The notes under the pieces: model-generated
Databases searched by the model: none
Told to the model about the DNA's origin: nothing
The model's input: only the letters and a program-made list of their open reading frames with translations
Shown here: positions 1 to 64,000 of the stretch, piece by piece
How positions within the stretch are numbered: the first letter of the stretch is position 1
How the letters are laid out: every line of letters starts with the position of its first letter
Translations under genes and position numbers: made by a program
Source: Phycicoccus sp. Root101
Lineage (GTDB): Bacteria > Actinomycetota > Actinomycetes > Actinomycetales > Dermatophilaceae
Assembly: GCF_001426245.1 (NCBI RefSeq)
Contig: NZ_LMCM01000005.1
Location: 310,001-374,000, forward strand
Reading direction: 5' to 3'
Length of the DNA stretch: 64,000 bases

Positions 1-1
1 C

Positions 2-376
2 GACACGATCTACCTCAGCCAGACGACGGAGTCCCGCGGGGGAGAGCTGACGCGGATGCTCAACCTCTCCGACGCGATCGCGGCGTGGCGCAAGGACCCG
101 GGCGGTGACCGGGAGTGGCGCACGCACTTCCACGTGCCGGTGTTCCTGGACGACCTGGGTCCGTTCCGGACGACCCGCCCCGGCATCGAGGCAGCGTTGC
201 GGGTGCACGCCGAGCTCGACCTCTCGGACCACCTCGAGATCGAGACCTACACGTGGGACGTGCTCCCCGGGCACCTCAAGACCGGCGACATCGTCGAGTA
301 CGTCTCGCGCGAGCTCGAGTGGATGCGCGACACCTCGGCCGCACTGGCGACGGCCGACCGGACGGAGTCGCGGTAG
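2..376 (+). CDS. eboE: EboE-like metabolite traffic protein, 3' end only
   Basis: The frame is open from base 2 to the stop at 374-376 with no start, so the gene begins before the window; about 124 C-terminal residues are visible. Blocks such as YLSQTTES, HFHVPVFLDDLGPF and EIETYTWDVLP are what I recognise from EboE, a TIM-barrel protein related to sugar phosphate isomerases and xylose isomerase-like epimerases, found in ebo clusters that make or move a lipid-linked or scytonemin-related metabolite. The ATG at 56 is internal: similarity continues upstream of it. The rest of the ebo cluster would lie to the left. The family call rests on recalled motifs only; a generic sugar isomerase/epimerase is the alternative. 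Confidence 0.7.
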   Translation, partial: DTIYLSQTTESRGGELTRMLNLSDAIAAWRKDPGGDREWRTHFHVPVFLDDLGPFRTTRPGIEAALRVHAELDLSDHLEIETYTWDVLPGHLKTGDIVEYVSRELEWMRDTSAALATADRTESR

Positions 377-433
377 GGCGTCACCGTGAACGGTCGGCGC
401 CGCACGCGCTGAGCCGGCCGCGCGCCATACCGG

Positions 434-1771
434 TCAGCCGCCGGAGGGCTTGCCGTCGGTGCCCTCGGGCGGGGACTCGAGCGGGGTGTCGTTGCGCAGC
501 AGCGTGAACAGCGCCTTGGCCCGCGGGGTGTCCCACTTGACCGAGCTGCCGGCGCTGGTCTGGTAGTTCAGGCTCTGCAGCGGGACCACGAGGCTCAGGC
601 CCTGGTCGTTGGAGACCGCGCGCATCGCCAGCAGCACGCGGCTCGCGTCGCGCATCGAGGTGTCCTGACCGACGATGAGGCCCCGGGCCGCGGCGTGGGA
701 GAACCCCCAGTAGCGGGTCGGCACGAGGACCGTCGACGGTGTGAGCGCCTTCTTCATGATCGCCGCGAGGAACTGGCGCTGGCGCTCGGCCCGGCCGATG
801 TCGCCGCGCGGGTCGGAGTAGCGGGCGCGGACGTAGCCGAGGGCGTTGCGGCCGTCGAGCAGCTGGCAGCCCTTCTTGAGGTTGATGCCGGCCTTCTTGT
901 CGTTCATGGCGAACTTCACGCAGATGTTCACCCCGCCGACGCTGTCGACGACGGAGGCGAACCCGGCGAACCCGATCTCGACGTACCCGTCGATGTGCAG
1001 GTCGGTGACCTGCTCGACGGTCTGGACGAGCAGGTTCGGGCCGCCGAACGCGAAGGCCGCGTTGATCTTGTTGCTGTTGTGGCCCGGGATCGGCACGAAG
1101 CTGTCGCGCGGCAGGGAGATGAGCGCGGGCTTGCCGCCCCCGGCCGGGACGTGGACGAGGATGATCGAGTCGGTGCGGCGGCCCACGGCGTTGCCGGTGG
1201 CCAGCTCCTTCTTCTGGGCCTTGGTCAGGCCCTCGCGGCTGTCGGACCCGACGAGGAGGTAGTTGTACCCCTTGCTCTGGGCCGGGCGGGTGCCGGCGGG
1301 GGTGGTGTCGACCTTGCTGACGGAGTTCCACGCGTGCAGCGGGGTGAAGGCCATGAACGCCAGCCAGGCCACGACGACCAGGCCCACGAGCAGGGCGACC
1401 GGCCGTCGGCGGCGCCGGCGGGGCTCGCGGGGTCCGCGCGGCTCCTGCGGCGCGCGGGGACCGGCCGGGGGAGCGGACGGCGGGGGAGCGGCGGACTGGC
1501 GCGGTGTCCGGGGGGCCCGGTCGGCAGGGGCCGTGGCGGCTGCGCCGAACTGGGCGCGCGCACCGGTGTCCCGAGCCTGGTTCCGCGCCTGGTTGCGAGC
1601 CTGGTTGCGGGCCTGGCCGCCGCCCGAGCCGGGGCCACGGCCCTGCTTGCGGCCGCGCACGTCGACGACGTACACGTCGTCGGGGTCGTCCTCCCACCCG
1701 GCCGTGGGGTCGGCGTCGCCGCGCTGCGGGATCGGGCGGGCGTCGTCCGGCCCGGTGTGGCGTCCACTCAT
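434..1771 (-). CDS. LytR-CpsA-Psr (LCP) family cell wall ligase
   Basis: 445-residue membrane-anchored LCP protein. LCP enzymes move lipid-linked glycopolymers (teichoic acid, arabinogalactan, capsule) onto peptidoglycan on the outer face of the membrane. Residues 1-120 are a charged, Pro-rich cytoplasmic tail ending in an Arg run; one membrane helix spans about 124-142; the LCP domain follows from about 168, with GSDSRE, RTDSIILVHV (R199, D201), SLPRDSFVPIPG (R222, D223) and YVRARYSDPRGDIGRAERQ, the usual phosphate-binding Arg/Asp set. The tail carries a tandem QARN repeat near residues 53-67. The open frame extends upstream to 1888, but the ATG at 1771 gives the natural N-terminus. It is divergent from a second LCP gene at 2004, and both stand at the head of the teichoic acid genes. 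Confidence 0.92.
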   Translation of the reverse strand: MSGRHTGPDDARPIPQRGDADPTAGWEDDPDDVYVVDVRGRKQGRGPGSGGGQARNQARNQARNQARDTGARAQFGAAATAPADRAPRTPRQSAAPPPSAPPAGPRAPQEPRGPREPRRRRRRPVALLVGLVVVAWLAFMAFTPLHAWNSVSKVDTTPAGTRPAQSKGYNYLLVGSDSREGLTKAQKKELATGNAVGRRTDSIILVHVPAGGGKPALISLPRDSFVPIPGHNSNKINAAFAFGGPNLLVQTVEQVTDLHIDGYVEIGFAGFASVVDSVGGVNICVKFAMNDKKAGINLKKGCQLLDGRNALGYVRARYSDPRGDIGRAERQRQFLAAIMKKALTPSTVLVPTRYWGFSHAAARGLIVGQDTSMRDASRVLLAMRAVSNDQGLSLVVPLQSLNYQTSAGSSVKWDTPRAKALFTLLRNDTPLESPPEGTDGKPSGG

Positions 1772-2003
1772 CCCGCCAGTGTCCGCTGCGGGGAGCGGGC
1801 GTGGCAAAACGGCGCGGCGGCACGGGCGGGATTTCGTCCGACTTCGACCCGAGATGGTGCGCCCGGCCCAGCCGGTCGCGCGACGCACCGAAACCCTGAC
1901 CGGGACCTGACCAGGCCCTGACCGATCCCAGACCTCGCCACGACACTCGCACGATCACACGCGTCACAGGAATCACGCTGGCCCCACTTCATACTGGTCC
2001 ACC

Positions 2004-3545
2004 ATGAGCCGCAGCCCAGCCCCGTCCCCCGTGGACGACGAGGCCGGCGTGTACGTCTCTGGCCGTGCGCACCGCACCCTCGCCGACGCCGACGTGCTGA
2101 ACGCAGGCATGCGCCGCCGTCGCGCGTTCACCCTCGTGCTGCTCACCCTCGTCGTGCCGGGCAGCGCCCAGCTCGTCGCGGGGAACCGCCGCCTGGGCCG
2201 GTTCGCCGTGCGCGTGTGGCTGGCCCTCATCGGCCTCGTGGCCGTCCTGGGAGTCGTGTTCCTCGCCAGCCACTCGTTCGTCATCGGCCTGCTGGGCCGG
2301 TCCTGGGTGCTCGGCGCGCTGGAGTGGCTGATCCTGGGGTTCGCCGGCCTGTGGGCCCTGCTCTTCGTCGACGCGTGGCGGCTCGGCCGCCCCAGCAGCC
2401 TGGTCATCCGGGCCCGCCGGATGCTCACCGCGGTCACGGCCGTGATGCTCGTCGTCACCTCCGGAGGCCTCGTGTATGCCGCGAGCAGCGTGGGTGCCGG
2501 GAAGGACGCCCTGGGGGCCCTGTTCGGCGACGGCGAGGCCGTCGGTGCCGTGGACGGTCGCTACAACGTGCTCCTGCTCGGCGCCGACACGGGCAAGGAC
2601 CGCGTCGGCACCCGCCCGGACAGCATCCAGCTCGTCAGCATCGACGCGCAGACCGGCGCCCCCGTCACGTTCGGCTTCGCCCGCGACACCGAGAACATCG
2701 ACTTCCGCCCCGGTTCGACGATGGCCCGGCTGATGCCGGACGGCTGGAACTGCGGCGACAAGTGCCTGCTCAACGGCCTCTACACCTGGGCCCAGGACCA
2801 CGCCTCGCAGTTCCCGGCGGGCACCGCGAACCCCGGCGTGCTCGCCACCCGCGAGGCCGTCGAGGCCCTCAGTGGCCTGACGATCCAGTACTACGTCATG
2901 GTCGACCTCAAGGGCTTCCGCAAGATGGTCGACGCAGTCGGCGGCCTCGACGTCACGGTGAAGTACCGCACGCCCATCGGCGGCGGCACCTCGCCGATCA
3001 TGGGATGGATCGAGCCCGGCCGCCAGCACCTCGACGGGTACCACGCCCTCTGGTACGCCCGCTCGCGCCAGGGCTCGACCAACTACGAGCGGATGGCCCG
3101 CCAGCGCTGCGTCCTCACCGCCATGTCCGCCCAGCTCGACCCCGAGACGGTCCTGCTGCGCTTCCAGAAGATCGCCTCGGCCAGCTCCGGCCTCATCCAG
3201 ACCGACCTCCCGCAGGCCGAGCTCGGCCGGTTCGCCGACCTGGCGATGAAGGCGCGTTCGCAGAAGATCCGCGGCGTGAACTTCGTCCCGCCCCTGATCA
3301 AGCCGTGGGACTACGACCCGGGCGTCATCACCCGCACCGTCGCCTCGACCATCAAGGCGTCGGAGAAGGGCGCGGGGAAGCCCGCGAAGGCGAAGAAGCC
3401 GGCGGCCACCGCGAAGGCCACGGCCGCGACCCCGGCGCCCAGCAGGCCCGTCGCCCAGCCGGGGACCGCGGTGCAGGACCCGGCCAAGGCGGCCGGCAAC
3501 GCGGCGGAGAGCGATCTCTCCTCCGTATGCTCTGCAACCTCATGA
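2004..3545 (+). CDS. LCP family cell wall ligase with several N-terminal membrane helices
   Basis: 513 residues. About four hydrophobic helices occupy residues 40-165 (AFTLVLLTLVVPGSAQL, VWLALIGLVAVLGVVFLA, LEWLILGFAGLWALLF, LTAVTAVMLVVTSGGLVYA), unlike the single-helix LCP gene next door. The LCP domain follows: YNVLLLGADTGKDR, GTRPDSIQLVSID, FARDTENIDF in place of the usual PRD block, LWYARSRQGSTNYERMARQ. An insert with two cysteines (WNCGDKCLLNG) sits in the catalytic domain, and the C-terminus is an Ala/Lys/Pro-rich tail. Its role would be attaching an exported polymer to peptidoglycan. The stop overlaps the ATG of the following GT2 gene (ATGA), so the two are translationally coupled. Confidence 0.92.
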   Translation: MSRSPAPSPVDDEAGVYVSGRAHRTLADADVLNAGMRRRRAFTLVLLTLVVPGSAQLVAGNRRLGRFAVRVWLALIGLVAVLGVVFLASHSFVIGLLGRSWVLGALEWLILGFAGLWALLFVDAWRLGRPSSLVIRARRMLTAVTAVMLVVTSGGLVYAASSVGAGKDALGALFGDGEAVGAVDGRYNVLLLGADTGKDRVGTRPDSIQLVSIDAQTGAPVTFGFARDTENIDFRPGSTMARLMPDGWNCGDKCLLNGLYTWAQDHASQFPAGTANPGVLATREAVEALSGLTIQYYVMVDLKGFRKMVDAVGGLDVTVKYRTPIGGGTSPIMGWIEPGRQHLDGYHALWYARSRQGSTNYERMARQRCVLTAMSAQLDPETVLLRFQKIASASSGLIQTDLPQAELGRFADLAMKARSQKIRGVNFVPPLIKPWDYDPGVITRTVASTIKASEKGAGKPAKAKKPAATAKATAATPAPSRPVAQPGTAVQDPAKAAGNAAESDLSSVCSATS

Positions 3546-4639
3546 CCAGCACGCCCCCTGCCTCCGAGTCCCCTTACTCCGAGTCCCCGGCCTCCGAGTC
3601 CCCGGCCCCCGGGCCCGGTGACCCCCTCGAGCGCGACGACGCCCTCGAACCCGACGTCCCGGGCGCCCTGCCCCGTCCTGCCCGGGTGGGGGTGGTCATG
3701 CCGATCCTCAACGAGGAGCGCCACCTCGGCGAGGCCGTCGACTCCGTGCTCGGCCAGGACTACGACGGACCCGTGCACCTGGTCCTCGCCCTCGGGCCCA
3801 GCCAGGACCGGACGGATGCCATCGCGCGGGAGATCGCCGCGCGCGAACCCCGCGTGCGCACCGTAACCAACCCGTCGGGCCGCACCCCGGAGGCGCTCAA
3901 CGCGGCCATCGCCGCGCTCGACGACGTGGACGTCGTCGTCCGGGTCGACGGCCACGGGGTGCTCGACCGCGACTACGTCCGCACGGCCGTCGAGCTGCTC
4001 GAGGAGACCGGCGCGGCGAACGTCGGCGGACTCATGGACGCCGAGGGCGTCACGTCGTTCGAGCGGGCGGTCGCCGCGGCGATGACCTCGCGGCTCGGGG
4101 TCGGCTCGGCACGCTTCCACACGGGAGGCGAGTCCGGCCCGGCCGACACGGTCTACCTGGGGGTGTTCCGGCGGGAGTGGCTGGACCGCACCGGTGGCTA
4201 CGACCCGCGCTTCGTCCGAGCGCAGGACTGGGAGCTCAACCACCGCCTGCGCGAGGCCGGTGGGCTCATCTGGTTCTCACCACGGCTGCGGGTCGCGTAC
4301 CGGCCGCGCCCCACCCTCGGCGCCCTGTCGCGGCAGTACCGCGACTACGGCCGGTGGCGCCGGGTCGTGGCCCGCACCCACGCCGGCACCATCAACGCCC
4401 GCTACCTCGCCCCGCCCACTGCCCTGCTCGGGGTGGTCGTCGGACTCGTCGGCGGCTTCCTGTGGTGGCCCCTGTGGCTGGTGCCCGCGGCATACCTGGT
4501 GGCGACGACGGTCGGGGGCCTCACCGTGGGTGACCGCAGGCTGGAGCCGGCGGACCGCCTGTGGCTCCCGCTGGTGCTGCCCACCATGCACCTGAGCTGG
4601 GGCTGGGGGTTCCTGACCAGCCGGGTCCGGATCGACTGA
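3542..4639 (+). CDS. Glycosyltransferase family 2 with C-terminal membrane segments
   Basis: 365 residues, start ATG at 3542 overlapping the LCP stop. Residues 1-45 are a low-complexity leader with repeated SESP units. The GT-A domain starts near residue 53 (VGVVMPILNEERHLGEAVDSVL), has a DGHG motif (VRVDGHGVLDRDYV) in place of DxD, and an acceptor-side QDWELNHRLREAGG motif. Two C-terminal hydrophobic stretches (LLGVVVGLVGGFLWWPLWLV, AAYLVATTVGGL) suggest it works at the membrane on a lipid-linked acceptor. The architecture resembles succinoglycan/exopolysaccharide GT2 enzymes such as ExoA. Sugar and acceptor cannot be read from sequence. Much longer upstream reading in this frame is just open GC-rich sequence over the LCP gene. 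Confidence 0.85.
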   Translation: MTSTPPASESPYSESPASESPAPGPGDPLERDDALEPDVPGALPRPARVGVVMPILNEERHLGEAVDSVLGQDYDGPVHLVLALGPSQDRTDAIAREIAAREPRVRTVTNPSGRTPEALNAAIAALDDVDVVVRVDGHGVLDRDYVRTAVELLEETGAANVGGLMDAEGVTSFERAVAAAMTSRLGVGSARFHTGGESGPADTVYLGVFRREWLDRTGGYDPRFVRAQDWELNHRLREAGGLIWFSPRLRVAYRPRPTLGALSRQYRDYGRWRRVVARTHAGTINARYLAPPTALLGVVVGLVGGFLWWPLWLVPAAYLVATTVGGLTVGDRRLEPADRLWLPLVLPTMHLSWGWGFLTSRVRID

Positions 4640-4655
4640 CGCCCTCGGCAAGGGG

Positions 4656-6680
4656 TCAGCGGCAGGCGTCGATCCGGTAGAGGGTGTAGTCGCCGGCTCG
4701 GCCGACGACGGAGAAGCCGGCCGCGTCTGCGACCCCGTCGATCCCGGCGTAGCGCCGCTCCTGCCCACGGCTGTCGGTCATCGACGAACCGCCGGTGAGG
4801 ACGTACCCCACCCGGTGGCGCGCGGCGGCCTGGCAGACGGCCGGGTCCTCGGCGGCACGGTCGAGGTCGGCGCCGAGCAGTTCGAGGTCCCCGCCCTCGG
4901 ACCAGACCTTCTCCGTGGGGAACAGCACGCGCCGGTCGCTGGTGAGGTAGAGGTAGCTGCCGCCCTGCCACGGGTTCGCGGCGACGACGGCTCCGGCGGG
5001 CACCTTGGCGCCGAGGGTGCGCAGCGCCTCGAGGTCGGCCTCGCTGGCCCACGACTCGTCGGCCGGCGCGGAGAAGTACCCCGTGAGCGAGTGGCGGCTT
5101 GCGCCGACGTCGGCCCCGGCGGTCGCAGCGACGAAGGCGACCGCGACGAGCGCCGTCGCGGCCAGGGCCGACGTGGCCCGCCGCGACGACCCGGCGGACG
5201 CCTCGGGCGACGCGCCTCCACCGAACCGGGTGCCCATCCGGGTGCCCAGCCAGCCGGCGGCCGCGGTCAGGGCAGCCGTGGCGAGCAGGGCGGCCGGCAG
5301 GACCATGAGGGCCCCGAGTCGAGGGCTGTTGTTGTACCAGGGCCAGGTGAGGAGGCGGGTGGCACCGTCGTCGACCAGGGCGATCGCGAGGTAGAGCGCC
5401 GTCACGCCGAGGTGGGCGAGCACGACCCAGAGGTGCTGCCGTCGGACGACCAGGACGACCAGCCCCACGAGCACGACGAGCCCCGCGACCCACAGCGGTG
5501 AGAGCGCGCGCGGTGAGAGGAACAGGACGTCGACGACACCCTTGGCGTTGCTCATCTCCCTGCCCGGGGGGTTCGAGGAGCGCATGCCGACGGAGACGAC
5601 GGTGGCGGCGACCCAGGCGGCCGACAGGCCGAGCAGGACGACGAGCGCCGCCCCGACCGAGAGGGCGCTCGCCCCGCGTCGCGTGGACCGGAGCAGCCAG
5701 GCACGGTGCAGCAGGGCGGCCACGACGACGAGGGCGCCGATGAGGACGAACGAGATCAGGGCGTTCGGGTGGGCGATGGCCAGTCCCGGCAGGCCGGCGA
5801 GGCCGAGAAGCAGCGAGCGAGAACGGACCGGGCCGTCGACCGCGGCGAGCAGCAGGGTGAGCGCCGCGGGCAGGAGGGCCTGGCCGAAGAGGTTGGGCCA
5901 CAGCACGCCGTACCCCATGAGCCAGAAGGGGAAGGCGGCGAAGGCGACCGACGCCAGGGCGGCGCACACGGTCGTCGCCCACCCGGAGCCGAAGAGGCGA
6001 CGGGCGAGCACGAGCAGGCCGATCGGCCACACGACCCCGGCCAGGGCGAGCGCGACGCAGGAGGCTGCGACGACGGGGGTGGCACCGGTGAGCTGGGCGA
6101 CGGTCGCGGCGACCCCGTGGAAGGCGGCGGGGTAGAAGCCGGTGCCGCTGGGGGAGGCGTACCCGCCGGCGTGCAGGGCCGAGATGTCGTGGCCGGCCAG
6201 CATCCACTGGATCGTGCCGAGGTGGAAGATCGTGTCGGGGCTCTGCGGGAACGCGGTGGGACGGGCGGTCTCGGGGACCACGACGAGGACGGCGACGACC
6301 AGGGCGACGGCGACCCCGACGAGCAGCGACCACGGCGACCCGTCCGACGCCGCGGAGCGGCCGTCGTCGGGACCGTCGGTCGTCCCGGTTCCGTCGGGCT
6401 CGGGGCGGGACCGCAGCAGCAGGCCGACCACGGCGCAGCCGGCCAGCAGGACCAGCACGCTGACCGCCAGGGTGGCGACGCCCCAGTCCACGCCGACGAT
6501 CCCGGCGACGATGCCGCCCCCGGCGACGGCCGTCGTCGTGAGCAGGGGACCGGTTCCCAGCGCCGTGGCCCAGCGGAGCCCGGCCAGGCGGGCGCCCACC
6601 GCTCCGGGGAGCACGAGCAGGAGCGCGGCGACGGCCACGACCGGCGCGGCCTCGAGCCACGTGGTGGAACCGAGGGCCAT
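4656..6680 (-). CDS. Polytopic membrane protein, DUF6541 family
   Basis: 674 residues, with roughly 12-14 hydrophobic helices over residues 1-490 and a soluble C-terminal part of about 180 residues. N-terminus MALGSTTWLEAAPVVAVAAL; landmark FYPAAFHGVAATVAQLTG in an external loop. I recognise the actinobacterial DUF6541 type, whose topology resembles GT-C glycosyltransferases; function is not established. Position among teichoic acid genes makes a polymer-modifying or lipid-linked sugar transferase role plausible, but that is inference. The open frame runs upstream to 7319; the ATG at 6680 is the first start before the first helix. A divergent relative (FHGMLATLAG block) lies in the insertion at 57494-59452. 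It converges on the GT2 gene with a 16-bp gap. Confidence 0.75.
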   Translation of the reverse strand: MALGSTTWLEAAPVVAVAALLLVLPGAVGARLAGLRWATALGTGPLLTTTAVAGGGIVAGIVGVDWGVATLAVSVLVLLAGCAVVGLLLRSRPEPDGTGTTDGPDDGRSAASDGSPWSLLVGVAVALVVAVLVVVPETARPTAFPQSPDTIFHLGTIQWMLAGHDISALHAGGYASPSGTGFYPAAFHGVAATVAQLTGATPVVAASCVALALAGVVWPIGLLVLARRLFGSGWATTVCAALASVAFAAFPFWLMGYGVLWPNLFGQALLPAALTLLLAAVDGPVRSRSLLLGLAGLPGLAIAHPNALISFVLIGALVVVAALLHRAWLLRSTRRGASALSVGAALVVLLGLSAAWVAATVVSVGMRSSNPPGREMSNAKGVVDVLFLSPRALSPLWVAGLVVLVGLVVLVVRRQHLWVVLAHLGVTALYLAIALVDDGATRLLTWPWYNNSPRLGALMVLPAALLATAALTAAAGWLGTRMGTRFGGGASPEASAGSSRRATSALAATALVAVAFVAATAGADVGASRHSLTGYFSAPADESWASEADLEALRTLGAKVPAGAVVAANPWQGGSYLYLTSDRRVLFPTEKVWSEGGDLELLGADLDRAAEDPAVCQAAARHRVGYVLTGGSSMTDSRGQERRYAGIDGVADAAGFSVVGRAGDYTLYRIDACR

Positions 6681-6877
6681 CAGCGCCGCGCCATCGTCAC
6701 GGGGGGCCCCGGTACGGCACCGTGGACGGGCCGACGCGTCGCTGGGGTCATGGGCGACAGCATACGAGCGGCGCGACGCAGTGCCGGGCACCCGACCCCG
6801 GCGCCGCGGGATCCGGGGCCGGCCGGGTCGCTGGCGATATGCTGCGCGGGCCCTGCCGCCGCACCGAAGAGGACCGC

Positions 6878-6925
6878 ATGCCCACCACCGCGCGAGGCCT
6901 GCCGTGCTGGCGGTGCCCGCTGTGA
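6878..6925 (+). CDS. Possible 15-codon leader ORF coupled to the TagF-like gene
   Basis: ATG at 6878 is preceded by a strong ribosome binding site, GAAGAGGA (6866-6873), spacing 4. It would encode MPTTARGLPCWRCPL and ends at TGA 6923-6925, overlapping the GTG start of the TagF-like gene at 6922 (GTGA). The downstream GTG has no good ribosome binding site of its own, so ribosomes may load at this ORF and re-initiate. No homology is claimed. It may simply be the ribosome landing site, or the TagF start may be one of the in-frame GTGs at 6904 or 6913. Confidence 0.35.
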   Translation: MPTTARGLPCWRCPL

Positions 6926-8475
6926 GGTCGTGGTCCGACACCCTCCGTGCGGTGCTGCGCCAGTCCGCCGCCGACGGCCCGGCCACCCCGGGGTGGCTCA
7001 CCGTGCCCCGGCTGCTGGCCCTCACGGCCCTCACCGCGGCCTGGGTCGCGCAGCGCCCCGACGACGCCCTCGTCTGGCTGGTGGGCGGCGTGCTGCTGGT
7101 GGCCACCGCCGTCGAGCCGGTCCTGCGCCGGCTGCTCCCCGTCCCCGCCGCCGTCCAGCTCCCCGGCTGGACGCCGCCCACCGTCGCCGTGGCGCGGTTC
7201 GTCGTCCCGGCGGCCCTCGTCGCCCTCCTGCTCGTCCTCGTCGCGGCGGCCGGGGCGCTGACGCCGTGGGTCTTCGGCGTGGCCGCCGTCGTCCAGGGGG
7301 TGCCCCTCCTGCTCGCCACGGCCCAGGCGCTGCGCGCGTATGCCGCGCGGCCGGCCGCCGCAGCCGCCCTCGGTCGCGCGGTGGCACAGGTGGCGCCGGA
7401 GTTCGTCCTCTACACCGCCCGCCGTGGTGGCGCCTACCAGCTGCAGATGTGGCTGCCCCACCTCGAGGCGCTCGGCCGACCGTTCCTCGTGGTGACGCGC
7501 GACCCGGCGGCCCTCGCACCGCTCGCGGAGGTGACGACGGCTCCCGTGGTCGCGTGCCCCACGTGGCGAGACCTCGACCGGGTGGTCGTCCCGAGCCTGC
7601 GCGCGGCGTTCTACGTCAACAGCGTCGCGGCCAACGCCGACTTCGTGACCTACCGGCAGCTGACCCACGTCTACCTCGGCCACGGCGAGTCGGACAAGGC
7701 GCTCTCGCACCACCCCGCGCACGCCATGTACGACCTCGTCTTCGTCGCGGGGCAGGCCGCGGTCGAACGGTACGCGCGGCACGGAGTGCAGGTGCCCGCC
7801 GACAAGTTCGTCGTCGTCGGCAACCCGCAGTCTGCCGCGGTGGAGCCCGTCGACACCGTCGCGGGCTCCTCGGACGGTCGCCCCGCCGGTGCCGTGCTCT
7901 ACGCGCCCACGTGGCAGGGCTACAACGACGACTCGTCCTACTCCTCGCTGAGCCACGGGGTGCAGGTGGTGCGCGCCCTGCTCGAGCTGCCGGGTCCCGT
8001 CGTGTTCCGCCCGCACCCGTTCTCGCGCACCCGCGCCACCGAACGCGGCCACGTCGCCGCGGTGGAGGAGCTGCTCGCCGCGGACGCCCGGGCCACGGGA
8101 CGTGCCCACGTGTACGGCGTGGACGAGCCGTTCGCGGGCAGCGCCAACCGCGTGGTCGCGATGGTGGGCGACCTGTCCAGCGTCGTGACCGAGTTCCTGG
8201 CCTCGGGCAAGCCCCTGGCGCTGGTCACCGACGGTGAGCCGGACTTCGCCACGCGCAACCCGGTCGCACGGGCGGCATACCTCGTCGCACCGGACCTGGC
8301 GGAGCTGCCGGCAGTGCTGGCCCGCATGCTCGGCGACGACCCGTTGCGCGAGGAGCGGGTGGCGGTGCGCCGCCACTACGTCGGGGCCGAGGGGGACCAG
8401 GCGTTCGCCCGGGCGGTCCTCTCGCTGCTCGACGCACCGCGCGGGGCTGACAGCCGCTCGCGCCACAGCCGGTAG
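6922..8475 (+). CDS. TagF-like CDP-glycerol/CDP-ribitol glycerophosphotransferase family protein
   Basis: About 517 residues. Three to four helices in residues 25-140 (LLALTALTAAWVA, ALVWLVGGVLLVATAVEPVL, FVVPAALVALLLVLVAAAGAL) precede a TagF-type domain from about residue 155. Family landmarks: VYLGHGESDKALSHH (HGxxDK catalytic His region), VVGNPQ, VLYAPTWQGYNDDSSYSSL, VVFRPHPFSRTR (second catalytic His), MVGDLSSVVTEFLASGKPL. Such enzymes transfer polyol-phosphate units from CDP-glycerol or CDP-ribitol to the teichoic acid chain at the inner membrane face. First of three paralogues in the cluster and 10 bp upstream of the CDP-ribitol synthase gene. Start chosen at GTG 6922, which overlaps the small upstream ORF stop. 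Confidence 0.88.
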   Translation: MRSWSDTLRAVLRQSAADGPATPGWLTVPRLLALTALTAAWVAQRPDDALVWLVGGVLLVATAVEPVLRRLLPVPAAVQLPGWTPPTVAVARFVVPAALVALLLVLVAAAGALTPWVFGVAAVVQGVPLLLATAQALRAYAARPAAAAALGRAVAQVAPEFVLYTARRGGAYQLQMWLPHLEALGRPFLVVTRDPAALAPLAEVTTAPVVACPTWRDLDRVVVPSLRAAFYVNSVAANADFVTYRQLTHVYLGHGESDKALSHHPAHAMYDLVFVAGQAAVERYARHGVQVPADKFVVVGNPQSAAVEPVDTVAGSSDGRPAGAVLYAPTWQGYNDDSSYSSLSHGVQVVRALLELPGPVVFRPHPFSRTRATERGHVAAVEELLAADARATGRAHVYGVDEPFAGSANRVVAMVGDLSSVVTEFLASGKPLALVTDGEPDFATRNPVARAAYLVAPDLAELPAVLARMLGDDPLREERVAVRRHYVGAEGDQAFARAVLSLLDAPRGADSRSRHSR

Positions 8476-8485
8476 GGTCTGGCGC

Positions 8486-9985
8486 GTGACAGCGTTGCGC
8501 ACGGTTGCCGTGGTCCTTGCCGGTGGAGTCGGGAGCCGGGTGGGACTCAGCATCCCCAAGCAGCTCATCAAGATCGCCGGACGGCCGATCATCGAGCACA
8601 CGATCGAGGTGCTCAACAGCAGCCCGCTCGTGGACGAGATCATCGTCATGATGACCCCCGGGTACCTCGACCCGGTGCGCGCCATCGTCGCCAACGGCGA
8701 CTACACCAAGGTCACCCAGATCCTCGAGGGCGCCGACACCCGCAACGGCACCACCGGTCGCGCGCTGCAGGCGCTCGGCGCCGAGGAGTGCAACGTCCTC
8801 TTCCACGACGCCGTGCGACCTCTGCTCAGCGAGCGCATCGTCCGCGACTGCGTGGCCGCGCTCGAGACGTACGAGGCCGTCGACACCGCTATCCCGTCCG
8901 CCGACACGATCATCTCGGTCACCGACCAGAGCGAGATCAGCGACGTCCTCAAGCGGTCCGAGCTGCGCCGTGGCCAGACGCCCCAGGGCTTCCGCAAGTC
9001 CGTCATCTCGCGCGCGTACGAGCTCGCGTCCCAGGACCCGAACTTCACCGCCACCGACGACTGCACCGTCGTCCTGCGCTACCTGCCCGACGTGCCGATC
9101 GCGGTCGTCGCGGGCGACGAGCGCAACATGAAGGTCACCGAGCCCATCGACGTCTACCTCGCCGACAAGCTCTTCCAGCTCACCAGCCACGACCTCCCGC
9201 AGGACCACACCGACGACGAGTTCGGCGAGGTGCTGCGCGGCAAGACCGTCGTGGTCTTCGGCGGCAGCTACGGCATCGGCGCCGACATCGTCTCGCTCGC
9301 GGAGCGGTTCGGTGCCACCGTGCGCGCGTTCAGCCGGTCCGGCACCCGCACCCACGTCGAGCGCCGCGCCGACATCGTCGCCGCGCGCCAGCAGGTGCTC
9401 GCGGAGACCGGCCGCGTCGACTTCGTCGTCAACACCGCCGGGGTGCTGCCCCGCGGGACGCTCGAGGAGACGACCGAGGAGACCATCTACGCGGCGACCG
9501 AGGTCAACTACATCGCGCCGATCCTCATCGCCCAGGAGTTCTACCCCTACCTGCGCGAGTCCGGTGGAGCCCTGCTGCTGTTCACGTCGAGCTCGTACAC
9601 CCGTGGCCGTTCGGGCTACAGCCTCTACTCCTCGGCCAAGGCCGCCACGGTCAACCTCACGCAGGCGCTGTCCGACGAGTGGGCCGTCTCCGGGGTGCGC
9701 GTCAACTGCGTCAACCCCGAGCGCACCGGAACCCCCATGCGCACCAAGGCCTTCGGCCAGGAACCGGCTGACAGCCTGCTCGAGTCCGAGACCGTCGCCC
9801 GGGCCGCCCTGCGGGTGCTGGTGTCCGAGCTGACCGGTCACGTCATCGACATCCGGCGCGCCGACCCGTTCACCTCGCACGAGCTCACGGCCGCGCTCGC
9901 CGACGACATGCACCAGACCGAACCGCACGACGAGATGCCCGAGGACGCGGAGGCCGCCGCCAGCGGTTCCGCGCCGGGGCAGTAG
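8486..9985 (+). CDS. Bifunctional CDP-ribitol synthase (cytidylyltransferase-reductase fusion, Bcs1-like)
   Basis: 499 residues in two domains. Residues 1-235 are an IspD/TarI-type cytidylyltransferase: LAGGVGSRVGLSIPKQ at the CTP site, ADTRNGTTGRALQAL, FHDAVRPLLS, RRGQTPQGFRKS, TDDCTVV. Residues 250-460 are a short-chain dehydrogenase: GGSYGIGADI cofactor loop, NTAGVLPRGTLEE, catalytic SLYSSAKA (YxxxK). The same order is known from Haemophilus influenzae Bcs1/Acs1, which reduces ribulose 5-phosphate to ribitol 5-phosphate and activates it with CTP, giving CDP-ribitol. Start GTG 8486; a short acidic tail ends the protein. Neighbours (TagF-like upstream, TarS-like downstream) fit ribitol-phosphate polymer synthesis. 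Confidence 0.9.
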   Translation: MTALRTVAVVLAGGVGSRVGLSIPKQLIKIAGRPIIEHTIEVLNSSPLVDEIIVMMTPGYLDPVRAIVANGDYTKVTQILEGADTRNGTTGRALQALGAEECNVLFHDAVRPLLSERIVRDCVAALETYEAVDTAIPSADTIISVTDQSEISDVLKRSELRRGQTPQGFRKSVISRAYELASQDPNFTATDDCTVVLRYLPDVPIAVVAGDERNMKVTEPIDVYLADKLFQLTSHDLPQDHTDDEFGEVLRGKTVVVFGGSYGIGADIVSLAERFGATVRAFSRSGTRTHVERRADIVAARQQVLAETGRVDFVVNTAGVLPRGTLEETTEETIYAATEVNYIAPILIAQEFYPYLRESGGALLLFTSSSYTRGRSGYSLYSSAKAATVNLTQALSDEWAVSGVRVNCVNPERTGTPMRTKAFGQEPADSLLESETVARAALRVLVSELTGHVIDIRRADPFTSHELTAALADDMHQTEPHDEMPEDAEAAASGSAPGQ

Positions 9986-10017
9986 CCGGCGACGCGTCGG
10001 AGCGAGAGGAGTACACG

Positions 10018-11919
10018 GTGTCCGTCAAGGTGAGCGTCGTGGTCCCGGTCTACAACCCGGGCCCGTACATCGACCCCTGCATCGAGTCCCTCCTGGGCCA
10101 GACCATGGCGGCGGAGGACCTCGAGCTGATCTTCGTCGACGACGGGTCGACCGACGACTCGCTCGCCAAGCTCCAGGCCGTGGCGGCCCAGCACCCGCAG
10201 GTCACCGTCATCCCGATCCCCAACTCCGGCTGGCCGGGCAAGCCCCGCAACACCGGGGCCGACCAGGCCAAGGGCGACTACGTCATGTTCGTCGACCAGG
10301 ACGACACGATGGAGCCCGAGGCGCTCGAGCGGATGCACACCCTGGCCGCTGCCAACGGCGCCGACGTCGTGCTCGGCAAGGTCATCAGCGACTTCCGCGG
10401 CGTCAACCACGAGGTCTACCGCACGCACCGGCCGTCGTGCACCGTCTTCGACGCCCCGCTCATGGAGAGCCTCACGCCGCACAAGATGTTCCGCGCGGAC
10501 TTCCTGCGGGAGAAGGGGATCCGCTACCCGGAGGGGCCGCGCCGCCTCGAGGACCAGCTCTACATGGCGAAGGCCTACTTCGCCGCCTCCGCCGCGACGA
10601 TCGTCGGCGACTACGTCTGCTACCGCTACCTGCGCCGTCCCGACGGGGGCAACGCCGGGTCCAAGCGGTTCGACCCGGCCGTCTACTACGGCAACCTCCG
10701 CGAGGTGCTCGACGTCGTCGACGCGCACACCCAGCCGGGCGAGGAGCGTGACCACTTCTACCGCCGCTTCCTGCGGGTCGAGCTGCTCGGGCGCCTCGGC
10801 GGGGGCAAGGTGCTCAAGCACCCGGAGGAGTACTTCGACGCCCTGCTGCGCGAGGTCCGCGCGCTCCTCGAGGAGCGGTTCCCCGCCTCCGTCGACGCCG
10901 GTATGGGTGCGGCCATGCGGGTGCGGGCCGGCATCGTCCGCGCCGGTGACCGCGAGCAGATCATGGACCTGGCCCGCGAGTACAACGCGGTCAAGGCCGC
11001 TGCGGTCCTCACCGGGATGCGCTGGGCCGGCTCGTCCTTCGAGCTCGACGTCGAGGTGCGGCTGACCCACCGTGGCAAGCCGCTGGTGCTCGAGGCCCGT
11101 GACGGCCGGCTGTTCCTGCCCCGCGCCGTCGTCGGCACCGCGTGCACCGACGACGAGCGGCGCGTCGACGACCAGCTCGACGCGGCGTACGGCGACGTCG
11201 TGCTGCGCCACCGGGAGCTGCGCGACGAGTGGTACCTGCCGCAGCCGCTCGAGGTGACGCTGGAGCAGTCCGGCGCCGGGCAGGAGGTGGTCTGGCGGGG
11301 CACCGCGACCGTCGACCCGGCCAGGGCAGCCGCTGGCCGGGCGCTGCGCGAGGGCAAGCAGGACTTCTACCTGCGGCTCGGTGTCTTCGGCTGGGCCCGC
11401 CAGCAGCGACTGGGCGCCGACCGGCGCGACGGCATCGTCGTCCCCGACCTCTTCGCGGAGCCGGGCGGACGCCTCGTCGAGCGGTTCGACACCGACCCGC
11501 ACGGCAACCTCAGCCTCAACGTGGACATCCCCAAGGACCGCGCCCGGGTCCTCATCGCGCGCACCTCGGTGCGCTCCGCATCGCGGACGCGGGTGGAGCT
11601 GGCGCCGAACGTGCACCTCGCGCAGGACGGTGGCAAGGGCACGCTGGGCCTGCGCCGGGCGGACGGCCACCGCACGTCGTGGCCGGTGGTGACCGGCGGC
11701 CAGACCTGGGTGGCCTCCGCCCCCGAGGGCGAGTCGTTGCGTCCTGGCACCTACGAGCTGACGCTGTCGGCGCCCGGGCCCTGGGGGGCCGTGCGGCTGC
11801 TCGAGGTCGTCGTCGTGTCACCCTTCGGCGTCTCGTCCCGTCGGGCCACGGCCGGGCCGACCACGACGGAGCGGCTGACCGGTCTCGCCGCGCGGGTGCG
11901 CCGTTCCCTCAAGGGCTGA
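10018..11919 (+). CDS. TarS/TarP-like GT2 glycosyltransferase decorating polyribitol phosphate
   Basis: 633 residues. GT-A domain at 1-330: VSVVVPVYNPGPYIDPCIESL, IFVDDGSTDDS, MFVDQDDTMEPEAL (DxDD), and RRLEDQLYMAKAYF, matching the EDQ catalytic motif of staphylococcal TarS/TarP. The C-terminal half (350-620) is beta-rich without motifs I know, comparable to the TarS C-terminal carbohydrate-binding/oligomerisation domains. Expected role: adding GlcNAc or another sugar to ribitol-phosphate units in the cytoplasm. Start GTG 10018, with GAGAGGAG just upstream. It lies 32 bp after the CDP-ribitol synthase gene and converges with an 11-bp overlap on the minus-strand TagF-like gene. The exact sugar cannot be told. 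Confidence 0.8.
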   Translation: MSVKVSVVVPVYNPGPYIDPCIESLLGQTMAAEDLELIFVDDGSTDDSLAKLQAVAAQHPQVTVIPIPNSGWPGKPRNTGADQAKGDYVMFVDQDDTMEPEALERMHTLAAANGADVVLGKVISDFRGVNHEVYRTHRPSCTVFDAPLMESLTPHKMFRADFLREKGIRYPEGPRRLEDQLYMAKAYFAASAATIVGDYVCYRYLRRPDGGNAGSKRFDPAVYYGNLREVLDVVDAHTQPGEERDHFYRRFLRVELLGRLGGGKVLKHPEEYFDALLREVRALLEERFPASVDAGMGAAMRVRAGIVRAGDREQIMDLAREYNAVKAAAVLTGMRWAGSSFELDVEVRLTHRGKPLVLEARDGRLFLPRAVVGTACTDDERRVDDQLDAAYGDVVLRHRELRDEWYLPQPLEVTLEQSGAGQEVVWRGTATVDPARAAAGRALREGKQDFYLRLGVFGWARQQRLGADRRDGIVVPDLFAEPGGRLVERFDTDPHGNLSLNVDIPKDRARVLIARTSVRSASRTRVELAPNVHLAQDGGKGTLGLRRADGHRTSWPVVTGGQTWVASAPEGESLRPGTYELTLSAPGPWGAVRLLEVVVVSPFGVSSRRATAGPTTTERLTGLAARVRRSLKG

Positions 11920-13678
11920 CGACGGGGCGCCCCCACGTGCTGACGGCCTCGTCGAAGGCGCGGTCGAACCGGGCGACCGGGTCCTCCGACTGGTCGCCGA
12001 GCAGGTAGGCCCGCGTGCGGGTCCGGTCCTCGCTCAGCGAGTCCGACTCGCGGGCGTCCTGCACGAACCCGGCGATGTCGCTGCCGTCACCCATGAGCAC
12101 GTACGCGCCTGCGGCCGAAGGGAACTCGAGGCGGAACTGTTCGGCGCTGGTGGTCCCGAAGTGCGTGACGACATACGGCTTGCCGGAGGCCAGGAAGTCC
12201 GTGATGACGCTGGAGATGTCGCTCACGAGCAGGTCGGCGCGGTTGAAGGCGCTGTACAGCCCCTCGGAACCGGTGACGACCTCGTGCGGATGGCCGGCCG
12301 CGGCGACCAGGTCCTTGAGCGAGTCCACCTCGTCCCCGAACGCCGGGTCGTCGGTCCCGGTGCCCGGGTGTGGCTTGAACAGCACCCTGACGCCCGGCAC
12401 GGCCAGCAGCGTCTCGAGCAGGACCCGCCCCTGGCTGAGGATGGAGGAGTACTCCCACTCGGCGAAGAAGCCCTCACGCGTGGGGGCGTAGAGAACGGTG
12501 TAGTCCCACTCGCTCTGCCCGTCGTCGCCGTGGTGGTCCTCGGCGAGCGGGGCGGCGACCCGGTGGATCTCGGCCAGCTGGGGTCGGCCGATCTCGCGCA
12601 CCTGCTCGTCGCGGACGCCGACGTCGGCGATGCGGTAGCGGTCGCGAGCGGCGGGGCCGCTGACCCACGCCTCGTCGAAGATGCGGGTGAGGACCGTGGC
12701 GCTGCCGCCCTTGTCGCTGTCACCGTGCCCGACGAACACGTCGACGATGCCGGGCAGGCGCAGGAGGTGGTTGTTCGTCGCGACGTTGGACGGGTAGAGC
12801 GCGATGCGGACCGAGGGCGGCACGACCCGCTCGATGTCGCCGGGTCGGCTCACCATGACGACCGGCAGGGTGTCGGTGGACACCAGGGGCTCGTTCCACG
12901 GCTCACGCACCAGCACGACGACCCTGCGGTCGACCAGCTCCAGGGTCGGCATCCACACGTTGGCGATGTAGCCGATGGCCTCGGGCCGGCTGTAGTAGAA
13001 GAGCGCCTCGGGGGAGAGGTCGCGCAGGGCGTCGGCGAGCAGGTCGACCGTCTTCTCGTGGGGGGTGTCGTTCCGCGCCCGCAGGGCGTCGACCAGGGCC
13101 AGCACGACGAACAGCACGCACACCACTCCTGCGACCGCCGAGGCGATCGCGATGGCGGCGCGGGGCCCGTCCGCGAGGGGGACCACCACGCCCACGACCA
13201 TGGCGAGGGTGGCCGCCGAGATCCACCGCTGTCCCTCGCCCAGGAGCGCAGGTGCCAGGGGAGGGTTGCGGACCACACCGGGGACCTCGAGGTTGCGCCA
13301 CGAGACCGGCGAGAGCCGGTGGGCCACCGCGTCGGTGACGAGGACCTGCAGGGCCAGGCGCGAGAGCCACACCAGGGCGAGGGTGACGGCGACGAGGACC
13401 ACGGTGCCGTGGTCGTCACCGAACGCCGCGACGGCCAGGCCCCCCAGCAGCAGGCCGCGCACTCCGGTCCGGACGGTCAGGCCGGCCCCGAAACCCTCGA
13501 GCGCGCGGGCGACGGCCGCTCGCTGGCGCACCACGGCCTCGCCGAGGAGACCGACGAGCGTGCCGAGGACGAACACCACCGCCGCGAGCAGCGGGTGGGA
13601 ACCGGCGAGGGGCAGGGCGGCGGCGAGCAGGGCGAACCCGGCACCGAGCACCCCGATGACGGGCAGGTAGGTCTTCAC
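11909..13678 (-). CDS. TagF-like polyol-phosphate transferase (second copy)
   Basis: 589 residues. Four to five helices in residues 1-195 (e.g. LPVIGVLGAGFALLAAALPL, LLAAVVFVLGTLVGLLG, ATLAMVVGVVVPLA), then a TagF domain: LFYYSRPEAIGYIANVW, VDVFVGHGDSDKGGSAT, EIGRPQLAEI, TVLYAPTREGFFAEWEYSS, VLFKPHPGTGTDD, LLVSDISSVITDFLASGKPY. All catalytic-type His/Asp landmarks are present. Transfers polyol phosphate from a CDP-polyol to the growing wall polymer. GTG start at 13678 overlaps the stop of the preceding TagF-like gene (GTGA), so the two minus-strand copies form one coupled unit. Confidence 0.88.
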   Translation of the reverse strand: MKTYLPVIGVLGAGFALLAAALPLAGSHPLLAAVVFVLGTLVGLLGEAVVRQRAAVARALEGFGAGLTVRTGVRGLLLGGLAVAAFGDDHGTVVLVAVTLALVWLSRLALQVLVTDAVAHRLSPVSWRNLEVPGVVRNPPLAPALLGEGQRWISAATLAMVVGVVVPLADGPRAAIAIASAVAGVVCVLFVVLALVDALRARNDTPHEKTVDLLADALRDLSPEALFYYSRPEAIGYIANVWMPTLELVDRRVVVLVREPWNEPLVSTDTLPVVMVSRPGDIERVVPPSVRIALYPSNVATNNHLLRLPGIVDVFVGHGDSDKGGSATVLTRIFDEAWVSGPAARDRYRIADVGVRDEQVREIGRPQLAEIHRVAAPLAEDHHGDDGQSEWDYTVLYAPTREGFFAEWEYSSILSQGRVLLETLLAVPGVRVLFKPHPGTGTDDPAFGDEVDSLKDLVAAAGHPHEVVTGSEGLYSAFNRADLLVSDISSVITDFLASGKPYVVTHFGTTSAEQFRLEFPSAAGAYVLMGDGSDIAGFVQDARESDSLSEDRTRTRAYLLGDQSEDPVARFDRAFDEAVSTWGRPVVSP

Positions 13679-15555
13679 GCGTCCTCCTGGACGGCCTGGG
13701 TCCGAACGGCCTCGGTCTCCACGGCCTGGGACTCCACGGCCTGGGACTCCACGGCCTCGGCCTCGATCGCCTGGACCTGGGCTGCCTCGACCGCCCGGTC
13801 GAGGGCCCGGTCGCTGCGGCCGATGGCCCGGGTGACCTCGTCGGTGAACCGGGCGATGGGGTCGGCGACGGGTTCGCCGAGGAAGTACGTCGCGAGCTCG
13901 AGCCGGCGGGGTCGCAGGGTGTCGGGTCCGGCGGCGTCCTCGATCGCCGCGAGGAGGCCGGAGACGTCTCGACCGATGACCCCGCCCCCGGCGGTGCTGG
14001 GGAACTCCGCGTGGAACCGGGCCAGCGGGACGTCCTCGGGGTTGGTCACGAGGTAGGGCTTGCGGGAGGCGAGGAAGTCGGCGACGACGCTGGAGATGTC
14101 GGCGACGAGGACGTCGGCCTCGTTGAACGCACGGTAGAGCGCGTCCGGTTCGGTGCCGACGACCTGGTGGGGGCCGGAGGACAGGCGGCGCTCGATCGCG
14201 GCCCGCGCGGTGGCGGCCTTCTCCAGCCGGGTGCCGGTGGCGGGGTGCGCCTTGAACAGCACGCGGATGTCGCGGTCGGACGCGAGCAGCGCGTCGACGA
14301 TCCGCTCGCCCATGGGCGCCACCGAGGAGTAGTTGACCCCTTCGAAGTTTCCCTCCCAGGTCGGGGCGTACAGCACCGTCAGGGGAGAGGCCTGCTGCGC
14401 GCCGTCGGGGACGGCCTCGATGTGCGCGAGCTGCGGGCGGCCGACGGTGACGAGCTGGTCGGGCCGCACGCCCTCGCCGCGCTGCAGGTAGCGGTCGCGG
14501 GCGGCCTCGCCGGCCACCCAGATCTCGTCGAACACCCGGTGCAGCGGGCTGTAGGTCACCGACTTGTCGCCGTCACCGTGGTTGATGAAGACGTGGCGCA
14601 GGCCGCGCAGCCGGATCATGTGGTTGTTCTTGATGACCGTCGTCGGGTAGAGCGCCACCCGCATCGACGGCAGCTGGAAGGCCTCGATGTCCTGCGCGCG
14701 GGGCAGCACCAGCACCGGGGTGCTCGTGGGCAGCAGGTCCTCGAGGTGGCGGCTCTCGCGGATGAAGATCACCGTGGGCTGCTCGATGCGGTCGATCGTC
14801 TCGAGCCAGACGTTGAGCTGGTAGGTGGTGTCGGGGCCGCCGCTGAAGTACACGACGACCTCGGGGGCGAGCTCCTGCAGGGCTGCGAGGACCCTGGCCT
14901 TCTCGTGGGCGGGGGTGGCCAGCCGGCCGACCAGGCGACGCCGGGCGAGCCCGCGCTGGATGACGAACACCGCGCCGGCCACGACGAGGAGCAGGGCCAC
15001 CCACACCGGCCACGTCGCGTCGAGGGTCCACGACAGCCACAGCCCGACGACGAGCGGCACGTCCACGTGGAGGGCGAACCGCGCACCCGAGACGGTCCAG
15101 AGGCGAGGGAGCGTGGTGGGCAGGATCTGCGGGCCGCTGTCGGCCCCGTCGACGTCCAGGCCGCGCCACCAGACCCGGCCGCGCCGCATACGCCTGTTGC
15201 GGGCCCCCACCACCCGGTATGCCGCGTGGCCGGCGTGGACGACGACCACCGCGGTGAGCGCCGCGGTCACCGCGAGCGGGGAGGGGTGGGTGATCAGGGC
15301 CCAGCCCAGGAAGGCGACGGCCTCGCGGAAGAGGTGCCGGTGCGGCGGGGCCATCTCGCGCTCGTTGAACCAGATGACGGCCCGCGGGTCGACCCGGTAG
15401 AACGAGGCGTCCGTGACGTAGTTGACGACCAGGGCCGCCCCCAGGAGCCAACCCTGCTCGGCCAGCGCCGCCAGCAGCATCACCGCCGAGCTGAGCACCC
15501 ACAGGAGGCTGACCAGGACCTCGCTCCTGCGCAGGGCCGATGCCAGTCGAGTCAT
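13675..15555 (-). CDS. TagF-like polyol-phosphate transferase (third copy) with repeat tail
   Basis: 626 residues from ATG 15555 (MTRLASALRRSEVLVS). The frame is open further upstream to 15687, but that part is Arg/Pro-rich and unlike the family. Membrane helices lie in about 15-270. TagF landmarks: VYFSGGPDTTYQLNVWLE, HVFINHGDGDKSVTYS, VGRPQLAHIE, TVLYAPTWEGNFEGVNYSS, VLFKAHPATGTR, LVADISSVVADFLASRKPY. The last 35 residues are tandem five-residue units of the type AVESQ. Divergent from tagG at 15708; the 152-bp gap between them should hold both promoters. Third polyol-phosphate transferase of the island, coupled to the second by a GTGA overlap. Confidence 0.88.
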   Translation of the reverse strand: MTRLASALRRSEVLVSLLWVLSSAVMLLAALAEQGWLLGAALVVNYVTDASFYRVDPRAVIWFNEREMAPPHRHLFREAVAFLGWALITHPSPLAVTAALTAVVVVHAGHAAYRVVGARNRRMRRGRVWWRGLDVDGADSGPQILPTTLPRLWTVSGARFALHVDVPLVVGLWLSWTLDATWPVWVALLLVVAGAVFVIQRGLARRRLVGRLATPAHEKARVLAALQELAPEVVVYFSGGPDTTYQLNVWLETIDRIEQPTVIFIRESRHLEDLLPTSTPVLVLPRAQDIEAFQLPSMRVALYPTTVIKNNHMIRLRGLRHVFINHGDGDKSVTYSPLHRVFDEIWVAGEAARDRYLQRGEGVRPDQLVTVGRPQLAHIEAVPDGAQQASPLTVLYAPTWEGNFEGVNYSSVAPMGERIVDALLASDRDIRVLFKAHPATGTRLEKAATARAAIERRLSSGPHQVVGTEPDALYRAFNEADVLVADISSVVADFLASRKPYLVTNPEDVPLARFHAEFPSTAGGGVIGRDVSGLLAAIEDAAGPDTLRPRRLELATYFLGEPVADPIARFTDEVTRAIGRSDRALDRAVEAAQVQAIEAEAVESQAVESQAVETEAVRTQAVQEDA

Positions 15556-15707
15556 GGTGTCCGTTCGTCGGTCGCGGGGGTCGTCCCGGCTCTCCACCGG
15601 GCTGCGCCGAGGATACCGGGGTGGCGTACCCTCGGTCGTCGGGCCGACGCGAGATGATGCCCACCGGCAGGCGAGGCGGGCAGGCACCCCACGACAGGCA
15701 AGGACCC

Positions 15708-16517
15708 ATGAAGCTGATCACGCGAACCCAGGCGATCCTGGCCCGGCGCAGCGTGCTGTGGACGCTCGTGATCCGCGACCTGCGGGTCCGCTACTCCCGC
15801 AGCGTCCTCGGGTACCTCTGGACGATCCTCGACCCGCTCCTGATGTCGTCGGTCTACTTCGTCGTCTTCGTCTTCATCCTCAAGCGCAACAACCTCGGGC
15901 ACGAGCCGTACTTCATGTTCCTCGTCATCGGCCTGCTGTCCTGGCAGTGGTTCTCGGGCTGCCTGACCGACACGTCGCGCGCGCTGATCCAGGAGTCCAA
16001 GCTCGTGCGCTCCACCAACCTCCCGCGCGAGATGTGGGTGCTGCGGGTGGTGCTGTCCAAGGGGATCGAGTACCTGCTGTCGCTGCCGGTCCTGGTGTTC
16101 TTCAGCATCGTCTACCTCGTCAAGGGCCAGCTGCACGTCAACTGGTGGGTGCTGCTGTTCCCGCTCGCGATCGTCCTGCAGGCCGTCGCCCTGACCGGCA
16201 TCGGCCTGATCCTCGCGCCGGTGACCGCCCTGGTGACCGACACCCAGCGGGTCGTGCGCATCGCCACCCGGGTGATGTTCTACGCGACCCCGGTGGTCTA
16301 CGCCGGACACCTCGTGCCCGCGCCCTACGACAAGGTCACCTGGCTCAACCCCCTCGCCGGGATCCTCGAGATCATGCGGGCCGGGCTGTTCCGGCACGAC
16401 CGGTTCCCCATCCTCTGGGGGGCGATCGGGACGTCGGTCGTGGTGTCGTTCGCCCTGCTGGTCGCGGGGTTCGCCGTCTTCTCGCGCCTCGAGCGCGCCG
16501 TGCTGAAGGAGATCTGA
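15708..16517 (+). CDS. tagG: TagG-like ABC transporter permease for wall polymer export
   Basis: 269 residues, six hydrophobic helices, ABC-2 polysaccharide export type. N-terminal amphipathic segment then RDLRVRYSRSVLGYLWTILDP, a signature of TagG/Wzm/KpsM permeases; TNLPREMWVLRVVL and PVVYAGHLVP follow. With the adjacent ATPase it would flip undecaprenyl-diphosphate-linked teichoic acid to the outer face. ATG 15708 agrees with family N-termini; the open frame to 15540 is spurious. Its stop overlaps the ATG of the ATPase gene (TGATG). Confidence 0.9.
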   Translation: MKLITRTQAILARRSVLWTLVIRDLRVRYSRSVLGYLWTILDPLLMSSVYFVVFVFILKRNNLGHEPYFMFLVIGLLSWQWFSGCLTDTSRALIQESKLVRSTNLPREMWVLRVVLSKGIEYLLSLPVLVFFSIVYLVKGQLHVNWWVLLFPLAIVLQAVALTGIGLILAPVTALVTDTQRVVRIATRVMFYATPVVYAGHLVPAPYDKVTWLNPLAGILEIMRAGLFRHDRFPILWGAIGTSVVVSFALLVAGFAVFSRLERAVLKEI

Positions 16518-17308
16518 TGGCTGCCCACGACGCCCAGCCCCTCAGCTCCGGGTCCGCCGGCTCCGAGCCCGTCATCTCCGTGCGCGACCTCGGGATCGAG
16601 TTCTACCGCTCCCGGCGTCGGCGCATGCAGCTTCGCGAGATGCTTTTCCACGGTCGCAGCGGTGCCACGAAGCAGACGTTCTGGGCGCTGCGGAACATCA
16701 GCTTCGACATCCACGCCGGTGACGCCGTCGGCCTCGTCGGCGGCAACGGCGGTGGCAAGAGCACGCTGTTGAAGATGATCGCCGGCGTGCTGTTGCCCGA
16801 CGAGGGCTCGGTGGAGGTGCGTGGCGGGGTCGCGCCGCTCATCGAGCTGACCGGTGGCTTCCTCGGCGAGCTGTCGGCCCGCGACAACATCCACCTCACG
16901 GCGGGTCTGCACGGGCTGGGCAAGGCCGAGATCGAGGAGCGCTTCGACGACATCGTCGACTTCGCCGGTCCCGAGGTGCGTGCCGGCCTCGACACCCCCT
17001 ACCGCCACTTCTCCTCGGGCATGAAGGTCCGGCTCGGGTTCGCGGTGGTCACCACGCTCGACGAGCCGATCATCCTCGTGGACGAGGTGCTGGCCGTCGG
17101 CGACCGGGCGTTCCGCGAGAAGTGCTACCAGCGGATGGAGTCCCTGCTGGGTGACGGCAAGACGTTGTTCCTCGTGTCGCACTCCGAGCGCGACCTGCGC
17201 CGGTTCTCCACCCGCGGGATCTACCTCAAGCGCGGTCAGCTGGCGATGGACGGTCCCATGGAGGACGTCCTCGACCGCTACAACCACGACCTGGACGCCG
17301 GGGCGTGA
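16517..17308 (+). CDS. tagH: TagH-like ABC transporter ATPase for wall polymer export
   Basis: 263 residues. Walker A GGNGGGKST near residue 75; signature HFSSGMKVRLGFAV in place of LSGGQ, typical of TagH/Wzt-type polysaccharide exporters; Walker B PIILVDEVLAVGD; switch His in FLVSHSERD. A short N-terminal extension (1-20) precedes the domain and no C-terminal carbohydrate-binding module is present, so substrate selection probably does not depend on chain-end recognition by this subunit. Coupled on both sides: TGATG with the permease and GTGA with the next gene at 17305. Confidence 0.92.
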   Translation: MAAHDAQPLSSGSAGSEPVISVRDLGIEFYRSRRRRMQLREMLFHGRSGATKQTFWALRNISFDIHAGDAVGLVGGNGGGKSTLLKMIAGVLLPDEGSVEVRGGVAPLIELTGGFLGELSARDNIHLTAGLHGLGKAEIEERFDDIVDFAGPEVRAGLDTPYRHFSSGMKVRLGFAVVTTLDEPIILVDEVLAVGDRAFREKCYQRMESLLGDGKTLFLVSHSERDLRRFSTRGIYLKRGQLAMDGPMEDVLDRYNHDLDAGA

Positions 17309-19353
17309 CCTCCGGCACCGAGCGCGTTCAGCCCGCCGAGCCCACCGTCGGCAACGCGACGGCCCGGGCGGTCCACGGCCTGAGCGCCGGTGCGAACGTG
17401 GTCGTCCTCGGCGGCGACGGTGGGTCGGCCATCACGCAGACCCTCGCCCTGCTCGGCATCTCGAACCCCCCGGTGGTCCTCGGCGGCCCCTTGTCGGCCC
17501 AGCTCACCGGCCTGGCCGACGCGCTCGCCCGCACCGGTGACGCACCGGCCGTCGTCGCGGCCCACGACCTCGCCATCTCCCCGGTGGCCCTCCTCGACCT
17601 GCTGGACCGCCCCGGGGTCCGCACCGCCGCCCTCGTGGCCGACCCGTACGCACTCGCGGAGGGTGCGGGCCTCGCGACCCCGGCCCGCATCGGGAACGAC
17701 GGGAAGCTCGTCGAGTCCGTGGGCACGTCGGCGCACGAGGTGACCGCGCCCAACCGCGCGCTCCCCGGTGTCCTGCGGGTCAGCGGCCCCGACCGCGCCG
17801 ATGCCGCTCGGCTCCTTCGCGCCGCAGCCTCGTCGGCCGACGGGTGGGGGTCCGACGCGGTGGCCGTCGCCACCCTCGTCCTCGTCCGGGGCGGGCTCAC
17901 CGTGCAGGCCGGCCCGCTCGGGCCGTTCGACTGGTCGCGCCCGGGGGTGCGCGCCGTCGGGGCGGCGGGGGAGCCGTGGCGGCAACGCCTCCGCGGCGCC
18001 TCCCGCGGTGGTGACGGCTTCTTCTCCACGTATGCCGTGCGCCCCCTCTCGAGGCGGCTCACCGGGGTGGGCCTGGCCCACGGGTGGACCCCGAACGTCG
18101 TCACGGTCGTCTCGCTCGCCTTCGGCCTGGTCGCCGCGCTGCTCGTGGCGACCGGAGCCTGGTGGGCCTGGGTCGTCGCCGCGGTGCTGCTCCTCGTGGC
18201 GCTCGTCGTCGACTGCGTGGACGGCGAGATCGCGCGCTTCACCCGCCGGTTCAGCCCGCTCGGGGCCTTCCTCGACGCAGTCGGCGACCGCGTCAAGGAG
18301 TACGCCGTCCTGGCCGCCGTCGCAGCGGTCGCGGTCCGCCAGGGCTCGGACGGCTGGCCGGTGGCGCTCGCGGCGATGGCCGTGGTGACGCTGCGCCACC
18401 TCGAGGACTACGCGTACGAGCACCGGCTGAGGGGTTCGCGACGCAGCCGGCCCGACCTGCTGCCGGTCGACGTGCCCCGCGACCTCGGTCCGCAGGGGGC
18501 GCGCACGACCTTCGCTCCACCCCCGAGCACCCGGACGCAGGTGGTGCACTGGACCAAGAAGGTGGTCCACATGCCCATCGCGGAGCGCTACCTCCTGATC
18601 TCCCTGACCCTGCTGACGCACCGGCCGATGCTCGTCCTGTGGGTCCTGACCGTCGCCGTCGCGGTGGCCGTGGCGTGGACCCAGGGCGGTCGGGTGGCCG
18701 CGGTCCTCGCGGGCCGCGACCGGACCTGGGCCTCCGTGGAGCAGGCGACCGGACGCGGTGACCTCGACGAGCAGCTGGACCTCGGACCGCTGGCGGTGGC
18801 CGTCTCGCGCGCACTGCGGGCGCCGTTCCTCGTCGGCCTGCTGGGGGCGGTCGTGCTCGTCGTCGCCGTGCCGTGGGTCGTCTGGTCGGGGCACGTAGGC
18901 GTCGGCCTCTTCGTCGCCGTGGCCGGGTTCGTGGCGGTCGCCGCGGCCTGGCAGCCGCCGGTGCACCACCGCCTCGCCTGGCAGGCCCCGGCCGCCCTGT
19001 GGGTGGCGGAGGCCCTCACCGTCGGCGTCCTCGTCCACCACACCCTCGACTCCTGGTCGGCCGCCGCGTTCGCGTATGTCGCCGCCATCGCCTACCACCG
19101 CTACGACGTCGTCTACCGGCTCCGCGACACCGGCACACCACCCGCCTCGTGGGTGGCGGTGGCAGGCCTGGGCACCGACGGACGTCTCGTCGTCATGCTC
19201 CTCGTGGCCCTGCTCGCCCCCGGGGCGGTCGTCCCCCTCCTGTGGGTGTCGGCGGTCGCGCTCGCCGCCGTCTACCTCACCGAGTCCTTCCTCGGCTGGC
19301 GTCGGTGGATCGCCGCCCAGCCCGACCCCCTGCGAACAGGATCGCCGGCATGA
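17305..19353 (+). CDS. CDP-alcohol phosphotransferase with N-terminal domain (DUF5941 type)
   Basis: 682 residues. Residues 1-215 form a soluble alpha/beta domain (VVVLGGDGGSAI, PPVVLGGPLSAQLTGLADAL, LVADPYAL) that looks like a worn-down nucleotidyltransferase. Residues 250-460 hold the CDP-alcohol phosphotransferase signature with every residue in place: DCVDGEIAR, eight residues, G, three, D, three, D. Further membrane helices occupy about 500-670. Enzymes of this class move a phospho-alcohol from a CDP-alcohol to a second alcohol in the membrane. CDP-ribitol and CDP-glycerol are both made by this cluster and are candidate donors (inference). GTG start overlaps the tagH stop; ATGA overlap with the next gene. 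Confidence 0.8.
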   Translation: MTSGTERVQPAEPTVGNATARAVHGLSAGANVVVLGGDGGSAITQTLALLGISNPPVVLGGPLSAQLTGLADALARTGDAPAVVAAHDLAISPVALLDLLDRPGVRTAALVADPYALAEGAGLATPARIGNDGKLVESVGTSAHEVTAPNRALPGVLRVSGPDRADAARLLRAAASSADGWGSDAVAVATLVLVRGGLTVQAGPLGPFDWSRPGVRAVGAAGEPWRQRLRGASRGGDGFFSTYAVRPLSRRLTGVGLAHGWTPNVVTVVSLAFGLVAALLVATGAWWAWVVAAVLLLVALVVDCVDGEIARFTRRFSPLGAFLDAVGDRVKEYAVLAAVAAVAVRQGSDGWPVALAAMAVVTLRHLEDYAYEHRLRGSRRSRPDLLPVDVPRDLGPQGARTTFAPPPSTRTQVVHWTKKVVHMPIAERYLLISLTLLTHRPMLVLWVLTVAVAVAVAWTQGGRVAAVLAGRDRTWASVEQATGRGDLDEQLDLGPLAVAVSRALRAPFLVGLLGAVVLVVAVPWVVWSGHVGVGLFVAVAGFVAVAAAWQPPVHHRLAWQAPAALWVAEALTVGVLVHHTLDSWSAAAFAYVAAIAYHRYDVVYRLRDTGTPPASWVAVAGLGTDGRLVVMLLVALLAPGAVVPLLWVSAVALAAVYLTESFLGWRRWIAAQPDPLRTGSPA

Positions 19354-20165
19354 GCCAGCTCGCCCACGACCCCTCCGACGACCGGCCCACGATCACCCAG
19401 CTCAAGGCCGTGGCGCAGCCCCCGGAGCACATCGCCCGCTACAACGCCGAGCACTGGGCCGGGGCCCTGTACATCCGGCACCTGTCCATCTACGCGACCC
19501 GGGTGCTGCTGCCGACCCGGATCTCCCCGAACGGCGTCACCTGGCTGATGATCGCCGTGGGCGTGCTCGGGGCTCTTGCCCTGCCGCTGCCGGGAGTCGT
19601 CGGCCCACTGGTGTGCGTCGTGGCGATGCAGCTGCAGATCCTTCTCGACTGCAGCGACGGCGAGGTGGCCCGGTGGCGCCAGCGGTTCTCGCCGGCCGGG
19701 ATCTACCTCGACCGGATCGGCCACTACCTGACGGAGGCCGCGATCCCGGCCTTCCTCGGCCTGCGCGCCGACGGTTGGTCGCTCGCCCACCCGCTCGACG
19801 TCGGCGGCTGGACCGTCCTCGGGCTCCTCGTGTCGGTCGTCGTGCTGGTCAACAAGGCCTTCACCGACCTCGTGCACGTGGCGCGCGCCAAGACCGGTCG
19901 CCCCATGCTGGAGGACGTCGCGGCCACCACGCGGTCCAAGGTGTCCGGCCTCGCCGCCGTCCGCAGGGCGATGGGCTACCTGCCGATCTTCCGGGCCTTC
20001 GTCGCCGTCGAGGCCTCGCTCCTCGCGCTGGTCGCCGGGGTCGTCGACATCGCCCACGGCGACCTCCTCGGCACCCAGGTGCTCGTCGTCGTCATGGTGC
20101 CGCTGGCCTTGGTGACCGCGGGTGGCCACCTGCTCGGGGTCCTCACGAGCTCGAGGCTGGACTGA
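19350..20165 (+). CDS. CDP-alcohol phosphotransferase-like membrane protein with altered last Asp
   Basis: 271 residues, about six helices. The class signature is DCSDGEVAR, WRQRFSPA, G, IYL, D, RIG, H: three of the four metal/catalytic aspartates are conserved, while the fourth, normally the general base, is His (DRIGHY). Other landmarks: RISPNGVTWLMIAVGV and KAFTDLVHVARAKTGRPM. Either a subfamily using His or a protein with changed chemistry. Paralogous to the preceding gene and coupled to it by ATGA, so they may act together on the wall polymer or a phosphoglycolipid anchor. Substrate unknown. Confidence 0.8.
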   Translation: MSQLAHDPSDDRPTITQLKAVAQPPEHIARYNAEHWAGALYIRHLSIYATRVLLPTRISPNGVTWLMIAVGVLGALALPLPGVVGPLVCVVAMQLQILLDCSDGEVARWRQRFSPAGIYLDRIGHYLTEAAIPAFLGLRADGWSLAHPLDVGGWTVLGLLVSVVVLVNKAFTDLVHVARAKTGRPMLEDVAATTRSKVSGLAAVRRAMGYLPIFRAFVAVEASLLALVAGVVDIAHGDLLGTQVLVVVMVPLALVTAGGHLLGVLTSSRLD

Positions 20166-20167
20166 CC

Positions 20168-21148
20168 GTGACGACCCGCGGACCGGTGCGGGTGCTGCAG
20201 TGGGCCCAGGAGCACGGTGAGGTCGGTGGCGTGCACGCCAGCCACCGGCAGCTCACGGCGACGCTGCGCTCCGAGGGGTCCGTCGTCCGCTACGTCGACA
20301 CCGGCTCGCCCCGCCGCGCGCTGCGAGCGCTGCCATCGGTCTGGGCCCGCCGGTCCCTCCACCTGTTCCACATCACCAGGCTGTGGCGGGCCATGGTCCT
20401 CGCGCCGGTGTTCGCGGTGCTACCGGGTACGACCGTCCTCGTCCTGCACTCCGGCTCCACCCTGGGCCAGGTGCGCAGGCTCGGACCGGCAGGCGCTGCG
20501 GTGCTGCGCGTCGCCCTGCACGCCTACGACCAGATCTGGGCCGTCAACGACGAGATCCGCGAGGTCCTGCCCGCTGGGCTCCGCGGGCGGGTCCGCGTGG
20601 TCACGCCCTACGTCCCCTCTCCTCACGCTGTCCCAGCCGTCGCGCCCGCGCGTGACCCACACGCCGTCGTGGTCGCCACGAACGCCGGGCTCGAGCACTA
20701 CCACGCCGACCTCGCCGTCGAGGCGGTCCGCCGGGTGCGCTCGGGCTCGTGGCCCGATGCCACCCTCCGCGTGCTCGCCTACGGGCACGACGGCGACCGG
20801 CTGGCCGAGCTGCGTCAGCTGGTCGCACGGGAGCCGTGGGTCACGCTCACCTTCGACGCCCCGGCACCCGAGGTGGCGCACGTGCTCGCCTCCAGCGGCG
20901 TCTTCCTGCGCCCCACCGCCTGGGACGGCGACTCGGTGATCGTCCGGGAGGCGCTCGCGGCCGGTGCCCGCGTGGTCGCCAGCGACACCTGCCCCCGCCC
21001 CCTCGGGGTCGAGCTCTCCCCCCTGGACGCGGCCTCGCTCGCGCAGTCCCTGGTCGAGGGGGGACCGGCCAGCACGGGTGAGGGCCTGTCCACGACCACC
21101 ATGCTGGACGCCGCCCACGATGCCGCCGCCGCCGTGGCCGGACGGTAG
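20168..21148 (+). CDS. GT-B type glycosyltransferase (GT4-like)
   Basis: 326 residues, start GTG 20168, three bases after the preceding stop. N-terminal acceptor-side pattern VLQWAQEHGEVGGVHASHRQL with a GGV loop; C-terminal donor part with DATLRVLAYGHDGDRL and FLRPTAWDGDSVIVREALAAGARVVASD, the usual GT4 E-x7-E-like region. No membrane helix except a weak one near 75-95. Likely adds a sugar to the linkage unit or the teichoic acid chain in the cytoplasm. Specificity unknown. Confidence 0.75.
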   Translation: MTTRGPVRVLQWAQEHGEVGGVHASHRQLTATLRSEGSVVRYVDTGSPRRALRALPSVWARRSLHLFHITRLWRAMVLAPVFAVLPGTTVLVLHSGSTLGQVRRLGPAGAAVLRVALHAYDQIWAVNDEIREVLPAGLRGRVRVVTPYVPSPHAVPAVAPARDPHAVVVATNAGLEHYHADLAVEAVRRVRSGSWPDATLRVLAYGHDGDRLAELRQLVAREPWVTLTFDAPAPEVAHVLASSGVFLRPTAWDGDSVIVREALAAGARVVASDTCPRPLGVELSPLDAASLAQSLVEGGPASTGEGLSTTTMLDAAHDAAAAVAGR

Positions 21149-21206
21149 CCTCGGCGCAGCGCACCACCACGACGGCCACGCCGCGACGCCATACGAGGAG
21201 CTTTTG

Positions 21207-21611
21207 TTGAGCAACCGCACCGTCATCACGTTCGGCACCTTCGACGTGCTGCACGTCGGGCACATCCGCGTCCTCAAGCGGGCGGCCGAGTTCGGTGACC
21301 GGCTCGTCGTCGGGGTGTCGGCGGACGCGCTCAACATGGCCAAGAAGGGCCGCAACCCGGTGTTCGACCAGGACGAGCGGGTCGAGATCATCAGCAGCCT
21401 GAAGGTGGTCGACGAGGTGTTCGTCGAGGAGTCGCTGGAGAAGAAGCGCGACTACATCCTCGAGCACGGGGCGTCGGTGCTGGTCATGGGCGACGACTGG
21501 GCCGGCAAGTTCGACTGGGTCAGCGACGTGTGCGAGGTCGTCTACCTGCCCCGCACGCCGTCGGTGTCGACGACCGGGCTGATCGAGCACATCGCCAAGA
21601 TCGCGCCCTGA
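21207..21611 (+). CDS. tagD: Glycerol-3-phosphate cytidylyltransferase
   Basis: 134 residues, highly similar in layout to Bacillus TagD: ITFGTFDVLHVGHIRVLKRA (HxGH), VGVSADALNMAKKGRNPVF, ERVEIISSLKVVDEV, LVMGDDWAGKFDW, VYLPRTPSVSTT (RTxxxSTT nucleotide loop). Makes CDP-glycerol from CTP and glycerol 3-phosphate, donor for glycerol-phosphate linkage units or chains. I chose TTG 21207 as start because GAGGAG (21195-21200) sits six bases before it; the TTG at 21204 is an alternative. It closes the plus-strand run that began at tagG. Confidence 0.93.
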   Translation: MSNRTVITFGTFDVLHVGHIRVLKRAAEFGDRLVVGVSADALNMAKKGRNPVFDQDERVEIISSLKVVDEVFVEESLEKKRDYILEHGASVLVMGDDWAGKFDWVSDVCEVVYLPRTPSVSTTGLIEHIAKIAP

Positions 21612-21674
21612 GACGGCGGCGGTCCTGCGCGGTCCGCCGCTGGGACCGTGGTGGGCCGCGAGTCGGGCCGCGAG

Positions 21675-22079
21675 TCAGGCCGTTGGGGCCCCGTCGGTCG
21701 GGGAGTCCGGCGCGCCGGTCGTGCGAACCTGCTCCTGCGGGAAGTCGCGCTCCGCCTCGTCCAGGGCGAGCCGTCGGGCCAGTCGCGTGTAGCGCGTCTC
21801 GAGGTCGCGGAAGCGCAGGTAGGTCGTCACGGTGAAGCTGAGGAACGCCACCACGAGCGCGTAGAGCACCATGTCGGTGCCACGGCCGACGCCGACGACG
21901 TGGGCGATGCGGTTCCAGACGTTCGGGATGAGGATCGACACGACGGCGAACGCGGCGAAGAGCAGGAGGCCGAGCCGGCGGATCGCCTGGGCGCGGGCGC
22001 CGTTGCTGCGGAACAGCCGGGCGACGAACGCCAGCACGGCGACCATCAGCACGACCTGGATCAGCACGAGGTTGGTCAT
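21675..22079 (-). CDS. DUF2304 family small membrane protein
   Basis: 134 residues with three helices (LVLIQVVLMVAVLAFVA, LGLLLFAAFAVVSILI, MVLYALVVAFLSFTVTTYL) and a C-terminal charged helix (RDLETRYTRLARRLALDEAE). DUF2304 proteins typically sit beside dolichol-phosphate-mannose-synthase-like GT2 genes, as here: its start overlaps the stop of the GT2 gene by ATGA. Probably a membrane partner or regulator of that GT2. Confidence 0.85.
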   Translation of the reverse strand: MTNLVLIQVVLMVAVLAFVARLFRSNGARAQAIRRLGLLLFAAFAVVSILIPNVWNRIAHVVGVGRGTDMVLYALVVAFLSFTVTTYLRFRDLETRYTRLARRLALDEAERDFPQEQVRTTGAPDSPTDGAPTA

Positions 22080-22744
22080 CGGAGGATCAGCTCCACGAGG
22101 ATGTTGACGGCGTTCCAGATCGACTGGCCCTTGGCCTTGGAGTAGTCGGTGTAGAGGATGTGCACCGGGCTCTCGCCGTAGCGGACGTCCAGGTCACCGA
22201 TCTGCGCGACGAGCTCGGAGGCGTGCGCCATCCGGTTCTGCGTGATGTCGATCCGCTCGACCACGCCCCGGGACAGGAGCCGGAGGCCGTTGTGGGCGTC
22301 GGTGAGGCGGGTCTTGGTGGTGAGGTTGGTGTAGCCCACCGCTGCCCGCAGGACGATCTTCTTGAGCACGGACGCCTGGGTGCGGTCGTCGAGGAAGCGG
22401 GAGCCGAACACGACCTCGAGCGACTCGGCCCGGGCCTTCTCGAGCATGGCCACGACGTCCGAGACCTGGTGCTGGCCGTCGGCGTCGAAGGTGACGACCC
22501 ACCGCATACCGGGGTCGCCCAGGGCGTAGGTGAAGCCGGTCTGGAGGGCCGCGCCCTGCCCGAGGTTGATGGGGTGGCGCACCACGACGGCACCGGCCGC
22601 CTCGGCGACCGCCGCGCTGGCGTCGGACGAACCGTCGTCGACGCAGACGACATGGGGGAAGACCGCCCTGGCGGTGGCCACCACGTCGCCGATGACCTGG
22701 GCCTCGTTGTAGAGCGGGATGACCAGCCAGACGTCGTCGTTCAT
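22076..22744 (-). CDS. GT2 glycosyltransferase, polyprenyl-phosphate sugar synthase (DPM1) type
   Basis: 222 residues. VWLVIPLYNEAQVIGDVV, VVCVDDGSSDASAAV, NLGQGAALQTGFTYAL, WVVTFDADGQHQVSDV (DAD metal site), VFGSRFLDD. No C-terminal membrane segments, as in the soluble DPM1 subtype; the coupled DUF2304 protein probably supplies the membrane contact. Expected to load a sugar onto undecaprenyl phosphate for use outside the membrane by GT-C enzymes. ATG 22744; the open frame to 22963 is unlike the family. Confidence 0.85.
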   Translation of the reverse strand: MNDDVWLVIPLYNEAQVIGDVVATARAVFPHVVCVDDGSSDASAAVAEAAGAVVVRHPINLGQGAALQTGFTYALGDPGMRWVVTFDADGQHQVSDVVAMLEKARAESLEVVFGSRFLDDRTQASVLKKIVLRAAVGYTNLTTKTRLTDAHNGLRLLSRGVVERIDITQNRMAHASELVAQIGDLDVRYGESPVHILYTDYSKAKGQSIWNAVNILVELILR

Positions 22745-22968
22745 CGTCGGCCAGCCTAGTGGGCCGCCCGGGCGGTGCTGGTCAGGCGCGGGCGGGTGGG
22801 AGGAGAATTGCCGTGGAGGCCGGCGCTGCGGGGTGCGTAACGAAACGGCCACGTGGTTCCCCTCAGACCGGGACGACGGCGACCGATGTGTGACTGTGGG
22901 GGCTGGTGCCCGATTCGTCGGGCTGCCCACCCCCCTTCGCAGACTCTGAGAGTGAGAGGACACCTCCC

Positions 22969-25353
22969 GTGTTCCGAACGACGCGACGGCGTGCCGTCCG
23001 CTTCCTCGCCACCACGGCCGTCGGTGCCGTGGCCCTCGGCCTGGCCGTGCCCACGGGCGCCGCTGCCGCGGGGAACGCCCCGGACCCGCAGTGGGGTGCC
23101 AACCAGCCGCGGCCGACGTTCACGGAGAGCCCGACCGACGGGAACCCCGACGGACCCGCGCCCGACGCGTCCGCGCCGACCGTCTCCGGTGCCGAGGCCT
23201 CGGCCGCCGTCGCCCAGGACGAGCGTCGCGCTGCGACGGCCAGGTCCTCCGCAGCGGCCGCCTCCTCATGGGTGCTGCGCGGCGCCGGCTGGGGCCACGG
23301 GATCGGCATGAGCCAGTACGGCGCGTTCGAGATGGCCAGGGCGGGCTACACGGCCCCCCAGATCCTCAAGCACTACTACACGGGCACCACGTACGACGCC
23401 GTCAGCGACAGCCAGACCCTGGACGTCAACATCCTCAACCAGGTGTCAGGGTCGAGCACCGTGACCGCTGTCCCGTCGCTCGTGGCGGCCGGCAACGGCG
23501 GCGGTGCGTTCACCGTCACGGTCGCAGGGGACTCCCGGACCATCACCGGTGCGCTGGGCGACGCCGTGTCGTTCAGTCGGGTCGGCGACACCATCAAGGC
23601 GAGCTGCTCGTCCTGCACCGGGGTGTCCTCCCTGGCCGGCACGACCGCCATCCTGCGGTGGGACAGCCTCCCCGGCATGAACGACAAGACGCTGATGAAG
23701 ATCGGCGGCACGCTCTACCGCGACGGCACCGTCCGGATGAAGCCCTACGGCACCAGCAGCTGGAACGTCGTGAACCGGGTCCGGCTGCACGACGAGTACC
23801 TCGACTACATCGCCGAGAGCCCGTGGTCGTGGAACCTCGAGGCCCTCAAGGCCCAGGCCGCCGCGGCTCGCGGCTACGCCCTCAGCAAGTACCAGGCGCT
23901 GGGCGGCACCGTGCGCGCATCCTGCGACTGCCACCTCTACGACACGACGGCGGACCAGGTCTACGCCGGCTACTCGACCGTGCTCGGCAACGGCAACCAG
24001 CCGTACTGGGCCAACTGGCGCAACGCCGTCCGCGCCGCGGGCACGTCTGCGACCGGCTACGTGGCCCGCTCCAAGGGGACGATCATCCAGGCGTTCTTCT
24101 CCTCGTCCTCGGGCGGTCGCACCGAGAACAACGAGGACGTCTGGGGCGGCACGCCCCTGCCGTACCTGCGCGGCGTGTCCGACCCGTGGAGCCTCAAGGA
24201 CAGCAACCCCGCACGGGCGTGGCGCCAGGTGGCCAGCGCCCCGTCGCTCGCCCGCGTGTTCGGCCTGTCCGACGTCGCGCGCCTCGACCTGTCCGACCGC
24301 ACCGCCAACGGCGGGGTGCGCACGGCGACCGCCACGTCGACGGCCGGCACCGTGCGCACCGTCACCGGTGACCAGCTGCGTTCGGTGGTGGCCTCCGGTA
24401 CCCCGTTCTCGGGCCAGGTCAACTCGACGATGATCCGCCACCTCACGACCCGCCTCTCGGGGGCGGACCGCTACGCCTCCGCTGCTGCCGTCGCGGCACG
24501 CACCACGTCGTCGGCCGGCGCCGTCGTCGTGGCGGCCGGTGACGGCCTGCTCGTCGACGCCTCGGTCTCCGGGCCGCTCGCGGCCACGGTCGGCGGACCG
24601 CTCCTGCTCACGCAGCAGTCCAAGCTCCCCGCCGCGACGATCGCGGAGCTGAACCGCCGCGGCAGCGCGGTGAAGACGGCCTACGTCGTCGGCGGTGCCG
24701 GCGTGGTGTCGGACGCGGTCGCCGCGCAGCTGAGGAGCCGCGGGCTGACCGTGACCCGGCTCGGTGGCTCGAACCGGTTCGAGACCTCCGCCGTCGTCGC
24801 CAAGGCCATCAAGGCCAGGCGGGCCACCCCGACCGTCGTCGTCGCCGGTGGCGAGGGACTGCCGGACGCGCTCGGCGTCTCCGGCCCGGCCTCCGCCCTG
24901 CGCGAGCCGATCCTGCTCACGCCGGCAGGCGGCCTGAGCTCGTACACGTGGTCGGCCCTCTCCGCCCTCAAGCCCACCTCGGCGCGCGTCGTCGGCGGCA
25001 GTGCCGTGGTGGCCACCGGGGTCGAGGACCAGCTGCGCCGTGCCGGCGTCACCACCGTCACACGCCTCGGCGGCACGGACCGGTATGCCGTCTCGGCTGC
25101 GGTCGCGTCCTTCTACCGTTCGCGGGTGCCGGTCCAGTCCGAGATCGTCCTCACGTCGGGGCGCAACGAGTCGCTCGTCGACTCGCTCGTCGCCGGAACG
25201 CTGCAGCGGGTCATCGCCCTCACCCCGGGGTCCTCCCTCGGTGACGACGCCCTCGCCACCCTGCAGACCAGCTCGCAGCTCGAGACCCTGACAGCGGTCG
25301 GCGGCACGGCCGTGGTCTCGGCCGCGACCCTCACGACGGCTGCCAACAGCTGA
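22969..25353 (+). CDS. Secreted SpoIID/LytB-domain protein with three cell-wall-binding repeats
   Basis: 794 residues. Arg-rich signal peptide ([21 protein letters not shown]) with cleavage near AAAAGN, about residue 35. [20 protein letters not shown] block (about 100-120) and a SpoIID core ([35 protein letters not shown]) indicate a peptidoglycan-acting, sporulation-type lytic domain. Three PF04122 repeats follow ([48 protein letters not shown]), a module that binds anionic wall polymers. GTG start with GAGAGGA upstream. Its position at the end of the teichoic acid island suggests it docks on the polymer made here. Confidence 0.9.
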
Positions 25354-25379
25354 CCCGACGACCCGACCCCTTCTCCCCG

Positions 25380-25429
25380 CGAGTTTGAAGCGGCACCGAC
25401 GTCCTGACGTCGGTGCCGCTTCAAACTCG
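25380..25429. repeat. 50-bp palindrome, solitary copy (likely also a terminator)
   Basis: Perfect 23-bp inverted repeat with a CCTG loop (25403-25406). The outer arms are CGAGTTTGAAGCG and its complement. It lies 26 bp after the SpoIID stop and 34 bp before the convergent scoB stop, so it can act as a terminator for both. The same outer arms and total length of exactly 50 bp recur at 36779-36828 and 37884-37933. Confidence 0.9.
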
Positions 25430-25463
25430 GCGCGCGGGAGGTCGCGGTCGCCCGGTTCCGGCC

Positions 25464-26102
25464 TCAGGTGAGGTCGGTGGTGAACTTCGGCTCGGTCTTC
25501 TCGCGGACCTCGTCCTCGGTCACGCCCTCGGCGAGCTCGCGCAGGACCAGGCCGTCGGCGGTGACGTCGAAGACGCACAGGTCGGTGATGATCCGCTGGA
25601 CGACACCGCGACCGGTGTAGGGCAGGGAGCACTCCTCGACGATCTTGTAGGAGCCGTCCTTGGCGTTGTGCTCCATCAGGACGATGACCTTCTTGGCCCC
25701 GTGGACCAGGTCCATCGCGCCACCCATGCCCTTGACCATCTTGCCGGGGATCATCCAGTTGGCGATGTCTCCCTTGGCCGAGACCTGCATCGCGCCGAGG
25801 ATCGCCGCGTCGACCTTGCCACCACGGATCATGCCGAAGCTCGTCGCCGAGTCGAAGAACGAGGCGCCGCGCCGCAGCGTGACGGTCTCCTTGCCGGCGT
25901 TGATGAGGTCGGCGTCCTCCTCACCCTCGAACGGGTACGCGCCGACGCCCAGGATGCCGTTCTCGGACTGCAGCACGATCTCGACGTCGTCGGGCACGTA
26001 GTTGGGGACCAGCGTCGGCAGCCCGATGCCGAGGTTGACGTACGAGCCGTCGGACAGCTCCTGGGCGGCGCGGGCCGCCATCTGCTCACGGGTCAGTGCC
26101 AT
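25464..26102 (-). CDS. scoB: 3-oxoacid CoA-transferase subunit B
   Basis: 212 residues. [11 protein letters not shown], then SENGILGVG with the catalytic Glu that forms the glutamyl-CoA intermediate; [18 protein letters not shown] and [13 protein letters not shown] are standard for the beta subunit. With ScoA it moves CoA between succinyl-CoA and acetoacetate (or another 3-oxoacid) in the cytosol. One base separates it from scoA, so the pair is one operon. No link to wall synthesis is evident. Confidence 0.93.
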
Positions 26103-26103
26103 C

Positions 26104-26916
26104 TCAGGCCTCCTGGCTCTCGGTGTGGCCGTCGGTCGGGCCCTCGGTGCGGGGCCGGGTCGTCCGGCGCTCGATCCTCTTCTCGGCGGCCTGCTCCGCG
26201 GTCAGCGGCAGCACGCGGTGGACGTAGATGCCGGGCAGGTGGACCTGGTCGGGGTCGAGCTCGCCGGGCTCGACCAGCTCCTCGACCTCGGCGACGGTGA
26301 CGCGCCCGGCCATGGCGGCCAGCGGGTTGAAGTTGCGCGAGCTCTTGCGGAACACGAGGTTGCCGTGGCGGTCGCCCTTCCACGCCCGGACCAGGCCGAA
26401 GTCGGCCACGATCGCCCGCTCGAGGATGAACTCCTTGTCCTCACCGTCGACCTCGAAGACCTTGCTCTCCTTGGGAGGTGAGGCCTTGGCGACGGTGCCG
26501 TCCGCGGCATACAGCCAGGGGAGGCCACCCTCGGCGACCTGGGTGCCGGCACCGGTCACGGTGTAGAACGCCGGGATGCCGGAGCCGCCGGCGCGCAGCC
26601 GCTCGGCGAGCGTGCCCTGCGGCGTCAGCTCGACCTCGAGCTCGCCGCTCAGGTACTGGCGGGCGAACTCCTTGTTCTCCCCGACGTACGAGGAGACCAT
26701 GCGGCGGATCCGCTTGTCCTTGAGCAGGATCCCGAGTCCCCACTCGTCCACGCCACAGTTGTTGGAGATGGCCTCGAGGTCGCTCACCCCCGTGTGGTGG
26801 ATCGCGTCGATGAGCACGCTCGGGACCCCGCAGAGCCCGAAACCACCCACCGACAGGGAGGAGCCGTCGACGATTCCGTCGATGGCCTCGGCTGCGGAGG
26901 AGACGACTTTGTCCAT
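26104..26916 (-). CDS. scoA: 3-oxoacid CoA-transferase subunit A
   Basis: 270 residues from ATG 26916 ([18 protein letters not shown]). [16 protein letters not shown] carries the glycine loop that binds Co[39 protein letters not shown] and [19 protein letters not shown] are typical alpha-subunit blocks. The C-terminus has a charged extension (about 25 residues). Partner of ScoB. Divergent from the hydrolase gene at 27427 across a 510-bp gap. Confidence 0.93.
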
Positions 26917-27426
26917 GGCGGCGACTCTAGTCGGCGGCTCCCGCCGCCCGTGCGTGGTCCCTACCCACCGTTCCGCCCACCCTGCGTATGCCGCGCACAT
27001 GCCCGGGGTGTGGGGCGGGGCAGCGGGTCGCTGGGGACCCGACGAGGGAGCGGGGCACGGGGGTGGTCCGTAGGGCCGTGGCGGGTATGGCTGCGGGTCC
27101 CACGGCCGCGTGGGCGCACCGGAGCGAAGCGGAGGTGCGGATGGTGGGCCCGAGGACCACCCCCGTGTGCCGCGACCGATCAGCCGAGCGCCGACCGGGC
27201 CGCGCCGAGCGGGCCACGTCGTGCGGGCCATGTCGGACCTGGCGCCATCGGCTGGACGGGGGAGGGGATCGAGAACTCCACGGTTGTAGTTCGGGGGAAG
27301 CGGTTGTGACGCGTGTGAACTGGTGGGACAAATGTCTCGCCTGCCCCGGGCGTGATGACCCGGGACCGGCACCGTCGACTCGTCCGCGCCCCGTGACCCG
27401 GGGTGCCATCCCCCCTGGAGCGTCCC
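26917..27426. other. 510-bp divergent intergenic region
   Basis: No credible gene: long open frames here are GC-driven, Arg/Pro/Gly-rich shadows. It must hold the promoters of scoA (minus) and the hydrolase (plus). Visible structure: nested inverted repeats at 27056-27167, a direct repeat TGTGAC/TGTGAA near 27306-27320, and a short CCCGGG hairpin near 27347-27364 in the leader of the hydrolase gene. Local AT content rises around 27280-27340, where the plus-strand promoter is most likely. Confidence 0.6.
27056..27167. other. Nested inverted repeats, possible structured RNA
   Basis: A perfect 14-bp closing stem (27056-27069 with 27154-27167; CACGGGGGTGGTCC and complement) encloses two further hairpins: GGCCGTGG with CCACGGCC (27074-27081 / 27100-27107) and CGCACC with GGTGCG (27115-27120 / 27134-27139, containing GAGCGAAGC). 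Together this is a three-way-junction shape. It is about 260 bp upstream of the hydrolase start and 140 bp upstream of scoA, so a leader RNA on either strand, a small RNA, or a REP-like repeat are all possible. Confidence 0.4.
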
Positions 27427-29016
27427 GTGTCGCGTGCTGTCCGTGCCCTCGGTGTGCTGAGCATCCCCGTCCTCACCGTCCCCCTCGCCATGGCGGACGC
27501 GCAGGCGGCGAGCGTGCCCAAGCCGCCGAGCAAGGCGTTGCCGTCGGCGCTCGACCTGGCCTCGCCCTACCAGGCGCAGCGACTGTGCGACCCGGTGGCC
27601 AAGCCCGGGGTCGTGGCGTTCGCGACGCTGTTCTCGAGCCACTACGGGCTCGGCAGCGCGTCGTACGGGATCATCCGCAACTGCAACAGCGGCCTGACGG
27701 AGCACTCCGAGGGACGTGCGTGGGACTGGATGCTCAGCGTCAACAAGCCCAACGAGAAGGCCGTGGCCGACTCGGTGACCGCGTGGCTGTCGGCGCCGGA
27801 CGCCCAGGGGCGACCGGGTGCCATGGCCCGGCGGTTCGGGATCATGTACATCATCTGGAACCACAAGATGTGGCGCGCCTACGACCCCGGCCGCGGCTGG
27901 GCGACCTACACCGGGCCCGTCCCGCACACCGACCACATCCATTTCTCGTTCTCGTGGGACGGCGCGTACGGCCACACGTCCTGGTGGACCGGCAAGGCCA
28001 TCACCACGATCGACCCCGGTCCGGGGTCGGCGCCTGCGCCTGCTCCTGCTCCGGCGCCGACGTCGTACCCCGTGCTGGCCAAGGGGTCGACCGGACCCGA
28101 CGTCGCCCTCGCGCAGAAGGTCGTCGGCGCGACGCCCGACGGTCAGTTCGGCCCGAAGACCGAGGCGGCGGTGCGGAGCTGGCAGGGCAGCCACGGCGTC
28201 GCCGTCACCGGGGTGATGGACGCGCCCACCTGGGCGAAGATGGTGGCCCTCAAGCTGGTCCCCGCCCGGGGCGCGGCACCGAGCACGCCGACGCCGACGC
28301 CGACCCCCGCGAAGCCAGCCCCGGCCGACCCGCTGGCGCAGTACGCCGCCACGACGATCAGCAAGGGCGCCACCGGACCGGCCGTCGTGGCGCTCCAGAA
28401 GGCCCTCCACGTCACCGCGGACGGCCAGTTCGGCCCGAAGACCGAGGCGGCGGTCAAGGCGTTCCAGACCCGCCGCAACCTCACGGCCAACGGCGTCGTC
28501 GGACCGCCCACCTGGAAGGCGCTCATGGGCGGGACCGCGACCACGTCGACGCCGTCGCGCTCGGCACCGGCGCGCACCGCCACGCCATACACGGCCCTGA
28601 TGTCGACGGTGCTGCGCACCGGCTCGCGCGGGGACGCCGTCAAGGTCCTCCAGCGCGCGCTCGGCGGCCTCGCCGTGGACGGAGCATACGGTGCACGGAC
28701 GGCCTCCGCGGTGTCGGCGTTCCAGAGGTCCCACCACCTCGGTGACACCGGTGTCACGGACTCGAAGGTCTGGAAGGCGCTGGAGGCGCGCGACTACCCG
28801 TTGCGCGGCTACTACTCGACCGTCGTGAAGAAGGGCTCGAAGGGTGCGGCCGTCGTCGCGCTGCAGAAGGCGCTGCACGTCGGCGCCGACGGCGACTTCG
28901 GTCCGCAGACCGAGGCCGCGGTCAAGGCCCTGCAGGGGCGCGCCAAGCTCGCGCGCACCGGCGTGGTCGCGACGGTGACGTGGAAGGCGGTCGAGGCGGA
29001 GCTCCGCAAGCGCTGA
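27427..29016 (+). CDS. Secreted peptidase-like protein with four peptidoglycan-binding domains
   Basis: 529 residues. Signal peptide with cleavage near AQAAS (about 25). The catalytic part (35-200) has [14 protein letters not shown] and [17 protein letters not shown], a His/Asp plus HxH pattern resembling M15-type zinc carboxypeptidases or the ARB-07466-like domain. Four PF01471 peptidoglycan-binding units follow ([64 protein letters not shown]), separated by Pro/Ala/Thr linkers. GTG 27427 was chosen because GGAG (27417-27420) is six bases upstream; the ATG at 27403 lacks one. Likely trims peptidoglycan. Confidence 0.88.
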
Positions 29017-29049
29017 GCCGGACACCTCCGGGCTCGGGGTGCGAGCTCC

Positions 29050-29769
29050 CTACTCCTGCAGCGTGATTCCCTCTGTGGCGACCCGATGGGAGCGTGCCTC
29101 GTCGTCGAGCTCGCCGCGGGTCAGGACCACCGAGCCGTCCGCGGCCCACGCGGACAGCGCGGCCGTGAGGACGCGGCCGAGGTCACCCCCCGAGAGGTGG
29201 ACGCGCACACCCCGCTCCCAGCCGCGGTCCTCCACGACCGCGCCGTATGCCGCCTCGGCACCTGCCGAGCGCAGCGCGGGGGCGTCCTCATCGGGCTCGT
29301 CCCACGCGGTGAACTGGTCGCCGTACGTGGACAGCTCGCGTGCCTCGTCCATCGCGGTCGCGTCGGGGGAGGCGTCCGGCGACCGGCGCGCGAGGGCGGC
29401 CAGGGTCACGAGCACCGCTGCACCCGGTGCATCCTCGGCAGCCGCGGGGTCGTCGGTGACCAGGAGGTCCGCGTCGTCGCCGTCGTCCCCGCCCACGACC
29501 ACGGTGGCGCCGACCGACCACGCCGCCATCGCCCAGTAGATGGACCGCCAGTGCGGTGGCAGGTCCAGGCGCACGGTCGCCCCGGGGCCGAGGTCGAACT
29601 CGTCCTGCAAGGCGTTCGCCGCCTTGTTGACCCAGTTGGCCAGCACCTTGCCGCTGAGCTCGATGCGTTCGCCGCGGGTGGGGCCCGGGGTGTCCTCGTA
29701 GAAGGTGATGCGCGGTCTGGCGGGGTCGCTGCGCAGCACGGAGGCCAGGACGCTCGAGGGGGTGGGCAT
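29050..29769 (-). CDS. TIGR03089 family protein (truncated adenylate-enzyme-like)
   Basis: 239 residues. PRITFYEDTPGPTRGERIELSGKVLANWVNKAANALQ resembles the first part of AMP-binding enzymes, but no ATP-binding core follows. I recognise the actinobacterial TIGR03089 type, the homologue of mycobacterial Rv3268 that usually lies beside LCP and rhamnosyltransferase genes. Biochemical function unknown. Convergent with the hydrolase gene (33-bp gap) and divergent from the acyltransferase gene at 29816. Confidence 0.85.
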   Translation of the reverse strand: MPTPSSVLASVLRSDPARPRITFYEDTPGPTRGERIELSGKVLANWVNKAANALQDEFDLGPGATVRLDLPPHWRSIYWAMAAWSVGATVVVGGDDGDDADLLVTDDPAAAEDAPGAAVLVTLAALARRSPDASPDATAMDEARELSTYGDQFTAWDEPDEDAPALRSAGAEAAYGAVVEDRGWERGVRVHLSGGDLGRVLTAALSAWAADGSVVLTRGELDDEARSHRVATEGITLQE

Positions 29770-29815
29770 GCCCCCAACCTAGGGGCCGGGGCGCCCGCTG
29801 CGACATGCTGGTCCC

Positions 29816-30958
29816 ATGGACGCGCCCCCGACGCCCAGCCCTGCCGGCACGCCCGTCGACGGCCTCTCGCTGCTCGCCTACACGAGCTGGCTGCGCGTCA
29901 TCGCGATCGTCGGGGTGGTCTGCATCCACGTCGCCGGACTCACGTACGTCAACCCCGACCTCGAGGGTTCGGCAGCCTGGTGGCTGGCGGCCGCCCTCGA
30001 CTTCGGCGCCAAGTGGGCGGTCCCGGTCTTCGTCATGGTCAGCGGTGCCGTCATCCTGCGACCGCCGGCGGACCCGTCGGCCCGACGGTTCTACCGCCGC
30101 CGCCTGGGGCGCCTCGGCATCCCGCTCGTCTTCTGGCACGTGGTCTACGTCGTCCTCGTCGTGACGGTGGTCGACCCGGAGGTCGAGGCCCCGGCGGTCG
30201 TCGCGAACGTCCTTGCAGGAGAGGCCTACACGGCCCTCTACTTCTTCTGGCTCATCCTCGGCCTGTATGCCGTCGTCCCCCTCCTCTGGCCGGTCGTCCG
30301 GGCCTGGAGCCCCCGACAGCTCACGGTCGCCGGTGCCGGCCTGGTCGCCGTCCCGGCGCTCGACGCAGCGCTGCGCGGAGTCATCGCCCTCCTCGAGGAC
30401 CGACCCGTCGACGACGCATCACCCACGCTGGTGACCCAGTTCGTGCCCTACGTCGGGTTCCTGCTCCTCGGCCACGCCCTCGGGCCGGTGGTGCTGCGCG
30501 GTCGGGCCCTCGTCCTCACCGCGCTCGGGACGGCCGCCCTCTGCGCAGAGCTGGTCCTGCAGGCTGCCGTGGTCGGTGACCCGGGGTCCGACGTGGGGAC
30601 GCCGACCGGTGCCGGGGCGGTCCTCGCCGCCGTCTCACCGCTCACCTACCAGGGCGCCGTCCTGGCCCTCGCTGCCGTCGGGGTGTTCGTCGTCGTCCGC
30701 AGCGTGGCCCACCCGTCGTCGGCCCTCGCTGCCCCCGCGCTCGCGCGGCGGATGCGGCGGCTGGGCGACCTCACGTTCGGGGTGTTCGCGTGCCACCTGC
30801 TCGTCCTCGCCGCCGTGGTCCGGCTGCCGGGCGTCGACCTCGTCGACGGCGCCGAGTCGGTGCCGGGTGTCGTGGCGCTGGTCGGCGTGGTCGTCGTCCT
30901 GGCGTTCGCGGTGACCGCGGTCCTCGCCCGGCTCCCCGGGCTGCGCCGCGTCGTCTGA
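29816..30958 (+). CDS. Membrane acyltransferase family 3 protein
   Basis: 380 residues with about ten helices. N-terminal SWLRVIAIVGVVCIHVAGL holds the conserved Arg and His of acyltransferase-3 proteins; KWAVPVFVMVSGAVIL and RRFYRRRLGRLGIPLVFW are the next landmarks. These enzymes O-acetylate or otherwise acylate cell-surface glycans on the outer face of the membrane. A teichoic acid or capsule substrate is plausible from location only. ATG 29816; a 68-bp gap separates it from the next gene on the same strand. Confidence 0.88.
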   Translation: MDAPPTPSPAGTPVDGLSLLAYTSWLRVIAIVGVVCIHVAGLTYVNPDLEGSAAWWLAAALDFGAKWAVPVFVMVSGAVILRPPADPSARRFYRRRLGRLGIPLVFWHVVYVVLVVTVVDPEVEAPAVVANVLAGEAYTALYFFWLILGLYAVVPLLWPVVRAWSPRQLTVAGAGLVAVPALDAALRGVIALLEDRPVDDASPTLVTQFVPYVGFLLLGHALGPVVLRGRALVLTALGTAALCAELVLQAAVVGDPGSDVGTPTGAGAVLAAVSPLTYQGAVLALAAVGVFVVVRSVAHPSSALAAPALARRMRRLGDLTFGVFACHLLVLAAVVRLPGVDLVDGAESVPGVVALVGVVVVLAFAVTAVLARLPGLRRVV

Positions 30959-31026
30959 CGGCCGTTCCGAGACCGTGGGGTGGGGCGTCGGCGGGACGGG
31001 CCCCGTGGGCACTAGCGTGGTGCGGT

Positions 31027-33144
31027 GTGAGCAGCCGCGCGCCCCGCAGCTACCCGTACACCCCTGATGTCGGCGACCTCCCGCTGCTGCGCGGTGAGGC
31101 GTGGAGCGGCTGGGTCGTCACCCGGACCGTCGTGGGGGCCGCGCTGTGGCTCGTCCTCGGCGCCCTCGCGTCGGCGGTCCTGGCCCTCGTCGGCCTGTGG
31201 CAGCCGTGGGTCGCCCTGCCGGTCCTGGCCGTCCTGGGCGCAGTGGCCTCCCGGCTCGCCGGTCGGGTGCCGGTCCGCCCGCTCCCCGTGTGGTCGGCGA
31301 TCGCCCTGGTCCTGCTCGCGGTCGGGTCGACCGTGTGGGCGGGCACCACGCACTCCGAACAGGTCCTGCCCCGCCGGGACTCCGGCTCCTACCTGCAGTC
31401 GGCCATCGAGCTCGCGAGCGGCCACACCCGGCCGATCAGCATCTCGGCCGACTCCGTGGGTGGTCCGGACGTGCTGGCCATCGACGGGGTCACCCTCGCC
31501 AGCCCGGCCTTCTTCGCCACCGGGACGCCCCAGGACCCCACGATCCAGCCGCAGTTCCCGCCCGGCACCGCGGCCTGGTACTCGGTGGCCTGGTGGGTCG
31601 GGGGAGCCGCGGCGACGTTCTGGGCCCCTGCCGTCCTGTGGGGCCTGGCGGTCCTGTCGATCGGCCTGCTCGGGTCGCTGCTCACCGGGCCCCGGTGGGG
31701 TCCGCTCGCCGCGCTCGGCACCGCCCTGGTCTTCCCGCTCGTCCACGTCGCCCGCTCGACCTACTCCGAACCCGTCGCGCTGCCGGTCCTCGCCGCCGGG
31801 CTGGTCGCCCTCGTCATGGCCGCCCGCCACGCGACCGTGGCCCAGGAGGTCGGAGCCAGGGCCGGAGCGCTCGCGGCCGGCATCCTGCTCGGTGGTGCCA
31901 TCGTCATCCGGGTCGACGCGCTGCGTGAGGTGATCCTCGTCGTCCCGGTGGTGGCGCTGGCCCTCGTGCAACGGCGGGCCCACGCCAAGATCCTCGGTGT
32001 CACCACCGGTGTCTCGGCGGCCGTGGCGCTCGGCCTGACCTGGCTCACGTCGAGCGAGTACCTCGGCAGCATCGCCGGCTCGCTCCTTCCGCTCGCGGCC
32101 CTCGGGGTCGTGGTCCTCGTCGCCTCCGCGGTCGTCGTCGCCGGTGCCCGCCGGGGCTGGTCGCTCGGGACGCTGGTCCGGGCGTGGCTGCCCCGACTGC
32201 TGGCCAGCGGCTTCGTCCTCCTCGGGGTGTTCCTCGCCTCCCGGCCGCTCTGGCAGGTCGTGCGGCAGTCCGCGGCGGACTCCGGCGCCCGCGTCGTCGC
32301 CGGGCTGCAGTCCCGCCAGGGCCTACCTGTCGACGGCGGCCGCACGTACGACGAGCAGTCCCTCGTGTGGATGGCCTGGTGGGTCGGGCCCGTGGCCCTC
32401 GTCCTGGCCCTGGTCGCGGTCGCGGTGCTCGCCCACCGCGCGGCGTCGGCGTGGGTCGACGGCCGTGACCTCCCGGCGTGGGTGGGGCCGGGCGTCGTCG
32501 CGGTCGGCTCGACCCTCCTCACCCTCTACCGGCCGGGCATCACGCCTGACCACCCGTGGGCCGACCGCCGCCTCGTCATCGCGCTGCCCACCGTCGTGAT
32601 CCTCGTCGCCGCCTGTGCGGCCGTGGCCTCCCGGTGGTCGACGAGGCGCCTGCCGTATGCCGTGAACGTCGCCGTGAGCATCGCGGCCGCCGCAGCGCTC
32701 CTCGTCCCCACGGCCCTGGCGACCAGGCCGCACCTCGACGAGCGCGTCGAGCGCGGCGAGCTCGCTGCCGTCGACTCGGTCTGCGGACAGCTGCGTGCCG
32801 GCGACGTGGTGCTCATGGCCGATGCGCGGGCGGCGAACGAGTGGCCGCAGGTGGTGCGCGGCTACTGCGGGGTCGCCGCGCTGTCGACCACGACGGCCCT
32901 GCGCCAGGACCCGGCGCGCATGGCACGGGCGGTCACGCAGATCACCAAGGCGGTGGACGCCCGAGGCGGCAGGCTCGTGCTGCTCGCCGCCGACTCGACC
33001 AAGGCCCTGACCGACCTCGGGCTGGACACGGCCGTGGTGGGGGCGGACACGACGGTGCAGGAGGACGCGCGCCTGCTCGAACGACGACCCGACGGGCTCG
33101 TCCCCCTGCCGGTCCAGGTCTGGCTCGGCACGCCGAAACCGTAG
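31027..33144 (+). CDS. Large polytopic membrane protein, GT-C glycosyltransferase-like
   Basis: 705 residues from GTG 31027. Around 11-13 helices. An RRDSGSYLQSAIELASG motif follows the first helices, in the position where GT-C enzymes carry their catalytic acidic residue in the first outer loop. A soluble C-terminal part (about 575-705) contains DSVCGQLRAGDVVLMADARAANEWPQ. Probably transfers a sugar from a polyprenyl-phosphate donor, which the DPM1-like GT2 could supply; no finer assignment is possible. Ends shortly before a strong bidirectional terminator. Confidence 0.75.
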   Translation: MSSRAPRSYPYTPDVGDLPLLRGEAWSGWVVTRTVVGAALWLVLGALASAVLALVGLWQPWVALPVLAVLGAVASRLAGRVPVRPLPVWSAIALVLLAVGSTVWAGTTHSEQVLPRRDSGSYLQSAIELASGHTRPISISADSVGGPDVLAIDGVTLASPAFFATGTPQDPTIQPQFPPGTAAWYSVAWWVGGAAATFWAPAVLWGLAVLSIGLLGSLLTGPRWGPLAALGTALVFPLVHVARSTYSEPVALPVLAAGLVALVMAARHATVAQEVGARAGALAAGILLGGAIVIRVDALREVILVVPVVALALVQRRAHAKILGVTTGVSAAVALGLTWLTSSEYLGSIAGSLLPLAALGVVVLVASAVVVAGARRGWSLGTLVRAWLPRLLASGFVLLGVFLASRPLWQVVRQSAADSGARVVAGLQSRQGLPVDGGRTYDEQSLVWMAWWVGPVALVLALVAVAVLAHRAASAWVDGRDLPAWVGPGVVAVGSTLLTLYRPGITPDHPWADRRLVIALPTVVILVAACAAVASRWSTRRLPYAVNVAVSIAAAAALLVPTALATRPHLDERVERGELAAVDSVCGQLRAGDVVLMADARAANEWPQVVRGYCGVAALSTTTALRQDPARMARAVTQITKAVDARGGRLVLLAADSTKALTDLGLDTAVVGADTTVQEDARLLERRPDGLVPLPVQVWLGTPKP

Positions 33145-33174
33145 CTCTCGCAACGGGGGCCGCGCTCACGACAT

Positions 33175-33214
33175 ACGAAGGGGCCCGGTGGTCGATGCCA
33201 CCGGGCCCCTTCGT
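33175..33214. terminator. Bidirectional intrinsic terminator
   Basis: Perfect 17-bp stem, ACGAAGGGGCCCGGTGG (33175-33191) with its complement at 33198-33214, loop TCGATG. It lies between the convergent stops at 33144 and 33227. No T-run, as is usual in high-GC actinobacteria. Confidence 0.85.
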
Positions 33215-33226
33215 GGTGCACGGTCG

Positions 33227-35386
33227 TCAGCGCTGGTCGGCGCTCCGGAAGGTGGGCGCGGTGTGGCCCGGACGGGCCTCGGTGGCCCGGGCGACCTGGT
33301 CGGCGCGGCTGGCGGCCTTCGCGCCGGCGACGGCGGCCGGGACGGCGGCGAGCGGGTTGTCGACGGACGGCACGTCCAGGCCCCACAGGACGGTCTGCGC
33401 GCCCGCGTTGGCGCCGACCTGCGTCCGGACGGCGTCGCTGACCACACCGGCGCCGCCGAAGACCGCGACGTCGTCGGTGGCCGGGCGCAGGGCCAGGCTG
33501 ACCGTGTTGACCGTCGCCGGGACGGCCTTCGGGCTCACCAGCAGCAGGGGCTGGTGGTAGGCGCTCATCGAGGCGCCGCCGGTGACGGCGTCGGGGAACG
33601 ACATCCCGTTGGCGTAGCCGACACGCGTCGCGGCGGGGAACCACCGCTGGGCGACGAGGGCGCTCGTGGCGAACCGGTCCGTGCCGCTGATCTTCTCGCC
33701 GGCCCGCGAACCGAAGGTGCCGACGGCCTTGGCGGCAGCGCCGCCGATGGCGTGGGCCTTCTTGATCGCCGCGCGGCCGTTGACGTAGGTCTTGACGGAC
33801 GCGGGGGTGGTGCCGCCGTTGGTGAGCAGGACCGGGGCGAAGAACAGGGAGGCCGCCGGACCCGCGGACAGCGCGTCGGGGAAGTTCATGCCGTCGGCGA
33901 GGAAGACCGCGTCGCGGGTGAGGAAGCCCTCCGACCCGGCGAAGCCGAGGTCGAGCTCCTTGGCCACCCGCACGCTCGTGGTGAACCGGTCGGTGCCGGA
34001 GAGCCGGGAGACGGTGAACCCGTTGGACGCCAGGGTCGTCTGCACGGCCTTCGAGATCACCCCGGTGCCACCGACGATGTAGACGAACCGGTCGGCCTTG
34101 GCCGGCATCAGGCGCTTGAGCTCCGCGAGGACGCGCGGGTCGAGCTTGGCCGCGGGGTTGATCAGCAGCGGCGAGTCCGAGGCGCCCGCGAGGGGGCCCG
34201 CGACGAGCGCGTCGGGGAACGACTCCGAGCTGGCGATGATGGCGCCGCTCGACCCCTCGGGCCAGCCGTCCTTGCTCACGGCGATGCCGGTGGCGACGCG
34301 GTCGGCGCCGCCGAGGCGGGTGGTGCTGGCCGGGACGGTCAGGGGGCGCCACGAGGGGCTCTCGAAGTGCGCGGCGACCGCGGTCCCGGGCAGGTTCGCG
34401 CTGTCGACCACGACCGACTCGGCGCCACCGGCGAACGTGTTGCCGGTCTTGTCGACGATCTTCAGGGTGCTCGAGGCGCAGTCCGTGGAGGAGGCGACGA
34501 AGGCGAGCGAGCGGCCGCTGGGGGAGAAGGACGGACGGTGTCCGGCGCAGGTCGCGCCGAGCGAGGCCACCTGCACCGGGCCGGCAGCGCCCTCGACGAC
34601 GTACAGGGCGTCGCCGTCGGCACCGGTGCCGATGAAGGCCAGGGTGCCGTCGTTGCTGACGACCGGGTCGTGGGCGTCGAGGTCGCTGAAGCCGAGCGGG
34701 GCCGGGTCGTTCAGCGGGGAGTTCCACATCGCGTTGCCGCTGCGCGGGAAGTCGGCGTCGACGGTGGCGAGGTCGCGCTTGCCCGTGCCGGCGTCCCGCA
34801 CCGTGACGACGAGGGACAGGCCGTCCGGGGTGGGCGCGCTCACGCCGGGGTCCTCGGTGAGCGACTTGGTGAGGGCCTCGGTGCGGGTGCTGACCAGCCA
34901 GGCCGCGCGGTTGGTGAACGTGCTGCCGTTCTGGGTCGTGCTGGTCAGCGAGTCACCGAACGGCGACCACTGCCCGGACGTGGGGCGGCTGACCGCCCGC
35001 ACGTTCTCGAGGGTGGGGTCGGACAGGTTGCTGATGTCGAACCCACCGGACGGCACGCGGGCGAGCAGGTCGCCACCGGGCGCCCAGGCCAGGTCCTTGG
35101 CTGCGTACATCGTGGAGTACTGCACCGGGCTCCCGTCGCGCTTGAAGCTCATCGCCTGCGTCGAGGACGGGTCGTCGTTGTTGATCCGCGCGACGGTGAT
35201 CTCGCCGTCGGCGTCGGTCGTCGGGATCCACTCCACGTTGTAGAGGGACGGGTCCCAGCCCTGGCCGGGTGCTGCCGAGGCCGGCGCCGCGGCACCCAGG
35301 GCGGCGGCGGTGGCGAGCAGGGCGGTGCCGACGCCGAAGGCCACCGTGCGGCGGGCGGAGGCGGGCGAGGAGGTGGGTGTCTTCAT
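33227..35386 (-). CDS. Secreted beta-propeller-like protein with cell-wall-binding repeats
   Basis: 719 residues. Signal peptide with cleavage at ASAAPGQG (about 39). Residues 45-370 have TolB/WD40-like blades (DLAWAPGGDLLAR, GQWSPFGDSLTS, PVVSNDGTLAFIG, PSFSPSGRSLAFVA). The second half holds PF04122 repeats (TRLGGADRVATGIAVS, SRLSGTDRFTTSVRVA, EKISGTDRFATSALVA), expected to hold the protein on anionic wall polymers. The propeller's ligand is unknown. ATG 35386. The 166-bp upstream region is locally AT-richer (about 35430-35470) and should hold the promoter. Confidence 0.88.
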   Translation of the reverse strand: MKTPTSSPASARRTVAFGVGTALLATAAALGAAAPASAAPGQGWDPSLYNVEWIPTTDADGEITVARINNDDPSSTQAMSFKRDGSPVQYSTMYAAKDLAWAPGGDLLARVPSGGFDISNLSDPTLENVRAVSRPTSGQWSPFGDSLTSTTQNGSTFTNRAAWLVSTRTEALTKSLTEDPGVSAPTPDGLSLVVTVRDAGTGKRDLATVDADFPRSGNAMWNSPLNDPAPLGFSDLDAHDPVVSNDGTLAFIGTGADGDALYVVEGAAGPVQVASLGATCAGHRPSFSPSGRSLAFVASSTDCASSTLKIVDKTGNTFAGGAESVVVDSANLPGTAVAAHFESPSWRPLTVPASTTRLGGADRVATGIAVSKDGWPEGSSGAIIASSESFPDALVAGPLAGASDSPLLINPAAKLDPRVLAELKRLMPAKADRFVYIVGGTGVISKAVQTTLASNGFTVSRLSGTDRFTTSVRVAKELDLGFAGSEGFLTRDAVFLADGMNFPDALSAGPAASLFFAPVLLTNGGTTPASVKTYVNGRAAIKKAHAIGGAAAKAVGTFGSRAGEKISGTDRFATSALVAQRWFPAATRVGYANGMSFPDAVTGGASMSAYHQPLLLVSPKAVPATVNTVSLALRPATDDVAVFGGAGVVSDAVRTQVGANAGAQTVLWGLDVPSVDNPLAAVPAAVAGAKAASRADQVARATEARPGHTAPTFRSADQR

Positions 35387-35552
35387 GCGCTGGATCTTTT
35401 CCCCTGGGAGCGAAGTGGCCGATCGACCGGAGCGAGGGTAACTCGCGGAATTACGACATTTCGGCCCGTTGCGCGAACACGCAGGGCCGTTCGCGCAGAC
35501 GTGCCCGAACGGCTGAGGTGACCGGGTGCGGGACGCCCGTCGCGGCGCCGGC

Positions 35553-35849
35553 TCAGTCGAGGAGCTGCCAGGTCGACCCGACGCCGTCCGGCCCGGTCAG
35601 GCGACCGGTAGAGAGGCCCTCGCGGATCCGTCGTCGCACGAGCGGGACCTCGGCGGGCGAGGCGTCGAACGCCACCGTGACGACGTGCTCGTCCCCGTCG
35701 GGCTCGACCGAGGAGTGGTGCGGCCAGCGGCAGTCGCCGTCGTGCTCCCAGTGGCCGCAGAGCGCGACGGTCACGGCGCCACCGAGGGCGGCGGGGTCCC
35801 CCGTGAGGTCGCGCACGCGCCATACCTGCTCGTGCGCGAAGCCGACCAC
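35553..35849 (-). CDS. Small conserved hypothetical protein
   Basis: 98 residues from GTG 35849. HEQVWRVRDLTGDPAALGG, then CGHWEHDGDCRWPHHS with two Cys and several His, and VVTVAFDASPAEVPLVRRRI. The Cys/His group could hold a metal, but no family is recognised with certainty. Nine bases separate it from the upstream phosphatase gene on the same strand, so the two are likely co-transcribed. Codon pattern and size look like a real gene. Confidence 0.65.
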   Translation of the reverse strand: MVGFAHEQVWRVRDLTGDPAALGGAVTVALCGHWEHDGDCRWPHHSSVEPDGDEHVVTVAFDASPAEVPLVRRRIREGLSTGRLTGPDGVGSTWQLLD

Positions 35850-35858
35850 GGTCTCGAC

Positions 35859-36647
35859 CTAGCGCTTCGCGAAGGCGTCGCTCGCGTGGCGCCGCACCGC
35901 GGCATACGTGCCCCTGTCGGCGGCCACGATGATCCCTGGCGTGAGCACCGTCGGTGCGTATGGCGTCCCGTCGGCGTGCCCGACGTAGCCGCCGGCCTCG
36001 GTGACCATCAGCCCGCCGGGGGCGTGGTCCCAGGGGCTGTTGCGGGCGTACAGGATGTAGTCGGCGGCACCTTCCATGAGGCGCGGGTAGTCGACCCCGC
36101 AGCAGACCCACGAACCGACCAGCGCGGGCAGGGCGCCGAGCGAGTGCCCGCGCAGCGGCCAGATCGAGGTGACGCCGCGCGGGGGCACGCCGTCGGCGAC
36201 GGGTTCGCGGGTGACGCGCTCGCCGTTGCGGAAGACGCCGGCACCCTTCTCGGCGACCCAGGCGACCTCGTGCTCGGGCTGCCAGATCCAGGCACGGACG
36301 GTCTCGCCGTGCCGGACCTCGCTCACCATGACGGCGTGGTCGGGGGAGCCGTGGACGAAGTTCTTGGTGCCGTCGACCGGGTCCACCGTGAAGGCGTGCT
36401 CGGCCTGCACGTAGCGGTCGAGGGTGCTCGGGTCGGTCGAGGTGCGTTCCTCGCCGAGGATGAACGCCCCCGGGAAGGCCGCCTCGAGCTCGCGCGTGAG
36501 GATCGCCTCGGACTCCTGGTCGGCGATCGTGACGAGGTCGCCGGGGTTCTTCTCCATGACCTCGCCCTCGGCGAGCGACCTGAACCGCGGCGTGATGACC
36601 TCCGCCGCGACGGACTTCATGAGGTCCAGCACCTGTCCTGTGTCCAC
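35859..36647 (-). CDS. Inositol monophosphatase family protein
   Basis: 262 residues if started at GTG 36647; the frame is open to GTG 36665. Metal-site motifs are complete: GDLVTIADQESE, LGEERTSTD, FTVDPVDGTKNFVHGSPD (DPxDGT) and NSPWDHAPGGLMVTEAGG (WDxAPG). Such enzymes remove phosphate from inositol 1-phosphate or histidinol phosphate; the actinobacterial HisN subtype is the closest alternative. I prefer 36647 because GGTGGGGTC immediately upstream can serve as ribosome binding site. Confidence 0.9.
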   Translation of the reverse strand: MDTGQVLDLMKSVAAEVITPRFRSLAEGEVMEKNPGDLVTIADQESEAILTRELEAAFPGAFILGEERTSTDPSTLDRYVQAEHAFTVDPVDGTKNFVHGSPDHAVMVSEVRHGETVRAWIWQPEHEVAWVAEKGAGVFRNGERVTREPVADGVPPRGVTSIWPLRGHSLGALPALVGSWVCCGVDYPRLMEGAADYILYARNSPWDHAPGGLMVTEAGGYVGHADGTPYAPTVLTPGIIVAADRGTYAAVRRHASDAFAKR

Positions 36648-36720
36648 GACCCCACCGTTCCACACGTCAGCCCCCAGCGGTGCACCCGGTCCAGCCCCGC
36701 CCCCGCCCGCCTACCTGTCC

Positions 36721-36768
36721 CGCCCCCACCAGCCCCGCCCCCACCAGCCCCGCCCCCACCAGCCCCGC
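36721..36768. repeat. 15-bp tandem repeat
   Basis: Three exact copies of CGCCCCCACCAGCCC followed by a partial fourth, in the gap between the phosphatase and the palindrome at 36778. One strand is almost pure pyrimidine. It belongs to no gene. Confidence 0.85.
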
Positions 36769-36777
36769 CCCCCATCC

Positions 36778-36829
36778 GCGAGTTTGAAGCGTCACCGACG
36801 CCCTGGCGTCACCCGCGCTTCAAACTCGC
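36778..36829. repeat. 50-bp palindrome family, left copy beside the nuclease-like gene
   Basis: Arms GCGAGTTTGAAGCG (36778-36791) and complement (36816-36829). The 24-bp centre holds an inner GACGC-CCTG-GCGTC hairpin, the same loop and nearly the same inner stem as the copy at 25380. Core length from CGAG to CTCG is 50 bp. It lies 86 bp before the GTG of the winged-helix/nuclease gene. Confidence 0.9.
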
Positions 36830-36914
36830 CGGGAGGGGGGCGATCACGCCGCCACTGAACCGGGCCTGTGGACAAACCTCCGGAGCCGGGGACGAGCCCG
36901 CGCATCATGGGCCG

Positions 36915-37892
36915 GTGGCGGTCGACTGGGCAGGGCTGCGGCGGTGCGCGAACCGCCAGCACGACCTCCTCACCCTCGCCCAGTGCCGGGCCGCCGGGCT
37001 CGGTGACCGCGCGGTGCAGTGGCGGGTGCGCTCGGGACGCTGGGTGCGCCTGCACCCCCGCGTCTACCTCACCAGGCCGGGCCGTTCGGAGTGGATCGTG
37101 ACCGCTTCGGCCCGCCTGCTGTCCCTGCAGCGGGACCCGGTCGTCGGTGACGTCGCCTTCTGCGGTCGATCGGCGGCCCACCTCTGGGGCGTGCGACCCC
37201 AGCCGCCACCGCGACTCGACCTCGTGGTGCCGTACACCCGATGTCCCCGACCGATCGCAGACGTGGCCGTGCGCCGGTCGATGAGATGGGCTGACCTCAT
37301 CGACGACCGGGCCTGGCCGTGGCGGACGACCCTCCCGGCGACCGTTCTCGACGTCGCTGCCGACGGTTCGCCGACCGACTGCCTGGCGACCGTGGCACGC
37401 GCCGTCCAGCAGCAGCGAGTCTCTGTCGCCGAGCTCCGCCAGGAGCTGGCTCGACGACCCGGGCACAGGCACGGTGCCGTTCTGAGGCCCGCCCTGGCGG
37501 ATGTCGCGGACGGCGCGCAGAGCGGGGCCGAGGTGCTCTACCTGCGGGATGTCGAGCGGGCCCACGGACTGCCTCGGTCGGTGTCGCAGTCACCGTCGGA
37601 CGCTGGGCGGCGACGGTGGCACGACCACGAGTACACGGCATACCGGCTCATCGTCGAGGTGGACGGCCGCCTCGGGCACGAGCAGTGGGCCGACCGGGTG
37701 CGGGACGGGAGGCGCGACCGGCTCCTACTCGGGTCGGACCGGGCCACCACGCGGGTGTTCTGGGCGGACGTGGCCGTGACACCGTGCCGGACCGCGCACG
37801 ACATCGCGGCGATCCTCACCGCACGAGGGTGGGCGGGTCGGGTCCGGCCATGCCGCCGCCCCGGGTGCGGGCTCGGACACGGCCGAGTTTGA
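36915..37892 (+). CDS. AbiEi-like winged-helix protein with DUF559/Vsr-like nuclease fold domain
   Basis: 325 residues from GTG 36915. Residues 1-45 (HDLLTLAQCRAAGLGDRAVQ, then WRVRSGRWVRLHPRVYLT) match the winged-helix start of AbiEi-type antitoxins. The middle (50-200) is alpha/beta. The C-terminal 110 residues resemble DUF559/Vsr proteins of the PD-(D/E)xK fold: E of GAEVLYLRDVE, HDHEY, then LIVEVDGRLGH (ExD-type site) and RDRLLLGSDRATTRVFWADV. No adjacent AbiEii toxin is present. Its TGA stop (37890-37892) lies inside the arm of the right-hand palindrome. A DNA-targeting role is inference; a stand-alone antitoxin-like regulator is the alternative. Confidence 0.75.
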   Translation: MAVDWAGLRRCANRQHDLLTLAQCRAAGLGDRAVQWRVRSGRWVRLHPRVYLTRPGRSEWIVTASARLLSLQRDPVVGDVAFCGRSAAHLWGVRPQPPPRLDLVVPYTRCPRPIADVAVRRSMRWADLIDDRAWPWRTTLPATVLDVAADGSPTDCLATVARAVQQQRVSVAELRQELARRPGHRHGAVLRPALADVADGAQSGAEVLYLRDVERAHGLPRSVSQSPSDAGRRRWHDHEYTAYRLIVEVDGRLGHEQWADRVRDGRRDRLLLGSDRATTRVFWADVAVTPCRTAHDIAAILTARGWAGRVRPCRRPGCGLGHGRV

Positions 37893-37933
37893 AGCGGCGG
37901 CCCCGCCATGACGGCGGTGACGCTTCAAACTCG
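37884..37933. repeat. 50-bp palindrome family, right copy overlapping a gene end
   Basis: Arms CGAGTTTGAAGCG (37884-37896) and complement (37921-37933), a 24-bp centre with an inner CCGCC/GGCGG stem. Same size and arms as the other two copies, different centre. The left arm supplies the stop codon of the nuclease-like gene, and the hairpin could terminate its transcript. Confidence 0.9.
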
Positions 37934-38051
37934 CGCAGGGGAGTGGGACGGAGCGGGACGGAGCCGGGCGAGGGGTATGGCGCGGCGCGAGGTGGCGTCG
38001 CGGCGCACCTGGGCGTGCGGGCGGCGACCGGCGGGTAGGCTCGGCGCCGAG

Positions 38052-39191
38052 ATGAGCGAGCACACCAGCACCGGTCCAGCAGTCCCCGTCGCAGCCCCCG
38101 AGACCGAGATGATCCCGACCTCCCAGCCGGCCGCGACGCCGGCCGCGCAGGCACCGGCCCAGCCGGCCGCGGTCCCGGCCCAGCCGGCGCCCCACGTGGC
38201 GGGACCCGTGACCACGACGGACGGGCAGCTGTCGGTGCACCCGGCCGACGCGGCCTACCTGCCGAGCACGGCTGGCACGCCGCAGAGCGCCCGCGACGCG
38301 GACAAGCCGTACGTCACGATCGTGCTGCCGTGCTTCAACGAGGCCGCGCACGTGCTGCAGGAGATCGACCGGATCACGGTGGCGATGAACTCCAGCGAGT
38401 TCACCTACGAGCTGCTCTGCATCGACGACGCCTCCACCGACGACACCCTCGAGGTGCTGCACCAGGCGGCGCGCGACTACGCCAACATCCGGGTCATGCC
38501 GTTCCGCCGCAACGGTGGCAGCGGCACGGCCCGCCGGATCGGCACGCAGCAGGCCCACGGCGAGATCGTCGTGTGGACCGATGCCGACATGACCTACGAG
38601 AACGAGCGCATCCCCGAGCTGGTCCGGATCCTGCGCGACGACCCGTCCTACGACCAGGTCGTCGGCGCCCGCACCACCGAGGAGGGCACCCACAAGTGGG
38701 CGCGCGTCCCGGCGAAGTGGCTGATCCGCAAGATCGCCGAGAAGCTCTCCAACCAGACCATCCCCGACCTCAACTCGGGTCTGCGGGCCTTCCGCCGCGA
38801 GGTCTCCCTGCCGTACCTGCGCCTGCTGCCGCCCGGCTTCAGCTGCGTCACGACGATCACGCTGGCGTTCCTGTCCAACCAGCACGACATCAAGTACGTC
38901 CCGACGAGCTACGCCAAGCGCGCCGGCGTCAGCAAGTTCCACTTCGTCCGCGACGCCTACCGCTACATCCTCCAGGTGCTGCGCATGGTCATGTACTTCG
39001 ACCCGCTCAAGGTGCTCATGCCCCCGGCCCTGTGGCTGGTCGTCATCGGCGTCGTCAAGGCCCTGGTCGACATGGTCCGCCACCCGTTCTACTTCCCGGC
39101 CAGCACGGTGCTGCTCATCGTCAGCGGGATCATGATCGGTTCGCTGGCGCTGCTGTCCGACCTCGTCGTGCGCTCGCGCACGGGCGTGTGA
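38052..39191 (+). CDS. GT2 polyprenyl-phosphate glycosyltransferase with two C-terminal helices
   Basis: 379 residues. Residues 1-75 are an Ala/Pro/Gln-rich linker. The GT-A domain starts at VTIVLPCFNEAAHVLQEIDR; IDDASTDDTLEVL, NGGSGTARRIGTQQA and VVWTDADMTYENERIP (DAD) follow, then PDLNSGLRAFRR and KRAGVSKFHFVRDAYRY, as in DPM1/GtrB enzymes. Two helices end the protein (ALWLVVIGVVKALVDMV, VLLIVSGIMIGSLALLSDLV). Role: charging undecaprenyl phosphate with a sugar at the inner membrane face. First gene of the second polysaccharide set. ATG 38052; the frame open to 37908 overlaps the palindrome and is not used. Confidence 0.88.
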   Translation: MSEHTSTGPAVPVAAPETEMIPTSQPAATPAAQAPAQPAAVPAQPAPHVAGPVTTTDGQLSVHPADAAYLPSTAGTPQSARDADKPYVTIVLPCFNEAAHVLQEIDRITVAMNSSEFTYELLCIDDASTDDTLEVLHQAARDYANIRVMPFRRNGGSGTARRIGTQQAHGEIVVWTDADMTYENERIPELVRILRDDPSYDQVVGARTTEEGTHKWARVPAKWLIRKIAEKLSNQTIPDLNSGLRAFRREVSLPYLRLLPPGFSCVTTITLAFLSNQHDIKYVPTSYAKRAGVSKFHFVRDAYRYILQVLRMVMYFDPLKVLMPPALWLVVIGVVKALVDMVRHPFYFPASTVLLIVSGIMIGSLALLSDLVVRSRTGV

Positions 39192-39258
39192 GCGCGCTGC
39201 GGTATGCCGCGTGGCCGGCTCGGGTGAGCCGGTCGACCGTCGCGGGGGGACCGCTCCG

Positions 39259-41217
39259 GTGACGCCGATCGCCGCTCTCAAGGTCGCCGTCGTCGGGCCC
39301 ACGCACCCCTACAAGGGTGGCGTCGCCGCCCACACGACGAGCCTCGCGCACGAGCTCGCCGAGGCCGGCCACGACGTCACGCTGGTGTCGTGGTCGCACC
39401 TGTACCCCTCGAAGCTGTACCCCGGTGAGCAGGCCGTCCCGGGTGGGGCGCCCGACGTCGAGCCGTTCCCGCGGACGGTCCGTGCCCTGAGCTGGGCCCG
39501 GCCGGACACCTGGGTGCGGACCGGCCGCCGGCTGCGCGGGTTCGACGTGGTCGTCGTGGTGCACGTCATCCCCGCGGTCGTCCCCGCCCACCTGGCCCTG
39601 CTGCGTGCGGCAGGGGCCGGACGTCGTGGCGTCGGCGCCGCCCTGACGGCCGGGCGGGGGTCCGGAAGCCCGCGCACCGTGGTCATCGCCCACAACGTGC
39701 TGCCGCACGAGTCGCACCTCGGCGACCGCGAGCTCATGCAGCAGCTGTTCGAGCGCGTCGACGCGGTCCTCGTGCACAGCGACGAGCAGGCCCGGCTCGC
39801 GTACGAGCTGCACGCCCCCCGCGTCTCGGTGACCGACCTTCCCCCGCACCTCCCGGGCGGCGCCCCGGTCGAGCGGCCCGCCCACGAGGGCGCGCCCCGC
39901 CTGCTGGCCCTGGGGATGGTCCGCGACTACAAGGGTGTCGACCTGCTCATGGAGGCCTTGGCCAAGGTGCCCGGCCCGACGCTCACCGTGGCCGGTGAGA
40001 TGTGGGGCAGCAGCGGCGAACGCGTCAGGGAGCTCGCCCGCGACCCGCGGCTGCGCGGCCGGGTCGAGGTCCACGGCGGCTACGTGCCGGCCGACCGGCT
40101 GGCCCCCCTGCTCGCGTCCCACGACGTCCTCGCGCTGACCTACCGCAGCGCCACCGCCTCCCAGAACGCCCTGCTCGGCCGCCACCACGGCCTCGCCGTG
40201 CTCGCCTCCGACGTGGGGACGTTCGGGTCGCAGGTGCGCGACGGCGTCGACGGGCTGCTCGTGCCGCCCGGGGACGAGGACGCCCTCGTCAAGGCCCTCG
40301 AGCGGCTGTCCGAACCCGGGTACGCCGACGAGCTCCGCGCCCGGGTCCGCCCGCCGGACCTCTCCGGGCCGTGGGCCAACTACCTCGGCACGCTCGAGGC
40401 GCTCGCCGCCGTCGAGCCGGCCACGCTGCCCGACGAACCCGACGAGGTCGTCCCCGACGTGGGCACCGCCCCGAACCCGCCGGCGGGCAGCGGCCCGGCT
40501 GCGGTCGTCGGCCACCTACGGCACCGCGTCACCTCGGCGGTCCGGGGCCTGGTGGCGGCCTCCCGCCCCGAGGTCGAGCTGGGCCGCGGTGACCTGCCGG
40601 AGTGGATCCGGGCGTCCGACATCCTCGCCGACGGCCACGACGCCGACGAGGCCAAGGCCTTCGCCAAGCGGCTGGGCCTGCCGCGGTGCGGTGACTCCAT
40701 CGCCGCCTGGGCCGCGCTCGGCGCCCTCGCCGCGATCGTGCGGGTGCGTGACGACGGTCGTCGCAGCGCGGTGATCGTCGACGAGTCGGGCACCCGGTCG
40801 CCGCTGTCGCGCTGGGCCCGGTCCATCGGGTTCGCGCCCGTCGAGCTCGAGCTCACCGGCCACCGGTCGAGCGTCGAGGTGCTCGACGTCGACACCGCCT
40901 CGCTCGACGTCATCGTGCGCCTGCACCCCGGCGGCTGCGACGCCGACGACATCGACGAGGCGATGAGCCAGGCGAGCTGGGCGCTGAAGTCCGGCGGCCT
41001 GCTCTGCGTCACGCTGCCCATCGGGCCGTCCAGCGCGGAGGGCGCGCTCGGCCCGGCCGACGTGCGCGGCGTGCTGGCGCGGTCGCACGACCTCGGGTTC
41101 GTGCTCGTCGGTGACCTCGACGGCGACATCACCGGCCGGATGCGCGAGGCGTCCGGCACGTCGACGCGCACCGACACGGCATACGGGCTGCTGCGCCTGA
41201 CGTTGCGGCGGCGCTGA
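39259..41217 (+). CDS. GT4 glycosyltransferase fused to a degenerate methyltransferase-like domain
   Basis: 652 residues. GT-B part (1-395): VAVVGPTHPYKGGVAAHTTSL, HNVLPHESHLGDRELM, LALGMVRDYKGVDLLMEAL, VHGGYVPADRLAPLLASHD, then QNALLGRHHGLAVLASDVG in the nucleotide-sugar site. After an acidic/Pro linker, residues 440-652 resemble a class I methyltransferase but lack a convincing SAM glycine motif. Start GTG 39259 has GGGGGGA upstream. Stop overlaps the next ATG (TGATG). Acts on the polysaccharide built by this set; sugar unknown. Confidence 0.82.
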   Translation: MTPIAALKVAVVGPTHPYKGGVAAHTTSLAHELAEAGHDVTLVSWSHLYPSKLYPGEQAVPGGAPDVEPFPRTVRALSWARPDTWVRTGRRLRGFDVVVVVHVIPAVVPAHLALLRAAGAGRRGVGAALTAGRGSGSPRTVVIAHNVLPHESHLGDRELMQQLFERVDAVLVHSDEQARLAYELHAPRVSVTDLPPHLPGGAPVERPAHEGAPRLLALGMVRDYKGVDLLMEALAKVPGPTLTVAGEMWGSSGERVRELARDPRLRGRVEVHGGYVPADRLAPLLASHDVLALTYRSATASQNALLGRHHGLAVLASDVGTFGSQVRDGVDGLLVPPGDEDALVKALERLSEPGYADELRARVRPPDLSGPWANYLGTLEALAAVEPATLPDEPDEVVPDVGTAPNPPAGSGPAAVVGHLRHRVTSAVRGLVAASRPEVELGRGDLPEWIRASDILADGHDADEAKAFAKRLGLPRCGDSIAAWAALGALAAIVRVRDDGRRSAVIVDESGTRSPLSRWARSIGFAPVELELTGHRSSVEVLDVDTASLDVIVRLHPGGCDADDIDEAMSQASWALKSGGLLCVTLPIGPSSAEGALGPADVRGVLARSHDLGFVLVGDLDGDITGRMREASGTSTRTDTAYGLLRLTLRRR

Positions 41218-42197
41218 TGACGCGCGCCAAGGTCTTCACCGGGCTGCGCATCGCGCTGGCCCTGCTCGTCCTCGTCGCGGTCGGTGTCGCCGTCGCGCGC
41301 AACTGGGCCGAGGTGTCCGAGGACATCGACAACATCGACGCCGGCTCCTTCGCGCTGGCCGCGTTCCTCGTCTGCCTGCCACCGGTGCTGACCATGCTGG
41401 GCTGGCGGGTGCTGCTGGCCGACCTCGGGACGAAGCTGCACGTCGCCCCGTCCGGTGGCGTGTTCTTCGTCGGTCAGCTCGGCAAGTACCTGCCGGGCGC
41501 CGTCTGGAGCATCGTCGTGCAGGCCGAGATGGGCGTGAGGCTGCACATCCCGCGCCGCCGCTCGGCGGTCGTCGCCTTCGTCACGGTCGCGCTGGCTGCC
41601 ATCTGCGGGCTCATCGTCGGGATGCCCGCGGTGCCGCTGCTCATCACGGGTGGCAACGCCTCGACCACGGGCTGGGTGGCCCTGCTCATGGTGCCGCTGC
41701 TCAGCCTCGTGCTGTGGCCCCGCCTGCTCAACTGGCTCATCGCGACCGTCCTGCGGGTCCTGCGCCGCGAACCCCTCGAACACGAGCTCTCGGGTCGCGC
41801 GGTCCTGGTCTCGAGCGGCTTGTTCATCCTTGCGTGGCTCTGCTCGGGACTGCACGCCTTCGTCCTGGCGCGGGCGACGGGCGTGACGTACGACGGCTCG
41901 CTGCTGGCGCTCGCGACCATCTCGGGCTTCGCCCTCGCGTCCTCGCTGGCGATGTTCAGCGTGGTCCTGCCCGCAGGCGTCGGCGTGCGCGAAGGGCTGC
42001 TCGTCCTGATGCTCGCGCCGATCACCTCGACCTCGGCCGCTACGGCCGTGGTGGTGCTGTCGCGGTTCCTCACCGTCATGGCCGACGTGCTGTTCGCCCT
42101 GGGTGGTTGGCTCTACGCCCGCTCCCACCACCTCATCACCACCCGCGACGAGCGCGAGCCGGACCACGCCACCGTCGACGGTCCGACCGGAGGATAG
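41217..42197 (+). CDS. Lysylphosphatidylglycerol synthase-type transmembrane protein (flippase-like)
   Basis: 326 residues, about eight helices, PF03706 type. Landmarks: GWRVLLADLGTKL, FFVGQLGKYLPGAVWSIVVQ (the GKYLPG motif), VVLPAGVGVREGLLVLML (AGVGxREG). No aminoacyl-transfer domain, so it is not MprF. Such stand-alone membrane domains occur in polysaccharide clusters and are proposed lipid or lipid-linked-sugar translocases. Coupled to the upstream GT4 by TGATG and nine bases from the methyltransferase gene. Confidence 0.87.
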   Translation: MTRAKVFTGLRIALALLVLVAVGVAVARNWAEVSEDIDNIDAGSFALAAFLVCLPPVLTMLGWRVLLADLGTKLHVAPSGGVFFVGQLGKYLPGAVWSIVVQAEMGVRLHIPRRRSAVVAFVTVALAAICGLIVGMPAVPLLITGGNASTTGWVALLMVPLLSLVLWPRLLNWLIATVLRVLRREPLEHELSGRAVLVSSGLFILAWLCSGLHAFVLARATGVTYDGSLLALATISGFALASSLAMFSVVLPAGVGVREGLLVLMLAPITSTSAATAVVVLSRFLTVMADVLFALGGWLYARSHHLITTRDEREPDHATVDGPTGG

Positions 42198-42206
42198 ATT
42201 GCCGCA

Positions 42207-43070
42207 ATGACGACTCCAGACGAGGCGAGCCCGGGACAGGTTGCCGCTCCGCCCGGGGGACCGTTGCTCGCCGTCGCCAAGCGCGGCGCGGAGCGCGTGC
42301 TCTGGGGGCGGGTCGCCCTCCAGCGCCGGGCCGAGGCACGCCGCGGGTATGCCGCGAACCGGCCCGTCCCCACCTCGGTCGCCCCCACGGCCGTCCTGCG
42401 CACCCGGGCGGACTGGGAGCGCGCGGTGGCCGAGGGGCGCCGCCTGCGCCTGCCGCTGCACCGCGACCAGCCGAAGAACTGGGATGGGCTCGGCGCCGTC
42501 GGTGCCGTGCTGTCACTGGCTGATGACGGCAGCCGCACGGCCCGCGTCATGGATGCCGGGAGCGCGCGCTACTCGCCCGTCCTGCCGTGGCTACGGCTCT
42601 ACGGCCTGGGGTCCGCCGAGGGGTCGCTCATCGGCATCAACCTCGAGTTCGGCGACGAGGTCCGGCGCGACGGCGTGGTCTTCCGGCACGGTGACGTGAC
42701 CGCGACCGGCCTGGGTGACGGCTCGCTCGACGCCATCACCTGCATGTCGGTCATCGAGCACGGGGTCCCGCTCGAGGGGTTCCTGCGCGAGAGCGCCCGG
42801 GTGCTGCGCCCGGGCGGGGTCCTCTGCGTCTCCACCGACTACGACCAGGAGCCGCCGGACACCACGGGGCGGATCGCCTACGGCAGCGAGGTGAAGATCT
42901 TCTCGCCGGAGGACATCCGTGAGCTGGTCGCCGCGGCCGACCAGGTCGGCCTCGAGCTCGTCGGCGACCTGTCGACGTCGGACGCCCTGTCGCACGAGGA
43001 GCGCCCGGTGCACTGGGACCGCGTCGGCCTCGACTACACGTTCATCCTGCTCACCTTCCGCCGCCGCTGA
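42207..43070 (+). CDS. Class I SAM-dependent methyltransferase
   Basis: 287 residues. ARVMDAGSARYSPVLPWL as motif I region, IGINLEFGDEVRRDG (acidic residue at the end of strand 2), VTATGLGDGSLDAITCMSVIEHGVPLEGFLRESARVLRPGG, the standard strand-4 and proline-glycine motifs. Ends with YTFILLTFRRR. Probably methylates a sugar in the neighbouring polysaccharide pathway. It is a close relative of the C-terminal domain of the GT4 fusion two genes upstream. Followed by a strong terminator. Confidence 0.87.
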   Translation: MTTPDEASPGQVAAPPGGPLLAVAKRGAERVLWGRVALQRRAEARRGYAANRPVPTSVAPTAVLRTRADWERAVAEGRRLRLPLHRDQPKNWDGLGAVGAVLSLADDGSRTARVMDAGSARYSPVLPWLRLYGLGSAEGSLIGINLEFGDEVRRDGVVFRHGDVTATGLGDGSLDAITCMSVIEHGVPLEGFLRESARVLRPGGVLCVSTDYDQEPPDTTGRIAYGSEVKIFSPEDIRELVAAADQVGLELVGDLSTSDALSHEERPVHWDRVGLDYTFILLTFRRR

Positions 43071-43091
43071 CCGGCGCGAGCCCGGACGACA

Positions 43092-43132
43092 GACAGGTGT
43101 GCCGCCCGCGGGGAGCGGGCGGCACACCTGTC
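43092..43132. terminator. Bidirectional intrinsic terminator
   Basis: Perfect 18-bp stem: GACAGGTGTGCCGCCCGC (43092-43109) and complement (43115-43132), loop GGGGA. It lies between the convergent stops at 43070 and 43155. Confidence 0.88.
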
Positions 43133-43154
43133 GTCGCGTGGGGGAGGGGCGGTC

Positions 43155-43856
43155 CTACTGGGCGCCCGGCTCCTGGGTGTCGCTGGCCGGGTACTTCTTG
43201 ACGAAGTCGACCACGGCCTGGCCGGAGAGGTCGCCGCACAGCTGGCGGTGACCCGCGTCCTTGGCCCAGTGCACGAGGGCGTACGGCTTGCCCGCGGGGA
43301 ACGCGCCACGGCTGGCGTCCCACTCGACGACCTTGAACTTCCCGGAGGAGTCGCTGAGCTTGTTGCCCTGGTCGGCGACGTCCTTGAGCAGGGTGGTGTC
43401 CTTCACCTTGCTGCCGTCGTACCAGAGCACGGTGTAGCCGTGCTCGAGGTTGTGGACCAGGGTCTCGAGCGCGGGACGGTCGGCGGCGGTGTAGAAGTCG
43501 CGGCCGCTGACGTCCGGGGCCACGAAGTGCGGGCCGTGGCTCGGGGGGATCGTGTCGTACTTCACCGAGGTCTCGTCCGGCTTGTTCGTGCCGGGCCCGA
43601 CGTGCTCGCCGGTGCCACCACCGGAGTCGGTCGTGGGCGCGTCACAGCTGGCCGCGGCGACGCTGACGCCGAGGTTGGGGAGCTGCTTGGACTTGGCGTC
43701 GTTGATCGCGTAGAAGACCACGCCGCCCAGGCCCACGAGCAGCACCACGAGGCCGGCCCCGATGCCTGCCTTGACCTTGCGCTCCTTGGCCTTCTGCTGG
43801 TTCTGGATCTCGGCCAGTCGGGCCTTGCGGTCCTGGCTCGCACGCTTGTTGCTCAC
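43155..43856 (-). CDS. DUF3105 membrane-anchored protein
   Basis: 233 residues from GTG 43856. A Lys/Arg/Gln-rich start, one helix at about 31-52 (AGIGAGLVVLLVGLGGVVFYA), then an outer DUF3105 domain: IPPSHGPHFVAPDVSGRDFY, LVHNLEHGYTVLWYDG, AKDAGHRQLCGDLSGQAVVDF. Several conserved His and a Cys could bind metal. Function of the family is unknown. Divergent from the AlkA-type gene with an 88-bp gap. Confidence 0.88.
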   Translation of the reverse strand: MSNKRASQDRKARLAEIQNQQKAKERKVKAGIGAGLVVLLVGLGGVVFYAINDAKSKQLPNLGVSVAAASCDAPTTDSGGGTGEHVGPGTNKPDETSVKYDTIPPSHGPHFVAPDVSGRDFYTAADRPALETLVHNLEHGYTVLWYDGSKVKDTTLLKDVADQGNKLSDSSGKFKVVEWDASRGAFPAGKPYALVHWAKDAGHRQLCGDLSGQAVVDFVKKYPASDTQEPGAQ

Positions 43857-43944
43857 GGGTTCCTCGGTGGCTCGGGGTCGGGTCGCGCAGAGTCTACGTG
43901 GCCCACCTGCGGTCGTTGTCACCCCAACGCGCGACACTTGCCGC

Positions 43945-44880
43945 ATGTCCCCGACGGTCGAACGCACCCGTGTGTGGCGTCCCGACCGTCCGGTCTCCGT
44001 GGGCCTGGTCATCTCGATCCTGCGCCGCGGCGGGGGCGACCCGACGTTCCAGCCCGACCGCGGGCAGGGCTGGTGGCTGGGCCTGCCCACGCCCCAGGGG
44101 GCCGCGACGCTGCGGCTGGTGCAGCGTTCCGACGACGGTGAGGTCACGGCGTCGGCCTGGGGCCCGGGCGCCGACTGGGCGCTGGCCCAGGTGCCGGCGC
44201 TGCTCGGCGCGGGGGACGACGAGACCGGCTTCGTGGCCCACCACCCGCAGGTGGCCCGGGCGCACCGCCGGTATGCCGCGTGGCACGTCCCGCGGTCGGG
44301 CCTGGTCCTGCACGCGCTCGTCCCCGCGGTGATCGAGCAGAAGGTCACCGGGCAGGAGGCGTTCGGCGGGTACCGCGCCCTCGTGCACCGCTTCGGGTCG
44401 CGCGCGCCCGGGCCGGGTGAGGCCCGCAAGCTGTGGGTCGCCCCGGACGCCGCGACGTGGGCGGCGGTGCCCTCGTGGGAGTGGTTGCGGGCCTCGGTCG
44501 ACGGGGCCAGGTCCGGGACGGCGGTCCGGGCGGCGAAGGCCGCCGGGCGGCTCGAGGAGTGCGCGTCGATGACGACGGCGGACGCGCGGGCACGGCTGCG
44601 CGCCATACCCGGCATCGGGGTCTGGACGTCCTCGGAGGTGGCCCAGCGCGCCCTCGGTGACGCCGATGCGGTGAGCTTCGGCGACTACCACGTGGCCAAG
44701 AACATCACCTGGGCGCTGCTCGGCGAGGCCAGGGACGACGACGTCCTGGCCGAGCTGCTCGAGCCCTACCGCGGCCACCGCTACCGCGTGCAGCGGCTGC
44801 TCGAGCTCGACGGCCACTTCCGTCCCCGGCGCGGCCCACGGATGTCGCCCCGCACCCACCTGCCCACCGGCCGCGGCTGA
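43945..44880 (+). CDS. DNA-3-methyladenine glycosylase family protein (AlkA-like)
   Basis: 311 residues. HhH-GPD superfamily: helix-hairpin-helix RAIPGIGVWTSSEVAQRALGD followed by the catalytic-type Asp in SFGDYHVAKNITWALL. The glycosylase core is preceded by a beta-rich N-terminal domain, as in AlkA. Excises alkylated bases in base excision repair. ATG 43945. Stands alone between two minus-strand genes. Confidence 0.88.
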   Translation: MSPTVERTRVWRPDRPVSVGLVISILRRGGGDPTFQPDRGQGWWLGLPTPQGAATLRLVQRSDDGEVTASAWGPGADWALAQVPALLGAGDDETGFVAHHPQVARAHRRYAAWHVPRSGLVLHALVPAVIEQKVTGQEAFGGYRALVHRFGSRAPGPGEARKLWVAPDAATWAAVPSWEWLRASVDGARSGTAVRAAKAAGRLEECASMTTADARARLRAIPGIGVWTSSEVAQRALGDADAVSFGDYHVAKNITWALLGEARDDDVLAELLEPYRGHRYRVQRLLELDGHFRPRRGPRMSPRTHLPTGRG

Positions 44881-44886
44881 GGGCGG

Positions 44887-45528
44887 TCAGGTGCGGGCAG
44901 CCAGCGACATCGGTTCGTTGACGACCCGGGCGAGGAGGTGGGCGAGGTCGTCGGGCGACACCGCCTCGACCGGCACCGCCAGGACGAGGTGGTGTCGCGG
45001 CTTGACGACCAGGACGTCACCGACCTGCACCACGCGGCTGAGTGCCTCGTACGTGTAGGAGTAGGCCGCCTCGCCCACGGCGAAGGTCACGGTGTCGGCG
45101 GTGATCCGCGACCCGATGACGGTGCCGGGCGGGCTCTGCGTCGCAACCGTGTGGCGCACCTTGCGACGCAACGTCAGGTACCACGACACCCACGTCGTCG
45201 GCGCAGCCATGACGATGACGAGTCCCGTCGCGGCCAGCGTCGAGTGCTGCTGCACCGGGGTGAGGCCCGGGACGGACACGACGAGCGCCACCCCGAGTGC
45301 CGCCACGACGGTCAGCCAGGTGAGGGCGATGTTGCGCCAGACCCGGGGGTCGCGCGAGGCGTACTCGACCAGGGCGCGGGCCTCGCGGTGGGGCAGGTCC
45401 GGGCCGGCGACCACGCTCACGGTGCGACCCGACGGTGGGGGGACGACGGACCCGGTGCCGACGGGCCCGGGGGCTGCGACGCCGGGCGGGGGAGGGAGCT
45501 CGCCGCCGGGGCGGCGCTCGCGCCTCAC
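44887..45528 (-). CDS. YcxB-like membrane protein
   Basis: 213 residues. Pro/Arg-rich start, two helices ([39 protein letters not shown]), then a beta-rich domain: [56 protein letters not shown]. The layout fits the YcxB-like C-terminal domain family of unknown function. GTG 45528 overlaps the cofE stop (GTGA), so it belongs to the F420 operon at the transcript level. Confidence 0.65.
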
Positions 45529-46610
45529 CCGCGTGCGGGAGGGCGGTCCCGGGCGGTCAGCACCACGCTGTCGCCCGTCGCCTCCGGTGGGACCACCACG
45601 TCGACGCCTTCGCCCCACAGGGCGACCTGGAGCCGCGAGGTGACGACCCCGAGCTCGTACGGCGTCGCGGCCGAGACGCGCAGCTCGATCGTCTGCGTGC
45701 CACCGCCGCCCTCGTGCGCACCACCCACATCCACCCCCGCAGTCTCGCACTCCCGCAGGGCGACGGCCACTGCGCGGGTGACCCTGTCGGTGACGGGTTC
45801 CGGTGCGACAGAGGGGATCCCGACGTCCTGCGCGGACTGACCACCGGGAGGGACGCCGAGGGCCGAGCGCACGGACTCCGCCTGCCCCAGCCCGAACCAG
45901 TCGCCGGCACCGGTGCGGACGAGCGTCCGGGCGCCGGGCCCGGCGTCGGCGGTCGCCCAGGGGGTCCCGCGCACGACTGCTGCGGGGACGGCGTCGGCCT
46001 TTCCCTTGACGAGGTCGGCGGCGGCCGCCAGCTCGTCGGCGACGGCGCGGGCGGTCACGGACAGCGGGCGGCCGTCGGCGTCGACCCCGCCGCGGAGGTC
46101 GTCGAGCACCGCGACGCCGCTCGCGCCGAGGGCGAAGTCGGTCTGGCCGCTGCGCCACGGACGGCCGGCGGTGTCACTGAGGACCACGCCGAGCCGGGTG
46201 AGGCCGGTCGCCGCCAGCAGGGCCTCGCGCAGCCGGAACGCCTCGGCGTCGGGGTCCGCGGGCAGGAGCAGCACGTCCTCACGGTCGCCGGTGTTGGAGG
46301 CGTCGACGCCGGCCGCTGCCATGACCGGGCCCGCCACCGCCTCGACCACCGAGGTGAGGCGGTCGCCCGAGCGCCGCTCCGCCACCGTGCGCACGGTCTG
46401 GGCGGCGATCGCCACGGACCGGTCGCGGCCGTCGGCCCAGAGGCCCAGGGCCTTCGACACGATCTTGCTCGAGACGACCAGGACGTCACCGTCGACCAGG
46501 TCGCTGCCGTTCGCCCGCGCCGCACCGAGCAGGAGGGCGGCGAGGTCGTCGTCGGCCACGACCTCGGGGAGGCCGGTCAGCGGCAGGATGACCAGGGCCG
46601 TCACGGTCAC
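45525..46610 (-). CDS. cofE: Coenzyme F420-0:L-glutamate ligase without nitroreductase domain
   Basis: 361 residues. CofE core (1-245): [80 protein letters not shown]. Adds glutamates to F420-0. In mycobacterial FbiB a nitroreductase domain of about 200 residues follows; here the remaining 115 residues (to a beta-like [22 protein letters not shown]) do not look like it. Start GTG 46610 overlaps the cofD stop (GTGA), giving a cofD-cofE-ycxB-like unit. Confidence 0.88.
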
Positions 46611-47581
46611 GCCTTCGCGAGCTCGAGCGCGAGGTCGAGGGCCGCGCCCGCGAGGTCGGCGGCGGCGTCCTGGTCGGTCATGAGCAACGGCCGTCCTCGG
46701 ACCGCGGCCCGGCCAAGTCGCACCTCGGCCTCGTCCTCGGAGGCGACGAGCCACCCGTCGAGGAAGTCCTCGTACAGGCCTGCCACGGCCGAGGGAGTGC
46801 ACTCCACCCCGATGGCTGCGAGGCAGGCGTCCGCGTGGCCGCGTACCGGCACACCGCCGACCAGCGGCGACACCCCGACGACGGGAGCGGCGCTGCCACG
46901 CAACGCATCCCGCACCCCCGGCACACCGAGGATGATGCCGATCGACACCACCGGGTTGCTCGGGGGCAGGAGCACGACGTCCGCCTGGCGGATCGCGTCG
47001 AGGACACCGGGAGCAGCCGTGGCGCGGTCCATGCCGACGGCCACGAAGCGTTCCGCCGGGATCGACGCCTGGTGCCGCACCCACCACTCCTGGAAGTGGA
47101 TCGCCCGCTGCCCCTCCTCGTCCTCCACGACGACGTGGGTCTCGACGGGCGAGTCGGTCATGGGCAGCAGTCGGATCCGCTGGTCGGGAAGGCCCCACCG
47201 CTCGGCCAGCCGGGTGGTGACCTCCGAGAGGGACACGCCCTGTCCCAGCCACTGCGAGCGCGCGACGTGGGTGCCGAAGTCCAGGTCCCCGAGGGCGAAC
47301 CACTGGGGCTCCACCCCGTAGGCCGCGAGCTCGCCCTGGAGACGGTGGCTCTCGTCCGCGCGTCCCCATCCCTGGCCCTCGTGGATGCCGCCGCCGAGGG
47401 TGTAGAGCAACGTGTCGAGGTCGGGGCAGACCCGCAGGCCGAACAGCGTGATGTCGTCGCCGGTGTTGCCGATGACGGTCAGCTCCGTGTCGGCGAGGTC
47501 GGGGGTCCGGTCAAGGTGGGTCCGGAGGCCGCGCAGGAAACGGGCACCTCCGACGCCACCGGCGAGTGCCGTGATGCGCAT
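46607..47581 (-). CDS. cofD: 2-phospho-L-lactate transferase (F420 biosynthesis)
   Basis: 324 residues. [100 protein letters not shown] are all CofD/FbiA landmarks. Joins the activated phospho-acid to the deazaflavin Fo, giving (dehydro)F420-0. ATG 47581. Divergent from the flavinylation operon across 283 bp that contain no other gene. Confidence 0.95.
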
Positions 47582-47864
47582 GCCCGGCAGTCTTCCAGCA
47601 GGTCGTCCGCGCCCGCGCGGCAGGCCGTCCGGTCGCCGGTGGGGTGGACCGGACGACATGCAGGCCTTCACCCCGGTGGCGCCGGTGCAAAGAGGTACCG
47701 GTTCCGCCCAGTCCGGGAGCAGCGGCTCCTGACCTCCAGGCGACGCACACGGGGCCCACAGGAACTGCACATCTGCACCGGACCACTCCCGTAGGCGGCG
47801 CACAGCAACGGCACAGCGAGCGCCACCACGGTGGAACCACCACCCACCAGAAGGGACCCACCCC

Positions 47865-48158
47865 ATGAGCGAGCCCCGCAGCCCCCTGAGCCTGGCCCGT
47901 CGCTGGACGGCCGGCGCCCTCCTCGCCACGACGCTCGGTGCCGGCGCGGTCGGGGTGCACCTCGCGACCGACCGGGGGACGACCACCGCCAGCTCGGCCG
48001 GCACGAGCACCGACTCGACCGGTGCGAGCACCGACTCGGGAAGCTCGTCCAGCTCGTCCAGCTCGACCAGCACCGACTCCGGCTCGTCGAGCTTCGGCTC
48101 CGTCGCCGGGGTCGCCTCGGGTTCGGGTTCGTCGCAGACCAGCACGAGCGGGTCCTGA
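47865..48158 (+). CDS. Small secreted Ser/Thr-rich protein heading the flavinylation operon
   Basis: 97 residues. One hydrophobic signal/anchor segment (TAGALLATTLGAGAVGVHLA, about 15-34), then an almost pure Ser/Thr/Gly/Asp tail. D50-S51-T52-G53-A54-S55-T56 resembles the [ST]GA[TS] flavin attachment motif recognised by ApbE. An FMN-binding domain, the normal ApbE target in such operons, is missing. AGAAGGGA precedes ATG 47865, and the stop overlaps the apbE ATG (TGATG). That it is flavinylated is an inference; it could instead be a flexible surface protein. Confidence 0.7.
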   Translation: MSEPRSPLSLARRWTAGALLATTLGAGAVGVHLATDRGTTTASSAGTSTDSTGASTDSGSSSSSSSSTSTDSGSSSFGSVAGVASGSGSSQTSTSGS

Positions 48159-49159
48159 TGAACACCCACAGCGGCCGCGTCGCGCAGAACGTGTTCACCG
48201 CCTCCGCGTCCTTCGACGCGATCGGCACCCACCACCACCTCATCGTGACCCGGCCCGAGACGCTCGGTGCCGCCATCGCGATCGCCCGCGACCACCTGGG
48301 CGACCTCGACGCGGCGGTCTCCCGCTTCCGGCCGGACTCGGAGGTCAGCAGCCTGGCCCGTCGCCGCGACGGGGCGCACGCCCACGTGTCGCCCGTCTTC
48401 GCGGCCAGCCTGGCCGCTGCCCTGCGCACCGCGCGGCTCACCGACGGGCTGGTCGACCCGACCGTGGGGGCGGCCGTGATCGCGTCCGGGTACGACGCCG
48501 ACCTCGCCGAGGTGCGCGCCCGCTCCTCGCGTCCGCCCCGCCTCGGTGGGGCGCGGTCCCGCACGCGCGACGCCCGCGCGGCCGTCGCCGTCCCGGGGTG
48601 GCGCAGCGTGGAGCTCGACCAGGGGATGCGCCGGGTGCGCGTTCCCGCCGGCACCGTCCTCGACCTCGGGGCGAGCGCCAAGGCGCAGGCCGCCGACACC
48701 ATCGCCACGCTGCTGGCCGCGCGACTCGAGGGAGGGTTCCTCGTCAACCTCGGGGGTGACCTCGCCGTCTCCGGTGAGCTGCCGCAGGACGGCTGGCAGG
48801 TCGGCGTCGAGGGCACCGGGGGCGAGGTGCGCCAGGTCGTCGCCAGCCACGGGCAGGCGCTGGCCACCTCGTCGACCGGTCGACGCACCTGGACCCAGGA
48901 CGGCGAACCGCGCCACCACATCGTCGACCCCAGGACCGGGTTCACCGCACCGGTCGTGTGGGAGCAGGTCACCTGCGCCGGGGCCAGTGCCCTCGAGGCC
49001 AACGCCGCCTCCACCGCGGCGATCGTCCTCGGGGCCGAGGCGCCCGCGTGGCTGGCGGCCCGCGGCATACCGGCGCGGCTGGACCCCGCCGACGGCGGAC
49101 CGGTCGTCACCACCCCCGGCTGGCCCGAGCCGGGCACCCGCCACCGGAGCGCGGCATGA
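48158..49159 (+). CDS. apbE: FAD:protein FMN transferase (ApbE family)
   Basis: 333 residues. SFDAIGTHHHLIV, LDAAVSRFRPDSEVSSLAR, GLVDPTVGAAVIASGYD, VLDLGASAKAQAADTIAT, GGFLVNLGGDLAVSG, RHHIVDPRTGFTA and the metal-site region CAGASALEANAASTAA are ApbE landmarks. Attaches FMN covalently to Thr/Ser of secreted electron-transfer proteins. No signal peptide is visible, yet the substrate is outside; some ApbE forms work from the membrane edge or are exported by other signals. Coupled upstream (TGATG) and downstream (ATGA). Confidence 0.92.
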   Translation: MNTHSGRVAQNVFTASASFDAIGTHHHLIVTRPETLGAAIAIARDHLGDLDAAVSRFRPDSEVSSLARRRDGAHAHVSPVFAASLAAALRTARLTDGLVDPTVGAAVIASGYDADLAEVRARSSRPPRLGGARSRTRDARAAVAVPGWRSVELDQGMRRVRVPAGTVLDLGASAKAQAADTIATLLAARLEGGFLVNLGGDLAVSGELPQDGWQVGVEGTGGEVRQVVASHGQALATSSTGRRTWTQDGEPRHHIVDPRTGFTAPVVWEQVTCAGASALEANAASTAAIVLGAEAPAWLAARGIPARLDPADGGPVVTTPGWPEPGTRHRSAA

Positions 49160-49716
49160 ACGAGCTCCTGTGGTTCGTCTCCCGGGCGACCGGCACCGCG
49201 AGCATCGTCCTGCTCACCGCGGTCCTCGTCCTGGGTGCCCTCACCGCCGGTCGGCGCAGCCGGGCGGTCAGCCAGACCGTCGTCGTCGGCCTGCACCGGT
49301 CGCTGGCCCTGGGCACCTCGGCGTTCCTGCTGGCCCACATCGCGACCGCGATCGTCGAGACCTACGTCAGCATCGACTGGATCTCCGCGGTGGTGCCGTT
49401 CACGTCGGGGTACGAACCCCTGTGGGTCGGGCTCGGGACGCTCGCGTTCGACATCGTCCTCGCGGTGGTCGCGACCTCCCTGCCGCGTCACCGGCTGTCC
49501 AGGCGGGTGTGGAGGGCCGTGCACCTCACGGCGTTCGCGCTCTGGCCGATGGCCCTCGTCCACGGCTACGCCATGGGCACCGCCAACGAGCCCCTGCTGC
49601 GCCTCGTCCCCGTCGCATGCGCCCTCGTCGGAGGTGCCGCCCTCGTCTGGCGGGCCCTGGCCGGCCACGCCGACCAGACCCGCCGCCGAGCCGTCCTCAC
49701 CCAGGAGTGGTCATGA
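49156..49716 (+). CDS. Ferric reductase-like transmembrane haem protein
   Basis: 186 residues, five to six helices. His residues in VVGLHRSLALGTSAFLLAHIATA, AVHLTAFALWPMALVHGYAMG sit at the spacing of bis-His haem sites in ferric-reductase-like/cytochrome b561 domains. Would pass electrons across the membrane from the cytoplasmic NuoF-like protein and ferredoxin to an outer flavoprotein. Coupled to both neighbours by ATGA overlaps. Confidence 0.85.
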   Translation: MNELLWFVSRATGTASIVLLTAVLVLGALTAGRRSRAVSQTVVVGLHRSLALGTSAFLLAHIATAIVETYVSIDWISAVVPFTSGYEPLWVGLGTLAFDIVLAVVATSLPRHRLSRRVWRAVHLTAFALWPMALVHGYAMGTANEPLLRLVPVACALVGGAALVWRALAGHADQTRRRAVLTQEWS

Positions 49717-50849
49717 ACCTCGTCGACGTCCTCGAGCAGTCCGGCCTCACCGGCCGCGGTGGCGCAGCCTTCAGCACCGCCACCAAGGTGCGCGCCGCCC
49801 ACGAGCACGGAGCCGGCCTCCTCGTCAACGCCTGCGACGGTGAGATCGGTGCCGTCAAGGACGCCTTCGTCGTCGAGCACCACCTCCCCGAGCTCGTCCG
49901 CGGTGCGACGCTCGTGGCCGGCACCAGGGTGCGGTACGCCGCCCACCGCGGCTCCGCGACGGAGGCACGGCTGCGTGCCGCCGGGCTCGACGTGCTGGCT
50001 GCACCAGCGCGGTACGTGTCCTCGGAGGAAACGTCGTTGATCTCGCTGGCCCAAGGTGGGCTGGCGCGACCGATGACCAAGCGCCAGCCGTTCGTCCGCG
50101 GGGGGTCCGACAGCGCGGGCCGACGGATCACCCCGACGGTCGTGCTCAACGCCGAGACCGTGTGGCGGATCGCCCAGGTCGTCGAGCGGCCGGACGGGGC
50201 GCAGTGGTTCCGCGGTCACGGGTTGCCCGACGAGCCCGGCCCGCGCCTGGTCGCGATCGGCGGCGCGGTCCCGCGACCGGGCGTCGTCGAGACCGCCGCC
50301 GGGGTGCCGCTGGCCGCGTTGCTCGGCGCGGCCGGTGCCGATCCGGGCCGAACCGGTCCCGTCATCGTCGGCGGCCTCGGCGGCACCGTGCTGCGACCCG
50401 ACGAGGCAGCAAGGGTGACGTGGTCACGGGCCGGGCTCGCGCCCCTGGGCGGCGCGCCGGGCCCGGGTGTCGTCCACGTGCTGGACGCGCAGGCCTGCCC
50501 CGTGGACGCGCTCGCCGCGTGGTTCGACCACGCCGCGGGTGAGAGCGCGGGTCAGTGCGGGCCCTGCATGTTCGGCCTCCCTGCCATCGCCTCGGACTGG
50601 CACGACCTGGCCGACGGAGTCCGGGCGGGCGGCAGCGGCAGCGTCAGCAGCCGTGGAGCCCGCGCCAGGTTGGCCCGCCGCGCCGAGTCGGTGCGGGGGA
50701 GGGGGGCCTGCCGGTTCCCCGACGGGGTGGCCGGGTTGGCCTCCTCCGCCCTGCGAGCCCTGTCCGACCACCTCGACGACCATGCCCGGGGCCAGTGCGT
50801 CCCGGGCCGCACCCCCAGGAGCAGCCATGAGCACGCGCTCGCGCACTGA
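49713..50849 (+). CDS. NuoF/complex I 51-kDa-like NADH-FMN and iron-sulfur protein
   Basis: 378 residues. GLTGRGGAAFSTATKV is the Gly-rich NADH loop; LLVNACDGEIGAVKDAF is the FMN-binding segment; a SLBB-like part (VAIGGAVPRPGVVE) follows; the C-terminal 4Fe-4S domain has GQCGPCMFGL, GACRFPDG and a final GQC, four cysteines. Expected to oxidise NAD(P)H or reduced ferredoxin and feed the membrane haem protein. ATG 49713 overlaps the upstream stop; the C-terminus overlaps the ferredoxin start by 23 bp. Confidence 0.88.
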   Translation: MNLVDVLEQSGLTGRGGAAFSTATKVRAAHEHGAGLLVNACDGEIGAVKDAFVVEHHLPELVRGATLVAGTRVRYAAHRGSATEARLRAAGLDVLAAPARYVSSEETSLISLAQGGLARPMTKRQPFVRGGSDSAGRRITPTVVLNAETVWRIAQVVERPDGAQWFRGHGLPDEPGPRLVAIGGAVPRPGVVETAAGVPLAALLGAAGADPGRTGPVIVGGLGGTVLRPDEAARVTWSRAGLAPLGGAPGPGVVHVLDAQACPVDALAAWFDHAAGESAGQCGPCMFGLPAIASDWHDLADGVRAGGSGSVSSRGARARLARRAESVRGRGACRFPDGVAGLASSALRALSDHLDDHARGQCVPGRTPRSSHEHALAH

Positions 50850-51057
50850 CCGCCCGACCCTGCGCGTGGACCGGGTCGCCTGCACCGGCCACGGGGTCTG
50901 CGCCACCCTCTTGCCCGGCAGCATCCGGCTCGACGAGTGGGGGTACCCGGTGGTTCTCACCGCCGCCGAGGACGGGGTGGACGACGGGGACGAGGCGAGG
51001 GCTGCCGCGGTGCGGTGGTGCCCGGCCCTGGCGCTCTACGCCGACCGGTCGAGCTGA
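50827..51057 (+). CDS. Small [3Fe-4S]-type ferredoxin
   Basis: 76 residues. RVDRVACTGHGVCATLLPG gives C19-x5-C25, and RWCPALAL the third Cys followed by Pro, the pattern of actinobacterial three-cysteine ferredoxins. The middle loop is long and acidic. Carries electrons to or from the NuoF-like protein, whose gene overlaps its start by 23 bp. Last gene of the operon. Confidence 0.87.
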   Translation: MSTRSRTDRPTLRVDRVACTGHGVCATLLPGSIRLDEWGYPVVLTAAEDGVDDGDEARAAAVRWCPALALYADRSS

Positions 51058-51186
51058 CCTACGTCACGTGGTGGAGAGTGGACCCAGGCTCGTGCTGGGC
51101 CGGGCGTCGGTCACGATCCGTCGGCGAATCCGGGACGACCACGCCCTATCAAGGTTCACCAGTTCGGGCAAATATCAGACTTCCGC

Positions 51187-51216
51187 TTGACGAACCACGT
51201 ATGACACGCGTGTAAT
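51187..51216 (+). promoter_or_regulatory. Probable promoter of whiB2
   Basis: TTGACG (51187-51192), 18-bp spacer, TGTAAT (51211-51216), in an unusually AT-rich stretch (51150-51230) for this window. It lies 56 bp upstream of the whiB start; the transcript would begin near 51223. Confidence 0.6.
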
Positions 51217-51271
51217 TCCATTGTTGTCATCGGGTCGGTGGCAGCAACGGCACCGGGTCGAGGAGGAAGCC

Positions 51272-51535
51272 GTGCACGAACTTCAGTTGGTCGCCCTGGA
51301 CGGCGGCGACGACACAGAGATGTCCTGGCAGGAGCGGTCGCTCTGCGCCCAGACGGATCCCGAGGCGTTCTTCCCCGAGAAGGGCGGCTCCACCCGCGAG
51401 GCCAAGAAGGTCTGCGTCGGGTGCGAGGTGCGTTCGGAGTGCCTCGAGTACGCCCTGTCCAACGACGAGCGCTTCGGCATCTGGGGCGGACTGTCGGAGC
51501 GTGAGCGTCGCAAGCTCAAGAAGCGTGCGGTCTAG
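51272..51535 (+). CDS. whiB2: WhiB-family iron-sulfur transcription factor (WhiB2/WhmD type)
   Basis: 87 residues from GTG 51272, AGGAGG five bases upstream. Four cluster-binding cysteines C25, C48, C51, C57 (CVGC spacing and CLEYAL), then GIWGG at 69-73 and a basic C-terminus SERERRKLKKRAV for DNA binding. The short acidic N-terminus and synteny with DUF3499, manB and cofD point to WhiB2/WhmD, which controls septation genes in mycobacteria. Symbol is by synteny. Confidence 0.9.
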   Translation: MHELQLVALDGGDDTEMSWQERSLCAQTDPEAFFPEKGGSTREAKKVCVGCEVRSECLEYALSNDERFGIWGGLSERERRKLKKRAV

Positions 51536-51568
51536 TCGCCCCGGTGGCGACATCCCCGTGACGCACTC

Positions 51569-54500
51569 ATGACGCTTGCCCCGCCGCACCGCATGACCGA
51601 GGTCGACGCCGGTCAGGCGGTGGCGGTGTCGACCGTCACCGCGGTGCTCGTCCTCCGAGGCCCGGCCTCGGCCCTGCCGCAGACCCTCGACTCCCTCGCC
51701 CGCCAGTCCCGCCGGCCGGACCGGTTGGTCGTGGTCGACCCCGGCGTGGACGGTGGCATCGTCGAGGCGGTCCGCAGCCACGCCGAGCTGGCGGCGGCGA
51801 TCCCCGACACGTCCTTCGTCACGGTCCCGGCGAGCTCTTCGGTCGCCCGGGCCGTCCACGTCGCCCTGGCTGCGCAGGCCACGCCCGAGGCCACGCCCGA
51901 CGCCGAGTCCCACGCCGAGTCCCACATCGGGTCCCACATCGGGTCCGGCACCGGGTCGGAGGCTGATTCCCCTGCGGTGCAGGAGAGCTCGTCGACCGAG
52001 CACCTGTGGGTGCTGACCTGCGACAGCGCTGCCGCGCCGATGACGCTGGCCCGGCTGCTCGACGCCGTGCGCCGCTCCCCGTCCGTGGGCATCGCCGGCC
52101 CCAAGCTCCTCGACTGGACCCTGCCCGGCGCCCTGCGGTCGGTCGGGCTCCAGCTGACCCGTAGCGGGCGCATCATCCCGTCGCCCGTCGTGGGCGAGCC
52201 CGACCAGGGCCAGTACGACCGGCGCACCGACGTCCTGGCCGTCCCGGCCACCGGGATGCTCGTCGAGCGTGGGCTGTACGAGCGCCTCGCCGGCCCCGAC
52301 CGGGCCTTCGGCGGCTTCGGCGCCGACATCGACTTCTCCTGGCGCGCGCACCAGAGCGGCCGGCGCGTGGTCGTCGTGCCCCGGGCCACCCTGCGCACCG
52401 GTGCTCCCGACCGGGTCGCTGCCGACGACGGTGTTGGCGCCGGCGCCGACGCCCACGGCCTGACGGAGGGCATCTTCGGGGCCCCGCTGCTGCTCGGTGA
52501 CGAGTCGGTCGCCGCTACGGACGCCGATGCCCAGCGAGGGACGCCAGGCCCTGCCTCCGCTGCGGACAGCCCGAACCGGCAGCGCCGCCAGGCCCGCCGC
52601 GTCGCCCTGGCCCGCTGCGCCTGGTGGGCGCTGCCGCTGCTGACGGTGTGGATCGCCGTGTCGAGCCTGGTCGCGGCCCTGGCGCTCCTGGTCGCCAAGC
52701 GGCCCCGAGCGGCCTGGGCCGAGCTGTCCGACCTCGGCGCGGTGCTCACGCCGTGGCGCGTCCTGGGCGCCCGCTGGCGCTCGCGCGGCACCCGGACCGT
52801 GCGCCGTCGCGACCTCAAGGGCCTGTTCGTCACCCAGTCGACCGTGCTGCGGCACACCGGTGACCTCGTGCACGACCAGGTCGCCTTCGACGACGGCCGC
52901 CTCGTCCCGACCGCCTCCGAGCTCGTCGAGCCCGGCCCGGTCGCCGACGAGGTGCAGGACCTCAACATCCTCGGCTCGACGTGGGCGTCCCGGTTCGCCC
53001 GCAACCCCGGCCTGCTCGCGGTCCTCCTCGTCACCGTCACCTCGCTCGCGGCGACCCGCAGCATGGGTGGGAGCGTCGTCGACCGCCTGTCCCAGGGCGT
53101 CGTCGGCGGTGAGCTGCTCGGCGGCAGGGCCACGGCCGGCGCCACCTGGCACGCGTGGCTCGACGGCTGGCACGGCGCCGGGCTCGGCTCGTCGGGCGAG
53201 CAGGGCCCCCACCTCGTGGTCCTGGCCGGCCTGGCCTGGCTGGTCACCCACGTCCCCGTCCTGGGCGCCCCCGACAGCCCCCTCGGCTCTGCCGTCGCCG
53301 TCCTGGTGACGCTGGCCATGCCGCTGGCCACCTTCACGGCCTACCTCGCCGGCCGCGTCGTCACCCGGTCGGCCTGGCCGCGGGGACTGGCCGCGCTGGC
53401 CTGGGGCAGCACCGCGGTCCTCACCACGGCCGTGGCGGCGGGGCGACTGGGTGCGGTCGTGGCCGCCGTGCTCCTCCCGCTCGTGGTCGCCGGGTTCGTG
53501 CTGGCTGCCCGCCGAGGTGGGTCGGCCACGGTGACGGCCGCCACCGTGCTCGCCACCGCAGTCCTCGGTGCCTTCGTGCCGGCCTACCTGCCGCTCGCCG
53601 CCCTCGTCGCCGTCCTCGTCGTGGTGCTCGGCCACGGACTGGCCCGACTCCGGGGCCTGGCGCTGCTGGTCGGCCCCGTCGTGCTGCTCGGCCCGTGGGT
53701 CCAGACCCTCGTCGACCAGCCCCACCTCTTCCTCACCGGTCCCGGACTCTCGGTCTGGGGCGCGGGTCAGGCGCTGCCCTGGCAGCTGGCGTTGCTGCAC
53801 CCGGGTGGCCCCGCCTCCTACCCCGTCCTCGTCTCGGCTCCCATCGTCCTGGCCGGTGTCCTCGGGCTGGTGCGCGGTGGCGCCGGCCGCGGCTGGGCCG
53901 CGACGGCCCTCGCCGCCCTGGGCCTGGTGGGCCTCGCGTATGCCGTCCTCGCACCGCGGTTGGTCCTCGGCACCGTCCCGGCCGGTGACCCCGGTGCCGG
54001 GAGGGTGGTGACCGCCTGGTCTGGCACCGGGCTGTCGCTGCTCGCCCTGGCCCTCCTCGCGGCCGCGCTGCTCGGCACCCAGGGACTGGCGGTGCGCCAC
54101 TCGACCGGTGGCTGGGTCGCCCTCCTGCGCTGGCCGATCGCCGCCTCGGTCATCGTGGCCGTCGTCTCCGCGGTGGGCTGGACCACGTGGCACACCCTCG
54201 GCGACACCCTGGGCACCTGGACCGACCCACGACCGGCTGTGGCCATTGACCAGGCGGAGAGCGGCATCGGCAACCGCATGCTGCTGCTCGAGCCGGAGAC
54301 GTCCGGACTCGCCTACTCCCTCCTCGGGCGCGAACCCGGTGCCGTCGCCCGGGTGCTGCCCGCCACGTCGCAGGGACGGCCCGACCCGGCAGCCCTGACC
54401 GGGGCCGTGAGCCACCTCTTCGAGACCGGTGCCGGCCCGGACGAGCTCGACCCGTCGCGGGACCTGTCCGACCTGGCCGTCGGCTTCGTGGGACTGCGCA

Positions 54501-54973
54501 CCGACGGCGACGACCCCAGGGTCCGGGTGCTCGACGGCACCGCCGGCCTCAGCCGCCTCGGCGAGCACGACGGTGTGCTGTTCTGGCGCGTCCTGCCCGG
54601 TGGCGGCGACGCACGCGATGACGCCGTGGCACCGTCCCGGGTCCGGATCGTGACGGCGGGTGCCCAGCAGGCGCTGCCGCTCGACGGCGACCACGGCCGC
54701 CTCGTGGCCCGGGCGGTCGTGCCGCCGAAGGCCACCCTCGTCCTCGCCGAGCCCGCCGAGTGGCTCCGCCACGCCCGGGTGAGCGTGGACGGTGCCGCCG
54801 TGGCACCCGAGGGCGACACGGCGGCATACCGGCTCCCGGCTGGCTCGCACACGATCACGGTGCAGGTGCTGCCCGCCTCCCCGCTCTGGCGCTGGGTGCA
54901 GGGCGCGGCCCTGCTGCTCGTCGTGTTCCTCGCCATCCCGTTCGGCACGCGCGCCTCGAGGAGGCGGAAGTGA
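51569..54973 (+). CDS. Very large GT2-type membrane glycosyltransferase
   Basis: 1134 residues. The GT2-like domain (20-330) is divergent: TVTAVLVLRGPASALPQTLDSLARQ, LTCDSAAAPMTLARLLDAV, AVPATGMLVERGLYERLAGPD, FGADIDFSWRAHQSGRRVVVVP. About a dozen helices span 345-880, and an outer C-terminal domain (900-1100) is followed by a last helix. I recognise the actinobacterial whiB2-adjacent GT2 that precedes DUF5719; its polymer is unknown. In-frame short repeats occur near residues 105-130 (SHAESHIGSHIGS). Stop overlaps the GTG of the next gene. Confidence 0.85.
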   Translation: MTLAPPHRMTEVDAGQAVAVSTVTAVLVLRGPASALPQTLDSLARQSRRPDRLVVVDPGVDGGIVEAVRSHAELAAAIPDTSFVTVPASSSVARAVHVALAAQATPEATPDAESHAESHIGSHIGSGTGSEADSPAVQESSSTEHLWVLTCDSAAAPMTLARLLDAVRRSPSVGIAGPKLLDWTLPGALRSVGLQLTRSGRIIPSPVVGEPDQGQYDRRTDVLAVPATGMLVERGLYERLAGPDRAFGGFGADIDFSWRAHQSGRRVVVVPRATLRTGAPDRVAADDGVGAGADAHGLTEGIFGAPLLLGDESVAATDADAQRGTPGPASAADSPNRQRRQARRVALARCAWWALPLLTVWIAVSSLVAALALLVAKRPRAAWAELSDLGAVLTPWRVLGARWRSRGTRTVRRRDLKGLFVTQSTVLRHTGDLVHDQVAFDDGRLVPTASELVEPGPVADEVQDLNILGSTWASRFARNPGLLAVLLVTVTSLAATRSMGGSVVDRLSQGVVGGELLGGRATAGATWHAWLDGWHGAGLGSSGEQGPHLVVLAGLAWLVTHVPVLGAPDSPLGSAVAVLVTLAMPLATFTAYLAGRVVTRSAWPRGLAALAWGSTAVLTTAVAAGRLGAVVAAVLLPLVVAGFVLAARRGGSATVTAATVLATAVLGAFVPAYLPLAALVAVLVVVLGHGLARLRGLALLVGPVVLLGPWVQTLVDQPHLFLTGPGLSVWGAGQALPWQLALLHPGGPASYPVLVSAPIVLAGVLGLVRGGAGRGWAATALAALGLVGLAYAVLAPRLVLGTVPAGDPGAGRVVTAWSGTGLSLLALALLAAALLGTQGLAVRHSTGGWVALLRWPIAASVIVAVVSAVGWTTWHTLGDTLGTWTDPRPAVAIDQAESGIGNRMLLLEPETSGLAYSLLGREPGAVARVLPATSQGRPDPAALTGAVSHLFETGAGPDELDPSRDLSDLAVGFVGLRTDGDDPRVRVLDGTAGLSRLGEHDGVLFWRVLPGGGDARDDAVAPSRVRIVTAGAQQALPLDGDHGRLVARAVVPPKATLVLAEPAEWLRHARVSVDGAAVAPEGDTAAYRLPAGSHTITVQVLPASPLWRWVQGAALLLVVFLAIPFGTRASRRRK

Positions 54974-56460
54974 ACCCCCTCGTCGGCGGCGTCGCCCGCG
55001 CCACCCTCGCCGCGGCGGCAGGGGTGGGCATCGTCCTCGGCGCCGTGCACGTCCAGGGGGCCCTGGCCGTCGGACCGGCGCCGGGCACCCCCGCCGCCGC
55101 CCGCACGGCGACCGATGCCGTCCGGGGCTCCGCGCTGGTGTGCCCCGGCCCCGAGCTCGAGGGGGTTCCCGGTCTCGACGACGTGCCCGTGACGCCGCGG
55201 GTCGCCGCGGCCTCGGCACCGTTGCGGACGCTGACGGGGACGACCCCCTCCGCCACCCCCGGCGCGGTCGGCCTCACCCGGCTGCCCGGTGCCGGACTGG
55301 GCGGTCCCGTCACGGAACGCGCCACGAACGCCACGGCAGACCTCCCCCCCACGACCGGCGCCCTCGTCTCGGGCAGCCAGTCGCTGGCGCCGGGGCTGGC
55401 CGCAGCCCAGTCCTGGCTGCTGCCGACCGGCGACCACCGGGCCCTCGTCTCGGCAGCGTGCACCCCGGCCACCGCCGAGGCGTGGCTGCTGGCGGGAGGC
55501 GCCGCCCCCGGCCGCCAGGAACGCCTCGTGCTCACCAACCCCGGCGGCAACCCCGTCACGGTCGACGTGACCCTGCACGGTCCCGACGGCGTCGTCGCGG
55601 CCTCACAGGGCAAGGGCATCGTCGTCCCGGCCCGAGGTCGCACCGCGTTCCTGCTCGACTCCATCTCCGGTGACGTCACGACCCCCGTGGTGCACGTCGT
55701 CGCCGACGGCGGCGTGGTCTCGGCCGTGGTCAACGACCTCTGGCTCGACGGAACGCGCTCCGCTGGCTCCGACGACGCGCTCCCCGCCGCGGAACCCTCG
55801 CGCGACCAGGTCGTTCCGGCCGTCTCCATCGACGGGTCGGCGGTGCTGCGGGTGGCGGTGCCCGGTGACTCCGAGGCCGTCGTCCAGGCGCGGGTCCTCA
55901 CGCCGCAGGGTCCCCGTGCCCTGCCGACCGGGGGTGTCACCCGGATCGACGGGGGACAGGTCCGGGACATCGACCTCAGCAAGCTGCCCAAGGGTGCCGT
56001 CGCCCTCCAGGTCCGTGCCGACGTCCCGGTGGTCGCGGGGGCGATGGTCACCCGTGGCACGGCCCCGGCACCCACCGACCTCGCGTGGTCGACCTCGACA
56101 CCGCCCCTGACCGGCGTGGCGGGGATGCCGCTGGTCGACCCGGCAGGCAGCACCAAGCCCCTGGCCCGCCTGCTGGCCCTCACCGCCACCGGTGCCTCGG
56201 CCGGCGTCGAGGTCGTCACGGTGGACCCGCAGGGCGTCCAGAAGTCGGTGCGCCTCGACGTCCCCGAGGACGCCACCACGGCCGTCGCCGTCACCGGCGC
56301 GCGTTCGGTGTGGGTGCACCGCACCTCGGGCACCGGCGAGCTGCGCGCCGGGGTCGTGTCCACCCTGACCGACGCCGTCGGCACCCTGGTGACGACGACG
56401 CCGTTGCGCGACACCGCTTTGCGCACGACCACGGTCGGGCTGCGCGAGGTCCTGCGCTAG
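54970..56460 (+). CDS. DUF5719 family exported protein
   Basis: 496 residues, GTG 54970 overlapping the GT2 stop (GTGA). N-terminal helix (AAAAGVGIVLGAVHVQGAL), two Cys in the outer part (ALVCPGPE, SAACTPATA), then repeated beta segments: RLVLTNPGGNPVTVDVTLHGPDG, VVVPARGR-like, HVVADGGVVSAVVND. Looks like an extracytoplasmic beta-sandwich protein. Consistently paired with the preceding GT2 in actinobacteria, so probably a partner in the same surface pathway. Function unknown. Confidence 0.85.
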   Translation: MNPLVGGVARATLAAAAGVGIVLGAVHVQGALAVGPAPGTPAAARTATDAVRGSALVCPGPELEGVPGLDDVPVTPRVAAASAPLRTLTGTTPSATPGAVGLTRLPGAGLGGPVTERATNATADLPPTTGALVSGSQSLAPGLAAAQSWLLPTGDHRALVSAACTPATAEAWLLAGGAAPGRQERLVLTNPGGNPVTVDVTLHGPDGVVAASQGKGIVVPARGRTAFLLDSISGDVTTPVVHVVADGGVVSAVVNDLWLDGTRSAGSDDALPAAEPSRDQVVPAVSIDGSAVLRVAVPGDSEAVVQARVLTPQGPRALPTGGVTRIDGGQVRDIDLSKLPKGAVALQVRADVPVVAGAMVTRGTAPAPTDLAWSTSTPPLTGVAGMPLVDPAGSTKPLARLLALTATGASAGVEVVTVDPQGVQKSVRLDVPEDATTAVAVTGARSVWVHRTSGTGELRAGVVSTLTDAVGTLVTTTPLRDTALRTTTVGLREVLR

Positions 56461-56509
56461 ACCCGGTGACGGATCCCGACGGCAGGCCAACCCGCACTGC
56501 CGGAACCGC

Positions 56510-56962
56510 CTAGTCGGACTCGCCGTCGCCGTAGCGGGGGTCGAGGTCACCGGGCTGCAGGCCGAAGAGGGCGGCCACCTGCTCCACCACGACGTCGCCG
56601 ATGATCGCGGTGAGCTCGCGCTGGTCCTGCGCCCTGGCCTCGACCGGTCGGCGGTAGATCACGATGCGGGCCGGTTGACGTCCGTGTGCCGGGAAGACCC
56701 GGCCGAGGGCGACGCCATCGCGCTCCCACGGTGCCGGCTCGGTGGTGGGGACGTCCTCGACGGCGAACTCGACCTCGTGGAACCGCGGACCGAGCCGCGC
56801 CTCGAGCCGGGCCGCGCTGTCCAGGACCAGGTCGTCGAACCGCTCACGCCGCGACACCATCGACGGCACCGACGGCCAAGCGAGCGGCCCACGCACGCCC
56901 CGGCCGTGGCGGTCCCGTCGAGGACCCCCGGGACGGGCCGCGGGGGAGCCGGACGAAGTCAC
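56510..56962 (-). CDS. Metallopeptidase-family protein lacking the HExxH motif
   Basis: 150 residues. RFDDLVLDSAARLEARLG, FAVEDVPTTEPAPWE, RIVIYRRPVEARAQDQREL and VVVEQVAALFGLQPGDLDPRYG identify the Rv3259-like family found beside whiB2. Where zinc peptidases of this family have HExxHxFG, this protein has VEQVAALFG, so metal binding and proteolysis are doubtful. GTG 56962. Divergent from DUF3499 (59-bp gap). Confidence 0.85.
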   Translation of the reverse strand: MTSSGSPAARPGGPRRDRHGRGVRGPLAWPSVPSMVSRRERFDDLVLDSAARLEARLGPRFHEVEFAVEDVPTTEPAPWERDGVALGRVFPAHGRQPARIVIYRRPVEARAQDQRELTAIIGDVVVEQVAALFGLQPGDLDPRYGDGESD

Positions 56963-57021
56963 GTGCCCACCCTACGGCGTGCCGGGCAGGCACCCGTCGG
57001 GCGCTGACATAGAGTCCCCCC

Positions 57022-57432
57022 GTGAGTCTGTCCAGAAGGTGTTCCCGCACCGCGTGCCCGAAGGCCGCCATCGCGACACTCACCTACGTCTATGCCGACC
57101 AGACCGCCGTGGTCGGCCCCCTGGCGACGTATGCCGAGCCGCACACCTACGACCTGTGCCGGGACCACGCCGAGGGGCTCACCGCGCCCCGTGGCTGGGA
57201 GATCGTGCGGCTGTCGGGGGAGTACGTCGAGCCGGAGCCGTCCCACGACGACCTGCTGGCCCTGGCCAACGCCGTGCGCGAGGCGGGCCGACCGCGCCTC
57301 GGGGAGCAGCCGCAGGCGCGCGCTGCCGGTCACGGCGCGGCCCACCCCACCGTCCGTGCCTCCGACGAGGACGCCTCCGGCGCCGTCGAGACCGGTCGGC
57401 GAGGGCACCTGCGCGTCCTGCGCGACCTCTGA
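57022..57432 (+). CDS. DUF3499 family zinc-ribbon-like protein
   Basis: 136 residues. RRCSRTACPKAA and TYDLCRDHAEG give a C-x4-C ... C-x2-H metal site; LATYAEPHTYDLC and GWEIVRL are family landmarks. Homologue of mycobacterial Rv3258c, normally directly upstream of manB. Here its last 22 coding bases plus the next base are repeated 2.2 kb downstream, where manB starts. GTG 57022. Confidence 0.9.
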   Translation: MSLSRRCSRTACPKAAIATLTYVYADQTAVVGPLATYAEPHTYDLCRDHAEGLTAPRGWEIVRLSGEYVEPEPSHDDLLALANAVREAGRPRLGEQPQARAAGHGAAHPTVRASDEDASGAVETGRRGHLRVLRDL

Positions 57433-57433
57433 C
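57411..57433 (+). repeat. 23-bp direct repeat, left copy
   Basis: GCGCGTCCTG at 57411 through CCTCTGAC ending at 57433 is identical over 23 bp to 59622-59644. This copy is the true 3' end of the DUF3499 gene, including its TGA. Confidence 0.95.
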
Positions 57434-57493
57434 GACTCGGGGCGACCCCTGAACGATCCCTAGCCGAAGCGGGAGGCTGCGTACAGGCCTCGG

Positions 57494-59452
57494 TCAATGG
57501 CTCGGGACCAGTCTGCACCGAGCCGCAGTGGTGAGCCCACTTAGCTCGGCGATGGCTGGACAGACGGTCGGGTCGTTCGTGACGACGAGGCGGTTGGGTG
57601 CCTCGAGCGCCGCGACTGCGACGCGAGCCAGCCCGGGGGAATCGTCTCCCCTCACGGTGCCTAGCTGCCCGTCGTCGACGTCCGCGGAACCGGAACGCGA
57701 CGAGGTGAGGGTGTGGAACCACTGGCTGCTCAGAGCCGGTTGCCGGGTTGCGTCGAACCAGACGACGGACGTGTTCTGGGCATCTGCGGGGGAGGTAGCG
57801 AGCGCGGCACGCAACAACGGTGTGGTCGCGGGTGATCCATCCGCAGCCTGTGTCAGAGCCTTGTACGTCTGGCCGGCCAGGGTGAGGGACGGTGTTCCCG
57901 CCCAGAAGCCGAGCCCGAGGGCGTTGACGACGAGGAGGAGCGTTGCGGTGAGCAGGAGCCGAGGACGGTTGAGGGTCCCGCCCGGCGTGACAAGTCCCTG
58001 CAGTGACGCGCAGACCGACGGGAGGGCGACGACGAGGACCACCAGAGCGCTGCCAAGTCCGAGCTTCCAGAAGTAGTAGGAGAGCACGCCGGATGTGGCC
58101 ACCTGGTACGAGCCGAGGGCGAACGCGCTGGCGAGCGCCGTGACACCTGCCGCAACGAGCTCACGGCAGTAGGGGTCATGCCTGTTCGAGGACGCGGACC
58201 ACCAGCAGAACAGCACCACCATCAGAGGCGCCCCCAGGATGGCGATGATGGACAGGTTGACCACCTCGCCGGTCGCCACGAGCTGTCCCGGGACAGACGC
58301 GGCGGTGGGACCCACGAGGGCCAGTCCGGTCCGGACCACTAGGGCTGTAGTGACCAGGACGACGGCCAGCTGGATGAGGGGCCACCTGATGGATCTCCGC
58401 GCGATCCTCCAGAGCAGCCTCGCCGAACCGACGAAGGCGAGCGGGAGCAGCAGAGGCCACTGGGATACGAGCAGGATGGTTGCCCCCCACAGGAAGACCA
58501 GCGAGGGGGATCGTTCGACGTCTTCGACACGACAGAGGAGGAAGACCGCAGCCGTGGCCGCGCAGGCGAGGAGAAAGCTCAGGTGGCCCTGAGCCAAGTT
58601 CGTGGACCCGGGGAAGCCGATGACGAAACCGGCGACTCCGAGGGCGGCGAACGTCTTCACGAACCCTTTCCCGGAGCCGAGTGGATGCAGACAGGCAGCC
58701 GTGAGGCCCCCCGACAGCAGCACGAGGACCAGCGACTGCAGCTGCACGTAGTGGATGAGCTCCGCGCCCACGGAGTCTGAGCCTTCTCCCCAGATGTACC
58801 CGGCAAGGGTGGCCAGCATCCCGTGGAACAGCTGGGGATAGTGAGCGGCGTACTGGGCGCTTTCGTGCCCCAACAGCTGGGCCACGGGCGGCGCGACGCC
58901 ATTTTGCCGCTGCGTGAGGAACATCGAGAGGTGGGCGGCGTGGTCCCACCCTGAGACGCCCCGGACGTTGTTCAGCATGGCGAAGGCGCGGTCTGCGGAG
59001 CCCGGGTGCGCCATGGGCAGCGTGATCGCCCCGCCCAGCACTGCGGCGAGACCGATGAGGAGGTCGCCGCGAGACGCTGTCGGAACGAGGTGCCGCCAGC
59101 CTTCGCGTGCGGCGGCCCAAGCAGCCAGTCCAACCGTCAGTGCGACGAGGATGGCAACGCGGCTGATCGGCCGCCCCGGCGCCGGTACCCATGACAGCAG
59201 TGCGCATGCTCCGGCGGTGGCGAAGATGTTGATGGCCAGCCGCCGATCGAGGTGGGGCGCCGTCGGGAGCACCAGCCAAGCGAGCAAGAGCGGCAGCAAC
59301 GACACGAACCCGTGGCCGGACAGGAGCTGCATGAGCGCGAAAGCCCCGAGGGCAGACAGTGCAGCCATGAGGAAGGAGGTGCGCCTCGGACGTCTCGTGC
59401 CGGGCTGCGCCTCAGTCGCCACGCCTGCCGGGCGCTTCACCGCAGTCGTCAT
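57494..59452 (-). CDS. DUF6541-like polytopic membrane protein inside the insertion
   Basis: 652 residues from ATG 59452 (MTTAVKRPAG). About 12-14 helices in 25-520 and a soluble C-terminal part; GVSGWDHAAHLSMFLTQ and HYPQLFHGMLATLAGYIWG are shared in pattern with the DUF6541 protein at 4656-6680. The extension to 59818 is not family-like. Codon third positions are more mixed (GTT, TCG, AGC, ACG, CAG) than in neighbours, supporting horizontal arrival. Probably a GT-C-like surface polysaccharide enzyme; substrate unknown. Confidence 0.78.
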   Translation of the reverse strand: MTTAVKRPAGVATEAQPGTRRPRRTSFLMAALSALGAFALMQLLSGHGFVSLLPLLLAWLVLPTAPHLDRRLAINIFATAGACALLSWVPAPGRPISRVAILVALTVGLAAWAAAREGWRHLVPTASRGDLLIGLAAVLGGAITLPMAHPGSADRAFAMLNNVRGVSGWDHAAHLSMFLTQRQNGVAPPVAQLLGHESAQYAAHYPQLFHGMLATLAGYIWGEGSDSVGAELIHYVQLQSLVLVLLSGGLTAACLHPLGSGKGFVKTFAALGVAGFVIGFPGSTNLAQGHLSFLLACAATAAVFLLCRVEDVERSPSLVFLWGATILLVSQWPLLLPLAFVGSARLLWRIARRSIRWPLIQLAVVLVTTALVVRTGLALVGPTAASVPGQLVATGEVVNLSIIAILGAPLMVVLFCWWSASSNRHDPYCRELVAAGVTALASAFALGSYQVATSGVLSYYFWKLGLGSALVVLVVALPSVCASLQGLVTPGGTLNRPRLLLTATLLLVVNALGLGFWAGTPSLTLAGQTYKALTQAADGSPATTPLLRAALATSPADAQNTSVVWFDATRQPALSSQWFHTLTSSRSGSADVDDGQLGTVRGDDSPGLARVAVAALEAPNRLVVTNDPTVCPAIAELSGLTTAARCRLVPSH

Positions 59453-59621
59453 CGACGAGGGTGGGTGTGAGGGTCCCGACGGGTCATGCGCAGCGCTCCT
59501 GGGTTGTGCGACGTCACGACGAGGGTACGAGCCCAGGGCGCGGCACCGAGTGATTTGAGTGGAATCAGGACGGTGACCTTCGAAGAAGTATCCGAATGGG
59601 TGATCGCGTCGAGCAGGACGG

Positions 59622-59644
59622 GCGCGTCCTGCGCGACCTCTGAC
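59622..59644 (+). repeat. 23-bp direct repeat, right copy
   Basis: Second copy of the DUF3499 3' end, including its TGA, with no gene in frame before it. It lies 18 bp before the manB GTG start at 59663. Confidence 0.95.
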
Positions 59645-59662
59645 CCCGCTAGGGTTTCGGGC

Positions 59663-61111
59663 GTGCCCACCCCGCAGCTCGCCGACTTCGTCAAGGCCTA
59701 CGACGTCCGGGGTCTGGTCCCCGACCAGCTCAACGTCGACGTCGCTTGGGCCCTCGGTGCGGCCTTCGCCCGGGTGGTCGTCCAGGCGGAGGGAGCGACA
59801 GGGGTCGTCATCGGCCACGACATGCGGCCGTCGTCACCGGAGCTGTCGCGCGCCTTCGCCGCCGGGGTGACCGCGCACGGCCTCGACGCCACCCTGATCG
59901 GGCTGTGCAGCACCGACGGCCTCTACTACGCCAGCGGCGCGCTCGACCTGCCCGGGGCGATGTTCACCGCGAGCCACAACCCGGCCCAGTACAACGGCAT
60001 CAAGCTCTGCCGCTCCGGGGCCCGCCCCGTCGGGCAGGACTCGGGTCTGGCCGACGTCCGTGACCTCGCGCAGGAGCTGCTCGACACGGGCATGAGCGCG
60101 GGGCCGTCCGGCTCGACCCCCGGCACGGTCGTCGAGCGCGACCTGCTCGGCGACTACGCCGTGTTCCTGCGCGGGCTGGTCGACCTGTCCGGCGGACGTC
60201 CCCTCAAGGTCGTCGTCGACGCGGGGAACGGCATGGGCGGCCACACGGTCCCGGCCGTCCTCGGCACCGGCGCCGGTCTGCCCGAGCTGCCCCTCGAGGT
60301 CGTCCCGCTCTACTTCGAGCTCGACGGCACCTTCCCCAACCACGAGGCGAACCCCCTCGAGCCGGAGAACCTGCGCGACCTGCAGGCCGCGGTCGTCGAG
60401 CACGGCGCCGACATCGGGCTGGCCTTCGACGGTGACGCCGACCGCTGCTTCGTCATCGACGAGCGCGGCGAACCCGTCAGCCCCAGCGCCGTCACCGCCC
60501 TCGTCGCCACCCGGGAGATCGCCCGCGAGGTGGCCGCCGGGTCGAAGGCCGGCGACGTCGCCGTCGTCTACAACGTCATCTCGTCGGCCGGGGTCCCCGA
60601 GATCATCTCCGAGCAGGGAGCCCGCGGCGTCCGTACCCGTGTCGGCCACTCCTTCATCAAGGGCGAGATGGCGCGCGCGGACGCGGTCTTCGGCGGAGAG
60701 CACAGCGCGCACTACTACTTCCGCGACTTCTGGTTCGCCGACACCGGCATGCTCGCGGCGATGCACGTGCTGGCCGCCCTCGGCGAGCAGGACGAGCCGC
60801 TGAGCCGGCTCACCGCGGCCTACAGCCGGTATGCCGCCTCGGGCGAGATCAACTCGACCGTCACCGACGCGGCGGCCGCGACCGAGGTCGTCCGCGCGTG
60901 GGCGGCCAGGCAGGGCGTGGAGGTGGACGAGCTCGACGGGCTGACCGTGACGCACGCCGGGACCGGGGACGCCGACGACCGCATGTGGTGGTTGAACCTG
61001 CGCGCGTCCAACACCGAACCGCTGCTGCGGCTCAACGTCGAGGCGGCTGATGTGGCCACCATGGAACGGGTGCGGGACGATGTCCTCGCCCTGGTGAGAG
61101 GAGAAGGCTGA
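59663..61111 (+). CDS. manB: Phosphomannomutase/phosphoglucomutase
   Basis: 482 residues from GTG 59663 (PTPQLADFVKAYDVRGLVPD). Active-site serine loop MFTASHNPAQYNGIK, metal loop AFDGDADRCFVID, sugar loop GGEHSAHYYF, and phosphate-binding RASNTEPLLRLNVE are all intact. Interconverts mannose 6- and 1-phosphate for GDP-mannose and mannosylated surface glycans. The open frame to 59486 lies in the inserted DNA and is not coding. Its old upstream operon context was cut by the insertion, so it now needs a promoter within about 59453-59662. TGATG overlap with the next gene. Confidence 0.95.
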   Translation: MPTPQLADFVKAYDVRGLVPDQLNVDVAWALGAAFARVVVQAEGATGVVIGHDMRPSSPELSRAFAAGVTAHGLDATLIGLCSTDGLYYASGALDLPGAMFTASHNPAQYNGIKLCRSGARPVGQDSGLADVRDLAQELLDTGMSAGPSGSTPGTVVERDLLGDYAVFLRGLVDLSGGRPLKVVVDAGNGMGGHTVPAVLGTGAGLPELPLEVVPLYFELDGTFPNHEANPLEPENLRDLQAAVVEHGADIGLAFDGDADRCFVIDERGEPVSPSAVTALVATREIAREVAAGSKAGDVAVVYNVISSAGVPEIISEQGARGVRTRVGHSFIKGEMARADAVFGGEHSAHYYFRDFWFADTGMLAAMHVLAALGEQDEPLSRLTAAYSRYAASGEINSTVTDAAAATEVVRAWAARQGVEVDELDGLTVTHAGTGDADDRMWWLNLRASNTEPLLRLNVEAADVATMERVRDDVLALVRGEG

Positions 61112-61314
61112 TGGCCGAGCAGACCACTGGAGCCCAGATCGAGCCGTGGCTGCGCGAGATCCTGCGCTGCCCCGCCTGTCGTTCGGAGCTGGCGGACGCC
61201 ACCGGGGAGACGGGCCAGGAGCTGCACTGCACCAACGCCGAGTGCGGCCTGCAGTACCGCATCGACGACGGCGTGCCGGTGCTGCTGGTCGACGAAGCCC
61301 GCAAGCCGGCCTGA
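61111..61314 (+). CDS. Trm112 family protein
   Basis: 67 residues. REILRCPACRSELAD and ELHCTNAECGLQYRIDDGVPVLLVDEA: two zinc-ribbon Cys pairs and the conserved final block of Trm112/YcaR proteins. Small partners that stabilise methyltransferases or act in metal-dependent complexes. Coupled to manB by TGATG and 17 bp before the SIS gene. Confidence 0.92.
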   Translation: MAEQTTGAQIEPWLREILRCPACRSELADATGETGQELHCTNAECGLQYRIDDGVPVLLVDEARKPA

Positions 61315-61331
61315 GCCGAAGGCGGCGTCCG

Positions 61332-62537
61332 ATGGCTCCCTACCTCGACGAGGCCCGCATCGACGACGAGGGTGCCATCGCGGCCCTCGACAGCCACCAG
61401 ACGCTGCGTGGCCTCGCGACGGCGGGCGCGCAGGTGCGCGAGGCCATCGACCTGTCCACCGAGGGCGGCATCGACCGGGTCGCCGGTGGCGAGCGGCCAC
61501 GATCGGTGCTGGTCGCGTCGCTCGGGGGTTCGGCGGTGGTCTGCGACGTCCTCGACCTGCTGGCCGAGCCCGGTTCGCCGGTGCCGGTGAGCGTGCGGCG
61601 CAACGTGCCACTGCCCGGTTGGGTCGGGCCGCTGGACCTCGTCATCGCGGTGTCGCAGTCGGGGCGGGCCGCGGGACCGCTGGCCCTCGCCGCCGAGGCC
61701 GCACGCCGCGGTGCGTCCCTGCTCACCGTGGGCTCCTCGGACTCGCCGCTCGCGGACGTGGCCGCGCAGGCACGCGGGGTGCACATCGACATCGGCCGCG
61801 GGCGCGCGACGTCGCGGACCGCCCTCTGGTCGCTGCTGGCCCCGGTCCTCCTCGCTGCGGGCCGGCTCGGGATCGTCGACGCGGGGGAGCGGGTGCTGCT
61901 CGAGGTGGCCGACCGGCTCGACGAGGTGGCCGAGGCGTGCCGCCCGTCGTCCGAGTCGTTCGTCAACCCCGCCAAGGTGCTCGCCACCGACCTCGCCGAG
62001 GGCGTACCCGTCGTCCTGGGCGACGGTCCCCTCAACGGCGTCGCCGCCAAGCGCGCCGCCTCGATGCTGGCCCGCACGGCGCGGATCCCTGCCATCCACG
62101 GCGAGCTCCCCGACGATGCCGCGCAGATCGTGGCGTGCTTCGACGGACCGTTCACCACCGCGTATGGCGCGTCCGCGGCGGCGCGCAGCGGGTCGGGGTT
62201 CGCCTCCGACGGCGGTTCGAACATCTTCACCGACCCGTTCCTCGACGGGCCCGCCTCCCCGCGGCTCGGACTGCTCATGCTGCGTGACGCCGACCCCGAC
62301 CCCATGACCCGGGAGGCAGCTGAGTCGGCAGCCCTGGCCGACGCGGTCACGGAGGCGGCCCGTGAGGCCGGCGCCCGTGTCAGCGAGGTCGCCGCCCAGC
62401 CGGGGCACCCGCTCACCCGGCTCGCCGGGCAGCTGGCGACGACCGACTTCGCCGCGACCTACCTGGCCCTCGGCCTCGGCCTGGACCCGGCTGTCTCGCC
62501 CCACGTCACCGACCTGCGCCGCCGCACCGGCCACTGA
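61332..62537 (+). CDS. SIS-domain phosphosugar isomerase-like protein
   Basis: 401 residues. First SIS half: VLVASLGGSAVVCDVLDLL, LVIAVSQSGRAAGPLALAAEA, LLTVGSSDSPLADVAAQA; second half with NPAKVLATDLAEGVPVVLG and AAKRAASMLARTARIPAIHGEL. Homologue of mycobacterial Rv3256c, related to bifunctional phosphoglucose/phosphomannose isomerases. Sits after manB and Trm112 as in mycobacteria, but manA, expected next, is not there. Likely helps regulate or feed mannose phosphate metabolism. Confidence 0.85.
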   Translation: MAPYLDEARIDDEGAIAALDSHQTLRGLATAGAQVREAIDLSTEGGIDRVAGGERPRSVLVASLGGSAVVCDVLDLLAEPGSPVPVSVRRNVPLPGWVGPLDLVIAVSQSGRAAGPLALAAEAARRGASLLTVGSSDSPLADVAAQARGVHIDIGRGRATSRTALWSLLAPVLLAAGRLGIVDAGERVLLEVADRLDEVAEACRPSSESFVNPAKVLATDLAEGVPVVLGDGPLNGVAAKRAASMLARTARIPAIHGELPDDAAQIVACFDGPFTTAYGASAAARSGSGFASDGGSNIFTDPFLDGPASPRLGLLMLRDADPDPMTREAAESAALADAVTEAAREAGARVSEVAAQPGHPLTRLAGQLATTDFAATYLALGLGLDPAVSPHVTDLRRRTGH

Positions 62538-62574
62538 ACGCGTGGGGGCGGCCCGAGCACCTAGGGTCGTGCCC

Positions 62575-63834
62575 GTGCGCCCCTCACCTGTTCGCGTGAC
62601 CGCCCTCGCGGCGGGTGGGGCCCTGCTGCTCGTGCTGCTCTGGATCCGCTGGGTGGACCCGGCGACGTGGACCCTGGCGGACGTCGCGGTGTACGTGCGC
62701 GGCGGCCACGCGCTGCTCGACGGCGCGGACCTGTATGCCGTGCGCGACCAGGTGCTGCCGTTCACGTACCCCCCGTTCGCGGCGGTCCTGTTCGTCCCCC
62801 TGGCGGTCCTCGGGACCGGCGGGGCCGGAGTGGTCGTGTCCGTGCTGTCGCTGCTCGCCCTCCTCGTCGTGGTCGCCGTGAGCGTCGGCGCGGTCGGCCC
62901 CGGTCCGCAGCCCCGGCTGTCGTCGCCGCCCGTGCTCGTGGGGGGTCTGCTCCTCCTAGCCGCCCTGACCACGGAAGCCGTGCAGCGGACCCTCATCCTC
63001 GGGCAGGTCAACCTGGTGCTGGCGGCCCTCGTCGCGGTGGACCTGCTCGTCGTCCCCCGACGCCGGCGAGGGGTGCTGCTGGGCCTGGCCATCGCCGTGA
63101 AGCTCACCCCGGCCGTCTTCCTCGGCTACCTCCTCCTGCGGCGCGAGTGGTCCGCCCTGGCCCGGGTCGCGGCGACGGTGGTCGCGACCGTCGTCGTCGG
63201 GTTCATCGTCGCACCCTCGGCGTCCGCGACCTTCTGGTCCGGTGGGGCGAGCGACCTCGGGCGGTTCGGTGACGAGGCGGCCGGCTACGGCAACCAGTCG
63301 CTCGGTGCCGCGCTCGACCGGTTCGCCCTAGGCGTGCCGGATGTCGTCTGGCTGGCGCTCGTGGTGCTGGTGGTCGTCCTGGCCGCGGCCGCCACCTGGC
63401 GGACCCTCGGCCGCCACGACCACCTCGCCGCCGTCACGGCGCTGGCCGTCGGGGGCCTGCTCGTCTCGCCGATCTCCTGGACGCACCACTGGGTGTGGGT
63501 GGTTCCGGTGATGGTCGTCCTGCTGGTGCGGCGCTGGTGGCTGGGACTGGCCGTGACCTTCGCCGTGATGTACCTGCCCCCGATGGTGCTCGTCGCGCAG
63601 GCGCACCTCGACGTGGGTGCGGCCCAGCCCGTCGTCGACGCGACCTGGACCATCCTGGGGATCGGCTACCTGGCCGCCCTGGCCCGGTGGCCGGGATCAG
63701 GCGTCGCGCGCCGGGACCGCGAGGTCCAGGACCGTGGCACCGGGGAGGGACGCGAGGTCCCGGGCGTCGAGCAGGATCTTGCTGCCGCGGATCCCGCTGC
63801 CGATGACCACCTCGCCCGCGGCGACCACCGCTGA
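62575..63834 (+). CDS. GT87 (DUF2029) polyprenyl-phosphate-mannose alpha-mannosyltransferase-like protein
   Basis: About 419 residues, ten or so helices. LADVAVYVRGGHALLDGADLYAV holds the first-loop acidic residue and the block typical of GT87 enzymes; FTYPPFAAVLFVPLAVLG and LGQVNLVLAALVAVDLLVV are classic family motifs. Uses polyprenyl-phosphomannose outside the membrane. The charged C-terminal 46 residues read through the opposite-strand YbaK-like gene, so its last functional part probably ends near residue 373. GTG 62575 or 62569. Confidence 0.85.
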   Translation: MRPSPVRVTALAAGGALLLVLLWIRWVDPATWTLADVAVYVRGGHALLDGADLYAVRDQVLPFTYPPFAAVLFVPLAVLGTGGAGVVVSVLSLLALLVVVAVSVGAVGPGPQPRLSSPPVLVGGLLLLAALTTEAVQRTLILGQVNLVLAALVAVDLLVVPRRRRGVLLGLAIAVKLTPAVFLGYLLLRREWSALARVAATVVATVVVGFIVAPSASATFWSGGASDLGRFGDEAAGYGNQSLGAALDRFALGVPDVVWLALVVLVVVLAAAATWRTLGRHDHLAAVTALAVGGLLVSPISWTHHWVWVVPVMVVLLVRRWWLGLAVTFAVMYLPPMVLVAQAHLDVGAAQPVVDATWTILGIGYLAALARWPGSGVARRDREVQDRGTGEGREVPGVEQDLAAADPAADDHLARGDHR

Positions 63835-64000
63835 GTCGACCAGGACCGGCCAGTCCGACGGCAGGCCGATCGGGGTGATGCCCCCGAACTCCATCCCGGT
63901 CAGCTCCACGGCGTCGTCGTGCGGCGCGAAGCTGATCTTGCGCACGTCAAGGTGGCGCCGCACGGCGCCGTTGACATCGGCCCGCGCCGACGCGAGCACC
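63697..64000 (-). CDS. YbaK/EbsC-type aminoacyl-tRNA deacylase, C-terminal part
   Basis: The 3' two thirds of a gene that begins beyond the right edge. Landmarks: HLDVRKISFAPHDDAVELTG, GMEFGGITPIGLP (the GxxxPxG motif), VIGSGIRGSKILLDARDLASL (Gly-Ser-Gly oxyanion region). Hydrolyses mischarged tRNA or related aminoacyl esters. Stop at 63697-63699. The end overlaps 138 bp of the convergent GT87 frame. Confidence 0.88.
   Translation of the reverse strand, partial: VLASARADVNGAVRRHLDVRKISFAPHDDAVELTGMEFGGITPIGLPSDWPVLVDSAVVAAGEVVIGSGIRGSKILLDARDLASLPGATVLDLAVPARDA

Follow-up and report, generated by a model that had tools for sequence, protein, structure and literature searches.

A gene in Phycicoccus sp. 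Root101 encodes a protein that joins an AbiEi-like half to a Vsr-type nuclease, of a little-studied family of probable nucleases in soil actinobacteria, and it is framed by two copies of a 50-bp palindrome. Most of the homologues tested across the Actinomycetes are framed in the same way, with other arms. We think it somewhat probable that the locus is a selfish palindrome-nuclease unit, working as the REP/RAYT pair (REPtron) does, though its enzyme is unrelated and its reader is of the AbiEi type.

The gene lies in the window, as we call the whole 64,000-nucleotide stretch analysed here (Table 1). A reading made earlier from the sequence alone had placed it between two 50-bp palindromes with identical 13-bp arms, and both the coordinates and the arms were confirmed. 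These arms, CGAGTTTGAAGCG, are identical in all three 50-bp palindromes of the window and give six arm matches there, a number that 0 of 100 shuffles reached. The overlap of gene and palindrome is also real, as the TGA stop (37890-37892) falls within the left arm of the downstream copy. The upstream copy is positioned between divergent genes. Downstream, the true start of the glycosyltransferase is probably the in-frame ATG at 38052. The window holds further repeats of other kinds: GC-rich tandem units (CCCCGCCCCCACCAG) at 36690-36770, in the interval from the start of the IMPase gene to the upstream palindrome, and two perfect, short-looped inverted repeats of 18 bp at 43092-43132 and 17 bp at 33175-33214, which are probably ordinary terminators. 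No Rfam family was found in the window at the gathering threshold.

Table 1. Positions of the gene, its palindromes and neighbouring features in the window, and of the related genes in the same genome
Feature	Position	Strand	Details
Third palindrome, solitary, 50 bp	25380-25429		Between convergent genes
Inositol monophosphatase (IMPase) family host gene, flanking	35859-36665	-	
Upstream palindrome, 50 bp	36779-36828		13-bp arms, copy-specific 24-bp inner part, centre CT; from sequence and pattern search
Conserved CCTGTGGACAA element	36865-36875	+	Between upstream palindrome and start codon
AbiEi-like plus Vsr-type nuclease gene	36915-37892	+	325 aa; residues 1-198 AbiEi-like, 202-306 nuclease
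Downstream palindrome, 50 bp	37884-37933		Centre AT; left arm contains the gene's TGA; from sequence and pattern search
Family 2 glycosyltransferase host gene, flanking	37908-39191	+	ORF as listed
AbiEi-nuclease genes of the same genome	Contig 5 at 346936 and 217764; contig 8 at 212270 and 226365		346936 is the window gene, 217764 is L273

A search of the whole genome (4.38 Mb, 12 contigs) for the 13-bp arms at 24-bp spacing returned five exact copies, each 50 bp long, and a sixth, imperfect copy lies at 865301-865358 of contig 1. The third window copy does sit 11 kb from the gene as the sequence-only reading had it, but it does not stand alone: two more exact copies are found elsewhere in the genome, and all three solitary copies are intergenic. 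The 24-bp inner parts differ among the five copies, as had been noted for the window, though each still pairs, with 40 of 55 positions paired where about 16 would be expected at an assumed 72% G+C. Altogether, 114 distinct palindromes were found, and most measure 40 to 60 bp. Of these 114, 87 have an even length, with an exact centre of AG/CT in 31 and of AT in 21.

The best-matching named relatives are Phycicoccus and Pedococcus (family Intrasporangiaceae). Protein homologues are present in 82 of 149 family genomes. They are flanked by palindromes similar in size and position that have other arms. At a palindrome score of at least 11, 38 of 70 family loci had a palindrome upstream, 40 downstream, 30 at both ends and 48 at either end, compared with 6 of 528 control windows. 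A named set that spans Phycicoccus to Nocardioides, Microlunatus, Planosporangium, Nakamurella, Streptosporangiaceae and others gave the same picture, with such palindromes at either end of 56 of 80 loci, some of which have short flanks, against 21 of 630 controls. The two ends of one locus belong together: among the 41 loci with both ends the median similarity was 30 versus 8 between loci, and in 27 of them the end similarity exceeded the 99th percentile of cross pairs. Aligning the flanks directly, without any palindrome finder, placed 53 of 69 family loci over the framing threshold (47 of 3000 cross pairs) and 48 of 72 named loci (23 of 3000), leaving 16 and 24 loci, respectively, below it. 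This alignment took 69 of the 70 and 72 of the 80 loci; the others were dropped because the flank was too short or the frame was a long read-through.

A PF13338 search of 11 genus genomes, our own included, gave 31 hits, 30 of them with loci; the other (G150 C1:2338655) came without a locus and is outside the set tested for framing. Together with the distant paralogue L273 these make a genus set of 31 loci. The nuclease motif is present in 27, and matching repeats frame 27 of 27, whereas none of the four loci without an intact nuclease is framed and 35 of 702 cross pairs match. The negative set is small, consisting of L298 and L305, which read as other HTH proteins, the short AbiEi-like protein L314, and L315, which has kept its upstream palindrome and looks like a frame-broken relative. 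Every framed gene of this set has a nuclease half, which suggests that the protein's function includes cutting. Homologues regularly found without a palindrome would speak against a joint system, and they do not occur among the 27 nuclease-bearing genes examined in the genus or make up most of the family and named loci, although a minority of the distant ones is unframed.

Terminal inverted repeats, as at the ends of a DNA transposon, were considered and are not favoured, the framing copies being mixed in orientation. For the 27 framed genes of the genus set, 14 pairs match better inverted and 12 direct, with 1 tie, and the other two sets gave 19/34/1 and 19/28/2 (inverted/direct/tie), a weak test in that palindromic ends match in either direction.

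The arms are private to each gene. In our genome the four AbiEi-nuclease genes each have different arms. A search with the window protein at E <= 1 recovered only itself in this genome, and the farther paralogues came from searches with the CCTGTGGAYRA motif and PF13338; L273 (contig 5:217764) has its own, different framing palindromes. Since none of 26 same-genome gene pairs in the genus set share arms, the palindrome belongs to the gene and not to the genome. The earlier family set held 11 same-genome pairs with a median of 8, one pair reaching 14, the threshold for arm sharing; among family-set pairs at least 60% identical, arms were shared in 89% of 36 cases. Of 41 other palindrome pairs spaced 0.4-2 kb, one matches (L175, which is the framing family itself), against 22 of 23 framing pairs. 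A window-wide control with palindromes scoring at least 8 had 33 of 2145 pairs at 14 or above, mostly weak likeness of GC-rich hairpins; the pair 25380/37884 scored 34 and the next pair 18, the upstream copy having been missed by this control's finder because of its inner mismatches. The L175 locus (Pseudofrankia sp. BMG5.36) carries at 2040-2690 two more copies of its framing palindrome (CATGATCTGGTGGG...), 577 bp apart and less than 1 kb upstream of the gene.

Palindromes of these families also occur away from their genes. We searched for 24 private palindromes in 24 genomes that have a close homologue and in 8 that lack one, using arms known from other genomes only, so that unknown arms escape; 13 candidate regions were scored per genome, which makes the place counts lower bounds. 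Among the matches listed, all at E below about 3e-9, at least 18 of the 24 gene-bearing genomes have places beyond the framing ones, and at least 19 counting our own. The range is 1 to 13 places, the most among these matches being at least 13 in G059 and at least 10 in G143, and G113, G039, G140, G107 and G071 have no further place among them. The 8 genomes without a close homologue yielded nothing comparable, their best match among those listed having E 0.004; two of them (G032 and G131) have AbiEi-nuclease genes that are more distant and go with other palindromes. Exact window arms occur in 1 of the 149 family genomes, our own, and palindromes abounding where the protein is lacking, which would separate the two, were not encountered in these searches. 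A second subfamily behaves likewise: the palindrome GCAACCTCTGCTAGCAGAGGTTGC frames our gene at contig 8:226365 and has 7, 6, 3 and 9 places in our genome and in the three whose orthologues are at least 69% identical to that protein. G137 has 1 imperfect place, and the other six genus genomes have none. A Terrabacter palindrome has 1 to 3 places, 4 of the 10 searched genomes having any, too few to make that genus a model for clean empty sites. Heuristic gene calls put 16 of 23 dispersed copies between convergent genes and 5 between genes in tandem; of the other two, one lies between divergent genes and one within a called frame.

Comparison with relatives shows some sites occupied in one species and empty in others. 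At the 25380 site, none of the 10 other genus genomes has a palindrome with the window arms or with private arms of its own, and several have other hairpins. Around the hemB-side copy the interval between aligned ends is 154 bp, and the same interval is 12 bp in G115. At the contig 1 site the sister genome G072 has a palindrome with different arms, and four other genomes tested have none such. The 3' flank of hemB holds a solitary palindrome of another family in G143, and in G137 and G149 a framed gene of that family adjoins hemB with its 3' end facing hemB. The palindromes beside hemB in these three genomes (L222, L226 and L235) form a family of about 70 bp (CAAAACGG...) that goes with another nuclease subfamily. 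Such turnover of sites suggests that the palindromes spread, and the intergenic flanks are too diverged for a target-site duplication or a precise junction to show. A homologue of the window gene adjoins the IMPase gene in 9 of 11 genus genomes; because this is one locus in one orientation, the window gene is not visibly moving now. At the IMPase locus of G131 and G032 neither the gene nor such a palindrome was found.

The AlphaFold model of the 325-residue protein has a pLDDT of 93.6. Among the structure matches listed, residues 1-198 align with AbiEi (6y8q; Z 13.0, rmsd 3.5, 182 residues). Residues 202-306 align with the Vsr-type protein 3hrl (Z 11.4, rmsd 2.5, 91 residues), with the catalytic domain of I-Bth0305I (3r3p; Z 11.3, rmsd 2.6, 96 residues) and with Vsr bound to DNA (1cw0; Z 9.3, rmsd 2.5, 99 residues). 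In an alignment of 76 sequences, which left out 5 of the 80 named-set proteins, E206, R211, H217, D237, E248, D250, G251, D264, R280, C291 and C318 are invariant, and H255 and C313 are kept in at least 90%. By conservation, the candidate catalytic residues are the invariant E206, D237, E248, D250 and D264 and the nearly invariant H255. PF13338 matches the window protein over its cut-off. DUF559 (Pfam PF04480) does not match it, reaches E <= 0.01 in 2 of 28 relatives and is over its cut-off in L273; NCBIfam and PHROGs gave no match. The AbiEi-like half predicted by the sequence-only reading is thus supported by PF13338 and by fold, whereas its DUF559 assignment gets no Pfam call on the window protein itself, and the nuclease half is evident from the modelled fold and the conserved residues.

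Between the upstream palindrome and the start codon lies the conserved CCTGTGGACAA element, which we take to resemble an actinobacterial DnaA box. Of 70 family homologues, 45 have TGTGGA[CT][AG] in the 220 nt before the gene and 10 have its reverse form there; none of 69 has it downstream. In the named set (n = 78) the orientation is mixed, with TGTGGA upstream in 33 and TCCACA in 37. Our genome has 22 occurrences of CCTGTGGAYRA, one being upstream of the distant paralogue L273 and two on contig 7, at 356130 and 356212 (L280 and L281), upstream of a frame read as dnaN. It is tempting to speculate that expression of the nuclease might be tied to replication. A further copy (L278, contig 6:404015) precedes a frame resembling a DUF222/HNH protein, so that the element may be a mark of more than one nuclease family.

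We propose a model where two AbiEi-type halves would each read one half-site of a palindrome of roughly 50 bp, thereby bringing the Vsr-type nuclease halves close to its centre, which is commonly CT/AG or AT. If a cut or nick at this centre were repaired from another copy, the copies would stay alike and solitary palindromes could spread into intergenic DNA, while the whole palindrome-gene-palindrome unit may have moved now and then. As in abiE, the gene is probably also controlled through its upstream copy, acting as operator. The simplest account of the data is that the AbiEi half recognises the palindrome, a well-supported inference; mobilisation by cleavage and the route of copying are putative. 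Several observations count against a selfish unit: copy numbers are low where REPs reach hundreds, the framing copies have no fixed mutual orientation, a minority of loci is unframed, and the preponderance of dispersed copies between convergent genes would also fit a terminator role. That the Actinomycetes harbour a large undescribed selfish class, in which an AbiEi-type reader with a Vsr-type nuclease recognises, cuts and propagates a private palindrome, is a broader proposal on which we are evenly divided.

The serious rival is an autoregulator with passively spread operators, which we regard as unlikely. The AbiEi half would bind the upstream palindrome and so repress its own gene, in the way AbiEi does at abiE. 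Copies downstream and elsewhere would be further binding sites, forming a regulon or acting as decoys, and the nuclease would act elsewhere, for example in defence or repair. The AbiEi fold and the geometry of the abiE operator are shared, and in family and named loci the upstream palindrome mostly precedes the matched coding region by about 60 to 230 bp, an operator position. This reading leaves unexplained why a matching copy lies at the stop codon, why copies are dispersed, with so few between divergent and so many between convergent genes, and why orthologous sites are occupied in some genomes and empty in others.

It is improbable, in our view, that the gene is instead of a homing type and inserts into a solitary palindrome, duplicating it on both sides, so that solitary copies would be vacant or vacated targets, like solo LTRs, and the palindromes would spread otherwise. 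The nuclease half is near EDxHD homing endonuclease and Vsr in fold, and the solo palindrome in the hemB 3' flank of G143, with its framed counterparts in G137 and G149, fits this reading. However, no close-strain pair with one site empty and filled was seen among the genomes compared, and G131 and G032, which lack the window gene, do not show the expected palindrome at its locus.

A role in defence or self-marking, where the nuclease attacks foreign DNA and host palindromes regulate, sequester or license it, would accord with the PADLOC AbiEi models that match the N-terminal half. We hold this to be quite improbable, as no AbiEii nucleotidyltransferase toxin is found beside the gene, whose neighbours encode the IMPase and the glycosyltransferase, and the plasmid collection has no match to the protein. 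The phage collection gave one, an unannotated record from human faecal samples (MT835975.1, 8530-9444; 49.5% identity over 94%).

Ordinary bidirectional terminators or generic gene-end hairpins, which would simply mark gene ends, are very improbable: the convergent setting of 16 of the 23 dispersed copies lends this partial support and long hairpins of other kinds are often found where genes end in these genomes, but arms are private to each gene subfamily and common to both its ends, differ between same-genome paralogues, hardly ever match in non-framing pairs, and upstream of the window gene stand between divergent genes.

How short palindromes spread in bacteria is an open question. The dedicated enzymes known to us to spread them are HuH transposases, and a non-homologous nuclease family would give an independent test case. 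If the model of a selfish unit is true, it describes a second, independently evolved solution of the REP/RAYT kind, with fast-changing palindrome specificities, several per genome. The many natural pairs of a reader and its roughly 50-bp target could be used to learn how specificity changes. The model would also explain a set of actinobacterial orphans called 'AbiEi antitoxin' or DUF559, and it predicts cleavage sites that can be tested.

Each half of the protein has a known counterpart. With AbiE it has in common the N-terminal fold and an operator that is an imperfect 49-bp palindrome with conserved outer arms, TGTTGCTTTTA-N27-TAAAAGCAACA (PMC3985639), formed by two inverted repeats (PMC3985639, PMC7319586); AbiEi monomers bind its two 23-bp repeats, 3 bp apart (PMC7319586). 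The geometry is 11+27+11 bp there and 13+24+13 bp in the window palindromes. Unlike in AbiE, no AbiEii toxin is adjacent, the nuclease is fused, and palindromes are also 3' of the gene and dispersed. The C-terminal fold is that of Vsr and of the EDxHD homing endonuclease I-Bth0305I, which is described as dimerising on a target of nearly 60 bp (PMC3943268). Here the DNA-reading domain is another one, palindromes frame the gene, and the window gene lies neither within an intron nor next to a gene for mismatch repair or a methylase. The part of PMC3710099 open to us names the Vsr-type MTES_1575 family and makes no mention of palindromes. Among the matches listed from the open-access literature, a scope outside which most subscription papers and bioRxiv fall, palindromes around AbiEi/DUF559 nucleases are undescribed.

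The nearest system in arrangement is the REPtron. A REPtron gene lies beside its cognate palindromes, is usually present in a single copy, has palindromes dispersed in intergenic DNA and co-evolves with them, each gene type having its own palindrome type (PMC3116915, PMC8266576). Dispersed intergenic palindromes cognate to a nearby gene are what we find here, and the relation to REP/RAYT with a different enzyme class, suggested in the sequence-only reading, holds to that extent. TnpA-REP (RAYT) is a HuH single-strand enzyme with a catalytic tyrosine, whereas this protein pairs an AbiEi-like half with a Vsr-type nuclease and has no H-hydrophobic-H (HuH) motif. REPs are 20-50 nt long, number hundreds to thousands of copies and are preceded by a tetranucleotide, mostly GTAG; we found 1 to 13 places, and no GTAG is beside the three window palindromes. 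Because the HuH enzyme and GTAG, both defining features, are absent, we do not file the system under REPtrons. We set it apart as new since its enzyme, its reader and its palindromes differ from those of every system found, and its likeness to the REPtron is one of logic.
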